Assembly (NCBI GenBank): GCA_020849475.1
Contig: JADLGE010000024.1
Coordinates: 1-64,000 of the forward strand
Reading direction: 5' to 3'
Length of the DNA stretch: 64,000 nucleotides
Source: Gammaproteobacteria bacterium
Lineage (GTDB): Bacteria; Pseudomonadota; Gammaproteobacteria; Ga0077536
Shown: in pieces, positions 1 to 64,000 of the stretch
How positions within the stretch are numbered: position 1 is the stretch's first letter
Layout of the letters: each line of letters opens with the position of its first letter
Position numbers and translations under genes: made by a program
Notes under the pieces: model-generated
What the model was told of the DNA's origin: nothing
The model's input: only the letters and a program-made list of their open reading frames with translations
The model's database searches: none

Positions 1-2
1 CC

Positions 3-2111
3 AGCAACAACGGCAGCTTCAGCTTGTTGAACGCAGGCGCGACCGATAACAGCGCCCTGTCGGTCGGCATCGACACCTCGAGCGCCGGACACAAGAGCGG
101 CACGGCGACCATCAACCTCGCTTCGGACGGTACGGGCACCAGCGGCTTCGCGGCACTCGGCATCGGCACGCAGACGGTCAACGTCAGCGGTGATGTGTTC
201 CGTCTGGCGAGCGCCAGCGCGCTGGCGAGCAATGTGGTGTTTGCCAACCGTCATGTCGGCGAATCGGCTTTCCAGGCGCTGAGTCTCACCAATACCGCGG
301 CCGCCGACGGCTTCTCGGAATCCCTCGACGCGGCTTTCACCGGCCTCGCCGGCGACGGCGTACAACAGGGCAGCGTGCAGCAACTCGCCGCCGGCCAGAC
401 CAGTGCGGCTGGCCTCATCGTCGGCATCAACACCGGCACCGCCGGCCACAAGGTCGGCAGCGCAACCGTGACCTTCACCTCCAATGGTGCGGGCAGCAGC
501 GACCTCGGCTTGACCGGCATCGGCAGCCAGACGGTCAACGTCGTGGGTGATGTCTATCGCCTCGCCAGCGCTGGCCCGGTGGCGGCGGTGCAGTTTGGCA
601 ATGTGCATGTCGGCGATGTCGCGAGCCGCACTTTGAGCCTGACCAACACCGCGCTGGCCGACGGTTTCTCCGAAAGCCTCGACGCGGCCTTCAGCGGTGT
701 GTCCGATGCGCGCATCCAGACCAGCGGCAGCGTGGCGAATCTCGCGGCGGGCGCGAGCGATGGCAGCTCGCTGGTGGTCGGCCTCGATACCAGCGTGGCG
801 GGCAGCCTGACGGGCTTTGCGACCTTGCAGTTCACGTCCAATGGCGCCGGCACCAGCGGCCTCGGCTTGACCAGCCTTGGTTCGCAGAACGTCGGTGTGA
901 CCACCAACGTGGCGGTGTACCGCTTTGCCGAAGGCGCGCTCGACAACGTGCCGCCGGTCGACTTTGGCGCGCATCGCGTCGGCGACGTGGTCGGCACGGT
1001 CGGCGTGACGGTACGCAACCTCGCCGCCAACGATGGCTTCTCGGAAGCATTGAATGCCAGTGTCGGCAGCGTCGATGCCGGCTTCACCGCCAACGGCAAC
1101 GCCAACCTGATCGCAGCCGGCAGTGCCAACGGCGCCGGCATCCAGGTCGGTCTCGACACCGCCACGGCGGGCGTCAAGAGCGGCAATGCGCATCTCGCCT
1201 ACGTGTCCGATGGCGCCGGCACCAGCAACCTCGGCCAGACCGCCGTCGGCGGCCAGGACCTCGCCATGAGCGGCCGTGTGTACGGCCAGGCCGTGGCCTC
1301 GGTCGAAACCACCAGCGTTGATTTCGGCATCGTGCATGTCGGCGACCTGGTCGGGCCGCAGGGCGTGACGGTGCGCAACCTCGCAGTCGGCTCGCTGACC
1401 GACAACCTGCTCGGCAGTGTCAGCGCGGTGCCGGCGGGCTTCACTGGCAGTGGCTCACTGGGCGCTGCCGGGCTGGCCCAGAACGCGGTCAGCAGCGCGC
1501 TCAGCATCGGCCTCGATACCAGCGAGGCACGCGTGCTGAACGGCAATGCGACGCTGACTTTCGTCAGTCATAACGACGAGATGGCGGATCTGGCGCTCGG
1601 CAACCAGAGCGTGGCGCTGCAGGCGCAGGTCAACAACTTCGCCAATCCGACGCTGGCCGAGACCAGTGGCGATGGCAGCTTGAGCAATGCACCTGCCGGC
1701 CACTTCGTCTACGACTTCGGTCAGTTGACGAGCGGCGCTGGCAGCGTCAACGGTCTGTTGGCTCTGACCAACTTCGTCACTGGTCCGGCCGACAGCTTGG
1801 GCGCGGATTTCGAGATCGACGCTGGCTCGTTCGCGCTCGGCGGCTTCGGCAGCTTCGCCGGCTTGGGCGCGGGTGGCGCGCACGATTTGTCGGTGTCGTT
1901 CAATCCGCTGATCGCGGGCCTGTTCGAGCAAGTGGTGCGCATCAACCTGTTCGGTGAGAACGCCAGCGGCTTTCACGGCAGCCTCGGCACCTTCGAGCTG
2001 ACCTTGCGTGCCGACGTGCAGGCGGTGCCGGTGCCCGGCGCGGTGTGGATGCTGGGCTCGGCCCTGGCGGGTCTGGCGGGATGGTCGCGGCGGCGTAAAG
2101 CGGCCGTGTAA
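3..2111 (+). CDS. Repetitive secreted protein with VPLPA/PEP-CTERM-like sorting tail (5' end outside window)
   Basis: The frame is open from the first bases of the window, so the N-terminus and any signal peptide are missing; about 702 residues are visible. Four units of roughly 120 residues repeat, each opening with a V-x-F-G-x-x-x-V-G-D/E motif (near bases 234, 587, 957 and 1317) and continuing through LTNTA, GFSESLDA, VGLDTS and TSNGAGTS blocks. This resembles choice-of-anchor D/Ig-like beta-sandwich repeats. The C-terminus has a VPVPGAVWML motif, a hydrophobic helix and the basic tail SRRRKAAV, which is the layout of exosortase-processed proteins. Likely an exported surface or matrix protein. 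Composition is rich in Gly, Ala, Ser and Thr with no cysteine seen. The repeat assignment is by pattern only. Confidence 0.75.
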   Translation, partial: SNNGSFSLLNAGATDNSALSVGIDTSSAGHKSGTATINLASDGTGTSGFAALGIGTQTVNVSGDVFRLASASALASNVVFANRHVGESAFQALSLTNTAAADGFSESLDAAFTGLAGDGVQQGSVQQLAAGQTSAAGLIVGINTGTAGHKVGSATVTFTSNGAGSSDLGLTGIGSQTVNVVGDVYRLASAGPVAAVQFGNVHVGDVASRTLSLTNTALADGFSESLDAAFSGVSDARIQTSGSVANLAAGASDGSSLVVGLDTSVAGSLTGFATLQFTSNGAGTSGLGLTSLGSQNVGVTTNVAVYRFAEGALDNVPPVDFGAHRVGDVVGTVGVTVRNLAANDGFSEALNASVGSVDAGFTANGNANLIAAGSANGAGIQVGLDTATAGVKSGNAHLAYVSDGAGTSNLGQTAVGGQDLAMSGRVYGQAVASVETTSVDFGIVHVGDLVGPQGVTVRNLAVGSLTDNLLGSVSAVPAGFTGSGSLGAAGLAQNAVSSALSIGLDTSEARVLNGNATLTFVSHNDEMADLALGNQSVALQAQVNNFANPTLAETSGDGSLSNAPAGHFVYDFGQLTSGAGSVNGLLALTNFVTGPADSLGADFEIDAGSFALGGFGSFAGLGAGGAHDLSVSFNPLIAGLFEQVVRINLFGENASGFHGSLGTFELTLRADVQAVPVPGAVWMLGSALAGLAGWSRRRKAAV

Positions 2112-2155
2112 ATCGCGCGTTCGGCCACTAGGGGCGGCGTCACGGAGCATTTGTG

Positions 2156-2213
2156 AATGTCAGACTGAAGTCTGACATTGGGTTGCTGGAATGTGCGATT
2201 GAATTCGCACCTG
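2156..2213. repeat. Two adjacent palindromic repeats (family 1 then family 2)
   Basis: Bases 2156-2179 are a perfect family 1 palindrome with 11-base arms (AATGTCAGACT and its complement) around GA. Bases 2190-2213 are a family 2 unit with the same 11-2-11 design but a GTGCGA/TTCGCAC stem. They lie between the sorted exoprotein and the EamA gene, just upstream of the latter, so they could affect its leader. Confidence 0.85.
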
Positions 2214-2232
2214 CAGTTATACTCGGCGCTCC

Positions 2233-3141
2233 ATGCAGCATGCGTCGCCCATCGCGCCGGCGGTCACGCACTGGCGCGGTGTCATCATGGCGCTTGCGGT
2301 CGGCGTGTCTTTCGCCAGCAACACCAGTCTTGCCGCGTTGGCCTATCGTGGCGGTGCGACACCGCTGGCGGTGCTGCTGGCGCGTTCGGTCACGGCCTTC
2401 GTGCTGCTGTTCCTGTTGCTCAAAGCGCGCGGCGTGGCCGTCACGCTGCCGCCGCCACGCCGCTACGGCGCGCTCGCCATCGGCACTGTCTTCGCGAGCT
2501 ACTCCTTCGGTGTACTGCAGGCCATCCAGTGGCTGCCGGTGGGGCTGGTGGTCGCAACCTTCTACAGCTTTCCTATCCTGGTCGGCGTGGTCGAATGGTG
2601 GAGTGGTCGCCAGCCGTTCAGCGCGCGCACCGCCATCGCGCTGCTGGTGGCGTTCTGCGGCATCGTGCTGGCGCTCGACGTGTTCGGCGCCAAACTTCAT
2701 CGGCTCGGCATTGGTCTGGTGCTGGCCGGCGCGGTCGGCGTGACCATCGTCATGACCATGAGCGCGCGCGTGCGTGGCGCCGGCGATTCACGGCCGGTGA
2801 CGCTGCACATGCTCGGCACCGCCATCACCATTTTCAGCCTGGTGGCGCTGGTGCATGGCGGCGTGCAGTTGCCACACACGCCCTTGGCCTGGGCGGCGTT
2901 CGTCGGCGCGCCGTTGTTCTATTCCTTCGGCATCATCACGCTGTTCGTGGTGGTCGCCGAACTCGGGCCGGTCAAGACTTCGCTGTTCATGAACATCGAG
3001 CCTGTCACCAGCGTGGTGTTGGGTTTCGTGCTGCTCGATCAGCGCCTCGGCCACATCCAACTGTTCGGCATCGGATTGGTGGTGTCGGCGGTGGTGCTGA
3101 TTGAAAGCGCCAAGCTGCGCCTGCCGATGCGCGCGCGCTGA
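2233..3141 (+). CDS. EamA/DMT-family inner-membrane transporter
   Basis: A 302-residue, highly hydrophobic protein with about ten predicted membrane helices in two similar halves, the standard length and shape of drug/metabolite (EamA) transporters. Typical stretches include RGGATPLAVLLAR near residue 40 and, in the second half, GPVKTSLFMNIEPVTSVVLGF, which matches the conserved end of EamA domains (SxxxxxxPVxAxxxG). It probably exports a small metabolite; the substrate cannot be read from sequence. The ATG at 2233 was chosen because the first helix starts about 15 residues later. It is followed 67 bases downstream by the first selenoprotein gene on the same strand. Confidence 0.85.
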   Translation: MQHASPIAPAVTHWRGVIMALAVGVSFASNTSLAALAYRGGATPLAVLLARSVTAFVLLFLLLKARGVAVTLPPPRRYGALAIGTVFASYSFGVLQAIQWLPVGLVVATFYSFPILVGVVEWWSGRQPFSARTAIALLVAFCGIVLALDVFGAKLHRLGIGLVLAGAVGVTIVMTMSARVRGAGDSRPVTLHMLGTAITIFSLVALVHGGVQLPHTPLAWAAFVGAPLFYSFGIITLFVVVAELGPVKTSLFMNIEPVTSVVLGFVLLDQRLGHIQLFGIGLVVSAVVLIESAKLRLPMRAR

Positions 3142-3208
3142 GTGGCTTGGCAGCGGCGCTCATCACGCACCACAATAGAAGCCAATCATCTCAAGTCGGA
3201 AGTTCGCC

Positions 3209-3862
3209 ATGACGACAGTCGAAGTGCTGATCCCGGTCGCCGCCACGCGTATCAAGGAGCGGCCGCTGGCGCCGCGTCTCACCAGCTTGGTGGGCAAGCG
3301 TATCGCGTGGCTGGACAACATGAAGGCCAACGCCGGTGAACTGCTGCGCAATGTTGCCGAAGTCCTGCGCACGCGCGGCCATGGCTTTGAAATGGTCATC
3401 GCCGCCAAGAACGCCACCGCCGCCGCGCCGGATGCGGTGATGGCGCACCTCAAGACCTGCGACGCGGTGGTGCTGGCCATCTCCGACTGAGGCTCCTGTA
3501 CGTCGTGGAGTGTCCATGACTCGATCGTGCTTGAAACCGCCGGCATTCCAACGGCGGTGATCTGCAGTGATGAATTCGGCCCGCTGGGTCGCGCCGAAGC
3601 GCAGGTATTGGGCCTGGGCGCCTTGCCGCTGCTGCCGATTCCCCATCCGCTGGCCGGCAATGACGCCGCGCTGGTGCGGGCCAAGGCCGAGGCCATCGCC
3701 GACGAAGTGCTGGCCGCCTTGACCGACAGCGCGGCGACGCTCGCGGCGCGCCACGGTGGCCGCTTCCTGGCCTTGACCGACAAGCGCATGGCGGGCGGTG
3801 TGGTATGCATCGACGAGGCCTGCGTCTACGACCCCGGCCTCGCGCGGGGTGGCGCCTCATGA
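3209..3862 (+). CDS. UGSC-family selenoprotein, copy 1 (TGA at 3488-3490 read as selenocysteine)
   Basis: The frame from ATG 3209 reaches TGA at 3488, and the same frame continues to a TGA at 3860-3862. Read through, it gives 217 residues with Sec94 in the sequence C84-D-A-V-V-L-A-I-S-D-U-G-S-C-T-S-W. That is the UGSC motif of a selenoprotein family first recognised in marine metagenomes. The part before the TGA looks like an alternating beta/alpha fold (RIAWLDNMKANAGELL); the part after it stays coding-like (IPTAVICSDEFGPLGRA, LPIPHPLAG). A second gene in this window has the same TGA at the same place. The Sec/Cys pair (94 and 97) is probably redox active; substrate unknown. It overlaps the partner gene by ATGA. 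Sec insertion needs selA, selB, selC and selD elsewhere in the genome. Confidence 0.9.
3488..3520 (+). promoter_or_regulatory. Bacterial SECIS-like hairpin after the UGA codon, copy 1
   Basis: After the TGA, bases 3502-3508 (GTCGTGG) pair with 3514-3520 (CCATGAC) in seven pairs, one of them G-U, closing the five-base loop AGTGT. Eighteen bases lie between the UGA and the loop, and G is the second loop base. Both agree with the accepted bacterial SECIS model (G in the first two loop positions, loop 16-37 bases after UGA). SelB would be the reader. Folding was done by eye. Confidence 0.75.
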
Positions 3863-4914
3863 GCGACAGCATCCATCTCGACGTCGACACCGTCGACGAC
3901 GAATTCGAAGCGCGTGGCTGGAGTGATGGCCTGCCGGTGGTGGCGCCGACCCGCGCGCGCGTCGATGCCATGCTGCGCTGTTGCGATCGCGCGCCCGACC
4001 TCGAACTCGGCACCATGCCGCCGCGGCATGGCATCGTCACGCCGGAGATCCTTGCCATCAATGCCGTGATGGCGGGCTGTCGGCCCGAATATTTTCCGGT
4101 GGTGCTGGCGGCAGTCGAGGCCATGCTGGAACCGGCTTTCAATCTGTTCGCGGTGCAGGCCACCACCCATCCCTGCGCGCCCTGTGTGATTGTCAACGGA
4201 CCGATAGCCCGCGAGCTCGGCATCAACGCGCGCTATGGCGCTTTCGGCCCTGGCGCGCGTGCCAATGCCACCATCGGCCGCGCGGTGCGCCTGATTCTGT
4301 TGAACGTCGGCGGCGCGGCGGCCGGTGTGCTGGACCGCTCCACCCAGGGCCAGCCCGCCAAGTACGCGTTCTGTATCGCTGAAAACGAAGCCGAGAGTCC
4401 GTGGCCGGCACTGCATGTCGAGCGCGGCTTCGACAGTGGGCACTCGACCGTGACAGTGACCGGCGCCGAAGGCCCACACAACCTCAACGATCATGTCAGC
4501 GACCGTGCCGACGGCATCCTCGCCACTCTCAAGGGCGCGATGAGCGACATGGGCAGCAACAACGCCTATCTCTACGGCCAACCGACCATCGCCTTCGGTC
4601 CCGAGCATGCCGCGATCCTGGCCGCCGATGGTTACAGCAAGGATGACATCCGGCGCTATGTGTTCGATGAAGTGCGCTTGCCACGCGCCCTGTGGCAGCG
4701 CGGTGGCATGGCCGGTATGTTTCCGGATCTGTTTCCCGATGAGGATATGAAACCCATCATCAAGTGCGCCGAAGATCTTCTGGTCGTGGTGGTGGGCGGT
4801 TTCGGTCGGCACTCGTGCTGGCTGCCAACCTTCGGCGACACCACGCGCGCCGTCACGCGATTGATTGCGCGCGCCGACGGCAGCGCCTTGCTCTCGGTGC
4901 GCGAACTGCTCTGA
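3859..4914 (+). CDS. UGSC-partner protein with internal CAPC motif
   Basis: A 351-residue soluble protein of no family I can name. The ATG at 3859 overlaps the selenoprotein stop (ATGA), so translation is probably coupled. Along most of its length it matches the protein at 18217-19638: RGWSDGLPVV near residue 20, LAINAVMAGCRPEYFP near 65-80, VNGP near 112, RANATIGRA, and a later GPEHA. Residues 106-109 are CAPC, a possible dithiol site that the paralog lacks. No signal peptide or membrane helix is evident, so it is probably cytoplasmic. Because both copies sit next to a UGSC selenoprotein, I infer it is the obligate partner, perhaps the substrate-binding or redox-relay subunit. Confidence 0.8.
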   Translation: MSDSIHLDVDTVDDEFEARGWSDGLPVVAPTRARVDAMLRCCDRAPDLELGTMPPRHGIVTPEILAINAVMAGCRPEYFPVVLAAVEAMLEPAFNLFAVQATTHPCAPCVIVNGPIARELGINARYGAFGPGARANATIGRAVRLILLNVGGAAAGVLDRSTQGQPAKYAFCIAENEAESPWPALHVERGFDSGHSTVTVTGAEGPHNLNDHVSDRADGILATLKGAMSDMGSNNAYLYGQPTIAFGPEHAAILAADGYSKDDIRRYVFDEVRLPRALWQRGGMAGMFPDLFPDEDMKPIIKCAEDLLVVVVGGFGRHSCWLPTFGDTTRAVTRLIARADGSALLSVRELL

Positions 4915-5059
4915 GGGAGCTCTGAAGAACCGTAGCGAGCGAAGGCAGGTCGTGCGCGCCCGGAGCGCAGGAACCGCAGCGTATAGGGAAATACGTGAGG
5001 ATTCCGAGCACCGGACGCGCGCGAGATACCGAGCGCAGCAGGTTCTTCAGAGTTTCCCT
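4914..5059. mobile_element. MITE-like element with terminal inverted repeats, copy A
   Basis: A 146-base segment bounded by inverted repeats AGGGAGCTCTGAAGAACC (4914-4931) and the complement of AGGGAAACTCTGAAGAACC (5041-5059). The interior 4931-5003 matches bases 32195-32267 in inverted orientation at about 60 of 73 positions. The first base is the last base of the partner gene's TGA, and the right end stops 6 bases before the DUF1840 stop codon. It therefore fills the space between two convergent genes. There is no coding content, so any movement must be non-autonomous. It may also form a large hairpin that stops transcription. Confidence 0.75.
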
Positions 5060-5065
5060 GAGTGC

Positions 5066-5383
5066 TCAGCGCTCCCACAGCACATGCTCGCGTTCCTTGA
5101 GCGCGGTTTTCAACATCGCCAGCAAGGGGCCGGCGCGATGGGCGACGCTGACCGGCTTGTCGCGTCTGTCTTCATCTTCGTCGCGACGTCGGTCGGCATC
5201 GAGCGCGCGGCCCGGTCCTTCACCGATGGCGCGTTCGAGATTGGCCAGCGCGGCGGGAATGTCCTCGGCGGCCAAGGAGCCCGGCACCGAGCCACTGTGA
5301 CCCATGAGGTGAATGAGCTCGCGCGCGACGGCTTCAAGCATCAGCACGTCGGGGGAGTATTTGCTTTTGAAGGTGATGGGCAT
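5066..5383 (-). CDS. DUF1840 family protein
   Basis: A 105-residue protein starting MPITFKSKYSPDVLML, the characteristic start of DUF1840 (a TFKSKA-type strand followed by a helix with a LMG end, here ELIHLMGHSG). It then has a charged linker (EDEDRRDK) and a C-terminal amphipathic helix, PLLAMLKTALKEREHVLWER. The ATG at 5383 gives the family's usual length; an earlier in-frame start would only add low-complexity sequence overlapping the neighbouring cyclase gene. Cytoplasmic, function unknown. The cyclase gene upstream on the same strand ends 8 bases before this start, so they may be co-transcribed. Confidence 0.85.
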   Translation of the reverse strand: MPITFKSKYSPDVLMLEAVARELIHLMGHSGSVPGSLAAEDIPAALANLERAIGEGPGRALDADRRRDEDEDRRDKPVSVAHRAGPLLAMLKTALKEREHVLWER

Positions 5384-5391
5384 GGCAGTGC

Positions 5392-6186
5392 TCAAGGCAA
5401 GATGGCGTAGGCGCGGGCCGGAAAGCCGAAACCGCGTTTGACCTTGGGCCAGCTCACGGCAATCAGGGCGCCGCTGGCCGGCACCTGGTCGAGATTGGCC
5501 ATCGCTTCGATTTGCCAATGGCCGTGCTTCAACAGCCACGCTTCGGCGGCGAAGTCGTCGCTGGCATCAGTGTCGAGCGACTCATGGCCGATGGCGACGA
5601 CGCCGCGCTGTTCAACGAGGAATTGCACTGCGGCCTGCGACCAGCCGGGGAAGGGCGCACGCTTGAAACGTTCCGGCGCGCTGTCGAAGTCGCGGCTCAT
5701 GTCGGTGCGCAGCGCCGCGAATGCGCCCTTGGGCACCGCGCCATGGCGTTTTTCCCAGGCCTCGATGTCGGCCACGTTGAAGGCGTGGTTGGGCTCTTTG
5801 ACCAGCAGCGGCGTGATGTCGAACACCACCAAAGGCAACAGCATTTCGTTGAGCGGGATGTCGTCCATGGTGCGGCCTTTTTCATCGAAGTGCGCGGGCG
5901 GATCGATGTGCGTGCCGTACTGACCGACCATCGCATAGAAGGTGGTGCGGAAGCCGTGTTCGGCGATGGTGTAGGGACGATGGCTGTCGGGATCCGCTGC
6001 CGCGCCCATCGCCGCTTGGCCGAAACCGCGCCACACCGGCGTGTCCGGCCCGAAGGCATGGGTGAGATCGACGCGTTGCTTGGTGGCGATGATGGCGTAG
6101 GCATCGGCCAGGCTGCCCTCGGCATGGGATGACGCGGCGCCGAGCAGCGCGACGACGGTGAACAGTGACAACAGCGAGCGCATCAA
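5392..6186 (-). CDS. Secreted cyclase-family (kynurenine formamidase-like) metal hydrolase
   Basis: A 264-residue protein with a signal peptide (MMRSLLSLFTVVALLGAASSHA). Near residue 90 it carries GQYGTHIDPPAHFDEKG, the H-x-G-T-H-x-D-x-P-x-H metal site of the cyclase/SCO4870 and kynurenine formamidase superfamily. Later motifs are FDITPLL, GVVAIGHESLDTDAS and WLLKHGHWQIEAMANLDQVP, the last typical of the C-terminal active-site region. It probably hydrolyses an amide, lactone or ester in the periplasm; the family is too diverse for a substrate call. The gene is monocistronic or leads the DUF1840 gene. Confidence 0.85.
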   Translation of the reverse strand: MMRSLLSLFTVVALLGAASSHAEGSLADAYAIIATKQRVDLTHAFGPDTPVWRGFGQAAMGAAADPDSHRPYTIAEHGFRTTFYAMVGQYGTHIDPPAHFDEKGRTMDDIPLNEMLLPLVVFDITPLLVKEPNHAFNVADIEAWEKRHGAVPKGAFAALRTDMSRDFDSAPERFKRAPFPGWSQAAVQFLVEQRGVVAIGHESLDTDASDDFAAEAWLLKHGHWQIEAMANLDQVPASGALIAVSWPKVKRGFGFPARAYAILP

Positions 6187-6326
6187 CGGCCTCCAGGTTT
6201 TCGATTGCGATGGGCATGCAATGCCGACTCAAGTGTAGCGCCTTCACACCGCGCGGCGGCGCACGAAAATGCCATAATCGCGCCGCGCCATGGTGTGCAA
6301 ACCAGACAACGAATCAGGAGGAAAGC

Positions 6327-6569
6327 ATGAGCGAGCACGAGGTCCTGTCGCCCCTTCCGGGCACCTTCTATCGACGGCCGGCGCCCGATGCACCGCCGTT
6401 CAAGGAAGACGGCGCGGCGGTCGCGGTCGGCGATGTGCTGGGCCTGGTCGAGGTCATGAAGAATTTTCAGGAAGTCACCGCCGAGCATGCCGGCAGTTCA
6501 ATTACGTTCCTGGCCGAAGACGGCGAAGCCATCGACTCTGAACAAGTGCTGGCCAGGATCAGCGAGTGA
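6327..6569 (+). CDS. Stand-alone biotin carboxyl carrier (biotinyl-domain) protein
   Basis: An 80-residue protein that is a single biotinyl/lipoyl domain. The target lysine lies in LVEVMKNFQEV near residue 45, close to the canonical EAMKM site, with the flanking beta-hammerhead glycines present (SPLPGTFYRRP at the start, ITFLAEDGEAIDSEQVL at the end). It is shorter than E. coli AccB because the linker N-terminal domain is missing. A good GGAGGAAAGC ribosome site precedes ATG 6327. It overlaps the biotin carboxylase gene by GTGA, so the two should be translated together. No carboxyltransferase gene is nearby. Confidence 0.9.
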   Translation: MSEHEVLSPLPGTFYRRPAPDAPPFKEDGAAVAVGDVLGLVEVMKNFQEVTAEHAGSSITFLAEDGEAIDSEQVLARISE

Positions 6570-7921
6570 AGATCCGCAGCGTGCTGATCGCCAACCGCGG
6601 CGAGATAGCGGTGCGTATCAACCGTGCCTGTCGCACGCTTGGATTGCGCACGGTGCAGGTGCATAGCGCCGCCGACAGGGATTCGCTGGCCGTGCGCCTT
6701 GCCGACCGAGCCATCGAAATCGGTCCGGCGCCCGCCGCCAAATCCTATCTGCGTATCGATGCCATCATCGAGGCCGCGCGCGCGAGCGGCGCCGACGCGG
6801 TGCATCCCGGCTATGGCTTTCTGGCCGAGAACGGCGATTTCGCCGACGCGGTGGCCGCTGCTGGTCTCATCTTCATCGGCCCCGATGGCGACGCCATCCG
6901 TCTGTTGGGTGACAAGGTCGCGGCGCGCCAGATAGCCGCCGAAGCTGGCGTGCCGACCGTGCCGGGCAGCACGGCGCGTCTCGCGGACGTCGATGCCGGT
7001 CTCGCGCTTGCCCATCGCATCGGCTACCCGGTCATGATCAAGGCCGCCGCCGGCGGCGGTGGACGCGGCATACGCGTGGTGCACAGCGCCGAAGAATTTG
7101 CGCGCCAGTTTCCGCAGGCCGCGGCCGAGGCCGCGGCCTCTTTCGGTGACGGTGGTCTGTACGTCGAGAAGATGATCGAGAGTGCGCGTCACGTCGAAGT
7201 GCAGATCCTCGGCGATGGCCAACGCTATGTGCATTGCTTCGAACGTGAATGCTCTCTGCAACGCCGTCGCCAGAAGGTGTGGGAAGAGGCGCCGGCCTTC
7301 GACCTGCCCGCCGAAGTACGCGCACAGATGTGCACGGCGGCGGTCAAGCTTGCCGCGCGTGTCGATTACCAGGGCGCCGGCACGGTCGAGTTTCTCTACG
7401 ACCGCGCCACCACCAGTTTCTATTTCATCGAGGTCAACACCCGCATCCAGGTGGAACACCCGGTGACGGAAATGATCACCGGCCTCGATCTGGTGGCGGA
7501 GATGATTCGCATCGCCGGCGGCGAACGTCTGTCCATCGAGCAGGATGATGTCGTCATCCACGGCCATGCCATTGAATGCCGCATCAATGCCGAGAATCCC
7601 GCCAGGAATTTCTTGCCGGGGCCGGGCACCATCAAGAGTCTGAAGGTGCCGCACGCGCCGGATGTGCGTTTTGATTCGATGCTGTTCGAAGGCTACACGG
7701 TGCCGCCGTTTTACGACTCGCTGCTCGGCAAGCTCATCGTGCACGGCGCCGACCGCGCCGCCTGCCTCACGCGCTTGCAGAGCGTGTTGAACGAACTCGT
7801 CATCGAAGGCGTGCCCACCACCATCGCCCTGCATGCCGCGCTGGCCGCCGATGCCAGTGTTGCCGCTGGCAACATCGACACGCGCTTCCTGGAAGGCTGG
7901 CTGCCGTCACAATTCCCGTAG
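6566..7921 (+). CDS. Biotin carboxylase subunit (AccC-like)
   Basis: A 451-residue ATP-grasp enzyme that carboxylates the biotin on a carrier protein using ATP and bicarbonate. Seen in order: SVLIANRGEIAVRI (start), HPGYGFLAEN near 90, KAAAGGGGRGIR near 157, HCFERECSLQRRRQKVWEEAP near 225, and VNTRIQVEHPVTEMITGLDLV near 290. Length fits AccC. The start is GTG at 6566, overlapping the carrier gene's TGA. Because the carboxyltransferase is absent, the true acyl-CoA or other acceptor is open. An orphan accBC-like pair may serve a specialised carboxylase rather than fatty-acid synthesis. The final TAG is also the first three bases of a palindromic repeat. Confidence 0.92.
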   Translation: MKIRSVLIANRGEIAVRINRACRTLGLRTVQVHSAADRDSLAVRLADRAIEIGPAPAAKSYLRIDAIIEAARASGADAVHPGYGFLAENGDFADAVAAAGLIFIGPDGDAIRLLGDKVAARQIAAEAGVPTVPGSTARLADVDAGLALAHRIGYPVMIKAAAGGGGRGIRVVHSAEEFARQFPQAAAEAAASFGDGGLYVEKMIESARHVEVQILGDGQRYVHCFERECSLQRRRQKVWEEAPAFDLPAEVRAQMCTAAVKLAARVDYQGAGTVEFLYDRATTSFYFIEVNTRIQVEHPVTEMITGLDLVAEMIRIAGGERLSIEQDDVVIHGHAIECRINAENPARNFLPGPGTIKSLKVPHAPDVRFDSMLFEGYTVPPFYDSLLGKLIVHGADRAACLTRLQSVLNELVIEGVPTTIALHAALAADASVAAGNIDTRFLEGWLPSQFP

Positions 7922-8058
7922 GCGCGAAATCATTCGCGCATTTTGATGCTGGGTGCTTACCTTGAATGTCAGACTGAAGTCTGACCCACAGTAGTCTCTG
8001 CCGTCTTTTGTGGCTCAGACTTCAGTCTGGCCCTGGCGTGCGAATGAATACGCACCTG
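7919..8058. repeat. Cluster of four palindromic repeats
   Basis: Bases 7919-7942 are a degenerate family 2 unit that begins with the TAG stop of the biotin carboxylase gene. Bases 7964-7989 and about 8010-8033 are two family 1 units in opposite orientation, and 8035-8058 is another family 2 unit. The inverted family 1 pair can fold into one long stem, like a BIME. Together with the terminator at 8095 they fill the 330 bases before the next gene; I see no gene in this stretch. Confidence 0.8.
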
Positions 8059-8094
8059 CCGGCTGACAGTAAGCGGTACTGGTCGCGCTTTTCG

Positions 8095-8127
8095 TGCGTA
8101 AAGCGGACTTGCTTCACGCATTTTTTT
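8095..8127 (+). terminator. Rho-independent terminator after the biotin carboxylase pair
   Basis: TGCGTAAAGC (8095-8104) pairs with GCTTCACGCA (8111-8120) at nine of ten positions around a six-base loop and is followed by seven T. This is the clearest intrinsic terminator in the window. Confidence 0.85.
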
Positions 8128-8251
8128 CCAAGCCCGGATTGACCCACCCGCGCCTGCGGGCGCTTGATTGAAGTCGCAGATCAACAGGCACGCCAGGACG
8201 CGCGTCGCTGGCGACAATTCGACAATCAAGAGAAAAAGGAAGGGCTCCGTC

Positions 8252-9073
8252 GTGAAAACCATTCGATTCGTTTGCTGTTCATTGTTGCTGACCATGGCCT
8301 GTGCGTTTCAAGCGCAGGCCGTGCCCGCCATTACCGCCAACGGCGCGGTGACCGCGGAACTCGCGCCGCCGTCGGGCTCGTTCAAATCCGACGCCGAATC
8401 CGGCGCGCCATTGGCGCGCAGTGCGGTGGCGGTGGCCGATCAAGTGGCAGGCGTCTGGCAATACTCGGCGCTTGCGGATATCGCGGTGCCCAAACTCGCC
8501 ATCCTTGGTGAGATAGACAACAGCGGCGGTGGCGCGCTGAGCGGTCCTTTCGGTGGTGAAGTGCCCTTGATGCGCGTCAACGCCACGCTGCGTGACACCA
8601 TCAACATCATCGCGCCGAACAGCGACCCGTACCTGGTCACGGCCTCCATGGATATTGATGGCGTGCTGGTGGTCAGCGGCAGCGATGGCGTGGTGACGGC
8701 GCAGATCACGGTCGACCCGGCAGACCGCCTCGCCGACAGTAAATTCAAGACCTACAACACCGATCAGACGGTGCTGAACGATTCTCTGCCCCTGACGTTT
8801 CAATTCACCGGCAACGCGCAGTTCGATTTGAGTTCTTCCCTGTTCTTCTTCGTCACGCGGGTCGATGCCGGCGCCAAGGTGCTGGCGGACTTCAGCAATA
8901 CCGCCATCATCAATCTCTCCATCACCACCCTCGGCGGCGACGTGATTACCAATGCGGTCATCGAAAGCGCATCCGGCAATTTCGGCAGCGCACCGGTGCC
9001 GCTGCCGTCATCGCTGGCGGTGTTGGGGCCGGCGCTGGCGATGCTGGGCTGGAGACATCGCCGCCGGGCTTAG
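8252..9073 (+). CDS. Secreted protein with VPLPA-type exosortase sorting signal
   Basis: A 273-residue protein read from GTG 8252, which has AAGGAAGGG just upstream and places the signal peptide (VKTIRFVCCSLLLTMACAFQAQA) at the start. The middle is beta-rich with no recognised enzyme motif: NGAVTAELAPPSG, ILGEIDNSGGGALSGPFGGEV, LPLTFQFTGNAQF. The C-terminus is APVPLPSSLAVLGPALAML followed by GWRHRRRA, the motif-helix-arginine layout of VPLPA/PEP-CTERM proteins. It is probably processed by an exosortase and released to the envelope surface or extracellular matrix. It overlaps the next convergent gene by four bases (TTAG). Confidence 0.8.
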   Translation: MKTIRFVCCSLLLTMACAFQAQAVPAITANGAVTAELAPPSGSFKSDAESGAPLARSAVAVADQVAGVWQYSALADIAVPKLAILGEIDNSGGGALSGPFGGEVPLMRVNATLRDTINIIAPNSDPYLVTASMDIDGVLVVSGSDGVVTAQITVDPADRLADSKFKTYNTDQTVLNDSLPLTFQFTGNAQFDLSSSLFFFVTRVDAGAKVLADFSNTAIINLSITTLGGDVITNAVIESASGNFGSAPVPLPSSLAVLGPALAMLGWRHRRRA

Positions 9074-9549
9074 GTCCGCGATAGCACCACCACCGGAATT
9101 TCCCGCGTGGTCTTGGCCTGGTAATCGGCGAAGGGCGGATAGAGCGCCACCATGTGCTGCCACAGCTGCGCGCGCCCGGCGCCCGTGGCGGTGCGGGCGG
9201 TGGCCGCGAAGATGTCCGTCGCGACCTGCAGTTCAACGCGCGGCTCGGCGCACAGGTTGTGATACCAGGCGGGCTGGGTCGGCGCGCCGCCCTTGGAGCC
9301 GATGATCACGTACTCGCGGCCGACCTCACCGTAGATCAGCGGCATGGTGTGCAGAGCGCCGCTGTGCCGTCCGCGGGTGGTGAGGAGCAGGGTCGGCACC
9401 GCCGCGCCGCCCCCCGCAAAGCGCGCATCGAACAGATGGCCTTCGCGCCCGCCGCTGTCCCGATAGGTTTTCAGGTGGTCGCCGATCCAGTCCGGCAGAC
9501 GCCCGCCCGCCAGTTCGCGCAAGGTTTCGTTGAGATCCAGCTCACTCAT
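9070..9549 (-). CDS. Nitroreductase family deazaflavin-dependent oxidoreductase (DUF385-type)
   Basis: A 159-residue split-barrel protein of the F420-dependent/DUF385 family. Typical features are LLLTTRGRHSGALHTMPLIY near residue 55, EYVIIGSKGGAPTQPAWYHNLCAEPRVEL near 80-105, and the end PPFADYQAKTTREIPVVVLSR. The start at 9549 (MSELDLNETL) has GGAG 11 bases upstream; an alternative ATG at 9576 lacks a good ribosome site. Family members reduce quinones, nitro compounds or F420-linked substrates; in proteobacteria the cofactor is often uncertain. The gene ends in a four-base tail-to-tail overlap with the sorted exoprotein gene. Confidence 0.85.
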   Translation of the reverse strand: MSELDLNETLRELAGGRLPDWIGDHLKTYRDSGGREGHLFDARFAGGGAAVPTLLLTTRGRHSGALHTMPLIYGEVGREYVIIGSKGGAPTQPAWYHNLCAEPRVELQVATDIFAATARTATGAGRAQLWQHMVALYPPFADYQAKTTREIPVVVLSRT

Positions 9550-10150
9550 CTCGTGGGGTGCTCCAATGGTTTGCATGGCGGGCCTGGGTATCTGGCACGG
9601 CCCAGCATGCCCCACGGGCGCTGTCGGCGGTAGTCGGATGGTCGCGGCAAAAAGCCAAATCGCGGGCAAAAAAATAGGTGCGGCGTGATGATCACGATCC
9701 GCACCTTGAATGCGAGGGTTACGGGGTTCCAGGACTTGAAGGCCCGTCGTGGCCGCAGGGGGAGCGGCCACGCCGTGAAATAGCGCCTTCTTGCCCTACA
9801 TCGTGTTCCTCGGTGGAGAACGGTGCGAGCCGGCCGCGGGTGGCTGGCTCAGGCTGTTTGAAATCGGTTTGCTGGACGGTCGGGCTCCGTTCGGGGCTGG
9901 TGCTGGTCAGGGTTCGCTGTGTGCGAGTCCCGGTCCTCAAGCGCCTCTTTCATGGGACGGCTGCTTCGTTGCGCGGCCATCCGGATTATTTGATCTTTCG
10001 ATTGAATGTTCATTCTAGAATGCTCGTTCAATTTATCTTCACGTTGACAGCCCGTCAAGCTAGGAATGACTATTCGAAAAAAATAACTAACTAAAGGGGA
10101 CGCCCGAATGGAGTATTTCGGACCAGCCCCATCGCTTCAGGGGAGATGAG
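9550..10150. other. Long intergenic region upstream of the TetR gene
   Basis: About 600 bases with no gene I can support; the open frames here have low-complexity, unconserved-looking translations. It contains a 9-bp GC-rich hairpin (9748-9756 with 9764-9772, loop AGGGGGA) without a T run, then an AT-richer stretch from about 9980 with the TetR-type operator at 10001-10032. It probably holds divergent promoters for the DUF385-type and TetR genes. Confidence 0.55.
10001..10032. promoter_or_regulatory. Probable TetR operator (32-base inverted repeat)
   Basis: Two 16-base arms (ATTGAATGTTCATTCT and AGAATGCTCGTTCAAT) abut with no spacer and match at 13 of 16 positions, with a perfect core CATTCTAGAATG. 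The GAATGTTCATTC pattern is common among TetR-family sites. It lies about 120 bases before the TetR start, which suggests autoregulation. Confidence 0.65.
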
Positions 10151-10774
10151 ATGTTTATGACCGAGGAAAAGTTCACTGGGGGAGAGTCTGGACGGTCGCT
10201 GCGTGCCAAGGGACGCCGCGAACAGATACTCGACGCGGCGTCGGAATGCTTCGTGCGTGAAGGCTTTCACGGCGCGAGTATTGCGCGCATTTCAAAGCTG
10301 TCGGGCATGAGCCCGGGGCACATATATCACTTTTTCGACAACAAGGAAGCGATAGTCAAAGGTATCGTCGAGCGCATGGTGGTGAGGTGGCTCGAATTGC
10401 TACAGCCCTATCCGACCAATCTCGACGTGGTGCCGCTCATCGCCGAGCGCGCGCGCATCGCGGCCACCGAACGTACGCGCCCGGACTTCGTTGGTCTGTG
10501 GCTGGAAGTGCTGGCCGAGACCGCACGCAACACGGCGGTCGCGTCGGCGGTGCATGAGGCTGACCGCACCATACGTGTCGCCATCACCGAGCAGGTGCGC
10601 TACATCCGCGCGGCGCGCGGCGTGCGCAACGACACACCCATCGAAGCGGTCATCGAAGTCGTACTGGGGATTTTCGAAGGGCTGACCAATCGTTCCATCG
10701 CCAACCCTGACTTCAATTGTCGGGCGGTGGATGATGTCATGATGGTGTCACTGCGCGCGGCGCTCGAAGCCTAG
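10151..10774 (+). CDS. TetR/AcrR-family transcriptional regulator
   Basis: A 207-residue protein with an N-terminal TetR helix-turn-helix at residues 18-65: GRREQILDAASECFVREGFHGASIARISKLSGMSPGHIYHFFDNKEAIV in outline, with the family's IYHFF recognition helix. The C-terminal ligand-binding half (GLWLEVLAETARN, VRYIRAARG, GIFEGLTNRSI) resembles AcrR-like regulators of transport or stress genes. GGGGAGATGAG precedes ATG 10151. A strong palindrome 120 bases upstream is its probable operator. No clear target gene is adjacent except the divergent DUF385-type oxidoreductase. Confidence 0.88.
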   Translation: MFMTEEKFTGGESGRSLRAKGRREQILDAASECFVREGFHGASIARISKLSGMSPGHIYHFFDNKEAIVKGIVERMVVRWLELLQPYPTNLDVVPLIAERARIAATERTRPDFVGLWLEVLAETARNTAVASAVHEADRTIRVAITEQVRYIRAARGVRNDTPIEAVIEVVLGIFEGLTNRSIANPDFNCRAVDDVMMVSLRAALEA

Positions 10775-10790
10775 TGCGCTGTCGCGCCAT

Positions 10791-11624
10791 TCACGGCCCG
10801 GCGGACTCCATCCAGTTCGCCGGGTCGACCTGATAGTAGGTGCGCAGCGTTTCATACAGGCGCGGGTGTTGCGCCGACATCGCCGCGCCGCGTTCGAAAA
10901 AGGCTTCAGTCGCCACCGCGAAAAATTCCGCCGGCGAACTCGCGCCATACTCGTCCAGCACGCCATCGGTGACGTTGCGTGCGCGCAGACGCAACAGCGT
11001 GAATTCGCGCCCCATCACGTCTATCCAGGCACGCTGACTGTCGGCATCGGGCAGCGCCGGCACGCCATCCATGGCGCCGTTCTCTTCATCGAGCTTGTGC
11101 GCGAATTCGTGCAGCACGACATTGTGGCCGTCACCGGCGAGTGTGGTGCCGTGCACGATGTCGGCCCACGACAGCACCACCGGTCCGCGCTCCCAGGATT
11201 CACCGCTGCGCACTTCCTCATCGTGGGTTTCGAGGCTGCCGTCGCGATGGACTATCGGCACCACGAACGATTCCGGGTAAATGAGCACGCTGGTGAAATC
11301 AGCAAAGTAGTCCATCTCGCGATTCAACAGCAGCAGGCTGGCCTGGGCTGCGATGGTGATGCGCATCTCATCATCGACAGTTAGCCCGTTGCATCCGATG
11401 AACTGCTTTTCGCTGAGCAGGATCTGCATATGGCCATGCAGCTGCGCGCGCAGTCCCTGGGGCAACTGACGGTACAGCGGCACGCGTGCCGCCAACAGGC
11501 TGGCCCATGCTGGCGGCAGGTTGATATCGAAGCCGCGCATACGGCGACGCCGACGCAGCATGGCCGGCACGAACAGTGCGGCAATCAAGGCCGCGGCAAC
11601 GATGACAAGCACGATGACAGGCAT
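10791..11624 (-). CDS. mtfA: MtfA-like zinc peptidase (M90 family) with N-terminal membrane anchor
   Basis: A 277-residue protein whose ATG at 11624 starts a membrane helix, MPVIVLVIVAAALIAALFVP, followed by an RRRRR stop-transfer cluster. The MtfA core follows: LRAQLHGHMQILLSEKQFIGCNGL, then ITIAAQASLLLLNRE, then the zinc site NVVLHEFAHKLDEENGAMDGVPAL (HExxH, near residue 170), then a C-terminal SSPAEFFAVATEAFFE. In enterobacteria MtfA binds and inactivates the Mlc repressor and has aminopeptidase activity; here only the fold and zinc motif can be claimed. The membrane anchor occurs in many non-enterobacterial members. Confidence 0.9.
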   Translation of the reverse strand: MPVIVLVIVAAALIAALFVPAMLRRRRRMRGFDINLPPAWASLLAARVPLYRQLPQGLRAQLHGHMQILLSEKQFIGCNGLTVDDEMRITIAAQASLLLLNREMDYFADFTSVLIYPESFVVPIVHRDGSLETHDEEVRSGESWERGPVVLSWADIVHGTTLAGDGHNVVLHEFAHKLDEENGAMDGVPALPDADSQRAWIDVMGREFTLLRLRARNVTDGVLDEYGASSPAEFFAVATEAFFERGAAMSAQHPRLYETLRTYYQVDPANWMESAGP

Positions 11625-11813
11625 GACGCGAGTGTAACCAAACGCGGCATCGGGCAAAGCGCGATGATGTGTCGGGTAGTCAGTACTGGCGGGGAGGCGG
11701 CGATTCAGAGTAGCGTAGCGCCCAGCCCGGCCATGCATGACGCGACATGTCATGTCATGACATGACCGACGAGTATTAAGAGCATTCTGCATTTAACGAG
11801 AGGATCTAGAACC

Positions 11814-12257
11814 ATGCGCGAACTGACACTGGCCGAACTCGACGTGCTGCTCAAGGAAGGCATCGCCTACGCCCAATCCAAGGGACGTCCGTCGTCTATC
11901 GGCGTGGTCGACATGGGCGGCAATCTGCGCGGCGCGCTGCGTCCGGAAAAGGGCCGCATCGCCAACATCGAAATCGCGGTCAAGAAAGCCTGGACCGCGG
12001 TCGCATTCCAGCGCCCGACCGACATGGTGCGCGATGTCATGCTGCCCGGCGCTTTCGGTTATGGCCTGCAGCACACCGATGAGCGCATCTGCATGGTCGG
12101 CGGCGGTTACCCGATATTCGACGAGGCCGGCGATGTCATCGGCGGCATCGGCGCGAGCGGCGGCACCATCGAGGAAGATTGCGAAACCTGCCTGGCCGGC
12201 ATGCGCAAACTCGGCTTCCAGACCGAGTTCGTCAATCCGCTGGCGGCGAAGAAGTAG
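11814..12257 (+). CDS. GlcG/HbpS-family (DUF336) heme-binding-like protein
   Basis: A 147-residue cytoplasmic protein with the GlcG/HbpS fold. Visible hallmarks are SSIGVVDMGGNLRGALRPE near residue 30, a KKAWTAVAFQRPT helix near 58, PGAFGYGLQHTDERICMVGGGYPI near 80-100, and the glycine-rich GDVIGGIGASGGTIEEDCETCLAGM near 105-125. The family is found beside glycolate, diol and aromatic catabolic genes and can bind heme or degraded tetrapyrroles, but its role is poorly known. A CxxC (CETC) lies near residue 122. Followed by a strong hairpin and a family 2 repeat. Confidence 0.88.
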   Translation: MRELTLAELDVLLKEGIAYAQSKGRPSSIGVVDMGGNLRGALRPEKGRIANIEIAVKKAWTAVAFQRPTDMVRDVMLPGAFGYGLQHTDERICMVGGGYPIFDEAGDVIGGIGASGGTIEEDCETCLAGMRKLGFQTEFVNPLAAKK

Positions 12258-12264
12258 TCACCAG

Positions 12265-12291
12265 GGAAATCGGGGGCCGTCCCCGATTTCC
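12265..12291 (+). terminator. Terminator-like hairpin after the DUF336 gene
   Basis: GGAAATCGGGG (12265-12275) pairs perfectly over 11 bases with 12281-12291 around the loop GCCGT. No T run follows, so termination would be weaker or need Rho. It lies eight bases after the stop codon. Confidence 0.6.
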
Positions 12292-12296
12292 TGCTG

Positions 12297-12320
12297 TAGG
12301 TGCGAATGAATTCGCACCTA
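12297..12320. repeat. Family 2 palindromic repeat (perfect copy)
   Basis: Eleven-base arms TAGGTGCGAAT and its complement around GA. This is the most symmetrical family 2 unit in the window. It is placed between the DUF336 hairpin and the PilZ gene. Confidence 0.85.
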
Positions 12321-12390
12321 CGGATTTTTCAAGCCGTGCGCGCCTGCGCCGCTATTACCTCCGACAGTGGTTTATTCCAGCGGAGGGGAC

Positions 12391-12738
12391 ATGGCATCCA
12401 CACACAACGATTTTTCGGGTGGCGAGCGCCGTATCGCGGCACGTCGGGCGGTCAATTTCGGCACTGCCTGGAGCGATGGCCGCCGCGCCCGCCATGGCGA
12501 AGTGCTCGACACCTCGGCTTACGGTCTGTTTCTGAAGCCCGGCTGGGCGCCGTCTGAATCCTTCCTGCGCGGCGATGCGATAGAACTGCGCTGCCGTATC
12601 GACGATCACGATATCGACCTGCATGGTGAAGTGTGCTGGGTCGGACACAGCGCCGACCACGATGTCGACGGTATCGGTCTGCGTATCTACAACACCGACG
12701 CGCTGTCGCGGCTGGTGGGGGAGATGCGCCCGCTGTGA
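12391..12738 (+). CDS. Single-domain PilZ protein (likely c-di-GMP effector)
   Basis: A 115-residue protein consisting of one PilZ domain. The N-terminal GERRIAARRAVNFG contains the RxxxR arginines that bind c-di-GMP, and residues near 38-52 (HGEVLDTSAYGLFLK) supply the D/N-x-S-x-x-G second half of the site. GGAGGGG lies six bases before ATG 12391. PilZ proteins pass c-di-GMP levels to motility or polysaccharide machinery. A GGDEF protein (40952-42265) in this window could make the signal, but nothing ties the two directly. Confidence 0.85.
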   Translation: MASTHNDFSGGERRIAARRAVNFGTAWSDGRRARHGEVLDTSAYGLFLKPGWAPSESFLRGDAIELRCRIDDHDIDLHGEVCWVGHSADHDVDGIGLRIYNTDALSRLVGEMRPL

Positions 12739-12822
12739 CGCGCACTGCGCGCTGGCGGCATGGCTTGAGCGCCCTGCCGTGAGTGGTTAGATTGCCGCCC
12801 TGACTTCAACAGGAGCGGCGCC

Positions 12823-13986
12823 ATGGGCATGCTGCGTGCGGACATCGAGTCGCTGGAACAGAACGGCATCACCGGCATCGCTTTGACGCGGCTCGGTGAT
12901 CCGGATGTGATTCCACTGTGGTTCGGCGAAGGTGATCTGGTCACGCCCGACTTCATCCGCGACGCCGCCAAACAGGCGCTGGACGAAGGCTACACGTTCT
13001 ATTCCAATCCGCGCGGTCGCCCCGAACTGCGCGAAGCCATCAAGCACTATCTCGCGCGCCTGTACCAGGTCGACGTCGATGTCGAGCGCATCACCGTGCC
13101 CGGCTCGTCGATGCTGGCCATCACCATGGCCGCGCAGATGACGCTCAACAAGGGCGAGCACGGTCTCATCGTCACGCCGCACTGGCCCAACATCGATCGC
13201 GCGTTTCAGGTCACGGGCGCGAGCTTCAGCACCGTGCGTCAGCGCTGGAGCGAGGGCGGTTGGCAGCTGGCGCTGGACGACCTGCGCGCCGCGGTGCGGC
13301 CCAATACCCGCGCGCTGTTTCTCAACAGTCCGTGCAATCCCACCGGCTGGGTGATGACGCGTGAAGGGCAGCGCGAATTGCTGGATTTCTGCCGGCAGCG
13401 CGGCATCGTCATCATCGCCGACGAGGTCTATCACCGCACTGTGTACGACGCCGAGGCCGCGCCTTCCTTCCTCGAAGTGGCGAGCGACGACGACCCGGTG
13501 ATCGTGGTCAATGGCTTTTCCAAGGCCTTCACCATGACCGGCTGGCGTCTCGGCTGGATGGTGACGCCGCGCCGTTACGCGACGCAGATGGCGGTGTTGG
13601 CGGAGTGCTTCAACACCGGCGCGCCGTCGTTCGTTCAACGCGCCGGCGTGGTGGCCCTCGAGCAGGGCGATGCGCTGGTGGCGCGCCTGCGGGCCCAGTA
13701 CCGCGCCGGCCGCGACGCGGTGATGGAGATCCTGGCCGCCCATCCGCGCATCGAACTCGCGACGCCGGAGGGCGCGTTCTATGCCTTCCCGCGCATCCCC
13801 GGCCTGCGTTCATCGCGCGCGTTCGTGGAGGGCGTATTGGCCGAGGAAAACGTCGGCCTCGCGCCGGGCTACACCTTTGGCCCCGGCAGTGATGAACACT
13901 TCAGGCTGTGCTTCGCGCAGTCGCCCGAGCGCCTGCGCATCGCCCTGGAACGCATCGTGCGCTACATCGATAGCCATGGGCTGTAG
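12823..13986 (+). CDS. PLP-dependent aminotransferase, class I/II
   Basis: A 387-residue fold-type I aminotransferase. Visible: IPLWFGEGDLVTPDFI near residue 30, YTFYSNPRGRPELREAI near 58, the substrate-site LFLNSPCNPTGWVM near 165, the cofactor-site IIADEVYHRTVYD near 200, and the Schiff-base lysine in NGFSKAFTMTGWRLGW near 235. RLCFAQSPERLRIALERI near 365 supplies the arginine that binds the substrate carboxylate. Likely an aspartate/alanine-type transaminase; the amino-acid partner is not predictable. ATG 12823 sits after AGGAGCGGCGCC. Confidence 0.92.
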   Translation: MGMLRADIESLEQNGITGIALTRLGDPDVIPLWFGEGDLVTPDFIRDAAKQALDEGYTFYSNPRGRPELREAIKHYLARLYQVDVDVERITVPGSSMLAITMAAQMTLNKGEHGLIVTPHWPNIDRAFQVTGASFSTVRQRWSEGGWQLALDDLRAAVRPNTRALFLNSPCNPTGWVMTREGQRELLDFCRQRGIVIIADEVYHRTVYDAEAAPSFLEVASDDDPVIVVNGFSKAFTMTGWRLGWMVTPRRYATQMAVLAECFNTGAPSFVQRAGVVALEQGDALVARLRAQYRAGRDAVMEILAAHPRIELATPEGAFYAFPRIPGLRSSRAFVEGVLAEENVGLAPGYTFGPGSDEHFRLCFAQSPERLRIALERIVRYIDSHGL

Positions 13987-14009
13987 ATTCGAAGGCACCG
14001 ACTCGCGTG

Positions 14010-14033
14010 AATGTCAGACTTCAGTCTGACATT
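14010..14033. repeat. Family 1 palindromic repeat (perfect copy)
   Basis: Eleven-base arms around TC, which is the reverse orientation of the unit at 2156. It lies between the convergent aminotransferase and HAD genes, so it could act as a bidirectional hairpin. Confidence 0.85.
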
Positions 14034-14051
14034 GGCAACATGGCGGAGGAC

Positions 14052-14843
14052 TCAATGTGCGAGTGAACCGCCACCCAGCCCACGCTTGAGCCAGGCCTGC
14101 TGCAGGCGGGCCAGCGCCAGCAGCTGCAAATAATCGCCGCCGACGCGGGCGGCTTCGGCGCCGGCCAGCGGCTGTTCGGGTTCACCGAGATGTCCCAATA
14201 CCAGCTGCGCGCCGCGCAGGCTGTGGCCGGCGCTCCAGGCGTTGGGCAGGCCGACGGTGAACAGGCCCGCCGCGGCAGCCGCCGCGACGCCGGCCGCGGT
14301 GTCTTCGAAGGCCACGCAGTGGGCCGCGGGCTGGTCGAGGTCGGCCAGCGCGCGCTTGAAGATATCCGGCGCCGGTTTGCGCTGCGCGACTTCGGCGCCG
14401 CCGGTCACCACCCGGAACCAGCCGCGCGCGTCATGGCCGAGATTGGCGTTCAACAAGGCGTCGATGTTGGCGGGCGTGGTCGATGACACCAGCGCCAGTT
14501 CGACGCCAGCGGCGCGCGCCTCGCCGATCAGGCGTGCGATGCCGGGCCGCAGGTGCACGCGCCCGGCGGCCACGAACTCACGGTAGAAGCGGGTCTTGGT
14601 GCCGTGCAGGGCCGGCACCAGGTTCAGCAGCCGCCTGCGTTCGGCGTGCGACATGCGTTGGCTGCGGATGGCGTAACGCAGGCGTTCCTGGCCGCCGCTG
14701 ATCGCCAGCAGGGCGGCATAGCGCTGATGGGTCCAGTACCAGCTCATGCCGTGTGCGACGAAGGCCGCGTTGTAGGCGGCGCGATGGATCTCCTCGGTAT
14801 CGGCGAGCGTGCCGTCAACATCGAATACCAGGGCTTTGAGCAT
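14052..14843 (-). CDS. HAD-superfamily hydrolase, CbbY/beta-phosphoglucomutase-like
   Basis: A 263-residue HAD phosphatase. Motif I is ALVFDVDGTLADTEEIH at the start (nucleophile Asp8 and Asp10), motif II is LALVSSTTPANIDALL near 118, motif III is AQRKPAPDIFKRAL near 153, and motif IV is CVAFEDTAAGVAAAAAAGL near 175. The alpha-helical cap follows motif I (class C1). CbbY proteins dephosphorylate sugar bisphosphates such as xylulose-1,5-bisphosphate; no rubisco genes are present here, so the substrate stays open. The C-terminus is extended with a helical QPLAGAEAARVGGDYLQLLALARL segment. Confidence 0.9.
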   Translation of the reverse strand: MLKALVFDVDGTLADTEEIHRAAYNAAFVAHGMSWYWTHQRYAALLAISGGQERLRYAIRSQRMSHAERRRLLNLVPALHGTKTRFYREFVAAGRVHLRPGIARLIGEARAAGVELALVSSTTPANIDALLNANLGHDARGWFRVVTGGAEVAQRKPAPDIFKRALADLDQPAAHCVAFEDTAAGVAAAAAAGLFTVGLPNAWSAGHSLRGAQLVLGHLGEPEQPLAGAEAARVGGDYLQLLALARLQQAWLKRGLGGGSLAH

Positions 14844-15050
14844 GACAGTCCTCTGCAGGGTGGCCGTCGCGGTTGGCGCGGAGCACGGCCAGTGACGATA
14901 TCGTCGCTGTCTGGCCCTTACGGATTCAAGCGGCGCGCCTCATCCGTGACATTGTTCACTCTTGAGGCATAGACCAGCGACGCGGGCCGCGCAAGCCTGC
15001 CGCCAATCAGCCGAGAACATCACAGTTTCAACGCACGGGAGAGCACCAAC

Positions 15051-15473
15051 ATGGCTGGCGCCAATTTGCCCACTTACCATGGCGGCATGCCTGCCGACTT
15101 CAAACCTCACTTACTCCGGGCGCCACGCGTCGTGATGCTACTCGGCGCGTCCTGGCTCGGCCTCGCGAGCCAGGCCGCGCTCGCTGCCACGCCCATCAAG
15201 CTCAACGCCGAGGTCGGGCCGGGTTTCACCATCACGCTCAAGAAGGGCAACAACCGCGTGGTGACGCTCAAGGCCGGCAGCTATGTCATCACCGTGCGGG
15301 ACCGCGCTTCCGACCACAACTTCCGTCTGCGCGGGCCGGGTTTGAATCGCGCCACCGCGGTGTCGCGGGTCGAGACCCGGACCTGGACCGTGAGCTTGCG
15401 GCCGGGCACCTACACCTATCTGTGCGACCCGCATGCAAGCCACATGAAGGCTTCTTTTCAGGTCAAGCGCTGA
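15051..15473 (+). CDS. Exported cupredoxin (plastocyanin-like copper protein)
   Basis: A 140-residue protein with a signal peptide ending near SQAALAATPIK, then one cupredoxin domain. The copper ligands are visible: His in RASDHNFRLRG near residue 88, and Cys, His and Met in YLCDPHASHMKASFQV at the end. This is a type 1 copper site of the plastocyanin/amicyanin kind, implying periplasmic electron transfer. ATG 15087 (MPADFK) is a second possible start that also keeps the signal peptide. The last 11 bases overlap the convergent deacetylase gene. Confidence 0.87.
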   Translation: MAGANLPTYHGGMPADFKPHLLRAPRVVMLLGASWLGLASQAALAATPIKLNAEVGPGFTITLKKGNNRVVTLKAGSYVITVRDRASDHNFRLRGPGLNRATAVSRVETRTWTVSLRPGTYTYLCDPHASHMKASFQVKR

Positions 15474-16539
15474 CCAGCACCGCCAGCACCGCACTCCACG
15501 CCGCCGCCAGGTTGGCCGGCGTATAGCCGCCGCCGCCGAACACCATCAAACGTCCCTGCGCATGGCGCGCCGCCAGCGCGCACAGACGCGTGGTGACATG
15601 GCGATGGACCGCCGCCGAATATTCCAGCTGCGCGAGCGGATCGCCGGCCAGGCTGTCGGCGCCGGCCTGCATAATGAAAAACTGCGGCGCGTGGCGCTCG
15701 AGATGCGCCTCGACCTCCGGCCACGCCGCCATGAACTCACGATCGCCCGCGCGCGGTGGCAATTCGATGTTGAGCTTGCTGCCGACGGCCGCGCCGCTGC
15801 CGGTTTCATCGCGATGACCGCTGCCGGGAAACAGCGTGCGGCCGTCCTGGTGAACATCGGCAATGATGACGCCGGGGTCGGCTTCAAAGCCGTAGAACAC
15901 GCCGTCGCCATGGTGGGCATCGATGTCGACATAGGCGACCCGCGCCATGCCATGCTCGCGGCGCAAAGTCTCGATGACCACCGCCACGTCGTTGTAGATA
16001 CAAAAGCCGGCGGCATGGTCGCGGGCCGCGTGATGCAGCCCGCCGATGGGCTGCAGACTGCGGTGATGGGCGCCGTCCAGCACGTCTTGCAGGCCGCTGA
16101 GCGCGCTGCCGACCACCGTCGCGGCAATCCGGTGCATGTCGCGGAATACCGGGGTGTCGCCGTCGTCGAGCGCCGTCGTGCCGTCATGCTCGGCGGCCAT
16201 CACACGCTCGACATGGGCGCGCGTATGAAAGCGCGTCAGCTCCTCGACGCTGGCGGCCCGGCCGGCCACTGTCGTGCCTGCGGCAAGCAGCCCCTGCGCC
16301 TCTACCGCGGCGAGGAAGCTTGCCTGGCGCTGGGTGGTGAAGGGATGGGGCGGCGCAAAGCCGTAGGCGGCCAAGGTGTCGCTTACGTAGAGCGCCACGC
16401 TCGTCGCGGCACTGGCAGTGCGCCTGGGCGTGAGGCCCGCCATCACGCCGGCCGCGCACAGGCTGCGCAACAGCGCGCGGCGCGTGGGATCGCGGCAGGG
16501 CTTCGCGGTGTTCGACAGCATACGGTCAGGCTTGCTCAT
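15463..16539 (-). CDS. Exported histone deacetylase-like/acetylpolyamine amidohydrolase
   Basis: A 358-residue protein of the arginase/deacetylase superfamily. Conserved pieces include FHTRAHVERVM, PIGGLHHAARDHAAGFCIYND (catalytic His pair), VAYVDIDAHHGDGVFYGF (zinc Asp and His), and FGGGGYTPANLA. Before the domain the start MSKPDRMLSNTAKP leads to PTRRALLRSLCAAGVMAGL and TASA, a twin-arginine-like signal. A deacetylase sent outside the cytoplasm is less usual; it may act on acetylated polyamines or small amides. Start at 16539 chosen to include that signal; it overlaps the cupredoxin gene tail to tail by 11 bases. Confidence 0.85.
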   Translation of the reverse strand: MSKPDRMLSNTAKPCRDPTRRALLRSLCAAGVMAGLTPRRTASAATSVALYVSDTLAAYGFAPPHPFTTQRQASFLAAVEAQGLLAAGTTVAGRAASVEELTRFHTRAHVERVMAAEHDGTTALDDGDTPVFRDMHRIAATVVGSALSGLQDVLDGAHHRSLQPIGGLHHAARDHAAGFCIYNDVAVVIETLRREHGMARVAYVDIDAHHGDGVFYGFEADPGVIIADVHQDGRTLFPGSGHRDETGSGAAVGSKLNIELPPRAGDREFMAAWPEVEAHLERHAPQFFIMQAGADSLAGDPLAQLEYSAAVHRHVTTRLCALAARHAQGRLMVFGGGGYTPANLAAAWSAVLAVLVSA

Positions 16540-16697
16540 GTCGGCGTCATTGCGGGCTCGATGGGCAACCTTACGTGGGGCGCGACACGCACGGCAATGC
16601 GCCTGGCGGCGTTGCGCGCGATGACAAGAAACGGGAAGCCGGGCGGCGCCGCCCGCGCCCATGCTCGTCAGTCATTCTCGTGAAGGGGCACACACGC

Positions 16698-17162
16698 ATG
16701 AGCCGGGTACACATCGGAGCAGTGGCGAGCGTCCTGACGTTCATGGCGCTCGCTGCGGGTCTGGCGCCACGCGCTGCGTGGGCGTCAAACGCACGCAGTT
16801 ACGACGTCGCCGCGACCATGGTCATGCCGCATCTCGACGAAATGCGGCGCCAGGTCAGCCATCACACGCGCTGCGTGAAAGACGACACGCCGGATGGCTT
16901 GTTCCCGGTGATGGATCAGCATGCGCTGCGTGGTTGCCGTCTCGGCTACCCGAAAACGCAGGCGCATGAATCAGGTGAGCGGCGTGACTACGTGCTGGTC
17001 TGCGCCAGCGCGCGGGTGGCGAGTGGCACCGCCAGCATTGAACAGAGTGAAGATCAGTTGGTGGGCTTGCTGACGGTCAAGATGGGCGGCAAGAACATGA
17101 CCTTCAGCCAGCGCGTCGAAGCGCGACGCGGCGCGCCCTGCACGCCGCGGGAAGGCGAGTGA
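16698..17162 (+). CDS. Secreted DUF3617-like protein
   Basis: A 154-residue protein with a signal peptide (LTFMALAAGLAPRAAWA). The mature part has spaced cysteines (HTRCVKDDTPDGLFP, LRGCRLGYPKT, YVLVCASAR, GAPCT) and an ending with MTFSQRVEARRGAPCT, the general pattern of DUF3617 (a C...C...C...C periplasmic family whose members end in a G-x-R-x-G-x-C segment). The match is by cysteine spacing and context only. ATG 16698 follows GAAGGGGCACACACGC. It ends one base before the convergent DUF3127 gene's stop. Confidence 0.65.
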   Translation: MSRVHIGAVASVLTFMALAAGLAPRAAWASNARSYDVAATMVMPHLDEMRRQVSHHTRCVKDDTPDGLFPVMDQHALRGCRLGYPKTQAHESGERRDYVLVCASARVASGTASIEQSEDQLVGLLTVKMGGKNMTFSQRVEARRGAPCTPREGE

Positions 17163-17534
17163 TCAGAACGGAATATCGTCGTCGAACACTGGCTCGTGGG
17201 TCGGCACCGGCGGTTCGTCGTCGCGGGCCTTTCCGCGACCACCGCCCGCGCCTTCGGCCTCGACCGTCCACACGTCGAGACTGTTGAAGTATTTCACTTC
17301 ACCCTGCTTGCTGGTCCATTCGCGACCACGCAGGCTGAAGTCCACGCGCACTTGATCGCCGGGCTTGAAGCCGTCAATCGCATTGACGCGATCGCCGGTC
17401 AATTGAAACAGCACGTATTGCGAATATTGCGATTTGTCGCTGAGCTCGAGCACGAACTCGCGCTTGGAAAACCTGTCGGTGACCTGCTTGGTCTCGAAGA
17501 TGGCGTGCAGCCGCCCGCTGATTTGTATACCCAT
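17163..17534 (-). CDS. DUF3127 protein (OB-fold, single-strand DNA-binding-like)
   Basis: A 123-residue protein with an N-terminal OB-fold: GRLHAIFETKQVTDRFSKREFVLEL, VLFQLTGDRVNAIDGFKPGDQVRVDFSLRGREW, KYFNSLDVWTVE. A Gly-rich linker and an acidic tail ending VFDDDIPF follow. The tail is the hallmark of SSB-type proteins, where D-D-D-I-P-F recruits repair and replication partners. The fold matches DUF3127, a poorly known SSB relative seen in Bacteroidetes and some proteobacteria. The ATG at 17534 (MGIQISG) is preferred over a start four codons upstream. Confidence 0.85.
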   Translation of the reverse strand: MGIQISGRLHAIFETKQVTDRFSKREFVLELSDKSQYSQYVLFQLTGDRVNAIDGFKPGDQVRVDFSLRGREWTSKQGEVKYFNSLDVWTVEAEGAGGGRGKARDDEPPVPTHEPVFDDDIPF

Positions 17535-17601
17535 GGGCGCGAGCATAGCGGCAAGGGGCGGGGCCGCACAATCACGCCATCATCATCGGAACTGCTTTGC
17601 G

Positions 17602-17681
17602 TGGGTCAGACTTCAGTCTGACATTCCGATTGCTCGTGAGGACCGCAACCTGCTTTGAATGTCAGACTGAAGTCTGACCCA
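17602..17681. repeat. Family 1 repeat doublet (25-base perfect inverted repeat)
   Basis: Bases 17602-17626 and 17657-17681 are exact reverse complements, each holding one family 1 unit, separated by 30 bases. It can fold as two small hairpins or one long stem. It lies downstream of selenoprotein copy 2 on its strand, between it and the DUF3127 promoter. Confidence 0.85.
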
Positions 17682-17698
17682 CAATCATTCCCTGCAGC

Positions 17699-18220
17699 TT
17701 ACTGTGCTGCGCAGATCAGTTTCTTGACCTTGTCCAAGGCCTCGCGCGCCAGCGCGCGCATTTCATCATCGCTTCTATCCTGGATGGGATGGGCGACGAA
17801 CAGGCTGTCGGCATGAAAGCCCCAGGCGTTGCCCTGCGCATCGGCTGCGCCGCGAAACGCTTCCGAAGCGATGAAGCCACCGGCTACGCCGCGACTGTCG
17901 AGTTCACGTATGTCCTGCAAACTGCACGACGTACACGAGCCTCAGTCAGCCAGGCCTTCGACCACCACGTCGCAGTTAGAGGCGATGTCCTGCAGCAGCG
18001 CCACCGGCGCCGGGCGCGTGAAGGTTGGCTTCTTGTAGCGTTTGACCGTCAGGCCTTCGGCACTCAGCAAATGATCGAGGTGATCGAGAAACACGTCGCC
18101 GCGCGATTTCGAAATATCGAGCAGGCCGATGGTGAGGCCGGTCAGGCTCGCCGGTTTCGCCAGCGGCGCACGCGCGAGCGGTGCGAATTCGCCGGTCGGG
18201 TCGTAGAGGATGTCTGTCAT
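17699..18220 (-). CDS. UGSC-family selenoprotein, copy 2 (TGA at 17942-17944 read as selenocysteine)
   Basis: On the minus strand ATG 18220 opens a frame that reaches TGA at 17944-17942 and continues in the same frame to TAA at 17699. Read through, it gives 173 residues with Sec93 in C83-D-V-V-V-E-G-L-A-D-U-G-S-C-T-S-C. The upstream half is TIGLLDISKSRGDVFLDHLDHLL, like copy 1's IAWLDNMKANAGELL; after Sec it runs GGFIASEAFRGAADAQG and FVAHPIQDRSDDE, parallel to copy 1. An extra Cys99 replaces copy 1's Trp100. The start overlaps the stop of the Trx-fused partner (ATGA). Probably a Sec/Cys redox enzyme; substrate unknown. Confidence 0.9.
17912..17944 (-). promoter_or_regulatory. Bacterial SECIS-like hairpin after the UGA codon, copy 2
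   Basis: On the minus strand GTCGTGC (17930-17924) pairs with GCAGGAC (17918-17912) around AGTTT, with one G-G mismatch. Position, stem length, loop length and loop AGT match copy 1 exactly, and the loop-closing pair is C-G where copy 1 has G-C. This compensatory change supports a real structure. Confidence 0.7.
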
Positions 18221-19638
18221 GCACGTATCTCCCGGGTCACAGGGTCGGTACCGAGCTCGCCTTTCACCAGCCAGCCCGGAATGATGGCGGAAAACATGCC
18301 GGCCGGGCCGCCGGCCCGCACCAGGGTCAGGCCGCCGTCGCGGAATTTTGCACTGAGGCCGTCGCCAGGCTGGCCGCTCGCGCCGCGTGCGGTGCCCATG
18401 CCGAGGTCGACGCCCTTGATACGGGTCGCCGCATGCAGCGCCGCGGTGGCATCGGCCTTGCTCCAGCCGGCCTGGTCGAACACGCGGCCATGCTCGGGGC
18501 CAATCACCACCACGGCGTCGGCGCCGTTGATCATGTCGATGTGATTCAAACCGCGCAGGCTGCCGGCCAATGAGTAGACCAAGGCTTCGGGCGTGCGCGA
18601 TTTCTGATCGGCGCAGCCGAGCGGGCCGTCGGCGCTGAACACGGTCACCGCGGACTGCGCGCGCGACAGGCCGCGGTCTTGTGCAAGCGTGGTCCACGGC
18701 GTGTCTTCATCCTCGGCGAAACAGAAGCCGAGCTTGCCGGGATGGCCAAAGGTCGACATGTCGGTTTCCTGCGGCTTGCCGCCGCCGATGTTGCGCACCG
18801 CGAGTTGTAATGCGCGGCCGATGGTGGCGTTGGCGCGATTGCCCTGACCGAGCACATTGCCGGCCCAGTTCATGCCCAAGGCTTTGCGCACCGGACCATT
18901 GACAACGATCATCGGACCCGAGAACCAGGTGGTGGCGAGCAGGCCGTGCAGACAGAACGCCGGATCCAGCGCGGCCTCGACCGCCGCCAGCACGGCCGGA
19001 AAGTATTCCGGTTTGCAGCCCGCCAGCACCGCGTTGATGGCGACCTTCTCGACCGTGCAGTCGGTCAGCAGTGGCGGCATGCGGCCCAGCACTTCGTGGG
19101 GCGCGCGCGCGGTGGCCTTGAGCATGCGATAGATGCGTTCGGCGGTGGGTGGCACCACCGGCAGGCCGTCGCTCCAGCCACGCTCGAAGCAGTATTCGAT
19201 GCTGTCGGACAGTTCGGGCACGGCGAGTTCGCGCGAGCTGATGCGAAAGTCGCCGTACCGCAAGGCGAGACGCTCGGCGATGCCGGGCTGCACCGCCAGC
19301 GAACCACAGCCCGGACGGTATTGCGGCAGCGATTCGCCGAGGTTCGCCATACCGGTCAGCGCCCGCCATTCGTCGCGTTCCCAGCCCACCACCCGCGCTG
19401 CTTCGCGTCCGCCCTCGATCTTGATGAGGGTGGGCACGGTTTCTATGTGCAAACGATAGGAGGCCTCGAGACTGCGATCGTCAATGGCCTGACGAGTCGA
19501 GGGGAAATCCGGCTGGTCCTGCACATAGACCGTCAATGCGGCGCCGCTGTTCTCGATGGACTTCAGCACCGGGTTGACCAGTACGCAGGTCGGGCAGTCC
19601 TGTTTGACGACTGCGATCAGGCCTTCGGGTATTTGCAT
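18217..19638 (-). CDS. Thioredoxin-like domain fused to UGSC-partner domain
   Basis: A 473-residue protein. Residues 1-95 look like a thioredoxin fold: LIAVVKQDCPTCVLVNPVL (CPTC at 15-18), YVQDQPDFPS, and the cis-proline strand ETVPTLIKIEGG near 66. Residues 145-473 match the partner protein at 3859-4914: CFERGWSDGLPVVPPT, KVAINAVLAGCKPEYFP, VNGPVRKALG, RANATIGRA, VIGPEHGRVFD. Where the first partner has CAPC this copy has WFSGPM, so the dithiol seems to have moved to the fused domain. The start at 19638 (MQIPEG) is chosen because the longer frame adds low-complexity sequence. Translation into the selenoprotein gene is coupled by ATGA. Confidence 0.82.
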   Translation of the reverse strand: MQIPEGLIAVVKQDCPTCVLVNPVLKSIENSGAALTVYVQDQPDFPSTRQAIDDRSLEASYRLHIETVPTLIKIEGGREAARVVGWERDEWRALTGMANLGESLPQYRPGCGSLAVQPGIAERLALRYGDFRISSRELAVPELSDSIEYCFERGWSDGLPVVPPTAERIYRMLKATARAPHEVLGRMPPLLTDCTVEKVAINAVLAGCKPEYFPAVLAAVEAALDPAFCLHGLLATTWFSGPMIVVNGPVRKALGMNWAGNVLGQGNRANATIGRALQLAVRNIGGGKPQETDMSTFGHPGKLGFCFAEDEDTPWTTLAQDRGLSRAQSAVTVFSADGPLGCADQKSRTPEALVYSLAGSLRGLNHIDMINGADAVVVIGPEHGRVFDQAGWSKADATAALHAATRIKGVDLGMGTARGASGQPGDGLSAKFRDGGLTLVRAGGPAGMFSAIIPGWLVKGELGTDPVTREIRA

Positions 19639-19765
19639 GGGCGGCACCTGGGTTCGGTGATTGCGCGGAGTTGCACGAGCATAGTGCAATTGCCCGCCGT
19701 ATCGAAGATGGGCAGATGAACGTGCATAATCCTGACGCCCGTTCGAAGAACAAAGCTGAAGGATC

Positions 19766-20791
19766 ATGAGCCCAAACCGCGACGGCACTCCTCCCACACC
19801 ACCGGCCCGCAGTCGCCTCGCCATCCGCGCGCTGGTGGCGGGCCTCAGCCCGCAGGTCATGCCGATGATCATCCGCGACATCGCGCGCGATGGCATGAGC
19901 CTCGAATTCGAAGATCACGCAAGCGCGGTCGATGAGCGCTGGGCGACACCCGGCGCAGGCGTGCTGGTGTTTTTCGTGTCGGTCATCGACGGCCAGCGCA
20001 AGCGCACCTCGGTGTTCGGCCGCATCCGACAGCGTGAAGCCCATGGCCTGGTGGTGCGCCTGCTGGGCCTTGAAGAAGACACTGTCGAAGCGCTCAACTA
20101 CCTGTTGTCATTGTCCGGTGCGAAGCGCGCCAAGGCCACGCCGCCGCCGGCGCCGGCGGTGTCGAACGCCACCGTGCTGGCGGAATGCGGTGCGCTGCTG
20201 CGTCGGTACGCACCGCTGCTCGCCGCGCATTATCTCGATGGCGTGGTGATTCAATTGCAGGGCTTGAAAGCGCAGGCCGGCGCGGCCGCGGAGCACAAGA
20301 AATACAGCTCCATGCTCATGGAACTCAACGCCGCCCGTGCGCGCCTCGACGCCACCATGCAGACCCGCAGCGCGCTGGCCCTGGACAATCTGTTTCGTCA
20401 CGACCAAAGCGCGCTCAGCAATGGCGAAGGCAGTCTGTCGCTGGTCGAGTCCATCGACCTGCGTTCATCGCTGGCGGTGATGGAAGCGATACATGAAATT
20501 TCCACGCGCCTGCGCAGCGTGTGGCTGGCCTGCGAACGCGCGCTGCAATACATCGTGCCGCCGCGCACCGATCTGACGGCGGTGGCGCCGGGCACCTTGT
20601 GTCACCAGATTCGCGACACGATTTATTTCGATGAACACCTGACGCGCCTGCGCCAGGTGGATTTGACCAAGGGCTTCAGCGAGCCCTTCATCGCCGCGCT
20701 CGAAGCGCTGTACACCGACATGAGCGCGGTGTTCGCGCGCCACGGCGTCGGGCCCGGCGGCGATGGCTCGGCGTGGAATCAGCGCGACTGA
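19766..20791 (+). CDS. PilZ-like/DUF1631-like protein of unknown function
   Basis: A 341-residue protein. The N-terminal 100 residues look like a diverged PilZ domain (RSRLAIRALVAG, IRDIARDGMSLEFED, FFVSVIDGQRKRTSVFGRI), although the arginine motif is weak. The rest is helical, with LAECGALLRRYAPLLAAHYLDGVVIQLQ and LVESIDLRSSLAVMEAIHEISTRLRSVWLACERAL, which recalls the helical DUF1631 family. No signal peptide or transmembrane helix. ATG 19766 follows AAGGATC. The divergent neighbour is selenoprotein locus 2, 127 bases away. Function not assigned. Confidence 0.6.
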   Translation: MSPNRDGTPPTPPARSRLAIRALVAGLSPQVMPMIIRDIARDGMSLEFEDHASAVDERWATPGAGVLVFFVSVIDGQRKRTSVFGRIRQREAHGLVVRLLGLEEDTVEALNYLLSLSGAKRAKATPPPAPAVSNATVLAECGALLRRYAPLLAAHYLDGVVIQLQGLKAQAGAAAEHKKYSSMLMELNAARARLDATMQTRSALALDNLFRHDQSALSNGEGSLSLVESIDLRSSLAVMEAIHEISTRLRSVWLACERALQYIVPPRTDLTAVAPGTLCHQIRDTIYFDEHLTRLRQVDLTKGFSEPFIAALEALYTDMSAVFARHGVGPGGDGSAWNQRD

Positions 20792-20830
20792 AGAAGATTA
20801 GGCGGGCGCATGGCGTCGCGATTCGAATCG

Positions 20831-20854
20831 AATGTCAGACTGCAGTCTGACATT
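20831..20854. repeat. Family 1 palindromic repeat, fully self-complementary copy
   Basis: Here the central pair is GC rather than GA or TC, so all 24 bases form a perfect palindrome. It lies between the convergent PilZ-like and monooxygenase genes. Confidence 0.85.
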
Positions 20855-20891
20855 CAGCCGCAAGAATGAGATCCCGGCCGCGCCAGGGCTG

Positions 20892-22676
20892 TCACCGCCC
20901 CAGCAGTCCTCGCAGAGCGCTTTCGAGAGTCGCCGTCGCATCACCCACCGCAGCATGACAACGCCAGCCGACGTGATTGTCGGGCCGCACCAGCAGCGCA
21001 CCCTGCTCGGAAATCTCGCGTAACGCGGCCCATTGGCCGTCCACATCGGTATAGGCCTGCCCAGCGCCGATGGCGGCCTGCACGAGTTTCACGCCGAGGC
21101 GTTCCGCCACGACTGTGGCGGCGGACTGCCAAGCGACGCCGTCATTGCCGGTGATGAGTACGAACGCGCCCTCACTTCCTGCGAGGTCGTGGCTCGACAA
21201 GCGTTGCCCGGCGTGGCTCAACCACGCGTGGGGCAGGCGATGGCCGGGATGGGTGGTGGCCTGGTAGTTGCCACCCATGGGATCGGGAATCGGCGGCGGT
21301 GTGCCGTCATCGATCAGGGCGCCGGCGGTATAACAAAAACCAATCTCGAGATCGTGCGCCTGGAATTCGGTGCGCTGGGTTTCAAACACTTCGGCTGCGC
21401 GCGCGCGGCGCGTGGCGCCCATCGGCGTGTCGGAGAAAAACATTTCGAAGTTGGCGGCGCGCAGCGCGTCGGTATGCAAGGGCGAGAAGCCCATGCCCGC
21501 ATCCAGCACGCCGTGATTGAGCGCGGTGAACATCGCCCAGTCGACGTTGCGCCGGCCGATGGCCTGGCGTTCGCTCGCATAGCTGTCCAGCAGGCTCGGG
21601 TGTGCGCGGCCGTGCACGACCGCGGCGAGCTTCCACGCCAGGTTGTGCGCATCCTGCACCGCGGTGTTGAGACCGAGGCCGGTAGTTGGCGGATGGCGAT
21701 GGGCGGCGTCGCCGGCCAGGAATACGCGACCGACCTGGTAGCGGTCGGCGAGCACCGCTTCCAGCGTCCAGTGACTGACCTTGTGCACGGTCATTGGTGT
21801 GTCGGGCAGTTTCAACAGCGCGCGCAGGCGCGGCAGCACACTTACCTCGTCGATTTGTTCCGGGTCGTCGGGATTGAAATTGAAGTGGATGGTCCACTCT
21901 TCCGAATGCCGACCCCAGGTCGGGCCCATCGGCACCATCGCGCCGCTGCCAAAAGTGCCGCCGTGGTCGGGATTGATGAACCAGGTGATGAGACAGGCAT
22001 CGTCCCACCACGGCGAAAGATCGGCCGTGACATGGGAGCTGACGATGCGCGCGATGTTCTTGATGCCGTCCATTGCCACGCCGAGCGCGGGCCCGACGGT
22101 CTTGCCGCCATCGGCGCCGATCATGTACCGCGCGCGCACCGTCAAGGGCTGGTCTTTTTCGACATCCTTGATGATGGCGGTGACACCGTCGGCGTCCTGC
22201 GTGAACGACACCAGTTCGTGACCGAAGCGCAGCTTGCCCGGCGCACGCTTCTCGGCGTGCGCGCGCAGCAAGGGCTCGAGGCGCACCTGCGGATAATTGC
22301 TCGACGGGCAGGGGCTGTCGCGCTGGTAAAGCGGCGCGACCTTGCCGCCGCCGAAGGCGTCGATTTCGTAGAAGGTCTTGCCATCGAGTGGCCCCGTGCC
22401 GCCGAGCGAGGTACGCCAGCGCACCTTGCTCATCTGTGCCATCGGCGTGCCGACCGCGTAGATGGCGTCCGCCACGCCGTGCTGACGGAACACTTCCATG
22501 GTGCGCTGATTGAGGTAATGGGCCTTGGGCAACAGCGAGGTGCCGGCATGGCGCTCGATGAGCAGATGATCGACGCCGAGATCCGACAGGATCAGCGAAC
22601 TGGTGAGGCCACAGCCGCCGCCGCCGACTATCAGCACGGCGACTTCGAGATCAATATTCCTGGATGCGTCGGACAC
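20892..22676 (-). CDS. FAD-dependent aromatic monooxygenase (TfdB/PHBH-like)
   Basis: A 594-residue flavoprotein hydroxylase. The ADP-binding motif is VLIVGGGGCGLTSSLILSD near residue 14. LPKAHYLNQRTMEVF near 50, NYPQVRLEPLLRAH near 127 and GADGGKTV near 188 follow, then the FAD-ribityl motif GRVFLAGDAAHRHPPTTGLGLN near 330. The C-terminal thioredoxin-like extension typical of phenol hydroxylases is present. The overall pattern resembles 2,4-dichlorophenol 6-monooxygenase (TfdB). It is the last gene of a four-gene operon (TfdA-like, LLM, VOC, this), which suggests stepwise degradation of an aromatic ether or phenol. Confidence 0.88.
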   Translation of the reverse strand: MSDASRNIDLEVAVLIVGGGGCGLTSSLILSDLGVDHLLIERHAGTSLLPKAHYLNQRTMEVFRQHGVADAIYAVGTPMAQMSKVRWRTSLGGTGPLDGKTFYEIDAFGGGKVAPLYQRDSPCPSSNYPQVRLEPLLRAHAEKRAPGKLRFGHELVSFTQDADGVTAIIKDVEKDQPLTVRARYMIGADGGKTVGPALGVAMDGIKNIARIVSSHVTADLSPWWDDACLITWFINPDHGGTFGSGAMVPMGPTWGRHSEEWTIHFNFNPDDPEQIDEVSVLPRLRALLKLPDTPMTVHKVSHWTLEAVLADRYQVGRVFLAGDAAHRHPPTTGLGLNTAVQDAHNLAWKLAAVVHGRAHPSLLDSYASERQAIGRRNVDWAMFTALNHGVLDAGMGFSPLHTDALRAANFEMFFSDTPMGATRRARAAEVFETQRTEFQAHDLEIGFCYTAGALIDDGTPPPIPDPMGGNYQATTHPGHRLPHAWLSHAGQRLSSHDLAGSEGAFVLITGNDGVAWQSAATVVAERLGVKLVQAAIGAGQAYTDVDGQWAALREISEQGALLVRPDNHVGWRCHAAVGDATATLESALRGLLGR

Positions 22677-22717
22677 GCGCGGTCTCCCTGATCAATCTAA
22701 GTGTATAAGCGCGCGAC

Positions 22718-23299
22718 TCAGTCGGCGCTGGCGAACAAGGCCAGGGCGTGCGGCATGGGGGCGCCGGCCAGCGCCCAGGCGCGGGTCTGCAGTTGTGTAG
22801 CCGGCACGCCCATTTTGAAATCGTCGAGCATGCGCTGCGGGTCGTACACCGGACCTACCGGATCGGCGGCGAACTCCGGGCCGCGCATGTACTCGGTGGC
22901 GCTCGCCGCGTCGGCGAAGTTGTCGACCTGCATCTCGACATACTGACCATCGGGGTCACGGTAATAGAGCGAGGTGGTGACGCCGTGCTGTATCGGCACC
23001 TTGGGTTCGATGCCGCGCGCCTTGAGTGATTCGAAGCGCGCCAGCAGCGCGCCGAGATCAGCAAACGTATACGCGGTATGCATGAGGCCGACGCTGTGCG
23101 GCGTGCGCTCGACGAACGGCATGCCGGGCGGCGCATTCAACAATGCCAGGCGGTGATGTTCTTCATCGTAGGTGATGAAGCAGATCATCGGGTCTTCGTA
23201 GACCACGTGTGCATCGAGCACTGTGCAATACCAGTCGCGCATCGCATCGCGACGATTGGTCATGAGAACGGCGTGAGCGAATTTGGGCGTGCTGGCCAT
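22718..23299 (-). CDS. VOC-family metalloprotein (extradiol dioxygenase-like)
   Basis: A 193-residue vicinal-oxygen-chelate protein. The expected metal ligands are visible: His in FAHAVLMTNRRDAMRDWY near residue 9, His in GLMHTAYTFADL near 70, and Glu in YYRDPDGQYVEMQVDNF near 125. That is the H, H, E triad of catechol 2,3-dioxygenase-like domains. The C-terminus has GPVYDPQRMLDDFKMG. ATG 23299 is chosen; the in-frame extension upstream is arginine-rich and unlikely. Gap of 41 bases to the monooxygenase gene supports one transcript, in which a ring-cleavage or isomerase step is plausible. Confidence 0.87.
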   Translation of the reverse strand: MASTPKFAHAVLMTNRRDAMRDWYCTVLDAHVVYEDPMICFITYDEEHHRLALLNAPPGMPFVERTPHSVGLMHTAYTFADLGALLARFESLKARGIEPKVPIQHGVTTSLYYRDPDGQYVEMQVDNFADAASATEYMRGPEFAADPVGPVYDPQRMLDDFKMGVPATQLQTRAWALAGAPMPHALALFASAD

Positions 23300-23375
23300 G
23301 AATTTATCCCCGCTGATGGTGCCCGGCGAGCATATAGGCGGCCTGCCTGTCAGGCAACGCGACGTGCGGCAGGGC

Positions 23376-24350
23376 TCAGGCCAGCGCGGCAATGGCCTTG
23401 CGCGTCGCCACCAGGCGGTCTTCATTGACGGGACTGACGGCGATCACCGGCAGGTCGGCGCCGGCGGCGCGAAACGCTTCGAGCTGCGCGCGGCACTGCG
23501 CGGTGTTGCCGAACACGCACACCTCGCGCACCAGTTCATCGGGAATGTGCTTGACCGCTTCGGCGCGGCTGGCGCCGCGTCCCAAGGCGCGTATCGCATC
23601 CATCGCGGCGCCGAAGCCTGCGCGCCGCCATTGGCGGCGGTAGTTGGGCAAGAGTGCGAAGAACGCGAGGTTGTAGCGCGCGGCGGACAGCGCCGCGTCG
23701 GCGTCATCACTGACAAAAGTGGGGATGCTGAGTACACAGGTGCATTCGTCGAGACCGCGCTGCGCCTTGGCCGCGCTGTCACGGGCCGCCGCCACCAGGC
23801 GCGGCAGATAACTCATGGGCGACAAAAACGGCATGAGGCCATCGCCGACTTCGCCGGCCACCGCCGCGCTTTCGATGGTGTTGGCGGCGACATAGACCTT
23901 GACCGGCGCGCGTGAGGCGGCCTGTTGCAGAAAGCCCGAGCCGGCGCGGCCGGCGAGACCGTCCTGCACAAAGGCCACGTAGTCACGCAGATGCTGTCGC
24001 GCATCGCCCATGTCGATGCCGAGTGAACCAAGCAGGCCGCGATGGCTCATGCCGAAGCCGACGCGCAGGCGTCCGCCGCTGAGTTCGGCGATGGTGCGGC
24101 ACGTCGAAGCGGCCAGGAAGGGATGGCGAAAATAGATGTTGGCGATATTGGTGCCGACCGTCAGGCGCGTGGTGGCGCCGGCAATCGCCTGCGCGCAGGC
24201 AAGCGCATCGCCACGGCCTTCATTGACGAACACCGAATCAAAACCGTGCTGCTCGGCAAGCCGCCCGATGTCGACGAATTCCTGCGGTGGGCCGGCGGTG
24301 ACGGTGGAAAGCACGACGCCGAGGCGCGCGCGCGTGGCTGTTGTCGACAT
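23376..24350 (-). CDS. LLM-class flavin-dependent oxidoreductase
   Basis: A 324-residue luciferase-like TIM-barrel protein. Seen: LGVVLSTVTAGPPQEFVDIGRLAEQHGFDSVFVNEGRGD, then ATTRLTVGTNIANIYFRHPFLAAST near 60, GRLRVGFGMSHRG near 93, and VKVYVAANTIESAAVAGEVGDGLMPF near 150. These are signatures of the F420/FMN-dependent LLM branch. It usually oxidises or reduces a small carbonyl, sulfonate or aromatic. The cofactor (FMN or F420) is not decidable here. It sits between the dioxygenase and VOC genes on the same strand. Confidence 0.87.
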   Translation of the reverse strand: MSTTATRARLGVVLSTVTAGPPQEFVDIGRLAEQHGFDSVFVNEGRGDALACAQAIAGATTRLTVGTNIANIYFRHPFLAASTCRTIAELSGGRLRVGFGMSHRGLLGSLGIDMGDARQHLRDYVAFVQDGLAGRAGSGFLQQAASRAPVKVYVAANTIESAAVAGEVGDGLMPFLSPMSYLPRLVAAARDSAAKAQRGLDECTCVLSIPTFVSDDADAALSAARYNLAFFALLPNYRRQWRRAGFGAAMDAIRALGRGASRAEAVKHIPDELVREVCVFGNTAQCRAQLEAFRAAGADLPVIAVSPVNEDRLVATRKAIAALA

Positions 24351-24393
24351 GGTGGCGGGCTCTGTGGAAACGGGAAGTGACGATAGCGCCGAA

Positions 24394-25254
24394 TCAGGCG
24401 ATGTCGAGCGTGGTCACACGTCTCAACTCGCGTCGATGCTTGTGATCTTCAAAGGGCCGCGCGCGATGCATGGTGGTGCGGTTGTCCCAGATCACGAGAT
24501 CGTGCTCCTGCCAGCGGTGGCGATAGACGAACTGCGGCTGCGTCGCATGCTCCATCAATTCGCGCAGCATGAGCTTGCCTTCCGGCAGCGACCATTCAAG
24601 GATGCGCGAGGCGTGGGACGCGAGATACAGCGCACGCCGGCCGGTGACCGTGCTGTGGCGTACCAGGGGATGGACGGCGCCGCGCAGTTTCTCGAGCTCC
24701 TGAGGGGAAAAATCAAAGCCGAGTGTCTGGCGCGAGTAGGCGATGGAGTGATGCACGGTCAAGCCTTCGAGCTGCTGCTTGAGATCGGCGGACAAGGCGT
24801 CATAGGCGGCGCGCATGTCGGCGAACTCGGTGTCGGCGCCGGCCGGCGGCAGCACGCGCGTAGACAGCAATGAATAACGGCCCGGCGGATCTTCGAACGA
24901 TGCGTCGGTGTGCCACAGGCGATTGGCGAGGCCGTAGTGACGGCGCCGATCGTCGGCAGCCAACACCGCGCCGTGCTCATCGACATTGGAGATATCGGTC
25001 AGCGCTTCGTTGCCGAAGCGATTGGCGCTGAGCGCGGCCGAGCCGGTCTTGGCGTGCAGCGTGCCATCGAAGCGCTCCGCGAATGCCAACTGCTCGCTGT
25101 CGCTGAAGGGCTGATTGCGAAACACCAGCACGCCGTAGCGGTCCATGCCGGCGCGGAGCGCGTCGAGCGTGGCGTGGTCTTCAACCCGGCGCAGATCGAC
25201 ACCGCGCGCTTCGCCGACGAACAAGGGATGCAAAGCTGTGAATTCGAGCGCCAT
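24394..25254 (-). CDS. TauD/TfdA-family Fe(II)/2-oxoglutarate dioxygenase
   Basis: A 286-residue dioxygenase. The iron ligands are His and Asp in RLWHTDASFEDPP near residue 112, and a distal His in NRTTMHRARPFEDH near 260; the 2-oxoglutarate-binding Arg should be in HRRELRRVTTLD. Other family marks are GVLVFRNQPFSDSEQLAFAERFD near 40 and VHPLVRHSTVTGRRALYL near 190. TfdA and relatives cleave aryloxyalkanoates or other C-O or C-S bonds. It is the first gene of the operon with a TfdB-like enzyme, which fits an ether-cleavage then hydroxylation route. Confidence 0.9.
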   Translation of the reverse strand: MALEFTALHPLFVGEARGVDLRRVEDHATLDALRAGMDRYGVLVFRNQPFSDSEQLAFAERFDGTLHAKTGSAALSANRFGNEALTDISNVDEHGAVLAADDRRRHYGLANRLWHTDASFEDPPGRYSLLSTRVLPPAGADTEFADMRAAYDALSADLKQQLEGLTVHHSIAYSRQTLGFDFSPQELEKLRGAVHPLVRHSTVTGRRALYLASHASRILEWSLPEGKLMLRELMEHATQPQFVYRHRWQEHDLVIWDNRTTMHRARPFEDHKHRRELRRVTTLDIA

Positions 25255-25357
25255 GGCCGAGACCTGTATTGACCATTCAGGTCCGCAGCATAGGCCAGCG
25301 CCGTCGCCCGCGCACCTGACCGTAAGGTGAGGTGCAGGCCGAGGGCGGAACGCGCGG

Positions 25358-25381
25358 TAGGCGCGAATTCATTCGCACATT
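25358..25381. repeat. Family 2 palindromic repeat (TC orientation)
   Basis: Arms TAGGCGCGAAT and ATTCGCACATT flank TC, so one arm carries a single G-for-A type change. It lies between the copD gene and the dioxygenase operon and could end copD-strand or start operon-strand transcription. Confidence 0.8.
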
Positions 25382-25402
25382 CAAGGACGCCGCCCCCACG
25401 CT

Positions 25403-27037
25403 TCAACTCTCCCGATAGAACAACAGCACCAGTCCCAGGCCGATGAAACACAGCGGCCACACCCAGGCCGCCAGCCGCGCCAGCGTGCCCTGCGCACGGA
25501 TCTCAAGCCAGCGCGCACAGCCGGCGGCAATCGCGAACAGGCCGATGCCGAGATGACTCAATTCCATCAGCAGCGCTTCCTGCTGGTTGTTGAGATCGTG
25601 ACTGTGGGACAGCAACAGGATGCCGCCGACGATGTTGCTCAAGGGGAATACGTACTGGTAGCGCGCTCCCTCGAGCGTGCCGCGGCGCACGCGCCATTCG
25701 AACCACGCGAACACGAACACCACCAGCACCGCTAGCCGGTGCTGCAGCACTTCCGGCGCGCGCATGGCGGCGAAGAAGTTGATGTCACCTATCGGCCAGG
25801 ATTCGGGGTCCGAGCGCAGCAGCACGAATACGCCGCGCGCCGCCAGCAGCAGCGGCCAATGGCGCGCCGGCCGCCAGCCGCCCTGCGCCAGCAAGGCAGC
25901 GAGGCCGATGGCGAGCATGAATACGCCCGACCAGTTGTGATTGTATTCAGACCACAAGACATCGGCCGCGTCGACCGGTGGCGACAGGCCCGCGCCCGGC
26001 ACGTAGACGGGCAAGGCGCGCTGGTTGGAACGGGCGGCGAGGGCGTCGAGGCGCGCCTGCGCCTGGGGGATGGCGAGTTGGCTGGCGTCGGGGCTTTCGA
26101 GGCGCGGCGCGCGCAGCGTGAAGACCCTTTCCTTGACCGTCGCCCACGGCGCGAGATCGCCTTTGAGGTCGACCGCCGGCGGCAACGAAGTCAAGGCGCC
26201 GGCCACGAACATCACCGCCACACCGATCATCATCTCCACTTCGACGAAGCGTCGCATGCGCTCCAGCAGGGCGCTGTCGCTGGCCAGGCGCCGGGCGGCC
26301 AGGAAGTTGCCGGCGCCAAAGCACAGCAGCACCAGCAGCATGAGTGCCTTGGTGGCGCTCATGGCGCCGTACTGGCTGCCATAGACCGCCGCCGTGCTGC
26401 CGATGTAGACCCAGGCTTTGCACAGTGCCGAAAGCATCAGCAGTGCGACGCCCGCCGCGCACACATGGGAATAACGCAGCGCGAGACGCGCGCGTAGCGC
26501 CGCGCTGGCACGGTTCAACACCACCCAGAAACAGGGCAGGCCGCCGAGCCACGCATAGGCGCCGATCTGATGCAGGGTCGAGGCAGCGACCATGAGCACG
26601 GTGTGATCGAGACGGCTGACGGCGTGGGTGGTCGACACCATGCCGGCCAGTATCACCAGTGCCGCCAGCGGCGCGCGTGGCCCCGGCTCGCCGTCGTGCG
26701 TGGCAATCAGCAGCGCGGCCAGCACAATCGCAAAGGCGGCGATGTTGGATGGCGCGCTGAAGGCTATGCCGGCGCTCATGCCAACCGAGCCCATCATCAC
26801 CAGGCTGTCGAGCAGCGCGGTCGCGGCGGCGGTCAGCGCCAGCAGCACGGCGCTGCCGCGCAGTACGCGCGCCAGCCGCGTGAGTACGTCACGCGCCGGG
26901 CCGGTGGCGCGATCGAGCACCGGCAGCACGATGCCATGACGAAACAACACGCCGCCCACCACCAGCGCCGCGCCGACCAACGCCAGGCAGCGCAGCAGCA
27001 CACTCAGGAAAGAGAAGACGTCGAGCAGCAGAGACAC
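25403..27037 (-). CDS. copD: CopD-domain copper-resistance membrane protein
   Basis: A 544-residue protein with about 13 hydrophobic helices. It contains a CopD-type core in which helices carry conserved polar residues: SALCKAWVYIGS, STTHAVSRLDHTVLM, MAASTLHQIGAYAWLGGLPCFW, VSRLD. Two extracytoplasmic regions occur, one with DVLWSEYNHNWSGVFML. CopD is thought to bring copper across the inner membrane with CopC as the periplasmic donor. It is transcribed with copC upstream (9 bases apart). It is longer than classical CopD (about 310 residues), because a second helical block follows residue 300. Confidence 0.85.
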   Translation of the reverse strand: MSLLLDVFSFLSVLLRCLALVGAALVVGGVLFRHGIVLPVLDRATGPARDVLTRLARVLRGSAVLLALTAAATALLDSLVMMGSVGMSAGIAFSAPSNIAAFAIVLAALLIATHDGEPGPRAPLAALVILAGMVSTTHAVSRLDHTVLMVAASTLHQIGAYAWLGGLPCFWVVLNRASAALRARLALRYSHVCAAGVALLMLSALCKAWVYIGSTAAVYGSQYGAMSATKALMLLVLLCFGAGNFLAARRLASDSALLERMRRFVEVEMMIGVAVMFVAGALTSLPPAVDLKGDLAPWATVKERVFTLRAPRLESPDASQLAIPQAQARLDALAARSNQRALPVYVPGAGLSPPVDAADVLWSEYNHNWSGVFMLAIGLAALLAQGGWRPARHWPLLLAARGVFVLLRSDPESWPIGDINFFAAMRAPEVLQHRLAVLVVFVFAWFEWRVRRGTLEGARYQYVFPLSNIVGGILLLSHSHDLNNQQEALLMELSHLGIGLFAIAAGCARWLEIRAQGTLARLAAWVWPLCFIGLGLVLLFYRES

Positions 27038-27046
27038 GGTTTGACC

Positions 27047-27457
27047 TTAAGGCGTTGCCAGCACCGTGAACGGCACATTGCCGCGCGTGACGTGGCCGTC
27101 GGGACTCAGCACATACCATTCGATGCGGTAGTCGCCGGCGCTCAGCGTGCCGGTGGTGGCGCGCAAATGTTCGACGCTGCCGTCGTCCTGGATGGTCAGA
27201 TCGCTGGCCGCGCCCTGCGCATCGATCACGCGCAGCCGCGCGCGCTTGCGATCGAGACGGCTGTTGAATTTCAGATCGACCGTCACCGGGCCGGCGGCCA
27301 CCTGGCCACGGGCCGGCGGCTGACTCTCGATCACCAAGGCGTGCGCGGCCACCGGTTGCAGCGGTGCGACCAGCATCAGCACCAGCACCAGCAGCAGCCA
27401 CCATACGGACTGCCGGTCGGCGCGGCCCGTGCCGCCACCGAGAAAATATCGCTTCAT
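27047..27457 (-). CDS. copC: CopC-family periplasmic copper-binding protein
   Basis: A 136-residue protein with a hydrophobic signal segment (SVWWLLLVLVLMLVAPLQPVAA) followed by HALVIESQPPARGQV. A His at the mature N-terminus is the Cu(II) ligand in CopC proteins. A second ligand set is likely in SPDGHVTRGNVPFTV (Asp/His near residue 118). The rest is a beta-sandwich (VTVDLKFNSRLDRKRARLRV). It delivers copper to CopD, whose gene follows directly. Confidence 0.88.
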   Translation of the reverse strand: MKRYFLGGGTGRADRQSVWWLLLVLVLMLVAPLQPVAAHALVIESQPPARGQVAAGPVTVDLKFNSRLDRKRARLRVIDAQGAASDLTIQDDGSVEHLRATTGTLSAGDYRIEWYVLSPDGHVTRGNVPFTVLATP

Positions 27458-27791
27458 GCTGAATCCCCACTGCGCAAGCTGCGCACTGTGCTACTGATAC
27501 GCAGCAAGGTGCTATCTCGAAGGCCGGTAATTTATCAGTTCGTGGTGCGATTGCCCCAGTCTGGCGCAAGCACTGAGACCACATGGTCGGTCAGGGGGGC
27601 GCTGGCTGCCGAATAAGGGGGGTGCCGGAGCAGATGGGGAGTATCCGCTCCGGCACCAGAGTCGCACGCCGTTACAGGGAGGGGCGGCGCGCGACAGGGG
27701 CCAAAAAAACTGTGGGGCTTTACGTTGCGGAAGTGTGGTCGAGCGCAGGGGATTATTGAAATGGATTTACAGAACACCCAATATTCAGTTC
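27458..27791. other. Divergent intergenic region with a strong hairpin (27621-27657)
   Basis: About 334 bases between copC and the LysR gene. GGTGCCGGAGC (27621-27631) pairs perfectly with GCTCCGGCACC (27647-27657) around a 15-base loop, with no T run. It is 135 bases before the LysR start, so it could be a leader structure or a terminator. Further on, AT-rich bases before 27792 suggest the LysR promoter. No gene or clear regulatory family recognised. Confidence 0.5.
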
Positions 27792-28709
27792 ATGAATTTG
27801 CGCCGCCTCGATCTCAACCTGTTGGTGATCTTCGACGCCTTGATGGCCGAGCGGAATGTGACGCGCGCGGCGACGCGCATCGCGCTGTCGCAACCGGCGT
27901 TCAGCAATGCGCTGTCGCGGTTGCGTCATCACCTCAAGGATGAACTGTTCATACGCGGTCCCGACGGCATGCTGCCGACGCCGCGCGCGCTGGAGCTGGC
28001 GCCGCAGATCCACGCGGTGCTGACGGCGCTGGAAGCGGCGCTTGATCCCCAGCATTTCGATCCGGCCAGCGCTGAGCGCAGCTTTACCATCGACACCAAC
28101 GATTACATGGTGAGCACGGCCATGCCGGTGTTGATGGCGCGCCTGGCGGAACTCGCGCCGGGCATTGATGTGCGGGTAGTGCCGCCGGCCGGCAAGGCGT
28201 TTGAACGTCTGGACGCGCGCGAGGCGGATTTCGCGCTTGGCACCTATGGCGAGATCCCCGAGCGATTCGGCGTGGCCATTATCGACGACAACAATTTTTC
28301 CTGCGTGATGCGCGCCGGCCATGCGCTGGCGCGTGGCCGCTTCGACTTGAAGCGCTATGCCCAGGCGCAGCACCTGTTGGTCACGCCGCGCGGCGATCCG
28401 AGTGGCTTCGTCGATGAAGCGCTGGCCCGCCATGGCCTGACGCGTCGCATTGCCCTGACCGTCAATCACTTCACGGTGGTGCCCGCAATCATTGCCGCCA
28501 GCGATCTCATCACCACCATACCGCGCCGCATCTCCGAGCTGTACGCGCCGCTCTATGGTCTCAAGCTGCGGCCATCGCCGGTCGCCACGCCGCCCAACTA
28601 CGCCCATATCCAGTTGCTGTGGCACAAGCGTCTCGGCCAGCACGCCGCCTATACCTGGTTCCGCGAATTGCTGTTTGGCATCGTCGCCCGCGAGCGCGGC
28701 TCGCGCTGA
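27792..28709 (+). CDS. LysR-family transcriptional regulator
   Basis: A 305-residue regulator starting MNLRRLDLNLLVIFDALMAERNVTRAATRIALSQPAFSNALSRLR, a full LysR winged helix-turn-helix. The recognition helix is followed by LIRGPDGMLPTPRALELAPQI-type residues (FIRGPDGM here). The effector domain spans about residues 85-290. An upstream in-frame extension exists, but ATG 27792 is the canonical LysR start. The regulated genes are not known; copC lies divergently upstream, and dmeF lies directly downstream. Confidence 0.88.
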   Translation: MNLRRLDLNLLVIFDALMAERNVTRAATRIALSQPAFSNALSRLRHHLKDELFIRGPDGMLPTPRALELAPQIHAVLTALEAALDPQHFDPASAERSFTIDTNDYMVSTAMPVLMARLAELAPGIDVRVVPPAGKAFERLDAREADFALGTYGEIPERFGVAIIDDNNFSCVMRAGHALARGRFDLKRYAQAQHLLVTPRGDPSGFVDEALARHGLTRRIALTVNHFTVVPAIIAASDLITTIPRRISELYAPLYGLKLRPSPVATPPNYAHIQLLWHKRLGQHAAYTWFRELLFGIVARERGSR

Positions 28710-28777
28710 GCCTGGCAGGGCGGTCGCGCGCCAGCGGCCTGCTAGACTTGGCGCTGCTCTCGTCGATAGTCAGCCCC

Positions 28778-29758
28778 ATGCATACCCACGATCTCAGCGC
28801 CTGGACCCACGAACACAGCTTCGGCCCCGACAACAGCGCCGCCGAGCGCAGCACCCGCGTGGTCTTATACGTGACCCTGGCGATGATGGTGCTGGAAATC
28901 GTCGCCGGCTGGTGGTTCAACTCCATGGCGCTGCTGGCCGACGGCTGGCATATGAGTTCCCATGCGCTTGCCATCGGTCTGTCGAGCTGGGCTTATGGCC
29001 TGGCGCGACGCCTGTCGAGTGATGCCCGTTATGCCTTCGGCACCTGGAAAATAGAGGTCCTGGGCGGCTACACCAGCGCACTGCTGCTGCTGGGCGTGGC
29101 CGCGCTCATGGCGTTTCAATCCCTGCAACGTCTGCTCCATGCCCAGGAGATTCATTATCGCGAAGCGCTGCCGGTGGCAGTGCTGGGGCTGGTGGTGAAT
29201 ATCGTGTGCGCCGTGATCCTGGCCCGTGCCGGTGGCCACGGCCATCATCATGATCACGGACATCATCACGCCCATACGCATGGGCATGACCACGGTCACG
29301 ATCACGGGCACGGCCAGCAGCATGCCGATCTCAATCTGCGCTCGGCCTATGTGCACGTGGTGGCCGATGCCTTGACCTCGGTACTGGCAATTGCCGCGCT
29401 TATCGGTGGCTGGCTGTATGGCTGGGCGTGGCTCGATCCCTTGATGGGCCTGGCCGGCGCGGTGCTGGTGGCGCTGTGGGCGCGCCGTCTGCTCATCGAC
29501 AGCGGCAAGGTGCTGCTCGATCGCGAAATGGATCACCCGGTCGTGGAAGAGATCCGCGCGGCGGTCGAGACTGGCGAGGACGCCGGCGCCACGCGCATTT
29601 CAGATCTGCATGTGTGGCGCGTCGGTCGCAACGCCTACGCCTGCGCCTTGAGCCTCGTCACCCACGACCGCGCCCTCGATGCCGCCGCCGTGCGTCGCGC
29701 GCTGTCCGTGCACGAAGAGATTGCCCATGTGACGGTGGAAGTGCATCTATGTGACTGA
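28778..29758 (+). CDS. dmeF: DmeF-type cation diffusion facilitator (Co/Ni efflux)
   Basis: A 326-residue CDF transporter. The N-terminal motif HTHDLSAWTHEHSFG is typical of DmeF. Six helices follow; the metal site is GWHMSSHALAIG near 65 (HxxxD-type replaced by H...H) and HVVADALTSVL near 200. Between helices 4 and 5 lies a long histidine-rich loop (HHHDHGHHHAHTHGHDHG) that would buffer metal ions. DmeF exports Co(II) and, in some species, Ni(II) in exchange for protons. It is located near CopCD, giving a small metal-resistance neighbourhood. ATG 28778 is the start. Confidence 0.85.
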   Translation: MHTHDLSAWTHEHSFGPDNSAAERSTRVVLYVTLAMMVLEIVAGWWFNSMALLADGWHMSSHALAIGLSSWAYGLARRLSSDARYAFGTWKIEVLGGYTSALLLLGVAALMAFQSLQRLLHAQEIHYREALPVAVLGLVVNIVCAVILARAGGHGHHHDHGHHHAHTHGHDHGHDHGHGQQHADLNLRSAYVHVVADALTSVLAIAALIGGWLYGWAWLDPLMGLAGAVLVALWARRLLIDSGKVLLDREMDHPVVEEIRAAVETGEDAGATRISDLHVWRVGRNAYACALSLVTHDRALDAAAVRRALSVHEEIAHVTVEVHLCD

Positions 29759-29772
29759 GCGCCCCTCAGTCA
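29752..29772. terminator. Hairpin between convergent stop codons (29752-29772)
   Basis: TGACTGAG and CTCAGTCA form a perfect 8-bp stem with a five-base loop. It spans both stop codons of the convergent dmeF and acyl-CoA dehydrogenase genes. No T run, so probably a weak bidirectional stop. Confidence 0.5.
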
Positions 29773-30852
29773 GCACAGTCCCTGCAGTCGCGCTGCTTCC
29801 TCGCGTGCCCGTTCCGGACTGCCCAACAGCTGGCGGTTGAGACCAATGCGCTTGAACCAGTAATGCAGCCCGAGTAAATCGGTAAAGCCCATACCGCCGT
29901 GCACTTCGGTGGCGGTGCGCGCGATGAAGCTGCCGACTTCCGCGACATGGGCCTTGGCGTGGCAGGCATAGAGTTCGGCTTCGGCCGGCAAGGTGCTCAA
30001 GGCATGGGCCGCGTACCACACCAGCGCGCGACTCGGTTCGAGGGCCGCGGCCATCTCCGCGCACAGGTGTTTGACCGCCTGGAACGAGGCGATCACGCGT
30101 CCGAATTGTTCGCGCGTGCCGGCATAGGCCACCGCCTGGTCGAGCATGGCCTGTGCCGCGCCCAGCGTGTCGGCGGCGTGCATGACGCGGCCGTGGGCGA
30201 TGAGGGTGCGCGCATGGTGCACGTCCTCGCTGCCGGGCAGCCACTCGGCGGCCACGTTGTCGAAGCGCAGCTCGCCGAGCCGGCGCGTGCGGTCGATGCT
30301 TACGAGCGCCTCACGCGACAGGCCCGGCGCATCGGTCGCCACCAGGAACAGTCGCGCATCGCGCGTTGCGACGAGGTAGGCATCGGCTTCGAAATCGAGC
30401 ACGAACAGCGCGCGTCCGTGCAGACGCTCGCCGGCGTGATGCACGCCGGCATCCTCACGCGCACCACACAGCTCTGACAAAGCCGCGCCGACCACGCGCG
30501 TGCCGCTGGCCAGGCCTGGCAACCAGGCGGCGCGCTGCGCGGGGCTGCCCGCCCGCTGCACGGCCAGCGGCGCCAGCACACAGCTCGCGACGAAAGGCAG
30601 CGGTGCGACGTGGCGACCAAGGCATTCCGCCACCAGCGCCGCTTCCAGCATGCCAAGGCCACTGCCACCGTGGCGCTCGTCGACGACGAGGCCCGCCACG
30701 CCGAGTTCGCACACCGCCTGCCACACATCCTCGGCGCGCGGCTCCAGCTGTTCGGCGAAGCGTCGGGTGCGAGTCAGCGGCGCGTGGTCGCCGAGCAGGC
30801 GCGTGACGCTGTCGGCGAGCAGGGTCTGTTGTTCGGACAGTCCGAAATCCAT
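29770..30852 (-). CDS. Acyl-CoA dehydrogenase, second subunit-like
   Basis: A 360-residue flavoenzyme starting MDFGLSEQQTLLADSVTRLLGDHAPL. It lacks some usual FAD-site signatures of the middle domain but keeps the C-terminal helical block: GRVMHAADTLGAAQAMLDQAVAYAGTREQFGRVIASFQAVKHLCAEM, then VGSFIARTATEVHGGMGFTDLLGLHYWFKR. The catalytic-glutamate position is not obvious, as in the non-canonical halves of two-gene alpha2beta2 steroid-type dehydrogenases. It begins 11 bases after the other dehydrogenase gene's stop. The pair probably forms a heterotetramer acting on steroid or branched side-chain acyl-CoA; this is inferred. Confidence 0.82.
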   Translation of the reverse strand: MDFGLSEQQTLLADSVTRLLGDHAPLTRTRRFAEQLEPRAEDVWQAVCELGVAGLVVDERHGGSGLGMLEAALVAECLGRHVAPLPFVASCVLAPLAVQRAGSPAQRAAWLPGLASGTRVVGAALSELCGAREDAGVHHAGERLHGRALFVLDFEADAYLVATRDARLFLVATDAPGLSREALVSIDRTRRLGELRFDNVAAEWLPGSEDVHHARTLIAHGRVMHAADTLGAAQAMLDQAVAYAGTREQFGRVIASFQAVKHLCAEMAAALEPSRALVWYAAHALSTLPAEAELYACHAKAHVAEVGSFIARTATEVHGGMGFTDLLGLHYWFKRIGLNRQLLGSPERAREEAARLQGLC

Positions 30853-30863
30853 GCCGCTGCCCC

Positions 30864-32045
30864 TCAAGCCAGTTTCGGTTCGCGCGGCATGCCGAGGCCG
30901 CGCTCCGCGATGATGTTCTTTTGAATCTGCGCCGTACCGCCACCGATGATGAGGCCCAGGAAGTACATGTAATGCTGTTGCCACATGCCTTCATCGCGCA
31001 GCAGCGGACTGCCGCGATACAGTGCGCCGATTTCGCCCAGCGCGTCGATGGCCAGCGCTTCGAGCTCGTGGCGTAAATCGGTGCCGAGCAGTTTCACCAC
31101 CAGGCCGGCAAGGCGCGCCGGCGTGTCGTTGACGCTCGCCGACAGCAGCCTGAGATCGTTGGCGCGCAGTGCCAGCATGCGACCCTGAATTTTCATCAGT
31201 CGTTCGCGCAGCAGCGGCTGATCGATGAGGCGCGTGCCATCCACGGTCTCGTGCTGCATGAGTTCGACGAGCGCATTGAAACGCATGAGGGTGTTGTTCG
31301 GATCGCCGAGCATGCCGCGCTCGAAGCCGAGCAGGGTGTTGGCGACTTTCCAGCCGTCGCCGCGTTGGCCGATCATCGAATCGCGTGGCACGCGCACGTC
31401 GGTGAAGAACACTTCGTTGAAGCTGGCATCGCCGACCATGGTCACGAGCGGGCGGATTTCGATGCCGGGTGTCGACATCGGGAACAGCAGAAAGCTTATG
31501 CCCTGATGCTTGGGCGCGTCGGGTTCGGTGCGCACCAGGCAGAACATCCAGTCGGCGAGATGCGCGGTGCTGGTCCAGATCTTCTGGCCGTTCACACGCC
31601 AGTGATCGCCGTCCAGCACGGCGTGGGTGCGCAGACTCGCCAGATCGCTGCCGGCATTGGGCTCGGAATAGCCTTGGCACCAGATCATTTCACCGTACAG
31701 GGTCGGGCGGATGAAATCGCGACGCTGCTGCTCGCTGCCGAAATGCAGCAGGGTCGGGATCAGCATCTTGATGCCCTGACCGGCGAGGCCCGGCGAGACC
31801 TGCGCGGCGGCGAACTCCTCGGCGATGATGCGCGCCTCGAGGACGTCGGCTTGAGCGCCATAGCCGCCGTACTCACGCGCAATGGTGCGGCCGGCATAGC
31901 CGTGTTCAATCAGGCGCTGCTGCCAGGCGAGGGTGCGCGGTGCGCGCAGATCGACGCGCGGCGGCGCTTCGTGGCCATGCTCGCGGATGAATTCGCGCAC
32001 CTCGGTGCGAAAGTTTTCGTAGGCCGGACCGAAAGATAAATCCAC
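30864..32045 (-). CDS. Acyl-CoA dehydrogenase, first subunit-like
   Basis: A protein of about 393 residues with typical segments: REFIREHGHEAPPRVDLRAPRTLAWQQRL, YSEPNAGSDLASLRTHA near 130 (the FAD-site motif), INGQKIWTSTAHLADWMFCLVRT near 150, and the C-terminal GGGTAQIQKNIIAERGLGMPR (residues about 365-385), where R-x-x-x-G-G-x-x-Q binds FAD. GTG 32045 and TTG 32051 both lie after the GAGGGGGGA ribosome site; I chose GTG. The partner dehydrogenase gene follows after 11 bases. Substrates are likely long or steroid-like acyl-CoAs. Confidence 0.85.
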   Translation of the reverse strand: MDLSFGPAYENFRTEVREFIREHGHEAPPRVDLRAPRTLAWQQRLIEHGYAGRTIAREYGGYGAQADVLEARIIAEEFAAAQVSPGLAGQGIKMLIPTLLHFGSEQQRRDFIRPTLYGEMIWCQGYSEPNAGSDLASLRTHAVLDGDHWRVNGQKIWTSTAHLADWMFCLVRTEPDAPKHQGISFLLFPMSTPGIEIRPLVTMVGDASFNEVFFTDVRVPRDSMIGQRGDGWKVANTLLGFERGMLGDPNNTLMRFNALVELMQHETVDGTRLIDQPLLRERLMKIQGRMLALRANDLRLLSASVNDTPARLAGLVVKLLGTDLRHELEALAIDALGEIGALYRGSPLLRDEGMWQQHYMYFLGLIIGGGTAQIQKNIIAERGLGMPREPKLA

Positions 32046-32076
32046 TCGCAATCCCCCCTCGATGAGCAGCCAGTCT

Positions 32077-32284
32077 AACAGGCTGATGAAAAACTACTGC
32101 GCTCGGCATTCTGCGTCCCAGCGGTGCTCGGACACTTCCCAAGGAAGTGGACCGCGGCACGCGGGTCCGCAGGATGCTCGCCAGTGGCGAACACAATCCT
32201 CACGTATTTCCGTATACCCTGCGGTTCCTGCGCGCCGCCGGAACGCAGACTGCCTCCGCTCGCTACGTTTTTAACCAGCCTGCT
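32077..32284. mobile_element. MITE-like element with terminal inverted repeats, copy B
   Basis: A 208-base segment with ends AACAGGCTGATGAAAAAC (32077-32094) and the complement of AGCAGGCTGGTTAAAAAC (32267-32284), matching at 15 of 18. The interior 32195-32267 is related to copy A in inverted orientation at about 60 of 73 positions, yet the ends differ from copy A. It starts 26 bases upstream of the dehydrogenase start on the minus strand and ends 145 bases before the zinc dehydrogenase start, so it sits where divergent promoters should be. Confidence 0.7.
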
Positions 32285-32428
32285 GACCGCGTGTACTCGC
32301 TGCCAGAAAGCCGCGACCGGTCGCCGCGCTTGTCACTGTGTCAGGCGCTTGATACAAACCCGGAGCGGGCCTCGCGACCAGCGTGCCTGCTTTCACTTCT
32401 CGTTGGATTGTGCGGGGGAGTACTTTTC

Positions 32429-33469
32429 ATGCGTGCAGCCGTGTTTCATCGCGCCGAAGCGGCGCTCACCATCGAACAAGTCCCCGAGCCGCGCATCGGC
32501 GCCGGCGACCTCATGATTGCGGTCAAGTGCTGTGGCATCTGCGGTTCGGATCTGCACATGGCCGACGTGCACGGCCCGGAGGGCGGCATGCGGCCGCTGC
32601 CGGCCGGCACCGTGATGGGCCATGAATTTTGCGGCGAAGTGGTGGAAGTCGGGCGCGAGGCCGGCGCGAAGTGGAAGGTCGGCGACCGTGTCACCGCCTT
32701 GCCCTTCATCGGCTGCGGTCATTGCCAGCCGTGCCTGTCGGGCATGGGGCATCGCTGCGCGACGGTGCGCTACACCGGCCTCGGTGACCTGCCCGGCGGC
32801 TATGCGGAATATCTGCGCGTCGGCGCCAATGAAGCCTTGCTGCTGCCGCCCGGCGTCGACTGGCGCCTGGGCGCGCTGGTCGAACCACTCGCTGTCGGTC
32901 TGCACGCCGTGCACGTGGCGCGCATCGCGCCCGGCGAACGGGTCTTGATCATGGGCGCGGGCCCGATAGGCCTCGCGGCGGCGATGTGGGCGCGCCACTA
33001 CGGCGCGCAACACGTGGTGGTGTCGGACAAGGTGTCGGCGCGCCTCGAACTCGCCATGAAGATGGGCGCCACCGCCACCGTCAATGCCGGCGTCGAAGAC
33101 GTGGTCGGCGCCTGCAAGCGTGCGGCCGGCGGACGCGCCGACGTCATTCTCGAATGCATAGGCGTGCCCGGCACCCAGCAGCTGGCGATGGACTATGCGC
33201 CGTCCAACGGCCGCATTGTCATCGTTGGCGTGTGCATGGCGCCCGACACGGTGCTGCCGCCCAAGGCCATCAGCAAAGAGCTGCAAATCAACTACGTCTT
33301 CATGTATCGCAAGCGCGATTTCGAAATCACCATCGAACTCATGGATCAGGGCCGCATCGATGCGTCGCCGCTGTTGAGTGCGGTAGTGGGCTTCGACGCG
33401 TTTCCGAGTGCCTTCACTTCGCTCAAGACCGACAAGAGCGCGTGCAAGGTGCTGCTCGAACCGGCCTGA
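32429..33469 (+). CDS. Zinc-dependent (threonine/sorbitol-type) alcohol dehydrogenase
   Basis: A 346-residue MDR-family dehydrogenase. Catalytic zinc ligands: Cys in CCGICGSDLHMAD near 37 and His/Glu in GTVMGHEFCGEVVEVG near 65. Structural-zinc cysteines appear in FIGCGHCQPCLSGMGHRC near 97-110. The NAD(P) Rossmann glycine motif is VLIMGAGPIGLAAAMWAR near 175. ATG 32429 is chosen after GGGGGAGTAC; a much earlier in-frame start would run through the MITE-like element. Function: oxidation of a secondary alcohol; substrate unclear. The TRIC gene starts 10 bases downstream. Confidence 0.9.
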   Translation: MRAAVFHRAEAALTIEQVPEPRIGAGDLMIAVKCCGICGSDLHMADVHGPEGGMRPLPAGTVMGHEFCGEVVEVGREAGAKWKVGDRVTALPFIGCGHCQPCLSGMGHRCATVRYTGLGDLPGGYAEYLRVGANEALLLPPGVDWRLGALVEPLAVGLHAVHVARIAPGERVLIMGAGPIGLAAAMWARHYGAQHVVVSDKVSARLELAMKMGATATVNAGVEDVVGACKRAAGGRADVILECIGVPGTQQLAMDYAPSNGRIVIVGVCMAPDTVLPPKAISKELQINYVFMYRKRDFEITIELMDQGRIDASPLLSAVVGFDAFPSAFTSLKTDKSACKVLLEPA

Positions 33470-33479
33470 GTCGCACGCC

Positions 33480-34082
33480 ATGCCGCAGGATGTGCTCGGC
33501 CTCGCGGGGGTGGCGGTGTGCGCCGTCACCGGTGTGCTGGAAGCGGGACGCAAGCAAATCGATTTGTTCGGCGTGGTCGTGATCGCGCTGGTGGCGGCGC
33601 TGGGTGGCGGCACGCTGCGCGATCTTTTGCTGGCGCGGCCGGTGTTCTGGGTGGTCGATCACGATTACCTGGTGGCGGCCTTGCTGGCCGGACTCGCGAC
33701 CTTTGCCGTGGCGCGCCTGGTGCGTTTGCCGCAGCGCCTGTTTCTGATCCCCGACGCGCTCGGCCTCGCGTTGTTCACCATCCTCGGCACGCGCATTGCC
33801 CTTGAGCTCAATGCGCATTGGCTGGTGGCCAGTCTCATGGGTGTCATCACTGGCGTGTTCGGCGGCATCGTGCGCGATGTGCTGTGCAATGAAGTGCCGC
33901 TGGTGTTCAGCGGTGAACTCTACGCAACGGCGGCCTGGAGCGGCGCCTTGCTGCTGATCCTGACGCGCGCCCAGGACATGCATGGCGACATCGCGGTGGC
34001 GGCGCCGACCGTGGCGGTGTTTCTGATCCGCATGGCGGGCATTCACTGGCGCATCAAGCTGCCGCGGTTTTCCATGCGCTGA
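33480..34082 (+). CDS. TRIC/YicG-family small membrane channel
   Basis: A 200-residue protein with seven hydrophobic segments in two repeated halves. It shows the YicG-type motifs: a Gly/Ala-rich first helix (AVTGVLEAGRKQIDLFG), GGGTLRDLLLARPVFWV near residue 42, and GVITGVFGGIVRDVLCNEVPLVF near 125. Members form trimeric cation channels. It is translated just downstream of the dehydrogenase with a 10-base gap. The role of a K+-type channel beside a dehydrogenase is not evident. Confidence 0.88.
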   Translation: MPQDVLGLAGVAVCAVTGVLEAGRKQIDLFGVVVIALVAALGGGTLRDLLLARPVFWVVDHDYLVAALLAGLATFAVARLVRLPQRLFLIPDALGLALFTILGTRIALELNAHWLVASLMGVITGVFGGIVRDVLCNEVPLVFSGELYATAAWSGALLLILTRAQDMHGDIAVAAPTVAVFLIRMAGIHWRIKLPRFSMR

Positions 34083-34103
34083 TGGCGTATAGGTGTCGTT
34101 ATT

Positions 34104-34126
34104 AATGTGCGAATGGTCGCACCTAC
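34104..34126. repeat. Family 2 palindromic repeat, imperfect
   Basis: AATGTGCGA and TCGCACCTAC flank a slightly shortened centre. It stands immediately upstream of the enolase-superfamily gene start (34139), within its leader. Confidence 0.7.
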
Positions 34127-34138
34127 CTTGGACCTGCC

Positions 34139-35209
34139 ATGACTGTAATTACCTCGCTCTATACCACGCCCGTGCTGTCGCCCCTGGCGCGACCGTTGAA
34201 GACCGCATCGGGACACATCGAACGTTTTCCGCTGGTGTTGATTGATCTGCATACCGACTCCGGCGTGAGCGGCCATGCCTATGCCGAGATCTACCTGCCG
34301 GAATTGTTGCCGGCGCTGGAGAGCACGATTCTGGGACTTGGCCAGATGGTCACCGGGCTCGAGCTCCAGCCACGCGATCTGTACAGCTTCATGCTCAAGC
34401 GCTTGCGTCTGTGGGGCGCGAAGAATCTCACCGGCGTGGCACTGGGCGCACTCGACATGGCGTGGTGGGACGCCTATGCGCGCAGCCGTGGCGAGCCCTT
34501 GTACCAGACCCTGGGTTGCGCGCCGCGCGCGGTGCCGGTGTACATGAGCGCCGGCATGTACGATGCGGCGCAGGTAGTGGAAGTCGCGCAGGCGGCGGTC
34601 GATGAAGGCCATCGCGCGCTCAAGATCAAAGCGGGCTTCGCCAACTTCGCCGACGATCTTGCCGCCGTGCGCGCCGCCAAGCGCGTGCTCGGCGAGCGCG
34701 CGCTCATGATCGATTACAACCAGTCGCTGACGCCGCAGGAAGCGCGCCTGCGCTGCCGCGCCCTCGACGATGAAGGCCTGGCGTGGATAGAAGAACCGGT
34801 GCTGGCCGATGACTACGCGACCCACGCCGAACTCGCAGCGATGCTCAACACCCCCATCCAGATTGGCGAGAACTTCAACAGCACCGATGAAATGCGCGCC
34901 GCCATTCACATGCGCGCGATGGACTACGTGATGCCCGACCCGCAGTTCATCCGCGGCGTGAGCGGCTGGCTGGAAGCGGCGGCGCTGGCGCGCAGCGCGC
35001 AGCTCGAATGCTCGTCGCATCTGTTCCCGGAAGTGAGCAGTCATCTGTTGTGCGCCACGCCCACCGCTCATTATCTCGAATGGCTGGATGTCGCCAATGG
35101 TCTGCAAAGCGAACCGTGGACCTTGGTCGACGGCACGCTGACGCCGCCGGCGCGACCCGGCATCGGCATCGAATGGGATGTCGCCGCGATCGCGCGTCAT
35201 CGCGTGTGA
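34139..35209 (+). CDS. Enolase-superfamily (mandelate racemase/muconate lactonizing) enzyme
   Basis: A 356-residue protein. The superfamily metal ligands are visible: Asp in ALMIDYNQSLTPQEAR near 195, Glu in GLAWIEEPVLADDY near 220, and Glu in PIQIGENFNSTDE near 245. The acid/base lysines are in HRALKIKAGFANFADD near 162 (K-x-K), and the C-terminal His near 290 in CSSHLFPEVSSHL suggests an MR-type enzyme. It may epimerise or dehydrate a sugar acid or other alpha-hydroxy acid. The gamma-glutamyltransferase gene begins four bases after its stop, so they are one transcription unit. Confidence 0.9.
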   Translation: MTVITSLYTTPVLSPLARPLKTASGHIERFPLVLIDLHTDSGVSGHAYAEIYLPELLPALESTILGLGQMVTGLELQPRDLYSFMLKRLRLWGAKNLTGVALGALDMAWWDAYARSRGEPLYQTLGCAPRAVPVYMSAGMYDAAQVVEVAQAAVDEGHRALKIKAGFANFADDLAAVRAAKRVLGERALMIDYNQSLTPQEARLRCRALDDEGLAWIEEPVLADDYATHAELAAMLNTPIQIGENFNSTDEMRAAIHMRAMDYVMPDPQFIRGVSGWLEAAALARSAQLECSSHLFPEVSSHLLCATPTAHYLEWLDVANGLQSEPWTLVDGTLTPPARPGIGIEWDVAAIARHRV

Positions 35210-35213
35210 TGCG

Positions 35214-36803
35214 ATGAGGACGACGGCGCGCGCACGGCGCGGCATGCTGAGCGCGCCCCATCACCTGGCGGCGAGCGCCGGTCTGCGCGTACTGCACGAC
35301 GGCGGCAACGCCATCGAGGCGATGGTGGCCGCCGCCGCCGCCATCGCCGTGGTCTATCCACACATGAATGGCCTGGGCGGTGACAACTTCTGGTTGATTC
35401 ATGAACCCGGCCACGCGCCGCTGGCGCTCGCCTCCTGCGGCGCGGCGGCTGCACTGGCCACGCGCGAGGCCTATCGCGCGGCCGGCCATGAAGTGATGCC
35501 GACGCGCGGTCCGCAGGCGGCGCTGACGGTGGCCGGCGCAGTGGATGGTTGGCGCGCGGCCCTGGAAGTCAGCGCCCAGTGGGGCGGGCGTCTGCCGCTT
35601 GCGCGTCTGCTGGAAGATGCCGTGGCGCACGCCCGCGATGGCATCGCCGTGACCGCTTCGCAATTCGACAACACCGTCGCCAAGCGCGATGAGCTCATGG
35701 CCGTGCCGGGCTTCGCGCAAACCTATCTCGATGCGCTCGCCGCGCCGGCGCCCGGCGCCGTGTTCAAACAGGCGCGCCTTGCCGACACCTTCCAACACCT
35801 GGCTCACCATGGGCTCGATGACTTCTATCGTGGTGAACTCGCGCGCAGCCTCGCGCAGGATCTCGAGCGCGCCGGCAGTCCGCTACGGCTCGCTGATCTG
35901 GCGGCTCATCGCGCACGGCGCGTCACACCCTTGAGCGTGATGGTCGATGGTCACACGCTCTACAACCATCCGCCGCCGACCCAGGGCCTGGCGTCGCTGC
36001 TGTTGTTGGCGATTTATGCGCGCATGCCAGCCGCGCGCTGTGATGGTTTTGATTACGTGCATCGTCTGGTGGAAGCCAGCAAGCAGGCCTTCATGGTGCG
36101 CGACGCGCAGGTCACTGACCCGGCTTACATCGATGGCGATATCGCGCGCTTTCTCGACGATGCTGCCATCGACGCCTGTGCCGCACGTATCGATGCCGCG
36201 CGCGCCTTACCGTGGCCGCAGCCGGCATCCCATGGCGATACCGTGTGGCTGGGCGCGGCCGACAGCGCCGGGCGCATGGTCAGTTTCATTCAGAGCATCT
36301 ATTGGGAATTTGGCAGTGGCCTGGTGCTGCCTGCCAGCGGTGTGTGCTGGCAGAATCGCGGCACGAGCTTCGCCCTCGATGCGCAGGCCTTGAATGCGCT
36401 CGCGCCGGGGCGCCTGCCATTTCATACCATCCAGCCGGCGCTGGCCCATCTGCGCGACGGCCGCGTGATGGCCTACGGCACCATGGGCGGTGAAGGTCAG
36501 CCGCAGACCCAGGCCGCGGTGTTCACGCGCCACGTGATGCACGGCATGGATTTGCAGGCCGCCGTCGATGCCCCGCGCTGGCTGCTGGGCCGCACCTGGG
36601 GGGCCGACAGCACCACGCTCAAACTGGAAAGCCGCTTCGACCCGGCGCTGTGCGCGGCGCTCGCCGCGGCCGGGCACGCGGTCGAAATGCTGCCGGACTA
36701 CAGCGCGCAGATGGGCCATGCCGGCGCCATTGTGCGTGGCCCCGACGGCTTGATGGCCGGTGCCAGCGATCCGCGCAGCGATGGCGCGGTGGCGGCGTTT
36801 TAG
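35214..36803 (+). CDS. Gamma-glutamyltransferase family protein (Ntn hydrolase)
   Basis: A 529-residue protein of the GGT family. The N-terminal GMLSAPHHLAASAGLRVLHDGGNAIEAMVAAAAA is the standard start. GLGGDNFWLI near residue 60 provides the substrate-binding glycine loop. The probable self-cleavage nucleophile is Thr in SHGDTVWLGAADSAGRMVSF near 345, as in GGT proteins. LPFHTIQPALA and GTMGGEGQPQTQ follow in the small-subunit half. No signal peptide, so unlike E. coli GGT it may be cytoplasmic. Because it follows an MR-type enzyme it may process a gamma-glutamyl or lactam compound in a catabolic route. Confidence 0.87.
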   Translation: MRTTARARRGMLSAPHHLAASAGLRVLHDGGNAIEAMVAAAAAIAVVYPHMNGLGGDNFWLIHEPGHAPLALASCGAAAALATREAYRAAGHEVMPTRGPQAALTVAGAVDGWRAALEVSAQWGGRLPLARLLEDAVAHARDGIAVTASQFDNTVAKRDELMAVPGFAQTYLDALAAPAPGAVFKQARLADTFQHLAHHGLDDFYRGELARSLAQDLERAGSPLRLADLAAHRARRVTPLSVMVDGHTLYNHPPPTQGLASLLLLAIYARMPAARCDGFDYVHRLVEASKQAFMVRDAQVTDPAYIDGDIARFLDDAAIDACAARIDAARALPWPQPASHGDTVWLGAADSAGRMVSFIQSIYWEFGSGLVLPASGVCWQNRGTSFALDAQALNALAPGRLPFHTIQPALAHLRDGRVMAYGTMGGEGQPQTQAAVFTRHVMHGMDLQAAVDAPRWLLGRTWGADSTTLKLESRFDPALCAALAAAGHAVEMLPDYSAQMGHAGAIVRGPDGLMAGASDPRSDGAVAAF

Positions 36804-36815
36804 CCGCGATTAAAC

Positions 36816-36844
36816 AAAGACGCCGGCACGAGGCCGGCGTCTTT
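36816..36844. terminator. Bidirectional intrinsic terminator (12-bp stem)
   Basis: AAAGACGCCGGC pairs perfectly with GCCGGCGTCTTT around the loop ACGAG. It lies between the convergent gamma-glutamyltransferase and GDSL-hydrolase genes, with A-rich and T-rich sides in both orientations. Confidence 0.85.
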
Positions 36845-36860
36845 CAGGCAAAGATCTGCT

Positions 36861-37937
36861 TCAGGCTGCGCGGCGGCGACGGGCGACCCCTAACAGCATC
36901 ACCATGCCGCCGACCGCCAGCGGCAGACTGGCCGGCAGCGGCACGGGCGCCGGCTGCAGTGCATTCAGCGCAGCTGCGGCGATTACCTGGTGGGTGGCGG
37001 TGGTCGGGTGCACACCGTCCCAGTACAGGAAATTTTCCGGATCGGTGCAGCCGGTGAAGGCGTTCTGCGAGGTGCAGGCCTCGGTGACATTGGCGCCGGG
37101 CGCCGGGTTGTCGACCGCCGCGTGGTTGAGCGCGAACACATCGAGCAGCGTCAGGGTGTAACCCGGCGCGCTATTGACGAAGTTCGCAAGATCGCCGAGC
37201 GACTGGTTGTAGGCCGACGACAGGCCGGTCAACAAAGCCTGCGTGCCCGGCAGCGGGGTTTCAAAGAAACGGGCGGCGGGGGTCAGGCCGAGATCCGGCA
37301 GCGACAGCAGCAGGAAGTCCCGCGCGCCGGCGCCGGCCAGCGTGCTCAGGGTCTGGAAGAGATTGTTGAGACTGGCGCTGATGCCATTGGTGAGTCCGAG
37401 GTTGGATTGCTGCACGACCAGCGGGTCGAGGGACGACAGGCCGCTGCCATATTGGGCGCCGAGGGCGCGGATATCATTGGCGCCGCCCCACACCGCGTAC
37501 AGCGCATCGCCCGGCAGCACCCCGCCGTTGTCCGTGACTGCCGAAGCGGCCTGCACCTGCAGGTTCGGCGGACGGATGTCGTTATCGTCGGCGGTGCCGA
37601 TGAGGCCGGTGCGGGCGCCGCCAAACGCGTAGTTGTTGCCGCCCAGCAGGGACGGTCCGAGCGGCAGACCGAGCGCGCCCGCCAGGTAGTCGGCCCATAC
37701 CGGACCGTTGGAGTAATTGTTGCTGCCGGCATAGGTGCCAACGGCGATGACCGGCGCGGGGAAGTCCTGGGTGAACGGTGCGGTGGTCTGCGGGATCAGC
37801 AGGCTCGGCAGCAGCACGGCATTGTTGCCGTCGTCGCTCAGGCTGTCGCCGAACACGAACATGGATGAATAGGCCTGCGCCTGCGCGGCACACACCATCA
37901 ACAACAGTGCAAAAAGACTCGCAAGATGATTGCGCAC
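36861..37937 (-). CDS. GDSL/SGNH hydrolase with VPLPA-CTERM sorting signal
   Basis: A 358-residue secreted esterase-like protein. Signal peptide: LASLFALLLMVCAAQAQA. Block I of the SGNH family is MFVFGDSLSDDGNN near residue 26 (nucleophile Ser), block III is YAVWGGANDI near 148, and the catalytic Asp/His is in NFLYWDGVHPTTATH near 305. The end, APVPLPASLPLAVGGMVMLLGVARRRRAA, is a clear VPLPA-type exosortase sorting tail. It probably hydrolyses an ester or lipid at the cell surface before or after cleavage by an exosortase. Confidence 0.9.
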   Translation of the reverse strand: MRNHLASLFALLLMVCAAQAQAYSSMFVFGDSLSDDGNNAVLLPSLLIPQTTAPFTQDFPAPVIAVGTYAGSNNYSNGPVWADYLAGALGLPLGPSLLGGNNYAFGGARTGLIGTADDNDIRPPNLQVQAASAVTDNGGVLPGDALYAVWGGANDIRALGAQYGSGLSSLDPLVVQQSNLGLTNGISASLNNLFQTLSTLAGAGARDFLLLSLPDLGLTPAARFFETPLPGTQALLTGLSSAYNQSLGDLANFVNSAPGYTLTLLDVFALNHAAVDNPAPGANVTEACTSQNAFTGCTDPENFLYWDGVHPTTATHQVIAAAALNALQPAPVPLPASLPLAVGGMVMLLGVARRRRAA

Positions 37938-38035
37938 AGTTCCCCTCCGTGGCGCCTCGGTGAGCGCTTTTTATTTGAAAGACGAGCGCATTGTTCGCGT
38001 CCGTCGGCGTGCAAGTCAATCGCGCTTTTCGTCTG

Positions 38036-38512
38036 TCAGCGCACAATAATCGGCGAGAATTCAATCTTGCGCGTCAACTGCACACGCAGCCTGGCCGAGC
38101 TCGGCAGTGCGCTGGCGGCATCACGCAGGCTGACACGCATTTCGAGATCGGTGCGATTCGGCAGATGGTCGGGCACGTTCAGCCAGAACAGCGTCTTGAC
38201 GCGTTCGCCGGGCGCGAAGTTGACGGTGACGCTGCGGCTCAGCAAGGCATGCTCGCGGCGCGCCACGCTGACATCCAGCGACAGCGCCAGCGGCTCGTTC
38301 AAGACCACTTCCTGCTGGCCGTCGGCCGCTTCGATGATGAGTTCCGCGTAATACTCGCCAATCTTCGGCAGGCGCAGCGGCGCGGTCACGGCGCCATCCA
38401 GAATTTGATTGAACACCAGCCGACCGAGCGGCGGTTCGGCGTAGCGAAACGTCACCGCCTCGGCGTTGGCCCACAGCAGCAGGGGCAGCAGCACTAGCAG
38501 AATCGGGCGCAT
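38036..38512 (-). CDS. Secreted protein of unknown function
   Basis: A 158-residue protein with a signal peptide (MRPILLVLLPLLLWANAEA). The mature part has a beta-rich look (FRYAEPPLGRLVFNQILDGAVTAPLRL, KIGEYYAELIIEAAD, LALSLDVSVARREHAL, PSSARLRVQLTRKIEFSPI). No cysteines and no recognised domain. ATG 38512 chosen because it starts the signal peptide. It is divergent from the RTX gene, and convergent genes lie on neither side. Function unassigned. Confidence 0.65.
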   Translation of the reverse strand: MRPILLVLLPLLLWANAEAVTFRYAEPPLGRLVFNQILDGAVTAPLRLPKIGEYYAELIIEAADGQQEVVLNEPLALSLDVSVARREHALLSRSVTVNFAPGERVKTLFWLNVPDHLPNRTDLEMRVSLRDAASALPSSARLRVQLTRKIEFSPIIVR

Positions 38513-38733
38513 GTCGTAATCTCCGTGATGTCGATGTCGGCGGCGATGCCGATCGCGCCCGCCGCTTAAGTAACTATTGTTCACAGTGCGGGCCGCGACC
38601 AGGGGCGCGGCGCGCGACACGTGAAACGATTCTTCAAATTGGTCCGCGCCAGCCTATTGCCGAGTCGCGCCGCGGCCTCGATCATGCCGCTCTCTCGACA
38701 ATTGTCCTATCCCCGACCCCGGAGTTCCACGCC

Positions 38734-40887
38734 ATGGCAACGCGACGCGGCAGCGCACGCGACGAACGCCTCGACGGCAGCGCCGTCGCTGACAGCCTGC
38801 TGGGCATGGCCGGCAACGACCGGCTGTTTGGTCTGGCCGGCAACGATTTCCTCGACGGTGGCCGCGGCGCTGACCTCATGGCGGGCGGACGCGGCGATGA
38901 CACCTACGTGGTCGACAATGTCGGTGATCGCGTGATCGAGAAGCGCGGCGAGGGCGTCGACACCGTGCGCGCCAGCGTCAGCTACACGCTCGCCGCCGAC
39001 GTCGAAAACCTGCGCCTGCTCGGCAGCGCGCCGCTGTCCGGCAGCGGCAATGCCGGCGCCAATCAACTGTTCGGCAACAGCGCGCGTAATGTCTTGAGCG
39101 GCGGCGCGGGTAACGATGTGCTGAACGGTGGCGGCGGTGTTGACACGCTGCGCGGTGGCACCGGCAATGACACCTACATCGTCAACAGCGGCGCGGTGCG
39201 CATCGAAGAAAACGGCGGCGCCGGTTTTGACACGGTGCGTACTTCGGTCAGCTACAGCCTGCCCGCCAACGTCGAAAAGCTCGAGGTGACCGGCAACCTG
39301 TTCGTGCACGGCATCGGCAACGCGCTCAACAACACCCTGGTTGGCTCGGCCGTGAGCAATGTGCTGGACGGCGGCGCCGGCAATGATTATCTCGACGGTC
39401 GTGGTGGCAACGACACCCTGACCGGCGGCAGCGGGGACGATATTTTCATCGTCGATGCAGCGGGTGACAGCGTCATTGAAGGCGCCAACGCGGGCCACGA
39501 TACGGTCTGGTCGAGTTTCGATGGCTACGTGTTGCCGTCCAACGTCGAAGACCTGTTTCTTGCCGGCGCGCAGAATCTGTCCGCCACCGGCAATGAACTT
39601 GCCAATTACATGACGGGCAACGGCGGCGCCAATCACCTCGCTGGTGGCGATGGCAACGACACACTGGACGGCGGCGCCGGCGCCGATGTGCTGCAAGGCG
39701 GCCCGGGCGATGATGTCTATTTCGTCGATGACCGCGGCGACACCATCGACGAAGCGGCCGCGCTCACGCTGCTCGATTTCAATTTCCAGGACGTCAGTGG
39801 GCTCGTGTTGAGCAACCCGGGCAGCGCGGCCAAGGTCGCGGCGCTCGATGATGTGTCGCCATGGACGACACGCATCGCGGACTCTCTCATCGCCGGCGGT
39901 CTGAAAGGCTTCGACCCCGAGCCCAACCGTGGCATCGCGCTCGGCGCGGAGCAATTCGATGGTCACGGCACGCCGACACCGGATGACGACGGCAATGCTT
40001 TTTTGTTCACGTTCTCCATCGCCGCCGGGCAACGCATCGATCTGACCGGCTTCAGTTTCAACGAACAGTCGTCCAACGGCGCGGGCCGCGGCGCGGGCCC
40101 GAACGTCTGGCAGGTGTTCATCAATGGCGAAGTGGTGGCCAGCGGTAGCGCCAGCCTCGGGCCGCCGGGCGGTCATCACAGCGCCGACATCGCACGCGAT
40201 TCCCTCAGCGGACTGAGCGGCACGGTCACGGTGCAAATCGCCGCCAGCGGCGCCGAAGCGGTCACCGGCAGTTGGCGTGTCGACGATTTCACACTTGCCG
40301 GCACGGTCGGCGGCGGCGGTATCGACACCGTCAACAGCAGTGTCGATTTCACCTTGAGCAGCGGCGTCGAGAACCTCAACCTGCGTGGCGGCACGGCCAT
40401 CCACGGCACGGGTAGTGAATTCGCCAACGTCATTACCGGCAACAGCGCGGCCAATGTGCTCGATGGCGCGGGCGGTGCGGACCGCGTCAACGGTGGCGGC
40501 GGTGATGATGTGCTGGTCTACGACGCGCTGGATGAATTGCTGGACGGCGGCAGCGGCAGCGACACTCTGCGTGTCGACGGCAGCGGCGTGACGCTGGATC
40601 TACGCTTGATAGACGACACCCGGCTGCTGCATATCGATCACATCGACATCACCGGCAGCGGCGCCAATGTGCTCGCGCTCGATATTGCCGATGTGTTGGC
40701 GCTCGGCGCCGACGCCAACACCCTGCGCGTGAGCGGCGATGGCGGTGACAGCATCGTGTCCAGTGCCCAGGGTTGGGTGGCGGACGCCGGTGGCGTGCAG
40801 ACCATCGACGGTGTGCAGTACCAGGCCTACAGTGCCGACAGCGCCCATCTCCTGGTCGCGCTCGAGATGACTGCCACCTTGAGTTGA
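38734..40887 (+). CDS. RTX (hemolysin-type) calcium-binding repeat protein
   Basis: A 717-residue acidic protein. Nonapeptide RTX repeats of the GGxGxDxLx type occur in blocks: LSGGAGNDVLNGGGG near 125, LDGGAGNDYLDGRGGNDTLTGGSGDD near 215, and GGDGNDTLDGGAGADVLQGG near 300; between them short helical connectors (DTVRASVSYTLAADVENLRL) recur. A beta-sandwich-like insert spans residues about 345-500. No N-terminal signal, consistent with type I secretion using a C-terminal signal; no type I transporter genes are next to it. Calcium-dependent folding outside the cell is likely, while the enzymatic role, if any, is unknown. Confidence 0.85.
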   Translation: MATRRGSARDERLDGSAVADSLLGMAGNDRLFGLAGNDFLDGGRGADLMAGGRGDDTYVVDNVGDRVIEKRGEGVDTVRASVSYTLAADVENLRLLGSAPLSGSGNAGANQLFGNSARNVLSGGAGNDVLNGGGGVDTLRGGTGNDTYIVNSGAVRIEENGGAGFDTVRTSVSYSLPANVEKLEVTGNLFVHGIGNALNNTLVGSAVSNVLDGGAGNDYLDGRGGNDTLTGGSGDDIFIVDAAGDSVIEGANAGHDTVWSSFDGYVLPSNVEDLFLAGAQNLSATGNELANYMTGNGGANHLAGGDGNDTLDGGAGADVLQGGPGDDVYFVDDRGDTIDEAAALTLLDFNFQDVSGLVLSNPGSAAKVAALDDVSPWTTRIADSLIAGGLKGFDPEPNRGIALGAEQFDGHGTPTPDDDGNAFLFTFSIAAGQRIDLTGFSFNEQSSNGAGRGAGPNVWQVFINGEVVASGSASLGPPGGHHSADIARDSLSGLSGTVTVQIAASGAEAVTGSWRVDDFTLAGTVGGGGIDTVNSSVDFTLSSGVENLNLRGGTAIHGTGSEFANVITGNSAANVLDGAGGADRVNGGGGDDVLVYDALDELLDGGSGSDTLRVDGSGVTLDLRLIDDTRLLHIDHIDITGSGANVLALDIADVLALGADANTLRVSGDGGDSIVSSAQGWVADAGGVQTIDGVQYQAYSADSAHLLVALEMTATLS

Positions 40888-40951
40888 ATCCCTGCCGCAG
40901 CGTCGCGCTGGCGCGGCGTGAATGCAGAAGTGAATGCGCGGCAGCCGTGCT

Positions 40952-42265
40952 TCACACCACCACGTAACGATTGCGACCGGCGGCCTTGGCCTGGTAGACG
41001 CCGGCGTCGGCGTTGCGCAGCATGTCTTCGAAGCATTCACCGAGCTGCACCGTGCCGCCGACGCTGACCGTCACCGGGATACGCTGACCGTCGTATTCCA
41101 CTTCCAGACTTTCCACCGCGCGGCGCACCCGCTCGCACACGATGTCGATGTCGTTGTTGTCCTTCAGCACCGTCAGGCACACGAATTCTTCGCCACCATA
41201 ACGCGCGACGATGTCGCTCATGCGCAGTTCGCGGCACAAACAGGCGGCGATGGCCTGCAACACCGCGTCGCCGGCGGTATGGCCATGGGTGTCGTTGACC
41301 GCCTTGAAGTGGTCGGCATCGAGCAGCAGCGCGCCGAGCCGGATATTGCCGCGCCGCGCGTTACCATAGAGCGTGGCCGCCACTTCGAATAGATAGCGGC
41401 GATTGTAGACGCCGGTCAGGAAGTCGCGGATGGCCGAATCACGAATCTGCCGCACATAGCCCACCATGTTGGTGTTCTGCGTGACGCGGCAATAGAACTC
41501 TTCGACCACGAAGGGCTTGGTCAGGAAGTCATTGCCACCGAGCTTCAAAAGCTTGGCCGAGATGTCGTGCTTGTTGCTGTCCGACACGCCGATGATGGCG
41601 AGATCCTCGCGCCGGTATTTTTGTCGCAGCGCCGTGATCAGCTGGTAGCCGTCCATCACCGGCATGTTGATGTCGGTCAGCACCAGCGTGATGTCGGGGT
41701 GTTCGTCCATCACCGCCAAGGCTTCGCGGCCGTCGCCGGCTTCGAGGGTGTGAAAGAAATATTTTTCGAGCAGGGTCTTGATGTACATGCGGAAGCTGCG
41801 TGAATCATCGACCACCAGAATCTTGGTGGCGCGGTTCTCGCGCAGCCGCCCGATGAGATAGGCGACGTGTTCGATTTCGTGGCTGTTCTGCTTGACCACG
41901 TAGTCGACGATGTTCTTGGCCATCATGCGTTCGCGGATGGCGGGCTCGGCGCTGCCGGTCAGCACGATCACCGGCACGCCGTGGGCGCGCACCGCATCGA
42001 CCACTTCACCGTCGCCGGCGTCGGGCAGATTGAGATCGAGGGCGGCGCAGAAGAAGCGTTCGGGATTGCGGGCGAGCAGCGCCTCGGCTTCAGCGAGGGT
42101 GCCGGCCGTCTCGACCACGAAGCCGCCGATCTGGCGCAGATAGCCACACAACAGTTCCCGTATGGCCTTGCTGTCCTCCACCACCAGCACGGCGTGGCCG
42201 GCGGGGCTCGGGGACATGGATTTCAAGCGCGACAGTTTGGACAGGGCAGGGGCGGCGGCCGACAT
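40952..42265 (-). CDS. Response regulator with two receiver domains and an active-type GGDEF domain
   Basis: A 437-residue cytoplasmic protein. The first receiver (residues ~25-140) has a phosphoacceptor-like Asp in CAALDLNLPDAGDGEVV, and the second (~145-265) has the classic LVLTDINMPVMDGYQL with ILVVDDSRS earlier. The GGDEF domain (~285-437) contains VARYGGEEFVCL near 375 and the metal/substrate residues in GALLLDADHFKAVNDTHGHTAGDAVL. The GGEEF core suggests active diguanylate cyclase. Phosphorylation of either receiver probably controls it. No cognate kinase gene is adjacent. Confidence 0.92.
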   Translation of the reverse strand: MSAAAPALSKLSRLKSMSPSPAGHAVLVVEDSKAIRELLCGYLRQIGGFVVETAGTLAEAEALLARNPERFFCAALDLNLPDAGDGEVVDAVRAHGVPVIVLTGSAEPAIRERMMAKNIVDYVVKQNSHEIEHVAYLIGRLRENRATKILVVDDSRSFRMYIKTLLEKYFFHTLEAGDGREALAVMDEHPDITLVLTDINMPVMDGYQLITALRQKYRREDLAIIGVSDSNKHDISAKLLKLGGNDFLTKPFVVEEFYCRVTQNTNMVGYVRQIRDSAIRDFLTGVYNRRYLFEVAATLYGNARRGNIRLGALLLDADHFKAVNDTHGHTAGDAVLQAIAACLCRELRMSDIVARYGGEEFVCLTVLKDNNDIDIVCERVRRAVESLEVEYDGQRIPVTVSVGGTVQLGECFEDMLRNADAGVYQAKAAGRNRYVVV

Positions 42266-42384
42266 CAGAGTCCTTCAATTCGGTGCACGAACGGGTGCGT
42301 CGGCCCTGTATCGGCGCTGCCGTGAGTGCGCTTGAACGCCACGCGTCGCCCACAGCCCGGTGCCGAGCGGCTACATTAGTCGCC

Positions 42385-44004
42385 ATGGATGGCAGGGCAC
42401 AGCGCGGGGCAAGGGCGGCGGCGGAAAGCGCGCCCGGCGCGGGCCAGCGCTGGGCACGGCGCTGGGCACGGCGCACGATCCTGGCTCTCGCACTGCTGAC
42501 GGTGCTGCTGGCCGCGTGGGCGTCGCGCGATGAGTCACTGACCTGGGACGAGCCGATATTCATCATTGCCGGCCTGTCCTACTGGCAGACCGGCGATCAC
42601 CGTTTGAACAGCGAGGCGCCGCCCTTCGCCCAGCAGCTGCTGGCGCTGCCTTTGCTGGCCATGGACCTTCCGCGCCCGCCCTACGCGGGGCCGGGCTTCC
42701 GCGCCGCCAACCAGGTCGGCTTCGCGGTCGATTACCTCGCCACCCAGGCCGAGCATCTCAACGCCATCACGCAGTCGGCGCGCGCGCCGGTGTGGTTGGC
42801 GAGTGGCCTCGGTGTGTGGCTGGCCGGTAGTTGGGCCTTGGCGATGTTCGGGCCGGCAGCGGCCGTGACCGCGGCGCTGGGCGTGGCTCTGTCGCCGACC
42901 CTCATGGCCCATGGCCGCCTCGCCACCACCGACATGCTGTGCACGACTGCCATGCTGGCCGCGAGCTATGTGCTGTGGCGCACGCTGCGCAGCGGACAGT
43001 GGCGCACCTGGTTGTTGTACGGCGCGCTGGTGGCGCTGGCGGTGATGGCGAAATTCACCGCGCTGTTGCTCGGGCCGCTGGCGGTGGTGCAGGTGGCGTA
43101 TGCCGTGCTGGTCGACAAGCGCGCGCCGTGGCCGCTGCTGTTGCGCGCCGCTGCGTCGCTGGCGATGTTCGTGCTCGTCATCGGCGCCTGTTACGGCCGC
43201 GTGCTCGACATCCGTCCGTTCATCGACGGGCTGTCGCATCTCTATGTGAACACCAACAGCGACTATCACAGCTACCTGCTGGGCGCGGTGCTGGATCGAT
43301 CCGCCTGGTATTACTACCTCGCGACGTTCGTGCTGAAGACACCGCTGCCGGCCTTGCTGCTGCTGGCCGCGGCGGTGCTCGGCGCGCTGCGCCACGCGCG
43401 TGGTCGCGAAGCGGCGGTGTTCCTGCTGCTGCCGGCGCTGGTGATGATGGGCGTGTCGTGTTTCGACACCATCAACGTCGGCCTGCGCCGCGTGCTGCCG
43501 GCCTTGCCGATGCTGGCGATATTCTCGAGCGTGGTGGCGAGCGCGCCATGGACGCCGCGTCGGCGTGCGCTGGTGGCGAGTGCGCTGCTGTGGATGCTGG
43601 CCGAGACTGCCTGGTATTTCCCGTATCAACTCGCCTACATAAGCCCGCTGGCCGGCGGCCCGACGCGCGCGCCCTATGTGCTGGACGACAGCAATATCGA
43701 CTGGGGGCAGGAACTGCCGCGACTGGCGCGCTGGCAGGCCGAACATGCGCGCGATGAGCCGCTGTACTTGAGTTACTTCGGCACCATCGCGCCGTCACTC
43801 TATGGCGTCAAGGCGACGCCCATGACCGAGCAACATTACCGAAATCCCGGCCCAGGCCTGTACGCGCTCAGCACCCATCGCCTGGTGTGGCTGCGCAAGA
43901 TTGAACATTTCACCCACGCCGGTGTGGATTGGCTGACGCGCTACCAGCCCATTGCGCGCATCGGCTATTCGATTTATGTCTACCGGTTCCCGCAAGCGCG
44001 GTGA
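42385..44004 (+). CDS. GT39-family (PMT/ArnT-like) membrane glycosyltransferase
   Basis: A 539-residue integral membrane protein with about 10-11 helices. After the first helix the loop SRDESLTWDEPIFIIAGLSYW carries the conserved Asp/Glu active-site residues. HGRLATTDMLCTTAML near residue 175 follows, and a large C-terminal extracytoplasmic part has VLDDSNIDWGQELPRL. This fits undecaprenyl/dolichyl-phosphate-sugar-dependent transferases of family 39. Transfers a sugar (for example to lipid A or a protein) in the periplasm. ATG 42385 is preferred; earlier frame sequence is arginine-rich. Confidence 0.85.
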   Translation: MDGRAQRGARAAAESAPGAGQRWARRWARRTILALALLTVLLAAWASRDESLTWDEPIFIIAGLSYWQTGDHRLNSEAPPFAQQLLALPLLAMDLPRPPYAGPGFRAANQVGFAVDYLATQAEHLNAITQSARAPVWLASGLGVWLAGSWALAMFGPAAAVTAALGVALSPTLMAHGRLATTDMLCTTAMLAASYVLWRTLRSGQWRTWLLYGALVALAVMAKFTALLLGPLAVVQVAYAVLVDKRAPWPLLLRAAASLAMFVLVIGACYGRVLDIRPFIDGLSHLYVNTNSDYHSYLLGAVLDRSAWYYYLATFVLKTPLPALLLLAAAVLGALRHARGREAAVFLLLPALVMMGVSCFDTINVGLRRVLPALPMLAIFSSVVASAPWTPRRRALVASALLWMLAETAWYFPYQLAYISPLAGGPTRAPYVLDDSNIDWGQELPRLARWQAEHARDEPLYLSYFGTIAPSLYGVKATPMTEQHYRNPGPGLYALSTHRLVWLRKIEHFTHAGVDWLTRYQPIARIGYSIYVYRFPQAR

Positions 44005-44032
44005 ATGGGGCAGTCTTGAAGCAGTTGCCTTC

Positions 44033-44102
44033 AATGTCAGACTGAAGTCCGACCCACAAAGAGTGGCACCCAAACCCCGTGGGTCAGACTTCAGTCTGAC
44101 CC
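44033..44102. repeat. Family 1 repeat doublet
   Basis: Units at 44033-44057 and 44079-44102 in inverted orientation, spaced by about 21 bases, one with a single change (TCCGAC). It is located between the convergent GT39 gene and the ABC permease gene and can fold into a long stem, as in the pair at 17602. Confidence 0.8.
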
Positions 44103-44117
44103 TTTAAAACGAGCCCC

Positions 44118-45320
44118 TCACTCATAACGCAGCGCCTCTATCGGATCGAGCCGCGCCGCCTTGCGCGCCGGAAAATATCCGAACACCACGCCGACCGCGA
44201 CTGCGAACAAAAACGCCATGAGAATCATGCCGGGGTCGAGGATCAACGGCACCGCCAGCATTTTCGACAGCCCCAGCGAGGCCGCGAGCGCGATGGCGAT
44301 GCCGGCCAGGCCGCCGAAGCTCGACAACACCACGGCCTCGATCAAAAACTGCAGCAGCACATCGCGTTCCAGCGCGCCGATGGCGAGGCGGATGCCGATC
44401 TCACGCGTTCTCTCGGTGACCGACACCAGCATGATGTTCATGATGCCGATGCCGCCGACCAGCAGGCTGACCGCCGCCACCGCGCCCAGCAGCCCGGTCA
44501 GCACCTGGGTGGTGCCGGCCAGCGTGCGGGCGATTTCCTGCAGATCCATGACCGTGAAGTCATCGTCCTCATGGGGCGCGATGTGGCGCCGCTCGCGTAA
44601 CAGGTCAGTGATGTCGCGCAGCGCCACCGCGGTCGGCACGCCGTCGCGCGCCGAGATCTGCATGGACGTCACATCCTGGTTGCCGGCCACGCGCCGCCAG
44701 TAGGTGCGCATCGGCGTCAGCACCATGTCGTCCTGATCCATGCCGGTGGTGGTCTGGCCCTTGGTTTGCAAAAGACCGATGACGTCACACGAGACTTTGC
44801 CGAAACGGATTTTCTCGCCAACCGCGTCACGCGTGCCGAACAGATTCTTGCGCACCGTTTCACCGAGCACGCACACCGCCGCGCCGCCGCGCATTTCGCC
44901 GCTGGTGAACATGCGCCCGGCCGCCAGCGTCCAGTTGCCGACTTCGAAGTAACGGTTGTCGACGCCGTAGATGCTGCTCAGCCAGCTGTTGTTGCCGGCC
45001 ACCACCGCGAGTGCGCGCGAGGCGGTCGGCGCCACGGTGGTGACACTGTTCACTTCGCGCGCCACCGCCTCGGCATCGGCGAGCTTGAACTGCGGCGCTT
45101 CGGTGCGCTGCATGCCGACCCGTTGACCGGGCCTGACGATGAGGAGATTGGCGCCGAGTTGCGAGATGTCCTGGGTCACGCGCGCGGTCGCGCCCTTGCC
45201 GATGGTGACCATGGTGATGACCGCCGCCACGCCGATGACGATGCCGAGCACGGTTAAGGACGAGCGCAACAGGTTGCGGCGAATGGCGCGCACCGCGAGG
45301 ATGAAGGCGTTCCAGATCAT
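44118..45320 (-). CDS. MacB-type ABC transporter permease
   Basis: A 400-residue permease. One N-terminal helix (NLLRSSLTVLGIVIGVAAVITMVTIGKGA) is followed by a large periplasmic domain (residues about 45-270) and three C-terminal helices (GAVAAVSLLVGGIGIMNIMLVS, FLIEAVVLSSFGGLAGIAI, ILMAFLFAVAVGVVFGYFPARKAARLDPIEALRYE). This is the FtsX/MacB architecture; the last motif is the standard ending. It forms an exporter with the ATPase (overlapping start, ATGA) and the HlyD-like adaptor upstream. Possible cargo: peptides, macrolides or siderophore-like molecules. Confidence 0.9.
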   Translation of the reverse strand: MIWNAFILAVRAIRRNLLRSSLTVLGIVIGVAAVITMVTIGKGATARVTQDISQLGANLLIVRPGQRVGMQRTEAPQFKLADAEAVAREVNSVTTVAPTASRALAVVAGNNSWLSSIYGVDNRYFEVGNWTLAAGRMFTSGEMRGGAAVCVLGETVRKNLFGTRDAVGEKIRFGKVSCDVIGLLQTKGQTTTGMDQDDMVLTPMRTYWRRVAGNQDVTSMQISARDGVPTAVALRDITDLLRERRHIAPHEDDDFTVMDLQEIARTLAGTTQVLTGLLGAVAAVSLLVGGIGIMNIMLVSVTERTREIGIRLAIGALERDVLLQFLIEAVVLSSFGGLAGIAIALAASLGLSKMLAVPLILDPGMILMAFLFAVAVGVVFGYFPARKAARLDPIEALRYE

Positions 45321-46024
45321 GCCGGCGCCACGGCCTCGATGAGACCATCGCGAAAATGAATGGTATGCCGCGCGTACTCGGCCATGTCCAGTTCGTGGGT
45401 GACCATGACGATGGTCAGTCCGTGTTCGCGATTCAGCGTGGCCAACAGCTGCATGAGCTCGTGGCTGCGCGCGGTATCGAGATTGCCGGTCGGTTCGTCG
45501 GCGAACAGCACGCGCGGTTCGGCGGCGATGGCGCGCGCAATCGCGACACGTTGCTGCTGACCGCCAGACAACTCGTTGGGCGCGTGATGCGCACGGTCGG
45601 CGAGACCGACGGCAGCCAGCGCCGACAGCGCGCGTTCGCGCCGGGTCTGCGCGCGCAAGCCGCGATAGATGAGCGGCAGCTCGACGTTCTCCAGCGCCGA
45701 CGTGCGCGCCAGCAGATTGAAGCCCTGGAACACGAAGCCGATGCTGGTGCGCCGCACCAGCGCGCGTTCGTCCTGACTCAAGGCCCCGACATCGACGCCC
45801 TGGAAAAAATGGCGACCGCTGCTCGGCTTGTCGAGGCAGCCCAGGATATTCATGCAGGTCGATTTGCCCGAGCCGCTCGGGCCCATCATGGCCAGGAAGT
45901 CGCCGGCGGCAATGCTGAGATCAATGCCGCGCAAGGCCGCCACGCGCGCTTCCCCTTCGCCATAGATGCGGCTCACTTCGCGCAGTTCGACCAGCGGTGC
46001 GCGCAGCGCCGCGCTCTCGCTCAT
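45317..46024 (-). CDS. MacB-type ABC transporter ATPase
   Basis: A 235-residue ATP-binding protein. Walker A is [14 protein letters not shown] near residue 45, the ABC signature is [16 protein letters not shown] near 145, Walker B is [14 protein letters not shown] near 162, and the switch His is in IVMVTHELD. This is a LolD/MacB-like exporter ATPase. Its ATG at 46024 overlaps the adaptor gene stop, and its stop overlaps the permease start, so the three genes form one translationally coupled operon. Confidence 0.93.
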
Positions 46025-47301
46025 CGCGGCGCCTGGCGATAGTCGACCGCGACCTTCATGCCGGCTTTGAGATCGGGGCTGACCACCGCGGTGAATTGCT
46101 CGTCGGTCTCGCCGATGGTGACGTTGACCGCGCGCGGCGTGTCGCCGTCCAGCACCCACACGCGCCGCTCCGGACCTTTCGCTTGTTCGGAGCGCATCGA
46201 TGTCTGGCGCGACGGAAAACGCATCATGAGCTTGCCGAGTATGCCGCCGTCATCGCCTTTGCGCGGCGCCGCCGGCGGCACGAAGCGCAGCGCCGCGTTC
46301 GGCACCAGCAGCGCATCCTTCACTTCACGCACGACGATTTCGGCGGTGGCGGTCATGCCGGGCCGAAGCGCGAGATCGCCATTGTCGACGCGCAGCACCG
46401 TGGTATAGGTCACCACGCCGTCCTTGGTCTCGGGCGCATAGCGCACCTGCGTGACGGTGGCGGGAAAGGCGCGTGTGGCATAGGCATCGACACCAAAGCT
46501 CGCACGCTGGCCGGCCGCGACCACGCCGACATCGGCTTCATCAACCGCCACCTGCAGTTCCATCTCCTTGAGATTCTCGGCGAGCGTGAACAGCAGCGGC
46601 GTCTGCATCACCGCCGCCACGGTCTGACCGGGCTCGATCAAACGCTTCAGCACGATGCCATCTATCGGTGAGTGGATGACGGCCTTGGCGAGTTCGGTTT
46701 CTTTTTCATCGAGGATGGCTTGCGCGACCGCTACTTCGGCCTTGGCACTGCCGACCGCGGCTTCGGCGCGCGATAGCGCCGCGCGTGAGGCATCGAGTTC
46801 GTCGGCCGAACACATCTGCTTCTCGGCAAGCTTGGCGCAGCGGCCGTTCTTGAGACCGGTCTCGACCACCGTGGCCTGCGCTTCGCGCTGGCGCGCTTCG
46901 GCCGAGGCCAATGAGCCGCGCGCCTGCACTGCGGTTGCTTCGAGGCGCTGCGTATCGAGCCGCGCCAGCACCTGGCCGCGTTTGACGGTGTCGTTGAAGT
47001 CGACCAGCACTTCTTCAACCATGCCCGACAATTCACTGCCGACATCGACCTGCGTCAGCGGTTGCAAAGTGCCAGTGGCAGTGACCTTGACGGTCAGGTC
47101 GCCCTGTCGGACATCGGCGCTCACAAACTCAATCTTCGGCGCATCGCTGCGCGCCGACTGCTGCCCATACCAGCGATAGGCGCCAGCCAGCACCACGGCT
47201 GCACACAGCAACCACCACAGACGTGCGCGCCGCCGTGCGCGACGTGCGCCGCTCAAGACTGCTTCGAGTTCGGCGCCGGGGGTGGAGGAAGGAGCATTCA
47301 T
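46021..47301 (-). CDS. MacA/HlyD-type periplasmic adaptor
   Basis: A 426-residue protein with an N-terminal membrane anchor (RLWWLLCAAVVLAGAYRW), a lipoyl-type half (VTATGTLQPLTQVDVGSELSGMVEEVLVDFNDTVKRGQVLARLD), a coiled-coil hairpin (residues about 110-190), the second lipoyl half (VIHSPIDGIVLKRLIEPGQTV) and a beta-barrel/membrane-proximal part. It bridges the inner-membrane ABC pump and an outer-membrane channel. It is the first gene of the exporter operon; a carrier gene (MFS) is 46 bases upstream on the same strand. Confidence 0.9.
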   Translation of the reverse strand: MNAPSSTPGAELEAVLSGARRARRRARLWWLLCAAVVLAGAYRWYGQQSARSDAPKIEFVSADVRQGDLTVKVTATGTLQPLTQVDVGSELSGMVEEVLVDFNDTVKRGQVLARLDTQRLEATAVQARGSLASAEARQREAQATVVETGLKNGRCAKLAEKQMCSADELDASRAALSRAEAAVGSAKAEVAVAQAILDEKETELAKAVIHSPIDGIVLKRLIEPGQTVAAVMQTPLLFTLAENLKEMELQVAVDEADVGVVAAGQRASFGVDAYATRAFPATVTQVRYAPETKDGVVTYTTVLRVDNGDLALRPGMTATAEIVVREVKDALLVPNAALRFVPPAAPRKGDDGGILGKLMMRFPSRQTSMRSEQAKGPERRVWVLDGDTPRAVNVTIGETDEQFTAVVSPDLKAGMKVAVDYRQAPR

Positions 47302-47347
47302 GGCAGGCGCATACGTGGCTCAGGGACGATTGGATGAGTGCCGGGCA

Positions 47348-48970
47348 TCAACGGAACAGCGCCAGCGCCTTGACCAGGGTGTTCCAGATGCCCCACGCCA
47401 GCGGCACGCCGACCACCAGCCACAGGCTCACCACCCCCAGCGTCGAAGCGCTGGCCGCGCCGCTATCTACATTGGTCGGTTGCGACGGCTGTACGTCGTG
47501 CGCGAGCTGGCGCTCGGCGGCGAGTTCGGCATCGCTCATGAAGCAATGCGCGGCGAGCGGCCGCACCAGGAGATTGCACACGAAGCCGCCGGCCAGCAGC
47601 GCGGCCAGCACATACATGGTGGTGTCGTAGGCAGCGCTCTTGGCGACGCCCGCTTTGATCTGCGCGTCGTTGATGTAGTTGACCAGCACCGGGCCGAGAA
47701 TGCCGGCCACCGACCATGCCGTCAGCAGGCGGCCATGGATGGCGCCCACCATCTGCGTGCCGAACAAGTCGGCAAGATAAGCCGGGATGGTGGCGAAGCC
47801 GCCGCCGTACATGGTGAGGATGACGCAGAACAGCGCCACGAACAGCGCCACGCTGCCACTCGCGCCGGCATGGGGCGCGGCAGCGTACAGCATCATGCCG
47901 AGCACGAAGAATATGAAATAGGTGCGCTTGCGGCCGATGTAATCGGAGCACGAGGCCCAGGCGATGCGGCCGGCGATATTGAACAATGACAACAGGCCCG
48001 TGAAGCCGGCGGCGATGGCGGCTATCTGGCCGAGCTGCTCGGCGTTCAGTTGATCGAATTTCACATCGAGCCCGAGCAGGCGGCCGCCAAAGATCTCCTG
48101 CAGCATCGGCGAGGCCATGCCGATCACGCCGATGCCGGCCGACACGTTCAGGCATAACACGCCCCACAGCAGCCAGAACTGCGGCGTGCGCCAGGCGCGG
48201 CTCACGTGCACATGGCGCTGGGTGATCATGCTGTCACTGGTGCTCTTGACGGGCGGTGTCCAGCCCGCTGGTCGCCAGCCGGTTGGCGGCACACGATAGG
48301 CGAAGGCGCCGGTGGTCATGAACACGAAATAGATGACCGCCAGCGTGACGAAGGTCTGCCACACGCCGACCGAGGTCGCGGTCGCGTAATGCTTCATCAG
48401 GAGATCGGCCAGCGGCGAGCCAATCATGGCGCCGCCGCCAAAGCCCATGATGGCCATGCCGGTCGCCATGCCGCGTCTGTCGGGAAACCATTTGATCAAG
48501 GTCGAGACCGGCGAGATATAGCCGAGGCCGAGACCGATGCCGCCGATCAGGCCCGAGCCCAGCCACATGAGCCACAGCTGATGCAGGTACACGCCCGCCG
48601 CCGAAATCATGAGGCCGCCGCACCAGCACAGCGCCGCCACGAAGCCGGCCTTGCGCGGTCCGACATGTTCGAGCCAGCCGCCCCACAGCGCGGCGCTCGA
48701 GCCCAGGAATACGAAGAACAGGGTGAACATCCAGCCGAGCAGGGGTTTGTCCCAGTCGCAGATGGTGGTGGTGAGCTTGGCCAATACGCCCATGTCCGGC
48801 GGGCCGGCGAGCGGCGCACTGATGCCGACGGCATGCATGAGTGGCAACCAGAACACCGAGAAGCCATAGGCCATGCCGATGCACAGATGGATGCACAGCG
48901 CGGCGGGCGGCACCAGCCAGCGATTGAAGCCCGGCCGGGCGATGGTGTGTTCCTTGGCCAGCAATGACAT
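47348..48970 (-). CDS. OFA-type MFS transporter (oxalate/formate antiporter-like)
   Basis: A 540-residue carrier with 12 predicted helices. Motifs: NRWLVPPAALCIHLCIGMAYGFSVFWLPL near the start, GGWLEHVGPRKAGFVAALCWCGG near 105 (MFS motif A), KWFPDRRGMATGMAIMGFGGGA near 155, and RIAWASCSDYIGRKRTYF near 365. These fit the oxalate:formate antiporter family, whose members import organic acids. ATG 48970 is chosen over a longer start with arginine-rich lead. It stands upstream of the MacAB-like operon on the same strand, without obvious functional link. Confidence 0.87.
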   Translation of the reverse strand: MSLLAKEHTIARPGFNRWLVPPAALCIHLCIGMAYGFSVFWLPLMHAVGISAPLAGPPDMGVLAKLTTTICDWDKPLLGWMFTLFFVFLGSSAALWGGWLEHVGPRKAGFVAALCWCGGLMISAAGVYLHQLWLMWLGSGLIGGIGLGLGYISPVSTLIKWFPDRRGMATGMAIMGFGGGAMIGSPLADLLMKHYATATSVGVWQTFVTLAVIYFVFMTTGAFAYRVPPTGWRPAGWTPPVKSTSDSMITQRHVHVSRAWRTPQFWLLWGVLCLNVSAGIGVIGMASPMLQEIFGGRLLGLDVKFDQLNAEQLGQIAAIAAGFTGLLSLFNIAGRIAWASCSDYIGRKRTYFIFFVLGMMLYAAAPHAGASGSVALFVALFCVILTMYGGGFATIPAYLADLFGTQMVGAIHGRLLTAWSVAGILGPVLVNYINDAQIKAGVAKSAAYDTTMYVLAALLAGGFVCNLLVRPLAAHCFMSDAELAAERQLAHDVQPSQPTNVDSGAASASTLGVVSLWLVVGVPLAWGIWNTLVKALALFR

Positions 48971-49148
48971 GGGGACAGGCTCCGCGAAGACAGTGCGCAA
49001 GCGTGCGCGCATGGGGACAGTGCGGCGATTCTACGCGCAAACGCCGCCGCGCCGACCGCCAGCGCCGGCGCGTATTCTGATCGGGCGCAGGCGCCGGTCG
49101 TGGCTCAGGCTGGCAGCGTCGCGCAATTCTGCGACAATCCGGGCCATC

Positions 49149-49946
49149 ATGAAAAAGCCTTTCCCGTTTGACTTCTTCTACGCGCTGACGACCTTGCTGC
49201 TGAGCTTCACCATGGTCCATATCGCGTACACCCTGGTCATACGTCCGAATGCCGATGCACAGCTCGCCTACCAGCGCGAGGTGTGGGCCAAGGATCCGAT
49301 GGTGCACATTCCCCGTTCCATCTGGGTAATCATGCACGACCCCGAGCCCGAGACCTGCTGGGTGCTGGCGGTGTGGGCGGGCTTCATTCTTGGCTACCGC
49401 GAATACCGCGTGGTGCGCGAACGCAAACTCCTGCAGCAGGATTTCCTGGGCCTCAAGGAAGGCGAAGTGATCTTTCCCGATTCAGTGCGCGAGTTTTCAC
49501 GCCAGATAGAAAGCCTGCCGGCGGCGGTGCAGGGGCGTCTGCTGCCGCGCACGCTGCGCATGTGCATGACGCGCTTCGGCGCCACCGGCAGCGTGCAACA
49601 CGCCGCCGAGGCGGCGCGCGACGAATGCGAACTGGAAGCCTCGCGGCTCGACGCCGAGCTGTCGATGATCCGCTTCGCGGTGTGGGCCATCCCGGCAGTC
49701 GGCTTCGTCGGCACGGTGCGCGGCATCGGTGCGGCGCTGCAGGAGGCGCAGCGCGCCGCGGCCGGCGATGTGACCGGTGTGACCCAGGGGCTCGGCATCA
49801 CCTTCAATGCCACCTTGGTGGCGCTGACCCTCGCCATCACCATCATGTTCTTTCTGCATCAGATCCAGTTGTCGCAGGACCGCCTGGTGCTGGACGCCAA
49901 GGCCTACGTCGACCACTACCTCATCCGCCATCTGCGCGAACGCTGA
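49149..49946 (+). CDS. MotA/TolQ/ExbB-family protein (solitary)
   Basis: A 265-residue inner-membrane protein. One helix near the start (FFYALTTLLLSFTMVHIAYTLVI), one near residue 75 (WVLAVWAGFILGY), and two near the C-terminal end: RFAVWAIPAVGFVGTVRGIGAALQEAQRA near 180 and ATLVALTLAITIMFFLHQIQL near 220. The GTVRGI segment with the last pair of helices is the proton-channel core. No ExbD partner gene is adjacent; two ExbD genes occur 5 kb away in the same strand direction. Confidence 0.8.
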   Translation: MKKPFPFDFFYALTTLLLSFTMVHIAYTLVIRPNADAQLAYQREVWAKDPMVHIPRSIWVIMHDPEPETCWVLAVWAGFILGYREYRVVRERKLLQQDFLGLKEGEVIFPDSVREFSRQIESLPAAVQGRLLPRTLRMCMTRFGATGSVQHAAEAARDECELEASRLDAELSMIRFAVWAIPAVGFVGTVRGIGAALQEAQRAAAGDVTGVTQGLGITFNATLVALTLAITIMFFLHQIQLSQDRLVLDAKAYVDHYLIRHLRER

Positions 49947-50039
49947 AGGCCTTTTTGTGGTCACGCGGGTTTGTGGCAACTGTCATGGTGCGGGCGCGGG
50001 AATGATGTAGGCTGTCGGCTCCTTACAGCCAGGAGCGCC

Positions 50040-50816
50040 ATGGTGGCCAATCGCCTTTCCTTTCTCCGTCTCAGCCTCAACGCCGTCATGGCGCTGGCTT
50101 TCAGTTTCGTGGCCGTCGCCGCGGTCAGCGCCGACGAAGCCGCTGACAAGGTCCTCGAAGAAAAGATCCTCAAAGTCATCCGCGAGCACCCCAAAGAGAT
50201 CATGCAGGCGGTGGTCGGCTATCAGCGCGCGCAGGCCGAACAGCGCATGAAGAGCGCGGAGACGCAGCTGCGCGACAAGGTTGCGCAGTTGAAGAGCGAC
50301 GAACTGCTCGGCGACTCACCGACGCGCGGCAAGGCCGGCAGCAAGCTGGTGCTGGTCGAGTTCTCGGATTTCCAATGCCCTTATTGCGGCAAGGCGTTTG
50401 AAACCGTGCAGCAGTTCATGGCCGCCCATGAGCAGGAAGTGCTGCTGGTCTACAAGCATCTGCCGCTGGCCGAAATGCACCCGGCCGCGACCGGCGCCGC
50501 GCTGGCCGCGTGGGCCGCGCAGCAGCAGGGCAAGTTCTGGGAATTCCACAACGCGATGTTCAAGGGCCAGGATCATCTCGGCGAGGCGCTGTATACCGAC
50601 ACCGCCAAGTCTCTCGGCCTCGACCTCGAGCGCTTCAACAAGGACCGCGTCAGCGAAGCCGCCAGCGCGGCGATACAGCGCGATCTCGATGTCGCGCGCA
50701 AACTCGATATCCAGGCCACGCCGCAGTTCCTGCTGAACGCGCGTCCGATCACGGGCGCGGCGCCGCTGGAAGAGTTCGAGAAAGTGCTGGGCGAAGCGCG
50801 GGCGGAAGTGAAGTAG
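50040..50816 (+). CDS. DsbA/DsbG-like thiol-disulfide protein with CPYC site
   Basis: A 258-residue exported protein. Signal helix: LNAVMALAFSFVAVAAVSA. A helical, charged stretch (residues about 35-85: ILKVIREHPKEIMQAVVGYQRAQAEQ) follows, as in the Com1/BdbD-like periplasmic DsbA group. The thioredoxin fold begins at KLVLVEFSDFQCPYCGKAFETV (CPYC near 112) and shows HPAATGAALAAWAAQQQGKFWEFHNAMFKGQ and the cis-proline in LDIQATPQFLLNARPITGA. It would form or shuffle disulfides in periplasmic proteins. ATG 50040 has CAGGAGCGCC upstream. Confidence 0.9.
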   Translation: MVANRLSFLRLSLNAVMALAFSFVAVAAVSADEAADKVLEEKILKVIREHPKEIMQAVVGYQRAQAEQRMKSAETQLRDKVAQLKSDELLGDSPTRGKAGSKLVLVEFSDFQCPYCGKAFETVQQFMAAHEQEVLLVYKHLPLAEMHPAATGAALAAWAAQQQGKFWEFHNAMFKGQDHLGEALYTDTAKSLGLDLERFNKDRVSEAASAAIQRDLDVARKLDIQATPQFLLNARPITGAAPLEEFEKVLGEARAEVK

Positions 50817-50837
50817 CCAGCAACGGGGCATCGTTCG

Positions 50838-50861
50838 AATGTCAGACTTCAGTCTGACATT
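50838..50861. repeat. Family 1 palindromic repeat (perfect copy)
   Basis: Arms AATGTCAGACT and complement with TC between. It lies between the convergent DsbA-like and RND genes, like the copies at 14010 and 20831. Confidence 0.85.
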
Positions 50862-50915
50862 GAGACGGCGCGCGACCCGCCACGGTGTCTAACGCGCCAT
50901 CTCACCAACGGCGCG

Positions 50916-53414
50916 TCAATCCTCGTCATCATCCACCCGGAACGGCTTCCACCACAGCACCAGCTGTGGCATCAAGGTCAAGGCCGCGAGCAGCGCCACG
51001 CTCATCGCCACCGCGGTCAGCAGACCGAAAAGAATGGTGGGGATGAAATTCGACAGCATCAATATCGAGAAACCCACCACCACCGTCACGGTGGTGTAGA
51101 AGCCGGCCTTGGCGACATTGTTGTGGCAGTAGTGCATGGTCGCTAGCGGGTCGCGCAGGCGCCGGTATTCGACCTTGTAGCTGTACAGATAATGGATGCA
51201 GTCCTCGACCGCGATGCCTATCGTGATTGAGGCAATGGTGATGGTCATGATGTCGAGCGGAATCCTGGCCCAGCCCATGAAGCCGAGGATGGTCACCGCG
51301 CCGAGCAGGTTGGGCAGGATGCCGATCACCGCCACCTTCAGCGAGCGGAACATCACCAGCAGTGGCACCATGATGCAGGCCATGGCCGAGCCAAAGGTCA
51401 GGATTTGTGACTGGTACAGGCTCTGCAGCACATTGTTGTAGAGCACCAGCAGGCCCGAGATCTCATATTCCGTGGGCTTCAACTTGAGCCCGTCGCGCAA
51501 ACCACTGTCGATGCGTTCGAGCAATTCTTTGCGCTTGAGATTCGGCAGCGTGTCGATGATGCGCGCCGAGAGGCGCATTTCATTGTCGAAGACCGACACG
51601 AAGGGCGTGAAGAGATTGGCCTTGGCGGCGTCCGGCATCTGCCGGTAAATGGTTTCGATGCCTTCGGCGCCGAGTGGCTTGCCGTCGTTCATGGCTTCGG
51701 CCACGCGCAGGGTGGAATCGAGCGACAACACCTTGCCAATTTCGGGCTGCTTTTCGAGGTAGGCGTGCACCGCCTTCAAACGCGCAATCTTGGCGTCGCT
51801 GAACCACGACGACGGCGCCTGCTCGGCAGTCGCGACATCGTCGAACATTGCCGCGAGATCGCCGGTGCCGGCCTGGGTGCCGGCCGCGCTCGCCTGCTCG
51901 GGCGGGAATTTCAGGACGATGTCGAGCGGCGTGGTGCCGCCCAATTTCTGATCGATGAGGGTCAGTCCCTGGTGGATCTCGGTGTCCTTGTGAAAATAGG
52001 ACACGAAGCTGTTTTCGACTTCGAGCCTGCGCGTGCCGAGCGTCGCGGCCAGCGCCACCAGCAGCGAGACCACCAGTATCGCCTTGCCGTGTCTCTCGGT
52101 GAGATGGGCCAACCATTCGGTGAAGGCATAGCCCTGCGCTTCAGGGCGCGTGAGCGGGCGGCGCTGTGTCATCACCAGCAGCGCCGGAAACAGTGTGAAG
52201 GTGCTGGCGAACGCCACCAGCAGACCTATCGACATCATCCAGCCGAAATCGATGACCGGCTTGATGTCGCACAGCACGAAGGAGCCGAAGCCGATGATGT
52301 TGGTCAACACCGTGTAGAACGACGGCCGCGCCATTTCCAGCGCGGTGCGTTTGACCAGCTCTTGTTGACTGAGCGTCGGATGATCGCGCAGCAGTTCGCG
52401 ATAGCGCACCACCAGGTGGATGTTCATCGACATGGTCAGAATCAGCATCAGCGACACGAAGTTGGTCGAGATGATGGTGACCTTCCAGCCCGCGAGGCCG
52501 AGCAGGCCGAACATCGCGGTGCTGGTGTAAAGACAGCTCGCGAACGGCAGCGCCACCCAGCGCACTTCGCGAAAGATGATGCCCATCATCGCCACCAGGA
52601 ACAGCAGCACCGCGCCGCCGAAGGTCGCCATGTCGCTCTGGATGAAGGTCATCATGTCGTCGATGATCATCGGCATGCCGCCGAGATAGAGCGTGGCTTC
52701 GCCCTTGTGCCTGGCGAGGATGGCGCGAATCTCGGCGATGGCGACCCGCGTGCTCGCTTCGTATTCCTCCTTGGCCCGTTCGTAGTCGGGACGCAGGCGC
52801 GCGAGTTCCTGTTCCTGCGCGGCGCTCAATCCGCCATGGATGCGTTTGTAGAGCAGTTCGTCGCGCAGATTCGACAGCCGCGGCAGGCTCGGATGATCCT
52901 TCAGAAAGATTTGCATGGCGCCGACCTTGCCGTCGGCGCTGGCCACCAGGTTGCGATACAGCGGGCTGGTGGTGAGCTCCTTGCGCGCCACTTCGAGTTT
53001 CACTTCGTGGGAGCGCAGGGTTTCGAAATTCATGCCGAGGTCGGCCATGCGACCGGTGACGGTCGACAGCAGCGGCACATCGAGCACGGTGATGATGTCC
53101 TTGACCGCCGCGACCTGGGTCAGCTCGTCGCGCAGATCGCTGATCATGCCGAGCGTTTCAGGAGTGAAGACTTCGCCGTTGTTCGGCACCACCGCGATGA
53201 ACAGGAAGTCGCGGGTCTGGTAGCGCATCTGGATCTGGCGAAAGCTGCGCAGGTCTTTGTCGCTTTCCAGCAGCAGCGCATCGGTCGAGGCATCGAGCTT
53301 GAAATTGCGCAGGCCTGGCAACAACGCCGCCATCACGAACCCGAGCAGTGCGAGCGCCAGCCACGGATGGCGCAGCACGACGCGTTCATAAAGAGCGGCA
53401 AGACGGTGGGACAT
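50916..53414 (-). CDS. RND-superfamily (MMPL) membrane transporter
   Basis: An 832-residue protein with about 12 helices and two large periplasmic loops. First helix WLALALLGFVMAALLPGL, then KLDASTDALLLESDKDLRSF (typical start of the porter domain). Helix 4-like FVSLMLILTMSMNIHLVVRY and the later DIMTITIASITIGIAVEDCIHYLYSYKVEYR carry the acidic proton-relay residues of RND pumps. Resembles HpnN/MMPL lipid or hydrophobe exporters. It is divergently arranged to the ExbB-ExbD-ExbD-RND cluster 250 bases away, suggesting a shared envelope function. ATG 53414 is chosen. Confidence 0.87.
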   Translation of the reverse strand: MSHRLAALYERVVLRHPWLALALLGFVMAALLPGLRNFKLDASTDALLLESDKDLRSFRQIQMRYQTRDFLFIAVVPNNGEVFTPETLGMISDLRDELTQVAAVKDIITVLDVPLLSTVTGRMADLGMNFETLRSHEVKLEVARKELTTSPLYRNLVASADGKVGAMQIFLKDHPSLPRLSNLRDELLYKRIHGGLSAAQEQELARLRPDYERAKEEYEASTRVAIAEIRAILARHKGEATLYLGGMPMIIDDMMTFIQSDMATFGGAVLLFLVAMMGIIFREVRWVALPFASCLYTSTAMFGLLGLAGWKVTIISTNFVSLMLILTMSMNIHLVVRYRELLRDHPTLSQQELVKRTALEMARPSFYTVLTNIIGFGSFVLCDIKPVIDFGWMMSIGLLVAFASTFTLFPALLVMTQRRPLTRPEAQGYAFTEWLAHLTERHGKAILVVSLLVALAATLGTRRLEVENSFVSYFHKDTEIHQGLTLIDQKLGGTTPLDIVLKFPPEQASAAGTQAGTGDLAAMFDDVATAEQAPSSWFSDAKIARLKAVHAYLEKQPEIGKVLSLDSTLRVAEAMNDGKPLGAEGIETIYRQMPDAAKANLFTPFVSVFDNEMRLSARIIDTLPNLKRKELLERIDSGLRDGLKLKPTEYEISGLLVLYNNVLQSLYQSQILTFGSAMACIMVPLLVMFRSLKVAVIGILPNLLGAVTILGFMGWARIPLDIMTITIASITIGIAVEDCIHYLYSYKVEYRRLRDPLATMHYCHNNVAKAGFYTTVTVVVGFSILMLSNFIPTILFGLLTAVAMSVALLAALTLMPQLVLWWKPFRVDDDED

Positions 53415-53660
53415 GGGTAAGCCTGTTGCGCGATGGACGTCCGTTTCGGCGCCAGTGTAATGCGCAAAGCATGGCGCGAGCAGTGCCATCACCTGCGCCG
53501 TTTTGGGTGCCGTGCAGCATTGTTAAAGGGGGTTTCCGGCAATTCCCCTTTCTGGGAAGCTGGTCCTATAATCGGGCACCGCGTTGGCCGCCCGGCCGAC
53601 CTATAAGAACAGGCGCCGCCGCACGAAATAGCGAGACAGGCGCTCATTAAAGGGAACGTT

Positions 53661-54623
53661 ATGCGATGGGGAACTGATGGGGTGATGCCCCGGCGATCGA
53701 GGGCAGCCCACGCTGCGGCTGCGTTTGTGTTCTTCGTCGCGCTTGCGACCAGTGCCGCGGTCTTCGCCCAGGCCGCGCCCGAAGCGGTCAAGGAAGCCGC
53801 CAGCCAGGCGGCGGGTGTTGCCGTCGAGGCGGCCGCCAGCGTCGCCGAGAAGGCCGCCAGTGCCGCCGATGCGGTGGTCGAGAAAGCGGCCGAGGTCAAT
53901 GCCGCCGCCGACAAGGCGGCCGGTGAGCGTGAAGGCAACAAGCTCGACATGGGCGTCACCATGGACCCCTTGTCCTGGTGGACCGGCATGAAGCGTCTCA
54001 TCGAACTCGGCGGCAAGCTCGTCATCGTGCAGCTCTCGGTGTCGGTGCTCGGTCTGGCCATCGTCATGTTCAAAGTGCTGCAGTTCCTGGGTGTGCGCGA
54101 CGGCCAGCTGCGCGCCCTGCACAAGGCCATCGACACCTGGGAAGGCGGTGACGTGAAGAAAGGCCAGGAGATGATCAAGCGCAACGGGCTCGGTTTCGCC
54201 GCCGATGTCGAATATGCCTTGAAGCGTCTGCGTCCCGACAATGTCGAACTGGTGCGTGAAGAGCTCTATCGCCGCGCGCGGGTGTTTCTGGCGCCGCTGC
54301 ACGCGCATCTGCCGACCATCGAAATCATTTATTACATCGCGCCGTTGCTGGGCCTGCTCGGCACCGTGACCGGCATCATCGCGTCGTTCCAGGCTCTGGA
54401 AGCGAGCGGCGCCGCGAACGACGCCGCCAAGCTGGCCGGCGGTATCTGGGAAGCCTTGCTGTGTACCGGCGTCGGTCTGTCGATGGCGATTCCGTTCGCG
54501 GTGCTGCATTCCTTGCTGGAAACGCGCCTGAACCACATCGTCGCCGGCGTCGAGGACGTCATCGCGCGGGTTTTCACCACCGAACTCGACATCGGCCAGG
54601 CAGACACTAGCCCACGTGCGTGA
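53661..54623 (+). CDS. MotA/TolQ/ExbB proton-channel protein with Ala-rich lead
   Basis: A 320-residue protein. Signal-like N-terminus (AAAAFVFFVALATSAAVFA) followed by an Ala/Glu-rich stretch (residues about 38-90: EAVKEAASQAAGVAVEAAASVAEKAA) that may span the periplasm or form a coiled coil. Then one helix (VIVQLSVSVLGLAIVMFKVLQFLG) and the ExbB core: TIEIIYYIAPLLGLLGTVTGIIASFQAL near 215 and GIWEALLCTGVGLSMAIPFAVLHSLL near 260. First gene of ExbB-ExbD-ExbD-RND; it overlaps the ExbD gene by eight bases. Confidence 0.9.
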   Translation: MRWGTDGVMPRRSRAAHAAAAFVFFVALATSAAVFAQAAPEAVKEAASQAAGVAVEAAASVAEKAASAADAVVEKAAEVNAAADKAAGEREGNKLDMGVTMDPLSWWTGMKRLIELGGKLVIVQLSVSVLGLAIVMFKVLQFLGVRDGQLRALHKAIDTWEGGDVKKGQEMIKRNGLGFAADVEYALKRLRPDNVELVREELYRRARVFLAPLHAHLPTIEIIYYIAPLLGLLGTVTGIIASFQALEASGAANDAAKLAGGIWEALLCTGVGLSMAIPFAVLHSLLETRLNHIVAGVEDVIARVFTTELDIGQADTSPRA

Positions 54624-55041
54624 GCTGCGCCTTCAGCGTCCGCGGCGCGCGCGCCGCATCACCCTCGTGGCGCTGGTCGATCTCGTCATCATTCTGCTGA
54701 TCTTCTTCATGCTCAGGACCAACTTCCTGCAGCCGCGCGCGCTGGGGGTCGGCACTTCGACCCAGAGCCAGTCCGACCAGCCGCCGCCGATTCCGCCCAT
54801 GCAGGTCGAGCTGCATCGCGATGGCAGCACCTGGCTGGCCGGGCGCCAGCTCAGCGACAAGGAGTTGCTGGACGCCGCCGCGCAGCGCCAGCGCGGTGAC
54901 AAGGACATGGCAGTGGTGGCGGTCGACAACGGCGTCAAGCTGCAGCGCGCGGTCAATGTCATCGACATCCTGAAGAGCACCGGCATCGTCGCGGTCGATC
55001 TGCGTCGCGCGCGCTCCTTCGATGCACCAGCCAGCAACTGA
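54616..55041 (+). CDS. ExbD/TolR-family protein, copy 1
   Basis: A 141-residue protein with one N-terminal helix (ITLVALVDLVIILLIFFMLRTNF), in which the conserved Asp (LVDLV) is the proton-carrying residue. The periplasmic domain runs from residue 50 (MQVELHRDGSTWLAGRQLSDKELLDAAAQRQRG). Start is GTG 54616, overlapping the ExbB stop by eight bases. It works in an ExbB5-ExbD2-type energising complex; the output partner here may be the RND protein rather than TonB, since no tonB is seen. Confidence 0.87.
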   Translation: MRELRLQRPRRARRITLVALVDLVIILLIFFMLRTNFLQPRALGVGTSTQSQSDQPPPIPPMQVELHRDGSTWLAGRQLSDKELLDAAAQRQRGDKDMAVVAVDNGVKLQRAVNVIDILKSTGIVAVDLRRARSFDAPASN

Positions 55042-55047
55042 GCCGCC

Positions 55048-55500
55048 ATGATCATCGAACCGCCCAATCCCAAAGCCGACCGCCGTTACTTAGGCCCGCA
55101 CGGCAAGCACGGCAACCTCGCCGAGCGCGACGCCAACGTCATTCCGCTCATCGACGTGGTATTCATCCTGATTCTCTATTTCATGCTGGCCGGCAGCCTC
55201 GACCAGGAACTGGTCGAAGCGCTGCTGCCGCCGCAATCGAAGAGCCTGACCCAGGCGCCGCAGAAGGTGCCGTTCGTGACGGTCGACAAGGACGGCAAGG
55301 TGACTTACGAGAAGGCAGTGCTCGATGACATGGCGCTGGTGAAGGCGCTCAATGCCAACGGTCATCCGCCGCCCAAGGTCGCGCTACAGGCGGAAGAACA
55401 GGCCGATGCCGGGCGCGTGGCCGACGTCATCGCGCTCATCGGTCGCGCCGGCATTGGCGATCTGTCGCTCATTACCCGGCCTGCCGCCATTCATCGCTGA
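55048..55500 (+). CDS. ExbD/TolR-family protein, copy 2
   Basis: A 150-residue protein whose single helix (VIPLIDVVFILILYFMLAGSL) again holds the conserved Asp. The periplasmic part (VPFVTVDKDGKVTYEKAVLDDMALVKALNANG) ends in a TolR-like alpha/beta fold. It starts six bases after the first ExbD stop and precedes the large RND gene by 42 bases. A dual ExbD set next to an RND protein is characteristic of some TonB-independent energising systems. Confidence 0.87.
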   Translation: MIIEPPNPKADRRYLGPHGKHGNLAERDANVIPLIDVVFILILYFMLAGSLDQELVEALLPPQSKSLTQAPQKVPFVTVDKDGKVTYEKAVLDDMALVKALNANGHPPPKVALQAEEQADAGRVADVIALIGRAGIGDLSLITRPAAIHR

Positions 55501-55542
55501 TAGACTCGCCGTCCCGCCGGCCGCGTCCCGGCCAAGATTGCC

Positions 55543-58176
55543 ATGAACATGCATTGGAAGACCCTGCCGCGAGACGCGGCCAGCGCCATCGTCACGGCGA
55601 GCGCGCGTCAGCCCTGGACGGTGCTGCTGCTCAGTCTCGTGCTGACGCTGGCGGCGGGCTGGTATACCGTCAACCACGTTGCCATCGACACCGATACCGG
55701 CAACATGCTCGACCCCGAGCTGCCCCACATGAAAGCCAGCAATGCGCTGGACGCCGCCTTTCCGCATCTGCCCGGCGACGTGGTGGTGTACACCGAATCG
55801 AGCCACGCCGGCGAAGCCGAAGACGCCGCCGACGCCTTGAGTGCGCGCCTCGCTGAACGCCGCGACATCGCGCGCGCGCTGTCGCAGCCGGGCGGCGGCG
55901 AATTCTTCGCGCGCAATGGTCTGCTCTATCTCGACACCGATGCGCTGTGGGACTTGTCGGAGCGACTCGCGAGCGCCGAACCCTTGCTCGGCGCGCTGGC
56001 CAACGACGCGAGTCTCGGCGGCCTGCTCGACGCCCTGGGCCTGGGCCTCGCAGGTGAACTCGACGACAGCCAGCGCAGCCAACTCGCCGGCATGTTCGAC
56101 AAGCTCAGCGTGGCGCTGGAAAGCCACGCACAAGGCCAGGGCGAAGCCGTGCACTGGCGTGACGAGTTGTTCGCCGGCATCGGTGAGGCCGGCCCGCATC
56201 GCGCCTTCGTGCTCATCGACCCGGCGCACAGCGGCGACAGCTTCCGGCCGACCGAAGACGCCATCGACCAACTGCACACCGAGCTCGAAGACCTGCGCAC
56301 GCAGTTCCCCACCGTCAAGTTCTTCATCACCGGCAGTGAAGCCATGGACGGTGAAGAACTGGTGACGGTAGCCGACGACGCCACCCTCACCACCAGTCTG
56401 TCGTTCGTGGCAGTGGCGCTGGTGCTGGTGTGGGGACTCAATGCCGCCGGCCTGGTGGTGGCGGTGCTCGTGACCCTGGCCTGCGGTCTCGCCTGGACCT
56501 CGGCCTTCGCGGTGGCCTGCGTCGGCAGCTTGAATCTCATCTCGGTGTGTTTCGCGGTGCTCTTCATCGGCATGGGCGTCGACTTCGGCATTCAATATGC
56601 GATGCGCTATCGCGAAGAACTGGCGCAGCACCCGCGGCGCTCCGAGGCCCTGACGGCGGCGGCGCGCGGCGCCGGCGGTGCGCGGGTGCTGGCGGCGGTC
56701 GGCGCCGCCATCTGCTTCTTCGCTTTCGTGCCGACCAGCTATCTCGGTCTTGCGCAGCTCGGCGTCATCGCCGGTTTCAGCATGGGCGTGGCCTTGATTG
56801 CCAACCTCACGGTGTTGCCGGCGCTGCTGTCGCTGTTGCCGGCGCCGCGCGCGCTCATCAAGCGCGAGCCGCGCGCGGGGCACGGCGCACTGGCGCGTTT
56901 CGTGGCCCGCGCACGCACGCCGATCATGGTGTTTGCACTGCTGGCGGGGGCGGGCGGCGCGGCGCTGCTGCCGCGTGTCGAGTTCGACCTCAATCCGCTC
57001 AATCTCAAAGACCCGCACAGCCCCTCGGTCGAAGCGTGGCGCCGCCTGGCGACCAGCGCCGACAGTTCACCCTATACCGCCGACGTGCTGGCCGCGTCGC
57101 TGGACGACGCCGTCAAGCGCGCCGCGCATCTCGGCACACTGAAAGAAGTCGATAAGGCCATCACCCTCGCCGACTACCTGCCGACGGAACAGGATGAGAA
57201 GCTTGAGATCATCGACGGCATGCGCGCCGCGTCGGGCGCCTTGCTGGCGCCGTCGTCAGCCGCCACGCCCGACATCAATGCCGAAGCAGCGGCGGTCGAG
57301 CGTTTGATCAAGCGTATCGACGCGGCGGGCCCGCGGCTCGGTGACGGCGCACTGCGCGCCAGCGCCACGCGCTTGAGCCAGGGCTTGCAGAAACTGCGTG
57401 CGGCAGACGGTTGGCCGACGCGCAGCTTGCCGGCCGTGCGCAGCCTGCTGCTCGGCGACCTGCCGCAGGCCATCGCGCGCCTGCGCAAGCTGCTCGATGC
57501 CGGCCCGGTGACGATGAAGGACATCCCGGCCGATCTGACCCAGCGCTACGTGGCCGCCGATGGTCGCGCGCGGGTCGAGATCTATCCCCGCGAGAATCTC
57601 AACGACAACGCCGCCATGCGCCGTTTCGCGCGCGCCGTCACCGCCATCGAGCCGCAGGCCACCGGCGCGCCGGTGGAACTGGTGGCCGGCAGCCACGCGG
57701 TAATACAAGCCTGCGTAGAGGCCTCGGTATTGGCGCTGGTGCTGACCGTCATCATGCATGTGTTCGTCTTGAGCGGCGTGATTGATGCGTTGCTGGTGGC
57801 GGCGCCGCTGGTGCTGGCCATGCTGTTGACCGTCATCACCTCGGTGCTGTGCGATGTGCCGCTCAACTTCGCCAAGATCATCGCGCTGCCGCTATTGATT
57901 GGATTGAACAACGCCTATGGAGCCTATCTCGTGATTCGACGCGGCCATGCCGATGACATTCATCAACTGCTCGATACCAGCACGCCGCGCGCGGTGCTGT
58001 TCAGTGGCCTGACCGCGGTCGCGTCTTTCGGCACGCTGGCGGCGTCCAAGCATCCCGGCATGGCCGGCATGGGCGTGCTGATCGCCTTGTCGCTGGGCTA
58101 TGCGCTGCTATGCGCGCTGGTGGTGCTGCCGGCCTTGATGGCCGTGATCGAGAGTCGCCGTCCGGCGGCATCCTGA
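55543..58176 (+). CDS. RND-superfamily transporter (HpnN/MMPL-like)
   Basis: An 877-residue protein with two similar halves, each with a periplasmic domain and several helices. [33 protein letters not shown] is the typical first helix and post-helix. [35 protein letters not shown] and [25 protein letters not shown] (the acidic DFGIQ motif) form the proton-relay helices. Closest by pattern to hopanoid-transporter HpnN-like MMPL proteins, though no hopanoid genes are present here. It follows ExbB-ExbD-ExbD, and the UppP gene starts 7 bases after its stop. Confidence 0.88.
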
Positions 58177-58183
58177 GGTCAAC

Positions 58184-59005
58184 ATGGATATCCTGTACTG
58201 GAAGGCCGTGATCCTCGGCATCGTCGAAGGCCTGACCGAATTCCTGCCGATCTCATCCACCGGCCACCTGATCCTCGCCGCCGATCTGCTGCACTTCAAC
58301 GACGACAAGGCCAAGGTCTTTCAGATGGTGATCCAGACCGGCGCCATCCTTGCCGTGATCTGGGAATACCGCGCGCGCTTCATCGACGCGCTCACGGGCC
58401 TGGGCCGCGAGCCGGCCGCCAATCGTTTCGCCGCGAATATTCTCGTGGCGTTTTTCCCGGCGGTGATCCTGGGCCTCCTGTTCGGCGACTACATCAAGGC
58501 CATGCTGTTCAAGCCGGTGCCGGTGGCGGTGGCCTTCATCGTCGGTGGCTTCGTCATTCTGTGGGCCGAGCGCCGCGAGCATCGCACTCACTGCGAGGTG
58601 GTCGATGACATGAGTTTCATGGATGCGCTCAAGATTGGCCTCGCGCAGTGCTGCGCGCTGATCCCGGGCACTTCGCGTTCCGGCGCCACCATCATCGGCG
58701 GCCTGTTGTTCGGCCTGTCGCGTCGCGCGGCCACCGAGTTCTCTTTCTTCCTGGCGGTGCCGACCCTGGTCGGCGTGGCAGTCTACGATTTGTACAAGCA
58801 TCGCGAGCTGCTCGCGTGGTCCGACCTCGGTCTGTTCGCGGTCGGTCTCGTGACGTCCTTCGTGGTCGCGTTCCTGTGTATCCGTTGGCTGTTGCGTTAC
58901 ATCATGCGTCACGATTTCACGGTGTTCGCGTGGTATCGCATCGTGTTCGGCGTGGTGGTGCTGGCCACCGCGCATAGCGGATTGGTCGACTGGACCGTGC
59001 AATGA
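58184..59005 (+). CDS. uppP: Undecaprenyl-diphosphatase UppP (BacA)
   Basis: A 273-residue integral membrane protein that dephosphorylates undecaprenyl diphosphate in the periplasm to recycle the cell-wall lipid carrier. The two signature motifs are clear: [22 protein letters not shown] near residue 10 and [36 protein letters not shown] near 160. Length is standard. ATG 58184 begins 7 bases after the RND gene, so it can be cotranscribed with the envelope cluster. Confidence 0.95.
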
Positions 59006-59157
59006 AAGGCGCAACGGCCGTCGCGCGGTAATTTGCAAAACTGTCGACGGGTAGTCATTTCCTCGTCACAAGCTTGGGTCACGATAGCCCCGAGGTCACA
59101 CCCGGGCGGTCTTAACTGTTCGTTCCGGGCCCTGTTCGACAACCTGGAGCGATAAGC

Positions 59158-59445
59158 ATGGACGACGTAGTGGATGATCTGTGCGCGGCGGCACGCCGGC
59201 ACGAGAGCGCCTTGCACGCCCTGCGCGGACCCGGCCATCGCGCCAGCGCGGATGAGTTGCAGCGCCTTGAGCACAAGCTTGAATGTTGTGAGCAATGGCT
59301 GCGATTGATCCATGCCGACGAGGCGCTGGAACGCAGTCGCCGCGGCGCCCTGCGGCCCTCGATACGCGTGGCGGCGCGCATGCCGGCGCCGAGCGATGTG
59401 TCGGTGCAGGAAAGCGAAAAGAGTCGCGTGCGCCGCGCCTCCTGA
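59158..59445 (+). CDS. Small helical protein, paralog of the protein at 59940
   Basis: A 95-residue acidic-basic protein, MDDVVDDLCAAARRHESALHALRG then ELQRLEHKLECCEQWLRLIHADEALERSR. The first 65 residues align with the 59940-60152 product: M-x-D-hydrophobic-x-DLCA, R-x-(H/Y)-ESAL, CE-x-WLR, EAL-x-R. The tail is a charged extension (RVAARMPAPSDVSVQESEKSRVRRAS). It probably forms a helical hairpin. No known family recognised. GCGATAAGC precedes ATG 59158. Cys near 9 and two more near 43 (CC) may bind metal or form disulfides. Confidence 0.65.
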   Translation: MDDVVDDLCAAARRHESALHALRGPGHRASADELQRLEHKLECCEQWLRLIHADEALERSRRGALRPSIRVAARMPAPSDVSVQESEKSRVRRAS

Positions 59446-59939
59446 AACGGGGGCAATGGAAAGTCTGATCGAGCCTGGCAAGCACGCGACGCCGCGTCCG
59501 GTCAGCTGCGTCGCTTAACCAGCTCCCCCCTCACTAAAGCCCGTGAAGGGCGTCCTCCAGAGTCGACCCGCGACAATCCGTCGCAGGTGATTCCGCGCGG
59601 TATCGGTTAAACTGCAAGCGCGAATTCATTCGCACATTTGAGTCGCTGCACTGCGCCCAGTGACGGCGTTAATGTGCGAATGAATTCGCACCTACAGGCG
59701 ACGCGTCGGCGTCCTTATATGGTGCGAGAGCAGCAGTCATGCACCAACAGGTGTGTTGCCGGCAGCAGCGCACCGATATTGTCTCGACCTAACTGCCTGG
59801 AAACCACGTGTTTTCCCACTGGCACAGAACTTGACTGGTCCTGCCTGAACGTTTTGCGCGGGTGGGGGGATAGATATCAGGGAGGACGGTCACGCGCGCC
59901 TGTCCACGACCAGCATTTCAGTACCGAAGAGGAATCGCC
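59446..59939. other. Intergenic region with a family 2 doublet
   Basis: About 490 bases. A small GCCC/GGGC hairpin lies near 59540. Family 2 repeats at 59615-59638 and 59671-59694 lie in opposite orientation. Around 59820-59835 there is a TGGCAC-N5-TTGA sequence that recalls a sigma-54 promoter, though the last base is not the consensus C. No further gene supported. Confidence 0.5.
59615..59694. repeat. Family 2 repeat doublet
   Basis: Two family 2 units, 59615-59638 (TC orientation) and 59671-59694 (GA orientation, perfect), face each other across 32 bases. This repeats the doublet geometry seen for family 1 at 17602 and 44033. Confidence 0.85.
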
Positions 59940-60152
59940 ATGCGCGACATCATTCAAGATCTCTGCGCAAACCTGCGCGAGTATGAGTCCGCGCTCGCCA
60001 ACATGCGTGCCTCGGCCAAGCCGGGGCGCGCCGCCGAGATGGCACGCATCACTCGCGATGTCGAACTGTGCGAGCGCTGGCTGCGGGTAGCGGGGGGCGA
60101 GGAGGCCCTGGCGCGCATGCGCGCCGAGTCCGGACCTCTATTCCGCTCCTGA
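59940..60152 (+). CDS. Small helical protein, paralog of the protein at 59158
   Basis: A 70-residue protein, MRDIIQDLCANLREYESALANMRASAK then ARITRDVELCERWLRVAGGEEALARMR. It is a shorter relative of the 59158 product and lacks the charged tail. GAAGAGGAATCGCC precedes ATG 59940. It ends nine bases before the convergent cysNC stop. Two alpha helices are likely; no family known to me. A conserved Cys occurs near residue 9 and another near 43. Confidence 0.65.
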   Translation: MRDIIQDLCANLREYESALANMRASAKPGRAAEMARITRDVELCERWLRVAGGEEALARMRAESGPLFRS

Positions 60153-60161
60153 GCGGGCAGC

Positions 60162-62066
60162 TCAGCCCAGCACACCGCGCGCACGCAGCTCCGCCACCAC
60201 GCGCTCGGCGGCCTCGGCGGGTGTGCAGGTGGTGGTATCGATGCGGATCTCGGCCGCTTCCGGCGGCTCATAGGGCGAATCGATGCCGGTGAAATTGCGG
60301 ATCTGCCCGGCCCGCGCTTTCGCATACAGGCCTTTCACATCGCGCTGCTCAGCAACGCTGAGCGGTGTATCGACGAACACCTCGATGAATTCGCCATCTT
60401 CCAATAGCGCACGGGCCGTGTGCCGTTCGCTGCGGAATGGCGAAATGAACGCCGTCAGCACGATGAGGCCGGCATCGACCATGAGCTTCACCACTTCCGC
60501 CACGCGCCGGATGTTCTCCACGCGGTCCGCATCGCCGAAGCCCAAGTCCTTGCACAGGCCGTGACGCACGTTGTCGCCATCGAGCACATAGGTGCGATGG
60601 CCAAGCGCATGCAACTGCTTTTCAACCAGGTCGGCGATGCTCGATTTCCCTGCGCCCGACAGACCGGTGAACCACAGGCAAGCCGGCTTCTGACCGTTCT
60701 GCGCGGCGCGCGCGGCCTTGGTCACGGACAAATCCTGCCATTTCACGTTATGCGAGCGGTGCAGCGCGAAGTGCAGCATGCCGGCGCCGACCGTGTTGTT
60801 GGTGAGGCGGTCGATAAGAATGAAGCCGCCGGTGTCGCGATTCTCGCGATAAGGGTCGAAGGCGATGGGGCGGTCGAGTTCGAGTTCCACCACGCCAATT
60901 TCATTCAAGGCCAGTTGCTCGGCGGCGACATGCTCCATGGTTTCGATGTTGAGCTTGTGCTTGATCGGCGCGACCGTGGCGGTGACGGTCTTGGCGCCTA
61001 TCTTGAGCAGGTAGTTGCGACCGCGCAGCAGCGGCGCGTCGCTCATCCACACCACCGTCGCTTCAAACTGGTCGGCGTCCTGGGCCGGCAGTTCGGCGCT
61101 CGAGATCACGTCACCGCGCGAGGCGTCCACTTCATCGGCCAAGGTCAGGGTGATGGATTGATTGGCGACCGCCTGTTCGAGGTCGCCATCGGCGCTGACG
61201 ATGCGCGCGACCGTGGTGTTGCGGCCTGACGGCATCACCACCACCGCGTCGCCCGCGCGAACCACGCCACCGGTGATGGTGCCGGCGAAGCCGCGGAAAT
61301 CGAGATGCGGGCGGTTCACCCATTGCACCGGCATGCGGAAGGCTTGCTTGAGCACACGGGTCTCGTCGATTTCAATCGTTTCGAGGATGCTCATGAGCGG
61401 CGCGCCCGCGTACCAGGGCGTGTTGGCGCTGGCCTGCGTGATGTTGTCGCCGCGCACGCCGGAGATGGGAATGGTGAGCACGTCGGGCAAGCCGATGCGG
61501 GCTGCGAGTTCGCGGTATTCACGGTCGATACGCGTGAACACCTCCTCGGAATAGTCGACCAGGTCCATCTTGTTGACCGCCACCAGCACATGACGGATGC
61601 CAAGCAGGCCGACGATGTAGCTGTGGCGGCGGGTCTGTGGTAACAGGCCTTTGCGCGCATCGATGAGAATGATGGCGAGATCCGCGGTCGACGCGCCGGT
61701 CACCATGTTGCGCGTGTACTGCTCGTGGCCGGGCGTATCGGCGACGATGAACTTGCGCTTGTCGGTCGAAAAGAAGCGGTAGGCGACGTCGATGGTGATG
61801 CCTTGTTCACGCTCTGCGGTCAGGCCGTCGAGCAGCAGCGCGTAATCGATTTCGCCGCCGCGCGTGCCGACGCGTCGCGAATCGGCTTCCAGCGCTGCGA
61901 GCTGGTCTTCGAACAGCATCTTCGATTCGTAGAGCAGGCGTCCAATCAGCGTGCTCTTGCCATCATCGACACTGCCGCAGGTGATGAAGCGCAACAGGCT
62001 CTTGTTCTCGTGCGCCTTGAGATAGGCGTCGATGTCGGTCGCAATCAGATCGGATACGTGGGCCAT
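60162..62066 (-). CDS. cysNC: Bifunctional sulfate adenylyltransferase subunit 1/APS kinase (CysN-CysC)
   Basis: A 634-residue fused protein. The N-terminal GTPase (CysN) shows [21 protein letters not shown] near residue 25, [24 protein letters not shown] near 110 and [13 protein letters not shown] near 160. EF-Tu-like beta barrels follow (residues 240-430). The C-terminal APS kinase (from about 455) has [55 protein letters not shown] and [24 protein letters not shown]. It makes PAPS from sulfate with CysD. The start codon overlaps the cysD stop by one base. Confidence 0.95.
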
Positions 62067-62968
62067 CAGAAATACCCCTCCTGTTTTTTCTTCTCCATCG
62101 AGCCGGCTTCATCGTGATCGATGAGGCGGCCCTGGCGCTCCGAGGTGGTGGTCAAGAGCATTTCCTGGATGATTTCCGGCAGCGTGGTGGCGTTCGATTC
62201 CACCGCGCCGGTCAGCGGATAGCAGCCTAGCGTGCGGAAGCGCACGTTCTTGGTCATCGGTGTTTCGCCCGACTTGAGTGGCAGGCGCTCGTCATCGACC
62301 ATGATCAGCATACCGTCCCGTTCCACCACCGGCCGTGGCGCCGAGAAATAAAGCGGCACGATGGGGATGTTCTCGAGGTGGATGTACTGCCACACGTCGA
62401 GTTCTGTCCAGTTCGAGATCGGAAACACGCGCATGCTCTCGCCCTTTGCCTTGCGCATGTTGTAGATGCGCCAGAGTTCGGGACGCTGGTTCTTGGGGTC
62501 CCAGTGATGTTGGGCGGTGCGGAATGAAAAGATGCGTTCCTTGGCGCGGGATTTCTCTTCATCGCGGCGCGCGCCGCCGAAAGCGGCATCGAAGCCATGC
62601 TCGGTCAGGGCCTGCTTCAAGCCCTGGGTCTTCCACATGTCGGTATGCACCTGCGAGCCATGGTCGAAGGGGTTTATCCCCAGGGCCTTCGCTTCCGGGT
62701 TCTGGTGCACCAACAGTTCCATGCCCATGTGCGCAGCCATGCGTTCGCGCAGCGCATACATGTCGCGAAACTTCCAGGTGGTGTCGACGTGCAGCAAGGG
62801 AAATGGCGGTGGCGCGGGATAGAACGCCTTGCGCGCGAGATGCAGCATGCAGGCGCTGTCCTTGCCTATCGAATAGAGCATGACCGGCTTGTCGGCTTCG
62901 GCCACCACCTCGCGCATGATGTGGATGCTCTCGGCTTCCAGGCGTTGCAGGTGCGTCAGTGTATTCAT
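62066..62968 (-). CDS. cysD: Sulfate adenylyltransferase subunit 2 (CysD)
   Basis: A 300-residue PAPS-reductase-like adenylyltransferase. The P-loop-like [24 protein letters not shown] motif lies near residue 30, [16 protein letters not shown] near 60, [20 protein letters not shown] near 145, then [11 protein letters not shown] and [15 protein letters not shown], all canonical CysD. It activates sulfate with ATP, coupled to GTP hydrolysis by CysN. ATG 62968 chosen because [17 protein letters not shown] is the usual start. Gene order cysD-cysNC as in many proteobacteria. Confidence 0.95.
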
Positions 62969-63005
62969 GAGTGAGCGTCTCTCGAACGGGCGTTGCCGCA
63001 GTGGT

Positions 63006-64000
63006 TCAAGTGGGGGAGGCGTCGTGCGCGGACGGGCGTCGCGTGACGCCCAGTTTACGCATCCGCGCGCGCAGGGTATGGGGATTGATGTCGAGCAGCA
63101 GCGCGGCGCCGTGCGGGCCCTCGATACGGCCCTGGGTGAGGACCAGCGCCGTTTCGATGTGCGCGCGCATCGCTTCATCCAGAGTCGCGATGGCGCCGTC
63201 GTGCACGCGCGCCGCTGCGGGCGCATGGCGAGCCGTGAGGCCGGGTGCGATGCCGGGCGGCGTGGCGCCGAGCGCAGTGGCAACTTCGAGGCCATGGCCG
63301 TCACCCAGGATCGCGGCGCGATCCAGCACCGCTGCAAGCTCGCGCACATTGCCCGGCCAGTGATAGCTGCTGAGCAATAGCAGGTCGGCGGCCGTCGGCA
63401 ACTGCAGACGCAGACCGAAACGGCTGGCGGCGCGCCGCGCGAAATGGGCGGCCAGCGCCGGGATATCCGCCGGTCGTTCGCGCAGCGGCGGCAGCACGAT
63501 GGGAAACGTCGCGAGGCGATACCACAGGTCTTCGCGAAACTGGCCTTGTTGAATCAACTGCGGCAGATCGCGATGGGTGGCGGCGATGATGCGCACGTCG
63601 ACCTTGATGTCATCCTCACCACCGACGCGACGAATCAGGCCATCCTGTAATACGCGCAACAGGCGCACCTGCGCCGCCGGCGGCAGGTCGCCGATTTCGT
63701 CGAGCAGCAAAGTGCCGCGATCGGCGCGCTCGAACCAGCCGCGACGCTGACCGGTGGCGCCGGTGAAACTGCCACGCTCATGGCCGAACAATTCCGAGTC
63801 GAGCAATTCCGGCGGGATCGCGCCGCAGTTGACGCGTATGAAAGCCGCCTCGCGACGCCGCGAGCGCAGGTGGATTTCACGCGCGACCATCTCCTTGCCG
63901 GCGCCGGTTTCACCGAGGATCAAGACCGGCACGTCGGATTTCGCGACCAGCGCGATGCGCTCGAAGGCCGCTTTCAAGCCGCCATCGGCACCCACCAGTT
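63006..64000 (-). CDS. Sigma-54-dependent (NtrC-type) activator, C-terminal part (5' end outside window)
   Basis: The frame is open to the window edge, so the N-terminal sensor part is missing. The AAA+ domain shows Walker [18 protein letters not shown], the sigma-54-contact GAFTGA-type motif in [15 protein letters not shown] (here GSFTGA), Walker [24 protein letters not shown] and the arginine-finger region. A Fis-type helix-turn-helix ends the protein ([38 protein letters not shown]). It stands 37 bases upstream of cysD on the same strand, an unusual neighbour, so it could regulate sulfur assimilation or share a transcript. Confidence 0.88.

What the first reader, a model, noticed from the sequence alone, without database searches (positions are those of the whole stretch)
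3209..4914. Selenoprotein locus 1: UGSC protein plus partner, hidden by an in-frame TGA
The TGA at 3488 is followed by codons for G-S-C-T-S-W in the same frame, and a coding-like sequence continues for 123 more residues. The UGSC signature is known from metagenomic selenoprotein surveys. The partner gene overlaps by ATGA and has a CAPC motif. A standard annotation would report two fragments or a truncated 93-residue protein.
Basis: partly seen in the sequence, partly recalled or inferred. Interest (0 to 1): 0.95.

Follow-up and report, generated by a model that had tools for sequence, protein, structure and literature searches.

The report
Selenoprotein with a constant partner protein
This gene uses a UGA "stop" codon to insert the rare amino acid selenocysteine into a protein of a known but functionally unexplained family, and it nearly always travels with, and is often fused to, a second unnamed protein, which suggests that the two form one selenium-dependent enzyme.

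Summary
Confirmed. Window 3209-3862 is a gene of the known UGSC selenoprotein family (NF041046 133 bits, cut-off 125; PF24696 165 bits, cut-off 25), with Sec at codon 94 (TGA 3488-3490) and an ATGA overlap with a partner gene (3859-4914). The genome carries selA, selB, selD and a tRNA-Sec with anticodon TCA. All 65 UGSC matches in 58 related genomes have exactly one in-frame TGA. Among 124 distinct UGSC domains the site is Sec in 116, Cys in 8, nothing else. A hairpin 15-33 nt from the TGA keeps pairing through silent changes. The family is published, without function. Added here: (1) the Sec domain models as a Rossmann/flavodoxin-like fold and shows weak but real-looking similarity to the Sec domain of glycine/D-proline reductases (GrdB/PrdB); (2) the partner, without Pfam or NCBIfam model, lies near UGSC at 73 of 80 named loci and is often fused to it; (3) the second motif Cys is dispensable; (4) the locus-2 partner carries a thioredoxin domain. 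Best reading: a two-subunit Sec-nucleophile enzyme, partner holding the substrate, thiols re-reducing the Sec; substrate unknown.

The parts
3209..3862 (+). UGSC selenoprotein gene, 217 residues with Sec94
   Evidence: NF041046 and PF24696 over cut-off
3488..3490 (+). TGA read as selenocysteine (UGSCTSW)
   Evidence: 116 Sec and 8 Cys at this site in 124 distinct UGSC domains
3502..3520 (+). bSECIS-like hairpin: 8 bp stem, GUG loop
   Evidence: consensus pairs 15-22/26-33 counted from the TGA; -9.3 kcal/mol, z -3.76 for these 19 nt (picked after the fact); the full 45 nt give z -0.79
3859..3862 (+). ATGA overlap of UGSC stop and partner start
3859..4914 (+). partner protein, 351 residues, no Pfam or NCBIfam family
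   Evidence: AlphaFold2 pLDDT 92.6, pTM 0.91
17699..18220 (-). second UGSC selenoprotein gene, 173 residues, Sec93 at 17944-17942
   Evidence: starts in an ATGA overlap with the partner stop
18217..19638 (-). second partner gene with N-terminal thioredoxin-like domain (CPTC, VPT); the mechanical ORF begins at 19896 but sequence conserved in relatives begins near 19638

Best explanation
Shown by sequence evidence: a UGA-encoded selenocysteine at residue 94 of a UGSC-family protein, in a genome with the whole Sec machinery, overlapping (ATGA) a partner gene. Inferred: UGSC and partner form one enzyme. UGSC supplies the Sec on a Rossmann/flavodoxin-like domain that shares ancestry with the Sec domain of GrdB/PrdB-type reductases; the partner supplies most of the substrate pocket. 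The Sec selenolate attacks a polarised bond of a small molecule held between the two, giving a selenium adduct or oxidised selenium, which is released by the neighbouring Cys where present and by thioredoxin or glutathione. The two-subunit enzyme with GrdB/PrdB ancestry I put at about 0.6; nucleophilic reductive cleavage as the chemistry at about 0.35; the substrate is unknown.
For: Sec. Hairpin: in the 43 of 84 non-redundant Sec genes that have a Val codon at nt 25-27, its silent third base tracks its pairing partner at nt 21 (table 27,1 / 0,15; Fisher 1.1e-10, relatedness not corrected). One unit: partner near UGSC at 73 of 80 named loci (70 within 1.5 kb, 46 UGSC-first and 24 partner-first, plus 3 at 2.2-2.7 kb); 30 distinct sequences with both domains in one reading frame; a natural fusion (L056, its partner part 54-56% identical to this one) folds as one body, pLDDT 95.6, pTM 0.94; the partner occurs in the same 31 of 58 genomes as UGSC plus one where it lies at a contig edge. 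GrdB ancestry: 26 of 61 UGSC proteins match TIGR01917, best E 3e-6; hhalign against GRDB-like proteins puts the Sec/Cys columns in register, P 5.5e-5, probability 66%. Single nucleophile: the second motif Cys is Ser in 5 of 116 Sec and 2 of 8 Cys forms. Thiol recycling: locus-2 partners carry a thioredoxin domain (profile E 2.5e-6); a GST gene follows the partner in three locus-1 relatives scanned.
Against: GrdB similarity is weak: 19.2 bits against a cut-off of 602, hhalign probability only 66%. The partner does not align with GRDB-like proteins (hhalign probability 0.7%) and has no clear solved relative (best Foldseek E 1.1e-3; best VIA Z 5.9, 86 residues, 2.6 A). No substrate is indicated: neighbours are mixed, the commonest being TctC receptors at 16 of 118 scanned, which are common anyway in the Betaproteobacteria sampled (recalled). 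No GST or thioredoxin domain belongs to locus 1 itself. Contact is predicted from a fusion, not measured. 7 of 80 named partner loci show no UGSC (one of them, L053, is cut at the partner's start).
Confidence: 0.6

Rival explanations
1. UGSC is a thioredoxin- or peroxiredoxin-type redox protein: Sec and the Cys three places on form a selenenylsulfide that moves electrons to or from the partner. [quoted passage not shown]
For: PMC2398784 (passages) gives this fold and a redox role; the UxxC motif is present in 111 of 116 Sec forms; a real thioredoxin domain is fused to locus-2 partners.
Against: The second Cys is replaced by Ser in 5 of 116 Sec and 2 of 8 Cys forms; the model's best structural matches for the UGSC part are Rossmann/flavodoxin-like (8s7v_H Z 11.1, 2.8 A over 127 residues; MetH fragment 1k7y Z 9.7, 3.7 A over 131; CheY 3chy Z 9.4, 3.0 A over 118); sequence similarity is to GrdB.
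Confidence: 0.2
2. The partner is the enzyme (for instance a hydratase, hydrolase or epimerase of small acids) and UGSC is a redox-sensing or activating subunit.
For: Tandem arrays of three to four partners with few or no UGSC nearby (L124, L125, L127, L130); weak resemblance to class I fumarate hydratase (Foldseek E 1.1e-3); strictly conserved polar residues D23, R141, E175 in 68 of 68.
Against: Sec or Cys at the site is invariant (124 of 124), which a mere sensor need not keep; the fumarase match is within noise (VIA Z 4.7-4.8).
Confidence: 0.17
3. The TGA is a real stop, a sequencing error or a pseudogene lesion; only the 93-residue fragment is made.
For: The 93-residue ORF exists.
Against: 65 of 65 homologues in relatives have one TGA; purifying selection downstream; full Sec machinery; silent compensatory changes in the hairpin.
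Confidence: 0.02

Closest known systems
UGSC family (seleno)protein, NCBIfam NF041046 / Pfam PF24696; 'UGSC-containing protein' of the ocean selenoprotein surveys (PMC2398784)
   Same: Sequence over both curated cut-offs, U/CGSC motif, Sec by in-frame TGA; the survey also saw a UGSC fusion with a domain called Unknown_1
   Different: Nothing in membership. Added here: partner as a near-constant neighbour, GrdB/PrdB similarity, non-essential second Cys, thioredoxin-fused partner. Whether Unknown_1 is this partner could not be checked (supplement not readable)
GrdB / PrdB Sec subunits of glycine, sarcosine, betaine and D-proline reductases (PF07355, TIGR01917, TIGR04483)
   Same: Sec with a following Cys, then a helix with an LExxGI(P/A)T pattern; detectable profile similarity
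   Different: Far under the family cut-offs; short stand-alone domain; a partner that does not align with GRDB-like proteins; the own genome has separate PrdB-like UPxC genes
FarB/FarE fluoroacetate-cleaving GrdB-like pair of Cloacibacillus (PMC10838667, abstract and passages)
   Same: Sec-bearing GrdB-like subunit plus second subunit, proposed selenolate attack on a polar bond
   Different: A likeness in working at most: no homology of the partner to FarE and no fluoroacetate link was shown here

Membership tests
UGSC family (NF041046, PF24696) | score over curated cut-off | tested here: met
   133.2 vs 125 and 165.2 vs 25 bits
UGSC family (NF041046, PF24696) | Sec or Cys at the first motif position | tested here: met
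   TGA at 3488; 116 Sec, 8 Cys of 124
Bacterial selenoprotein | selA, selB, selC, selD in the genome | tested here: met
   selA 596 bits, selD 424 bits, selB 431 bits, tRNA-Sec 65 bits and anticodon tca
Bacterial selenoprotein | SECIS hairpin just after the UGA | tested here: met
   hairpin 3502-3520; all 8 pairs in 41 of 84 non-redundant Sec genes, at most 4 in 12 of 84, 2-6 in the 8 Cys genes
Bacterial selenoprotein | Sec physically in the protein | not testable with these tools
   needs 75Se label or mass spectrometry
GrdB (TIGR01917) | score over curated cut-off | tested here: not met
   19.2 vs 602.2 bits
GrdB/PrdB superfamily Sec domain | homologous domain with Sec in register | tested here: inconclusive
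   26 of 61 members at E<=0.01, best 3e-6; hhalign probability 66%
Thioredoxin-fold selenoprotein | thioredoxin fold of the UGSC domain | tested here: inconclusive
   best listed matches are Rossmann/flavodoxin-like; a list of matches does not exclude others
Class I fumarate hydratase (partner) | fold match covering the domain | tested here: inconclusive
   Foldseek E 1.1e-3, VIA Z 4.7-4.8

The most novel reading that the evidence does not exclude
UGSC plus partner is a previously unrecognised two-subunit class of selenium-dependent bond-cleaving reductase, living outside the classic amino-acid fermenters (recalled): a GrdB/PrdB-derived Sec domain paired with a substrate subunit of a fold not yet solved, diversified by partner duplication (13 UGSC copies in genome G003, tandem partner arrays in Nitrospinota). 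It would give a function to one of the commonest selenoprotein families of aquatic metagenomes.
Probability: 0.3. Interest if true: 0.78.

Novelty: new member of a known kind. Interest (0 to 1): 0.48.

Why it matters
UGSC proteins are among the most abundant selenoproteins of the ocean surveys (255 Sec forms, PMC2398784, passages; 8.2% of selenoprotein genes, PMC9402790, passages), and no function was given in the papers seen. A near-constant partner, a natural fusion that folds confidently as one body, and a link to GrdB/PrdB turn an orphan family into a testable two-subunit enzyme, and the Cys forms in Siccirubricoccus and Belnapia offer versions that can be made without selenium.

Tried and rejected
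CAPC as partner motif: rejected (C106 20 of 68, C109 2 of 68).

Thioredoxin fold for UGSC: no thioredoxin among the 50 VIA rows shown; told here only, since a list does not exclude a fold. Partner fold: no PDB match at E<=0.001, no VIA Z>=8, no convincing PDB sequence match (best E 0.74); I do not claim a new fold.

Partner as the N-terminal part of GrdB: hhalign probability 0.7%, rejected.

Folding energy as SECIS evidence: the 45 nt from the Sec codon are no better than shuffles for this gene (z -0.79), and the Cys forms fold as strongly on average (both -16.4 kcal/mol). Only pair conservation and silent covariation were kept. 12 of 84 Sec genes, mostly the divergent G003 type and fusions, fit the hairpin poorly; they may use another register.

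selB and UGSC co-occurrence: strong over 58 genomes (27,4 / 4,23 with two split selB counted as present; Fisher 3e-8) but nil within the own family (27,4 / 4,1; p 0.55), so it reflects the family border; the 4 UGSC genomes without selB are 62-87% complete. Cys-form genomes: selB not found in 4 of 7 Cys-only carriers (G452, G454, G457, G458), just under the cut-off in 2 (G453, G456), present in 1 (G455); a mixed result. Sec-form genomes in that call: over cut-off in 9 of 10 (missing in G467, which gave only two hits of any kind); G459, with both forms, has it only in pieces at contig ends. Three further genomes of that call (G470-G472) have no UGSC in the locus held, but selB.

No shared substrate emerged. 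Rfam gave nothing in the window.

'Not in print' rests on the searches; abstracts and passages only, no paper was read whole.

Full report
Observation. The read-through protein is over both curated cut-offs of the UGSC family.

It is a selenoprotein gene. The genome has tRNA-Sec (65 bits; ARAGORN: anticodon tca), selB (431 bits), selA (596 bits) and selD (Cys form by eye, 424 bits), all on contig C26. PF24696 finds 65 matches in 31 of 58 related genomes, each with one TGA and no other stop; 31 of 36 genomes of the own family have it and 0 of 22 outside it. Over all loci gathered, 124 distinct UGSC domains have Sec in 116 and Cys in 8 (141 and 8 of 149 before duplicates were removed). A tree of 123 rows needs three changes for the 8 Cys forms and places them among Sec rows: Mycobacterium with Roseomonadaceae (Siccirubricoccus, Belnapia), and two separate Pseudomonadota rows. 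Purifying selection holds after the TGA (mean pN/pS 0.23, before it 0.38, 36 pairs).

SECIS. Counted from the TGA, nt 15-22 pair with 26-33 around a GUN loop. Of 84 non-redundant Sec genes (116 before filtering), 41 form all 8 pairs and the mean is 6.7; the 8 Cys genes form 2-6. At nt 21 and 27 both G-C (45) and C-G (31) occur, and among the 43 genes with a Val codon at 25-27 the silent base follows its partner (27,1 / 0,15). Relatedness inflates that Fisher value (1.1e-10), but the change is silent in the protein. In the window the hairpin is 3502-3520. Plain folding energy is no evidence: see Tried and rejected.

The partner. It has no Pfam or NCBIfam family. 70 of 80 have UGSC within 1.5 kb on the same strand, 46 UGSC-first and 24 partner-first, 3 more at 2.2-2.7 kb, 7 none. 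All three copies in this genome (3209; 18220 minus; contig C79) share an ATGA overlap, in either order. Thirty distinct sequences carry both domains in one frame, UGSC first. A Chloroflexota fusion (L056) models at pLDDT 95.6 and pTM 0.94, so the two halves are placed confidently against each other. The window's own partner models at pLDDT 92.6 and pTM 0.91 but without a clear solved relative. Conserved: D23, G73, G114, R141, E175 (68 of 68), C74 (63), C172 (62).

What kind of enzyme. The UGSC half matches Rossmann/flavodoxin-like domains. By sequence it resembles the Sec domain of glycine reductase protein B: TIGR01917 in 26 of 61 members, best E 3e-6, and hhalign against eight GRDB-like proteins aligns Sec with the U/C of UPxC (P 5.5e-5, probability 66%). 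The own genome holds three separate PrdB-like UPxC genes with in-frame TGA. The second motif Cys is Ser in 7 of 124, so a fixed UxxC couple is not required, whereas Sec or Cys at the first place is. The locus-2 partner and its relatives carry an N-terminal thioredoxin domain (CPTC and VPT invariant in 10 of 10; profile E 2.5e-6), and GSTs follow the partner in three locus-1 relatives. I infer a two-subunit enzyme: the partner binds substrate, Sec attacks a polarised bond, thiols restore it. The GrdB-like fluoroacetate system (PMC10838667) is the nearest precedent found for that chemistry; nothing here names fluoroacetate or any other substrate.

Novelty. The family is published: the 2008 ocean survey counts 255 Sec forms, suggests a Trx-like fold and mentions a fusion with 'Unknown_1' (PMC2398784, passages); a 2026 review lists it among selenoproteins largely uncharacterised (PMC13188914, passages). 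So the gene is a new member of a known kind. In the papers seen, from the searches, I found no GrdB link, no near-constant neighbouring partner and no function for UGSC.

Noticed in passing
L162 (C126), L169 (C74), L170 (C47) of the own genome: Three further PrdB-like genes with an in-frame TGA in a UPxC motif, so the genome has at least six predicted selenoproteins.
   Followed up: partly
genome G003, loci L151-L160: A same-family genome of 2.2 Mb (62% complete) has 13 UGSC copies, mostly UGSC-partner fusions with variant motifs such as USTC, yet no selB was found in it.
   Followed up: partly
L124, L125, L127, L130: Tandem arrays of three to four partner paralogues, in two cases with one UGSC about 2.7 kb away.
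   Followed up: no
L081:2235-6570: A Sec-form and a Cys-form UGSC-partner pair side by side in one Betaproteobacterium.
   Followed up: no
window 4928-5003 and 32195-32270: A 76-nt repeat in inverted orientation, 82% complementary, one copy just after the partner gene.
   Followed up: no
window 24-2111: Large ORF of repeated units of about 357 nt whose end (VPVPGAVWMLGSALAGLAGWSRRRK) looks like a PEP-CTERM/VPxPxA sorting tail (recalled).
   Followed up: no

Follow-up and report, generated by a model that had tools for sequence, protein, structure and literature searches.

The window analysed here, a stretch of DNA of 64 kb, carries two copies of an arrangement in which a UGSC-family selenoprotein gene lies beside a gene for a larger partner protein. 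At locus 2, on the minus strand, the two genes make up a two-gene operon of a Sec-competent bacterium, encoding the UGSC selenoprotein and a partner that combines a CxxC thioredoxin-like domain with a conserved core. The features of both loci are as follows:

17699 to 18220, minus strand: UGSC-family selenoprotein gene of locus 2, 173 aa, with Sec as residue 93
17942 to 17944, minus strand: in-frame TGA, seen in the sequence and read as Sec (U93 of U-G-S-C)
17912 to 17930, minus strand: SECIS-type hairpin 3' of the TGA, apical loop GUU, with a paired stem and a predicted fold
17972 to 17974, minus strand: Cys codon (C83), 10 residues before Sec, present in the three copies of the genome
18217 to 19638, minus strand: partner gene of locus 2, 473 aa, with an N-terminal thioredoxin-like domain and a core of about 330 aa, from its translation and the relatives in profiles A4 and A2
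19348 to 19638, minus strand: thioredoxin-like domain, partner residues 1-97, with CPTC as residues 15-18 (19596-19585)
18220 to 19221, minus strand: partner core domain, with D-G-L-P ... A-G-C ... N-G-P ... R-A-N-A-T-I-G-R-A ... F-C-F-A-E-D
18217 to 18220, minus strand: ATGA in which the partner stop and the UGSC start overlap, seen in the sequence
3209 to 3862, plus strand: UGSC selenoprotein gene of locus 1, with TGA at 3488-3490 and a hairpin at about 3502-3520; 158.8 bits to PF24696
3859 to 4914, plus strand: partner gene of locus 1, 351 aa, without a thioredoxin domain and 40% identical to the core of the locus 2 partner

The codons TGA GGC TCG TGT at 17944-17933 of the minus strand spell the family motif, U/C-G-S-C, in its Sec form. 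An earlier note on this DNA had read the TGA at 17944-17942 as being followed by G-S-C-T-S-C, which our translation confirms, with the TGA as residue 93 of 173. It had also described a reversed gene order with the ATGA overlap kept, and this is what we observe, since locus 2 is partner-first, locus 1 is UGSC-first, and both share the ATGA; about 35 of 80 related loci could have such an overlap too. Its further claim of a Cys exactly 10 residues before Sec stands for both loci (C83/U93 in locus 2 and C84/U94 in locus 1) but does not extend to the family as an invariant, as this Cys, although common, is found in 79 of 130 UGSC sequences.

UGSC family membership and the reading of the TGA codon

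When read through the TGA, the locus 2 protein is a member of the known UGSC family, with 130.1 bits against NF041046 (curated cut-off 125) and 122.5 bits against PF24696 (curated cut-off 25). UGSC is already a described family, and consequently the selenoprotein gene is not new in itself. The "UGSC-containing protein" is known from the GOS data and later selenoproteome surveys, which list it as function-unknown and in which no constant neighbouring partner was found mentioned (PMC2398784, PMC13188914); a 2026 review assigns it no function (PMC13188914). The 2008 survey of ocean samples counts 255 members with Sec and 21 homologues with Cys, places UGSC among the most abundant selenoproteins of aquatic metagenomes, suggests a Trx-like fold, and notes a fusion to an undescribed "Unknown_1" domain, which may correspond to our partner core (PMC2398784). 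The locus 2 gene has the same motif as the family, and Sec is present in nearly all the members found in our study. The AlphaFold2 model of the UGSC protein (pLDDT 94) is a five-strand alpha/beta fold of flavodoxin-like type, in which Sec93 sits between a beta strand (85-91) and a helix (94-109). Among solved structures the closest folds are likewise flavodoxin-like, at a modest TM of about 0.45, and a thioredoxin fold was absent among the best 50 structural matches to the model, in contrast to the Trx-like fold that the survey suggests.

It is virtually certain, from genomic evidence, that the TGA of locus 2 encodes Sec. The opposite reading, that the TGA is a real stop followed by a decayed or separately started downstream gene, has the standard code in its favor, where TGA terminates translation, yet it is extremely improbable given that the TGA and a matching downstream protein are kept across phyla, that the SECIS-type hairpin carries compensatory pairs, and that the codon tracks the Sec machinery, including a case of TAG with a CUA anticodon. 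The earlier note held that the TGA was functional and offered unrelated downstream halves as the finding that would speak against it; the halves proved to be homologous, as seen with the UGSC profile (A3) and with PF24696, which covers both sides of the TGA. The functional reading is borne out by the Sec machinery, the hairpin, the orthologues, the Cys forms and the TAG/CUA case. Many genomes have orthologues of the locus 2 gene with TGA at the same codon, which together with the family scores puts the finding well outside chance. The Sec site is occupied by TGA or TAG in 102 Sec-form sequences and by a Cys codon in 3.

The hairpin lies directly 3' of the Sec codon and has a short G/U-containing loop, as bacterial SECIS elements do; at locus 2 it folds with -18.2 kcal/mol (z -2.1). 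Numbering from the T of TGA as position 1 in 102 distinct Sec-form sequences, the pairs 17-31, 20-28 and 21-27 are kept in 102/102, and pair 21-27 is C-G in 90 and G-C in 10, a compensatory swap. The apical loop is GUN in 96 of the 102. When codons were exchanged among sequences sharing the same amino acid, the maximum pairing in 500 shuffles was 0.928, compared with 0.941 observed. Ser at the loop position is encoded by AGT in 81/81 cases, a codon that accounts for 17 of 134 Ser codons in seven genes of the window; two of the three Cys-form UGSC genes use TCG at this position.

The genome of the window encodes SelB (431 bits, cut-off 242) and tRNA-Sec (65 bits), the latter with the anticodon UCA; on contig C26, the ORF immediately preceding selB was identified as selA by its sequence and position. 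We searched fourteen genomes for selB, which exceeded the cut-off in nine of the ten with a Sec-form UGSC, the exception being G418, whose genome is 62% complete and in which none was found over the cut-off. Among the same fourteen, selB did not exceed the cut-off in the three genomes with a Cys-codon UGSC (G143, G277 and G453), nor in G415, a genome without UGSC. UAG-encoded Sec has been reported in Geodermatophilaceae, including proteins with the UGSC motif (PMC5330540). Our Blastococcus genome (locus L089, genome G457) matches that report, with TAG as its UGSC codon and CUA as its tRNA-Sec anticodon, whereas the organism of the window uses TGA and the UCA anticodon. UGSC, partner, tRNA-Sec and selB all occur within 4.2 kb in genome G311, and in 9 of 81 loci SelA/SelB-like ORFs, assigned from sequence clusters and by eye, lie no more than 8 kb away. 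At L020 (8064-9509), an MsrA/MsrB-like fusion ORF, assigned by eye, overlaps or adjoins the tRNA-Sec gene beside selA and selB.

The partner protein and its association with UGSC

The description of the partner as thioredoxin-fused was upheld by a profile match, a structural comparison and the conserved CxxC. The best PDB matches of its profile (A4) are thioredoxins (E 7e-4), and Foldseek pairs its N-terminal domain with thioredoxins at prob 1.00, in agreement with a thioredoxin-like domain that has CxxC at a helix start. Lys12, Cys15, Cys18 and Cys111 are present in 50/50 Trx-class partner sequences, and Cys208 and Cys306 in 51/51. Searches of the locus 2 partner against Pfam and NCBIfam gave nothing above the cut-offs, with recurrent weak thioredoxin-type matches confined to the N-terminus. 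The AlphaFold2 model (pLDDT 89) comprises the N-terminal thioredoxin domain and the core, which is highly conserved, is roughly double UGSC in size, and had no PDB match at E below 1e-3 in Foldseek. The D-G-x-P and N-G-P motifs of the core are invariant. A class I fumarase or cyclic amide hydrolase fold for the core was considered and rejected, the matches being weak (prob 0.28-0.69, TM about 0.2). The partner thus shares a CxxC thioredoxin-like domain with known thioredoxin fusions but differs from them in the attached core, a widespread conserved protein region for which Pfam and NCBIfam hold no model.

UGSC and its partner almost certainly constitute a near-obligate pair whose families descend together. 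We scanned the genomes of 84,980 species with the partner core alone as query and took the best 80 loci, 79 of which also contain a UGSC gene, with the UGSC codon being TGA in 75, TAG in one and TGC in one, and the contig ending ahead of the codon in the remaining two. Strains of Pseudohongiella and Pseudonocardia are among those that the scan found. The only one of the best 80 without a UGSC neighbour (L106) was rejected as a case of a partner without UGSC, because the UGSC gene of that genome was found on another contig. In 74 of the 80 loci UGSC comes after the partner in the same orientation, at a distance of up to about 300 bp; it is divergent and adjacent in two (L067 and L071) and lies 3.9-7.4 kb away in three. 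Because these 80 loci contain the partners most closely related to that of locus 2, whole-genome counts are a fairer test. The co-occurrence sample was drawn from the genomes behind the retrieved loci, Actinomycetota included, and its 33 genomes from several phyla contain 64 UGSC genes and 66 partners, with 61 of the 64 UGSC genes within 1.5 kb of a partner and copy numbers that correlate at r 0.985. The 36 genomes examined from the window's order have 65 UGSC genes, of which 64 lie no more than 400 bp from a partner. In a sample of 398 Pseudomonadota genomes, UGSC is present in five, that of the window among them, and the partner family in exactly the same ones.

The earlier note had taken the pair as a unit, suggested examining its co-occurrence and phylogeny across genomes, and named partners that commonly occur without UGSC as the finding that would contradict it. 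We looked for such partners in three ways and found pairing in 79/80 loci, 61/64 genes and 64/65 genes; the idea of a unit is sustained by the partner-seeded loci, the genome counts and the mirrored trees. As judged from these genomes, the two-gene pair is one that recurs across many bacterial phyla, and with this the known UGSC selenoprotein gains a near-constant partner. No description of this partner was found in the open-licence literature searched; relative to that literature, what is new here is the near-obligate partner, the thioredoxin fusion, the matched paralogues, and a single-chain form with a signal-peptide-like start.

The genome of the window has a third UGSC-partner pair, with one in-frame TGA, on contig C79 (L021, 8653-11885), in an apparent operon with genes for a protein with a thiolase domain (NF006010, 709 bits) and for a zinc-ribbon protein recognized by eye as DUF35-like. 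In trees of 120 UGSC-partner pairs, the thioredoxin-fused class forms one clade for UGSC and for the partner alike, its "non-Trx" members being one truncated contig and one sequence with undetermined bases, and the UGSC-first pairs form one clade in the UGSC tree. Distances within one family parallel those within the other (r 0.93 overall and 0.73 within the Trx class). Given the matched clades and mirrored distances, the three pairs of this genome are most simply explained as old paralogues, each of which has stayed with its own partner. The reversed gene order of locus 2 is, on the topology of these trees, no quirk but the mark of an ancient split between paralogous pair types. A Cys at Sec+6 is present in 100/100 partner-first UGSC sequences and in 0/19 UGSC-first ones. 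It had at first appeared to track the thioredoxin fusion nearly perfectly, an interpretation that we rejected because partner-first pairs without thioredoxin also have it; it marks the clade and not the fusion.

The 2.2-Mb genome of the relative G418 contains thirteen UGSC matches, mostly in long open frames. The only one of these frames that was read fully (L155:1500-3305, minus strand) encodes a chain of 601 aa with a signal-peptide-like start, followed by UGSC and then the partner core, and this N-terminus suggests that exported selenoproteins may exist. Two partner cysteines that occur without exception in the two-gene systems are missing from the fused homologue, which indicates that these cysteines are not universally catalytic.

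Possible function of the UGSC-partner pair

Since the partner core matches neither a Pfam or NCBIfam family nor a solved fold, the function of the pair can only be inferred. UGSC and the partner probably form one physical enzyme, and it seems somewhat more plausible than otherwise, though with less assurance, that this enzyme performs thioredoxin-recycled selenol chemistry. UGSC would present Sec at the N-terminus of a helix that follows a beta strand, from where, as a nucleophile of low pKa, it could attack a small substrate bound by the partner core. The reaction would leave a selenosulfide between Sec and the Cys at +3 or +6 (UGSC / UGSCxxC), which in the Trx-fused subclass could be reduced back to the selenol by the partner's own thioredoxin domain, and in pairs without the fused domain by a separate thioredoxin. 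It is important to note that the Sec+6 Cys tracks gene order and not fusion, and for this reason it is no proof of a disulfide relay between Trx and Sec. A bolder proposal, which we advance tentatively and consider rather less likely than not to hold in full, is that UGSC and the partner represent a two-component selenol enzyme of a new class, recycled by thioredoxin and distributed over many phyla, with a substrate-binding core fold of its own, three ancient paralogues in one genome and an exported single-chain version, as a possible counterpart of glycine/proline reductase.

Genomic context gives limited guidance on the substrate. ORF clustering of 81 loci yielded no gene conserved beyond the pair; the recurrent neighbours, namely SelA/SelB-like ORFs and a thiolase with a Liv-type ABC transporter, occur only in subsets of the loci, and for this reason we rejected an assignment of function from neighbours. 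The neighbouring genes differ between lineages, and as a result the substrate is not readable from context. Genes for a thiolase and a Liv-type transporter lie at some UGSC-partner loci of gammaproteobacterial relatives, and together with the thiolase and DUF35-like genes of contig C79 they point to a possible role in the catabolism of CoA-linked or small organic acids.

Other functions have to be weighed against thioredoxin-recycled selenol chemistry. The most serious of them, although unlikely, is a reductase resembling GrdB/PrdB, in which Sec would form a selenoether with the substrate, the core would activate it for reductive C-X cleavage (e.g., C-N or C-S), and thioredoxin would donate the electrons. 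Glycine reductase uses thioredoxin. The selenoprotein B family (PF07355) has in common with UGSC a U-x-x-C after a beta strand, a helix and LE..GIP, the two Sec residues were aligned in the profile comparison, and GrdB/PrdB-like Sec genes occur in the window's order. However, that comparison was not significant (hhalign probability 2.3%, E 0.02), the UGSC members had no GRDB match in Pfam, and the partner core, different and uncharacterised, matches no reductase subunit; we therefore rejected homology of UGSC to GrdB/PrdB, suggestive as the motif is. A role in stress or detoxification, in which UGSC would act as a selenol peroxidase or scavenge peroxides, electrophiles or metals with reducing equivalents delivered by the partner, is less likely still. 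The thioredoxin fusion would suit it, and a redox role is assumed for many selenoproteins of bacteria (PMC9312934), but UGSC models as flavodoxin-like and neither as a peroxiredoxin nor with a Trx fold, and the presence of several paralogues in a genome, each accompanied by a large partner core of its own, as well as the CoA-type neighbours of some pairs, would be unusual for a peroxidase.

Least favoured among the functional alternatives, and in our opinion improbable, is that the partner is a maturation or assembly factor of UGSC, responsible for thiol protection or the repair of oxidized Sec, and not a catalytic subunit. The coupling of copy numbers (r 0.985) would be expected of a dedicated chaperone no less than of a subunit, but the single-chain fusion with its signal-peptide-like start keeps both halves in one protein, and the size and high conservation of the core, about twofold larger than UGSC, also speak against this alternative. 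The practical value of a near-constant partner with a built-in thioredoxin domain is that it tells which protein to co-express and which residues to mutate; it would also provide an explanation, should UGSC alone be found inactive.

Additional observations at these loci

Genes of the GrdB/PrdB-like type, with an in-frame TGA and the motif U-P-V-C-H-Q-T-V, were observed in the window's order at L169 (1228-2100), L170 (469-1338) and L166 (1099-2043). Upstream of locus 2, positions 20895-25254 of the window contain genes for a glyoxalase-type dioxygenase, an LLM-class oxidoreductase and a TauD dioxygenase beside an FAD monooxygenase, an apparent catabolic cluster. The palindrome GTCAGACTNNAGTCTGAC is present in 9 copies in the 64 kb, where 0 are expected, at positions 17605-17678, 2159, 7968, 14013, 20834, 44036, 44083 and 50841. 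Two inverted copies located just 3' of the UGSC gene of locus 2 fold into a hairpin of very high stability (z -9.0), which is probably a terminator or a REP-like element between genes.
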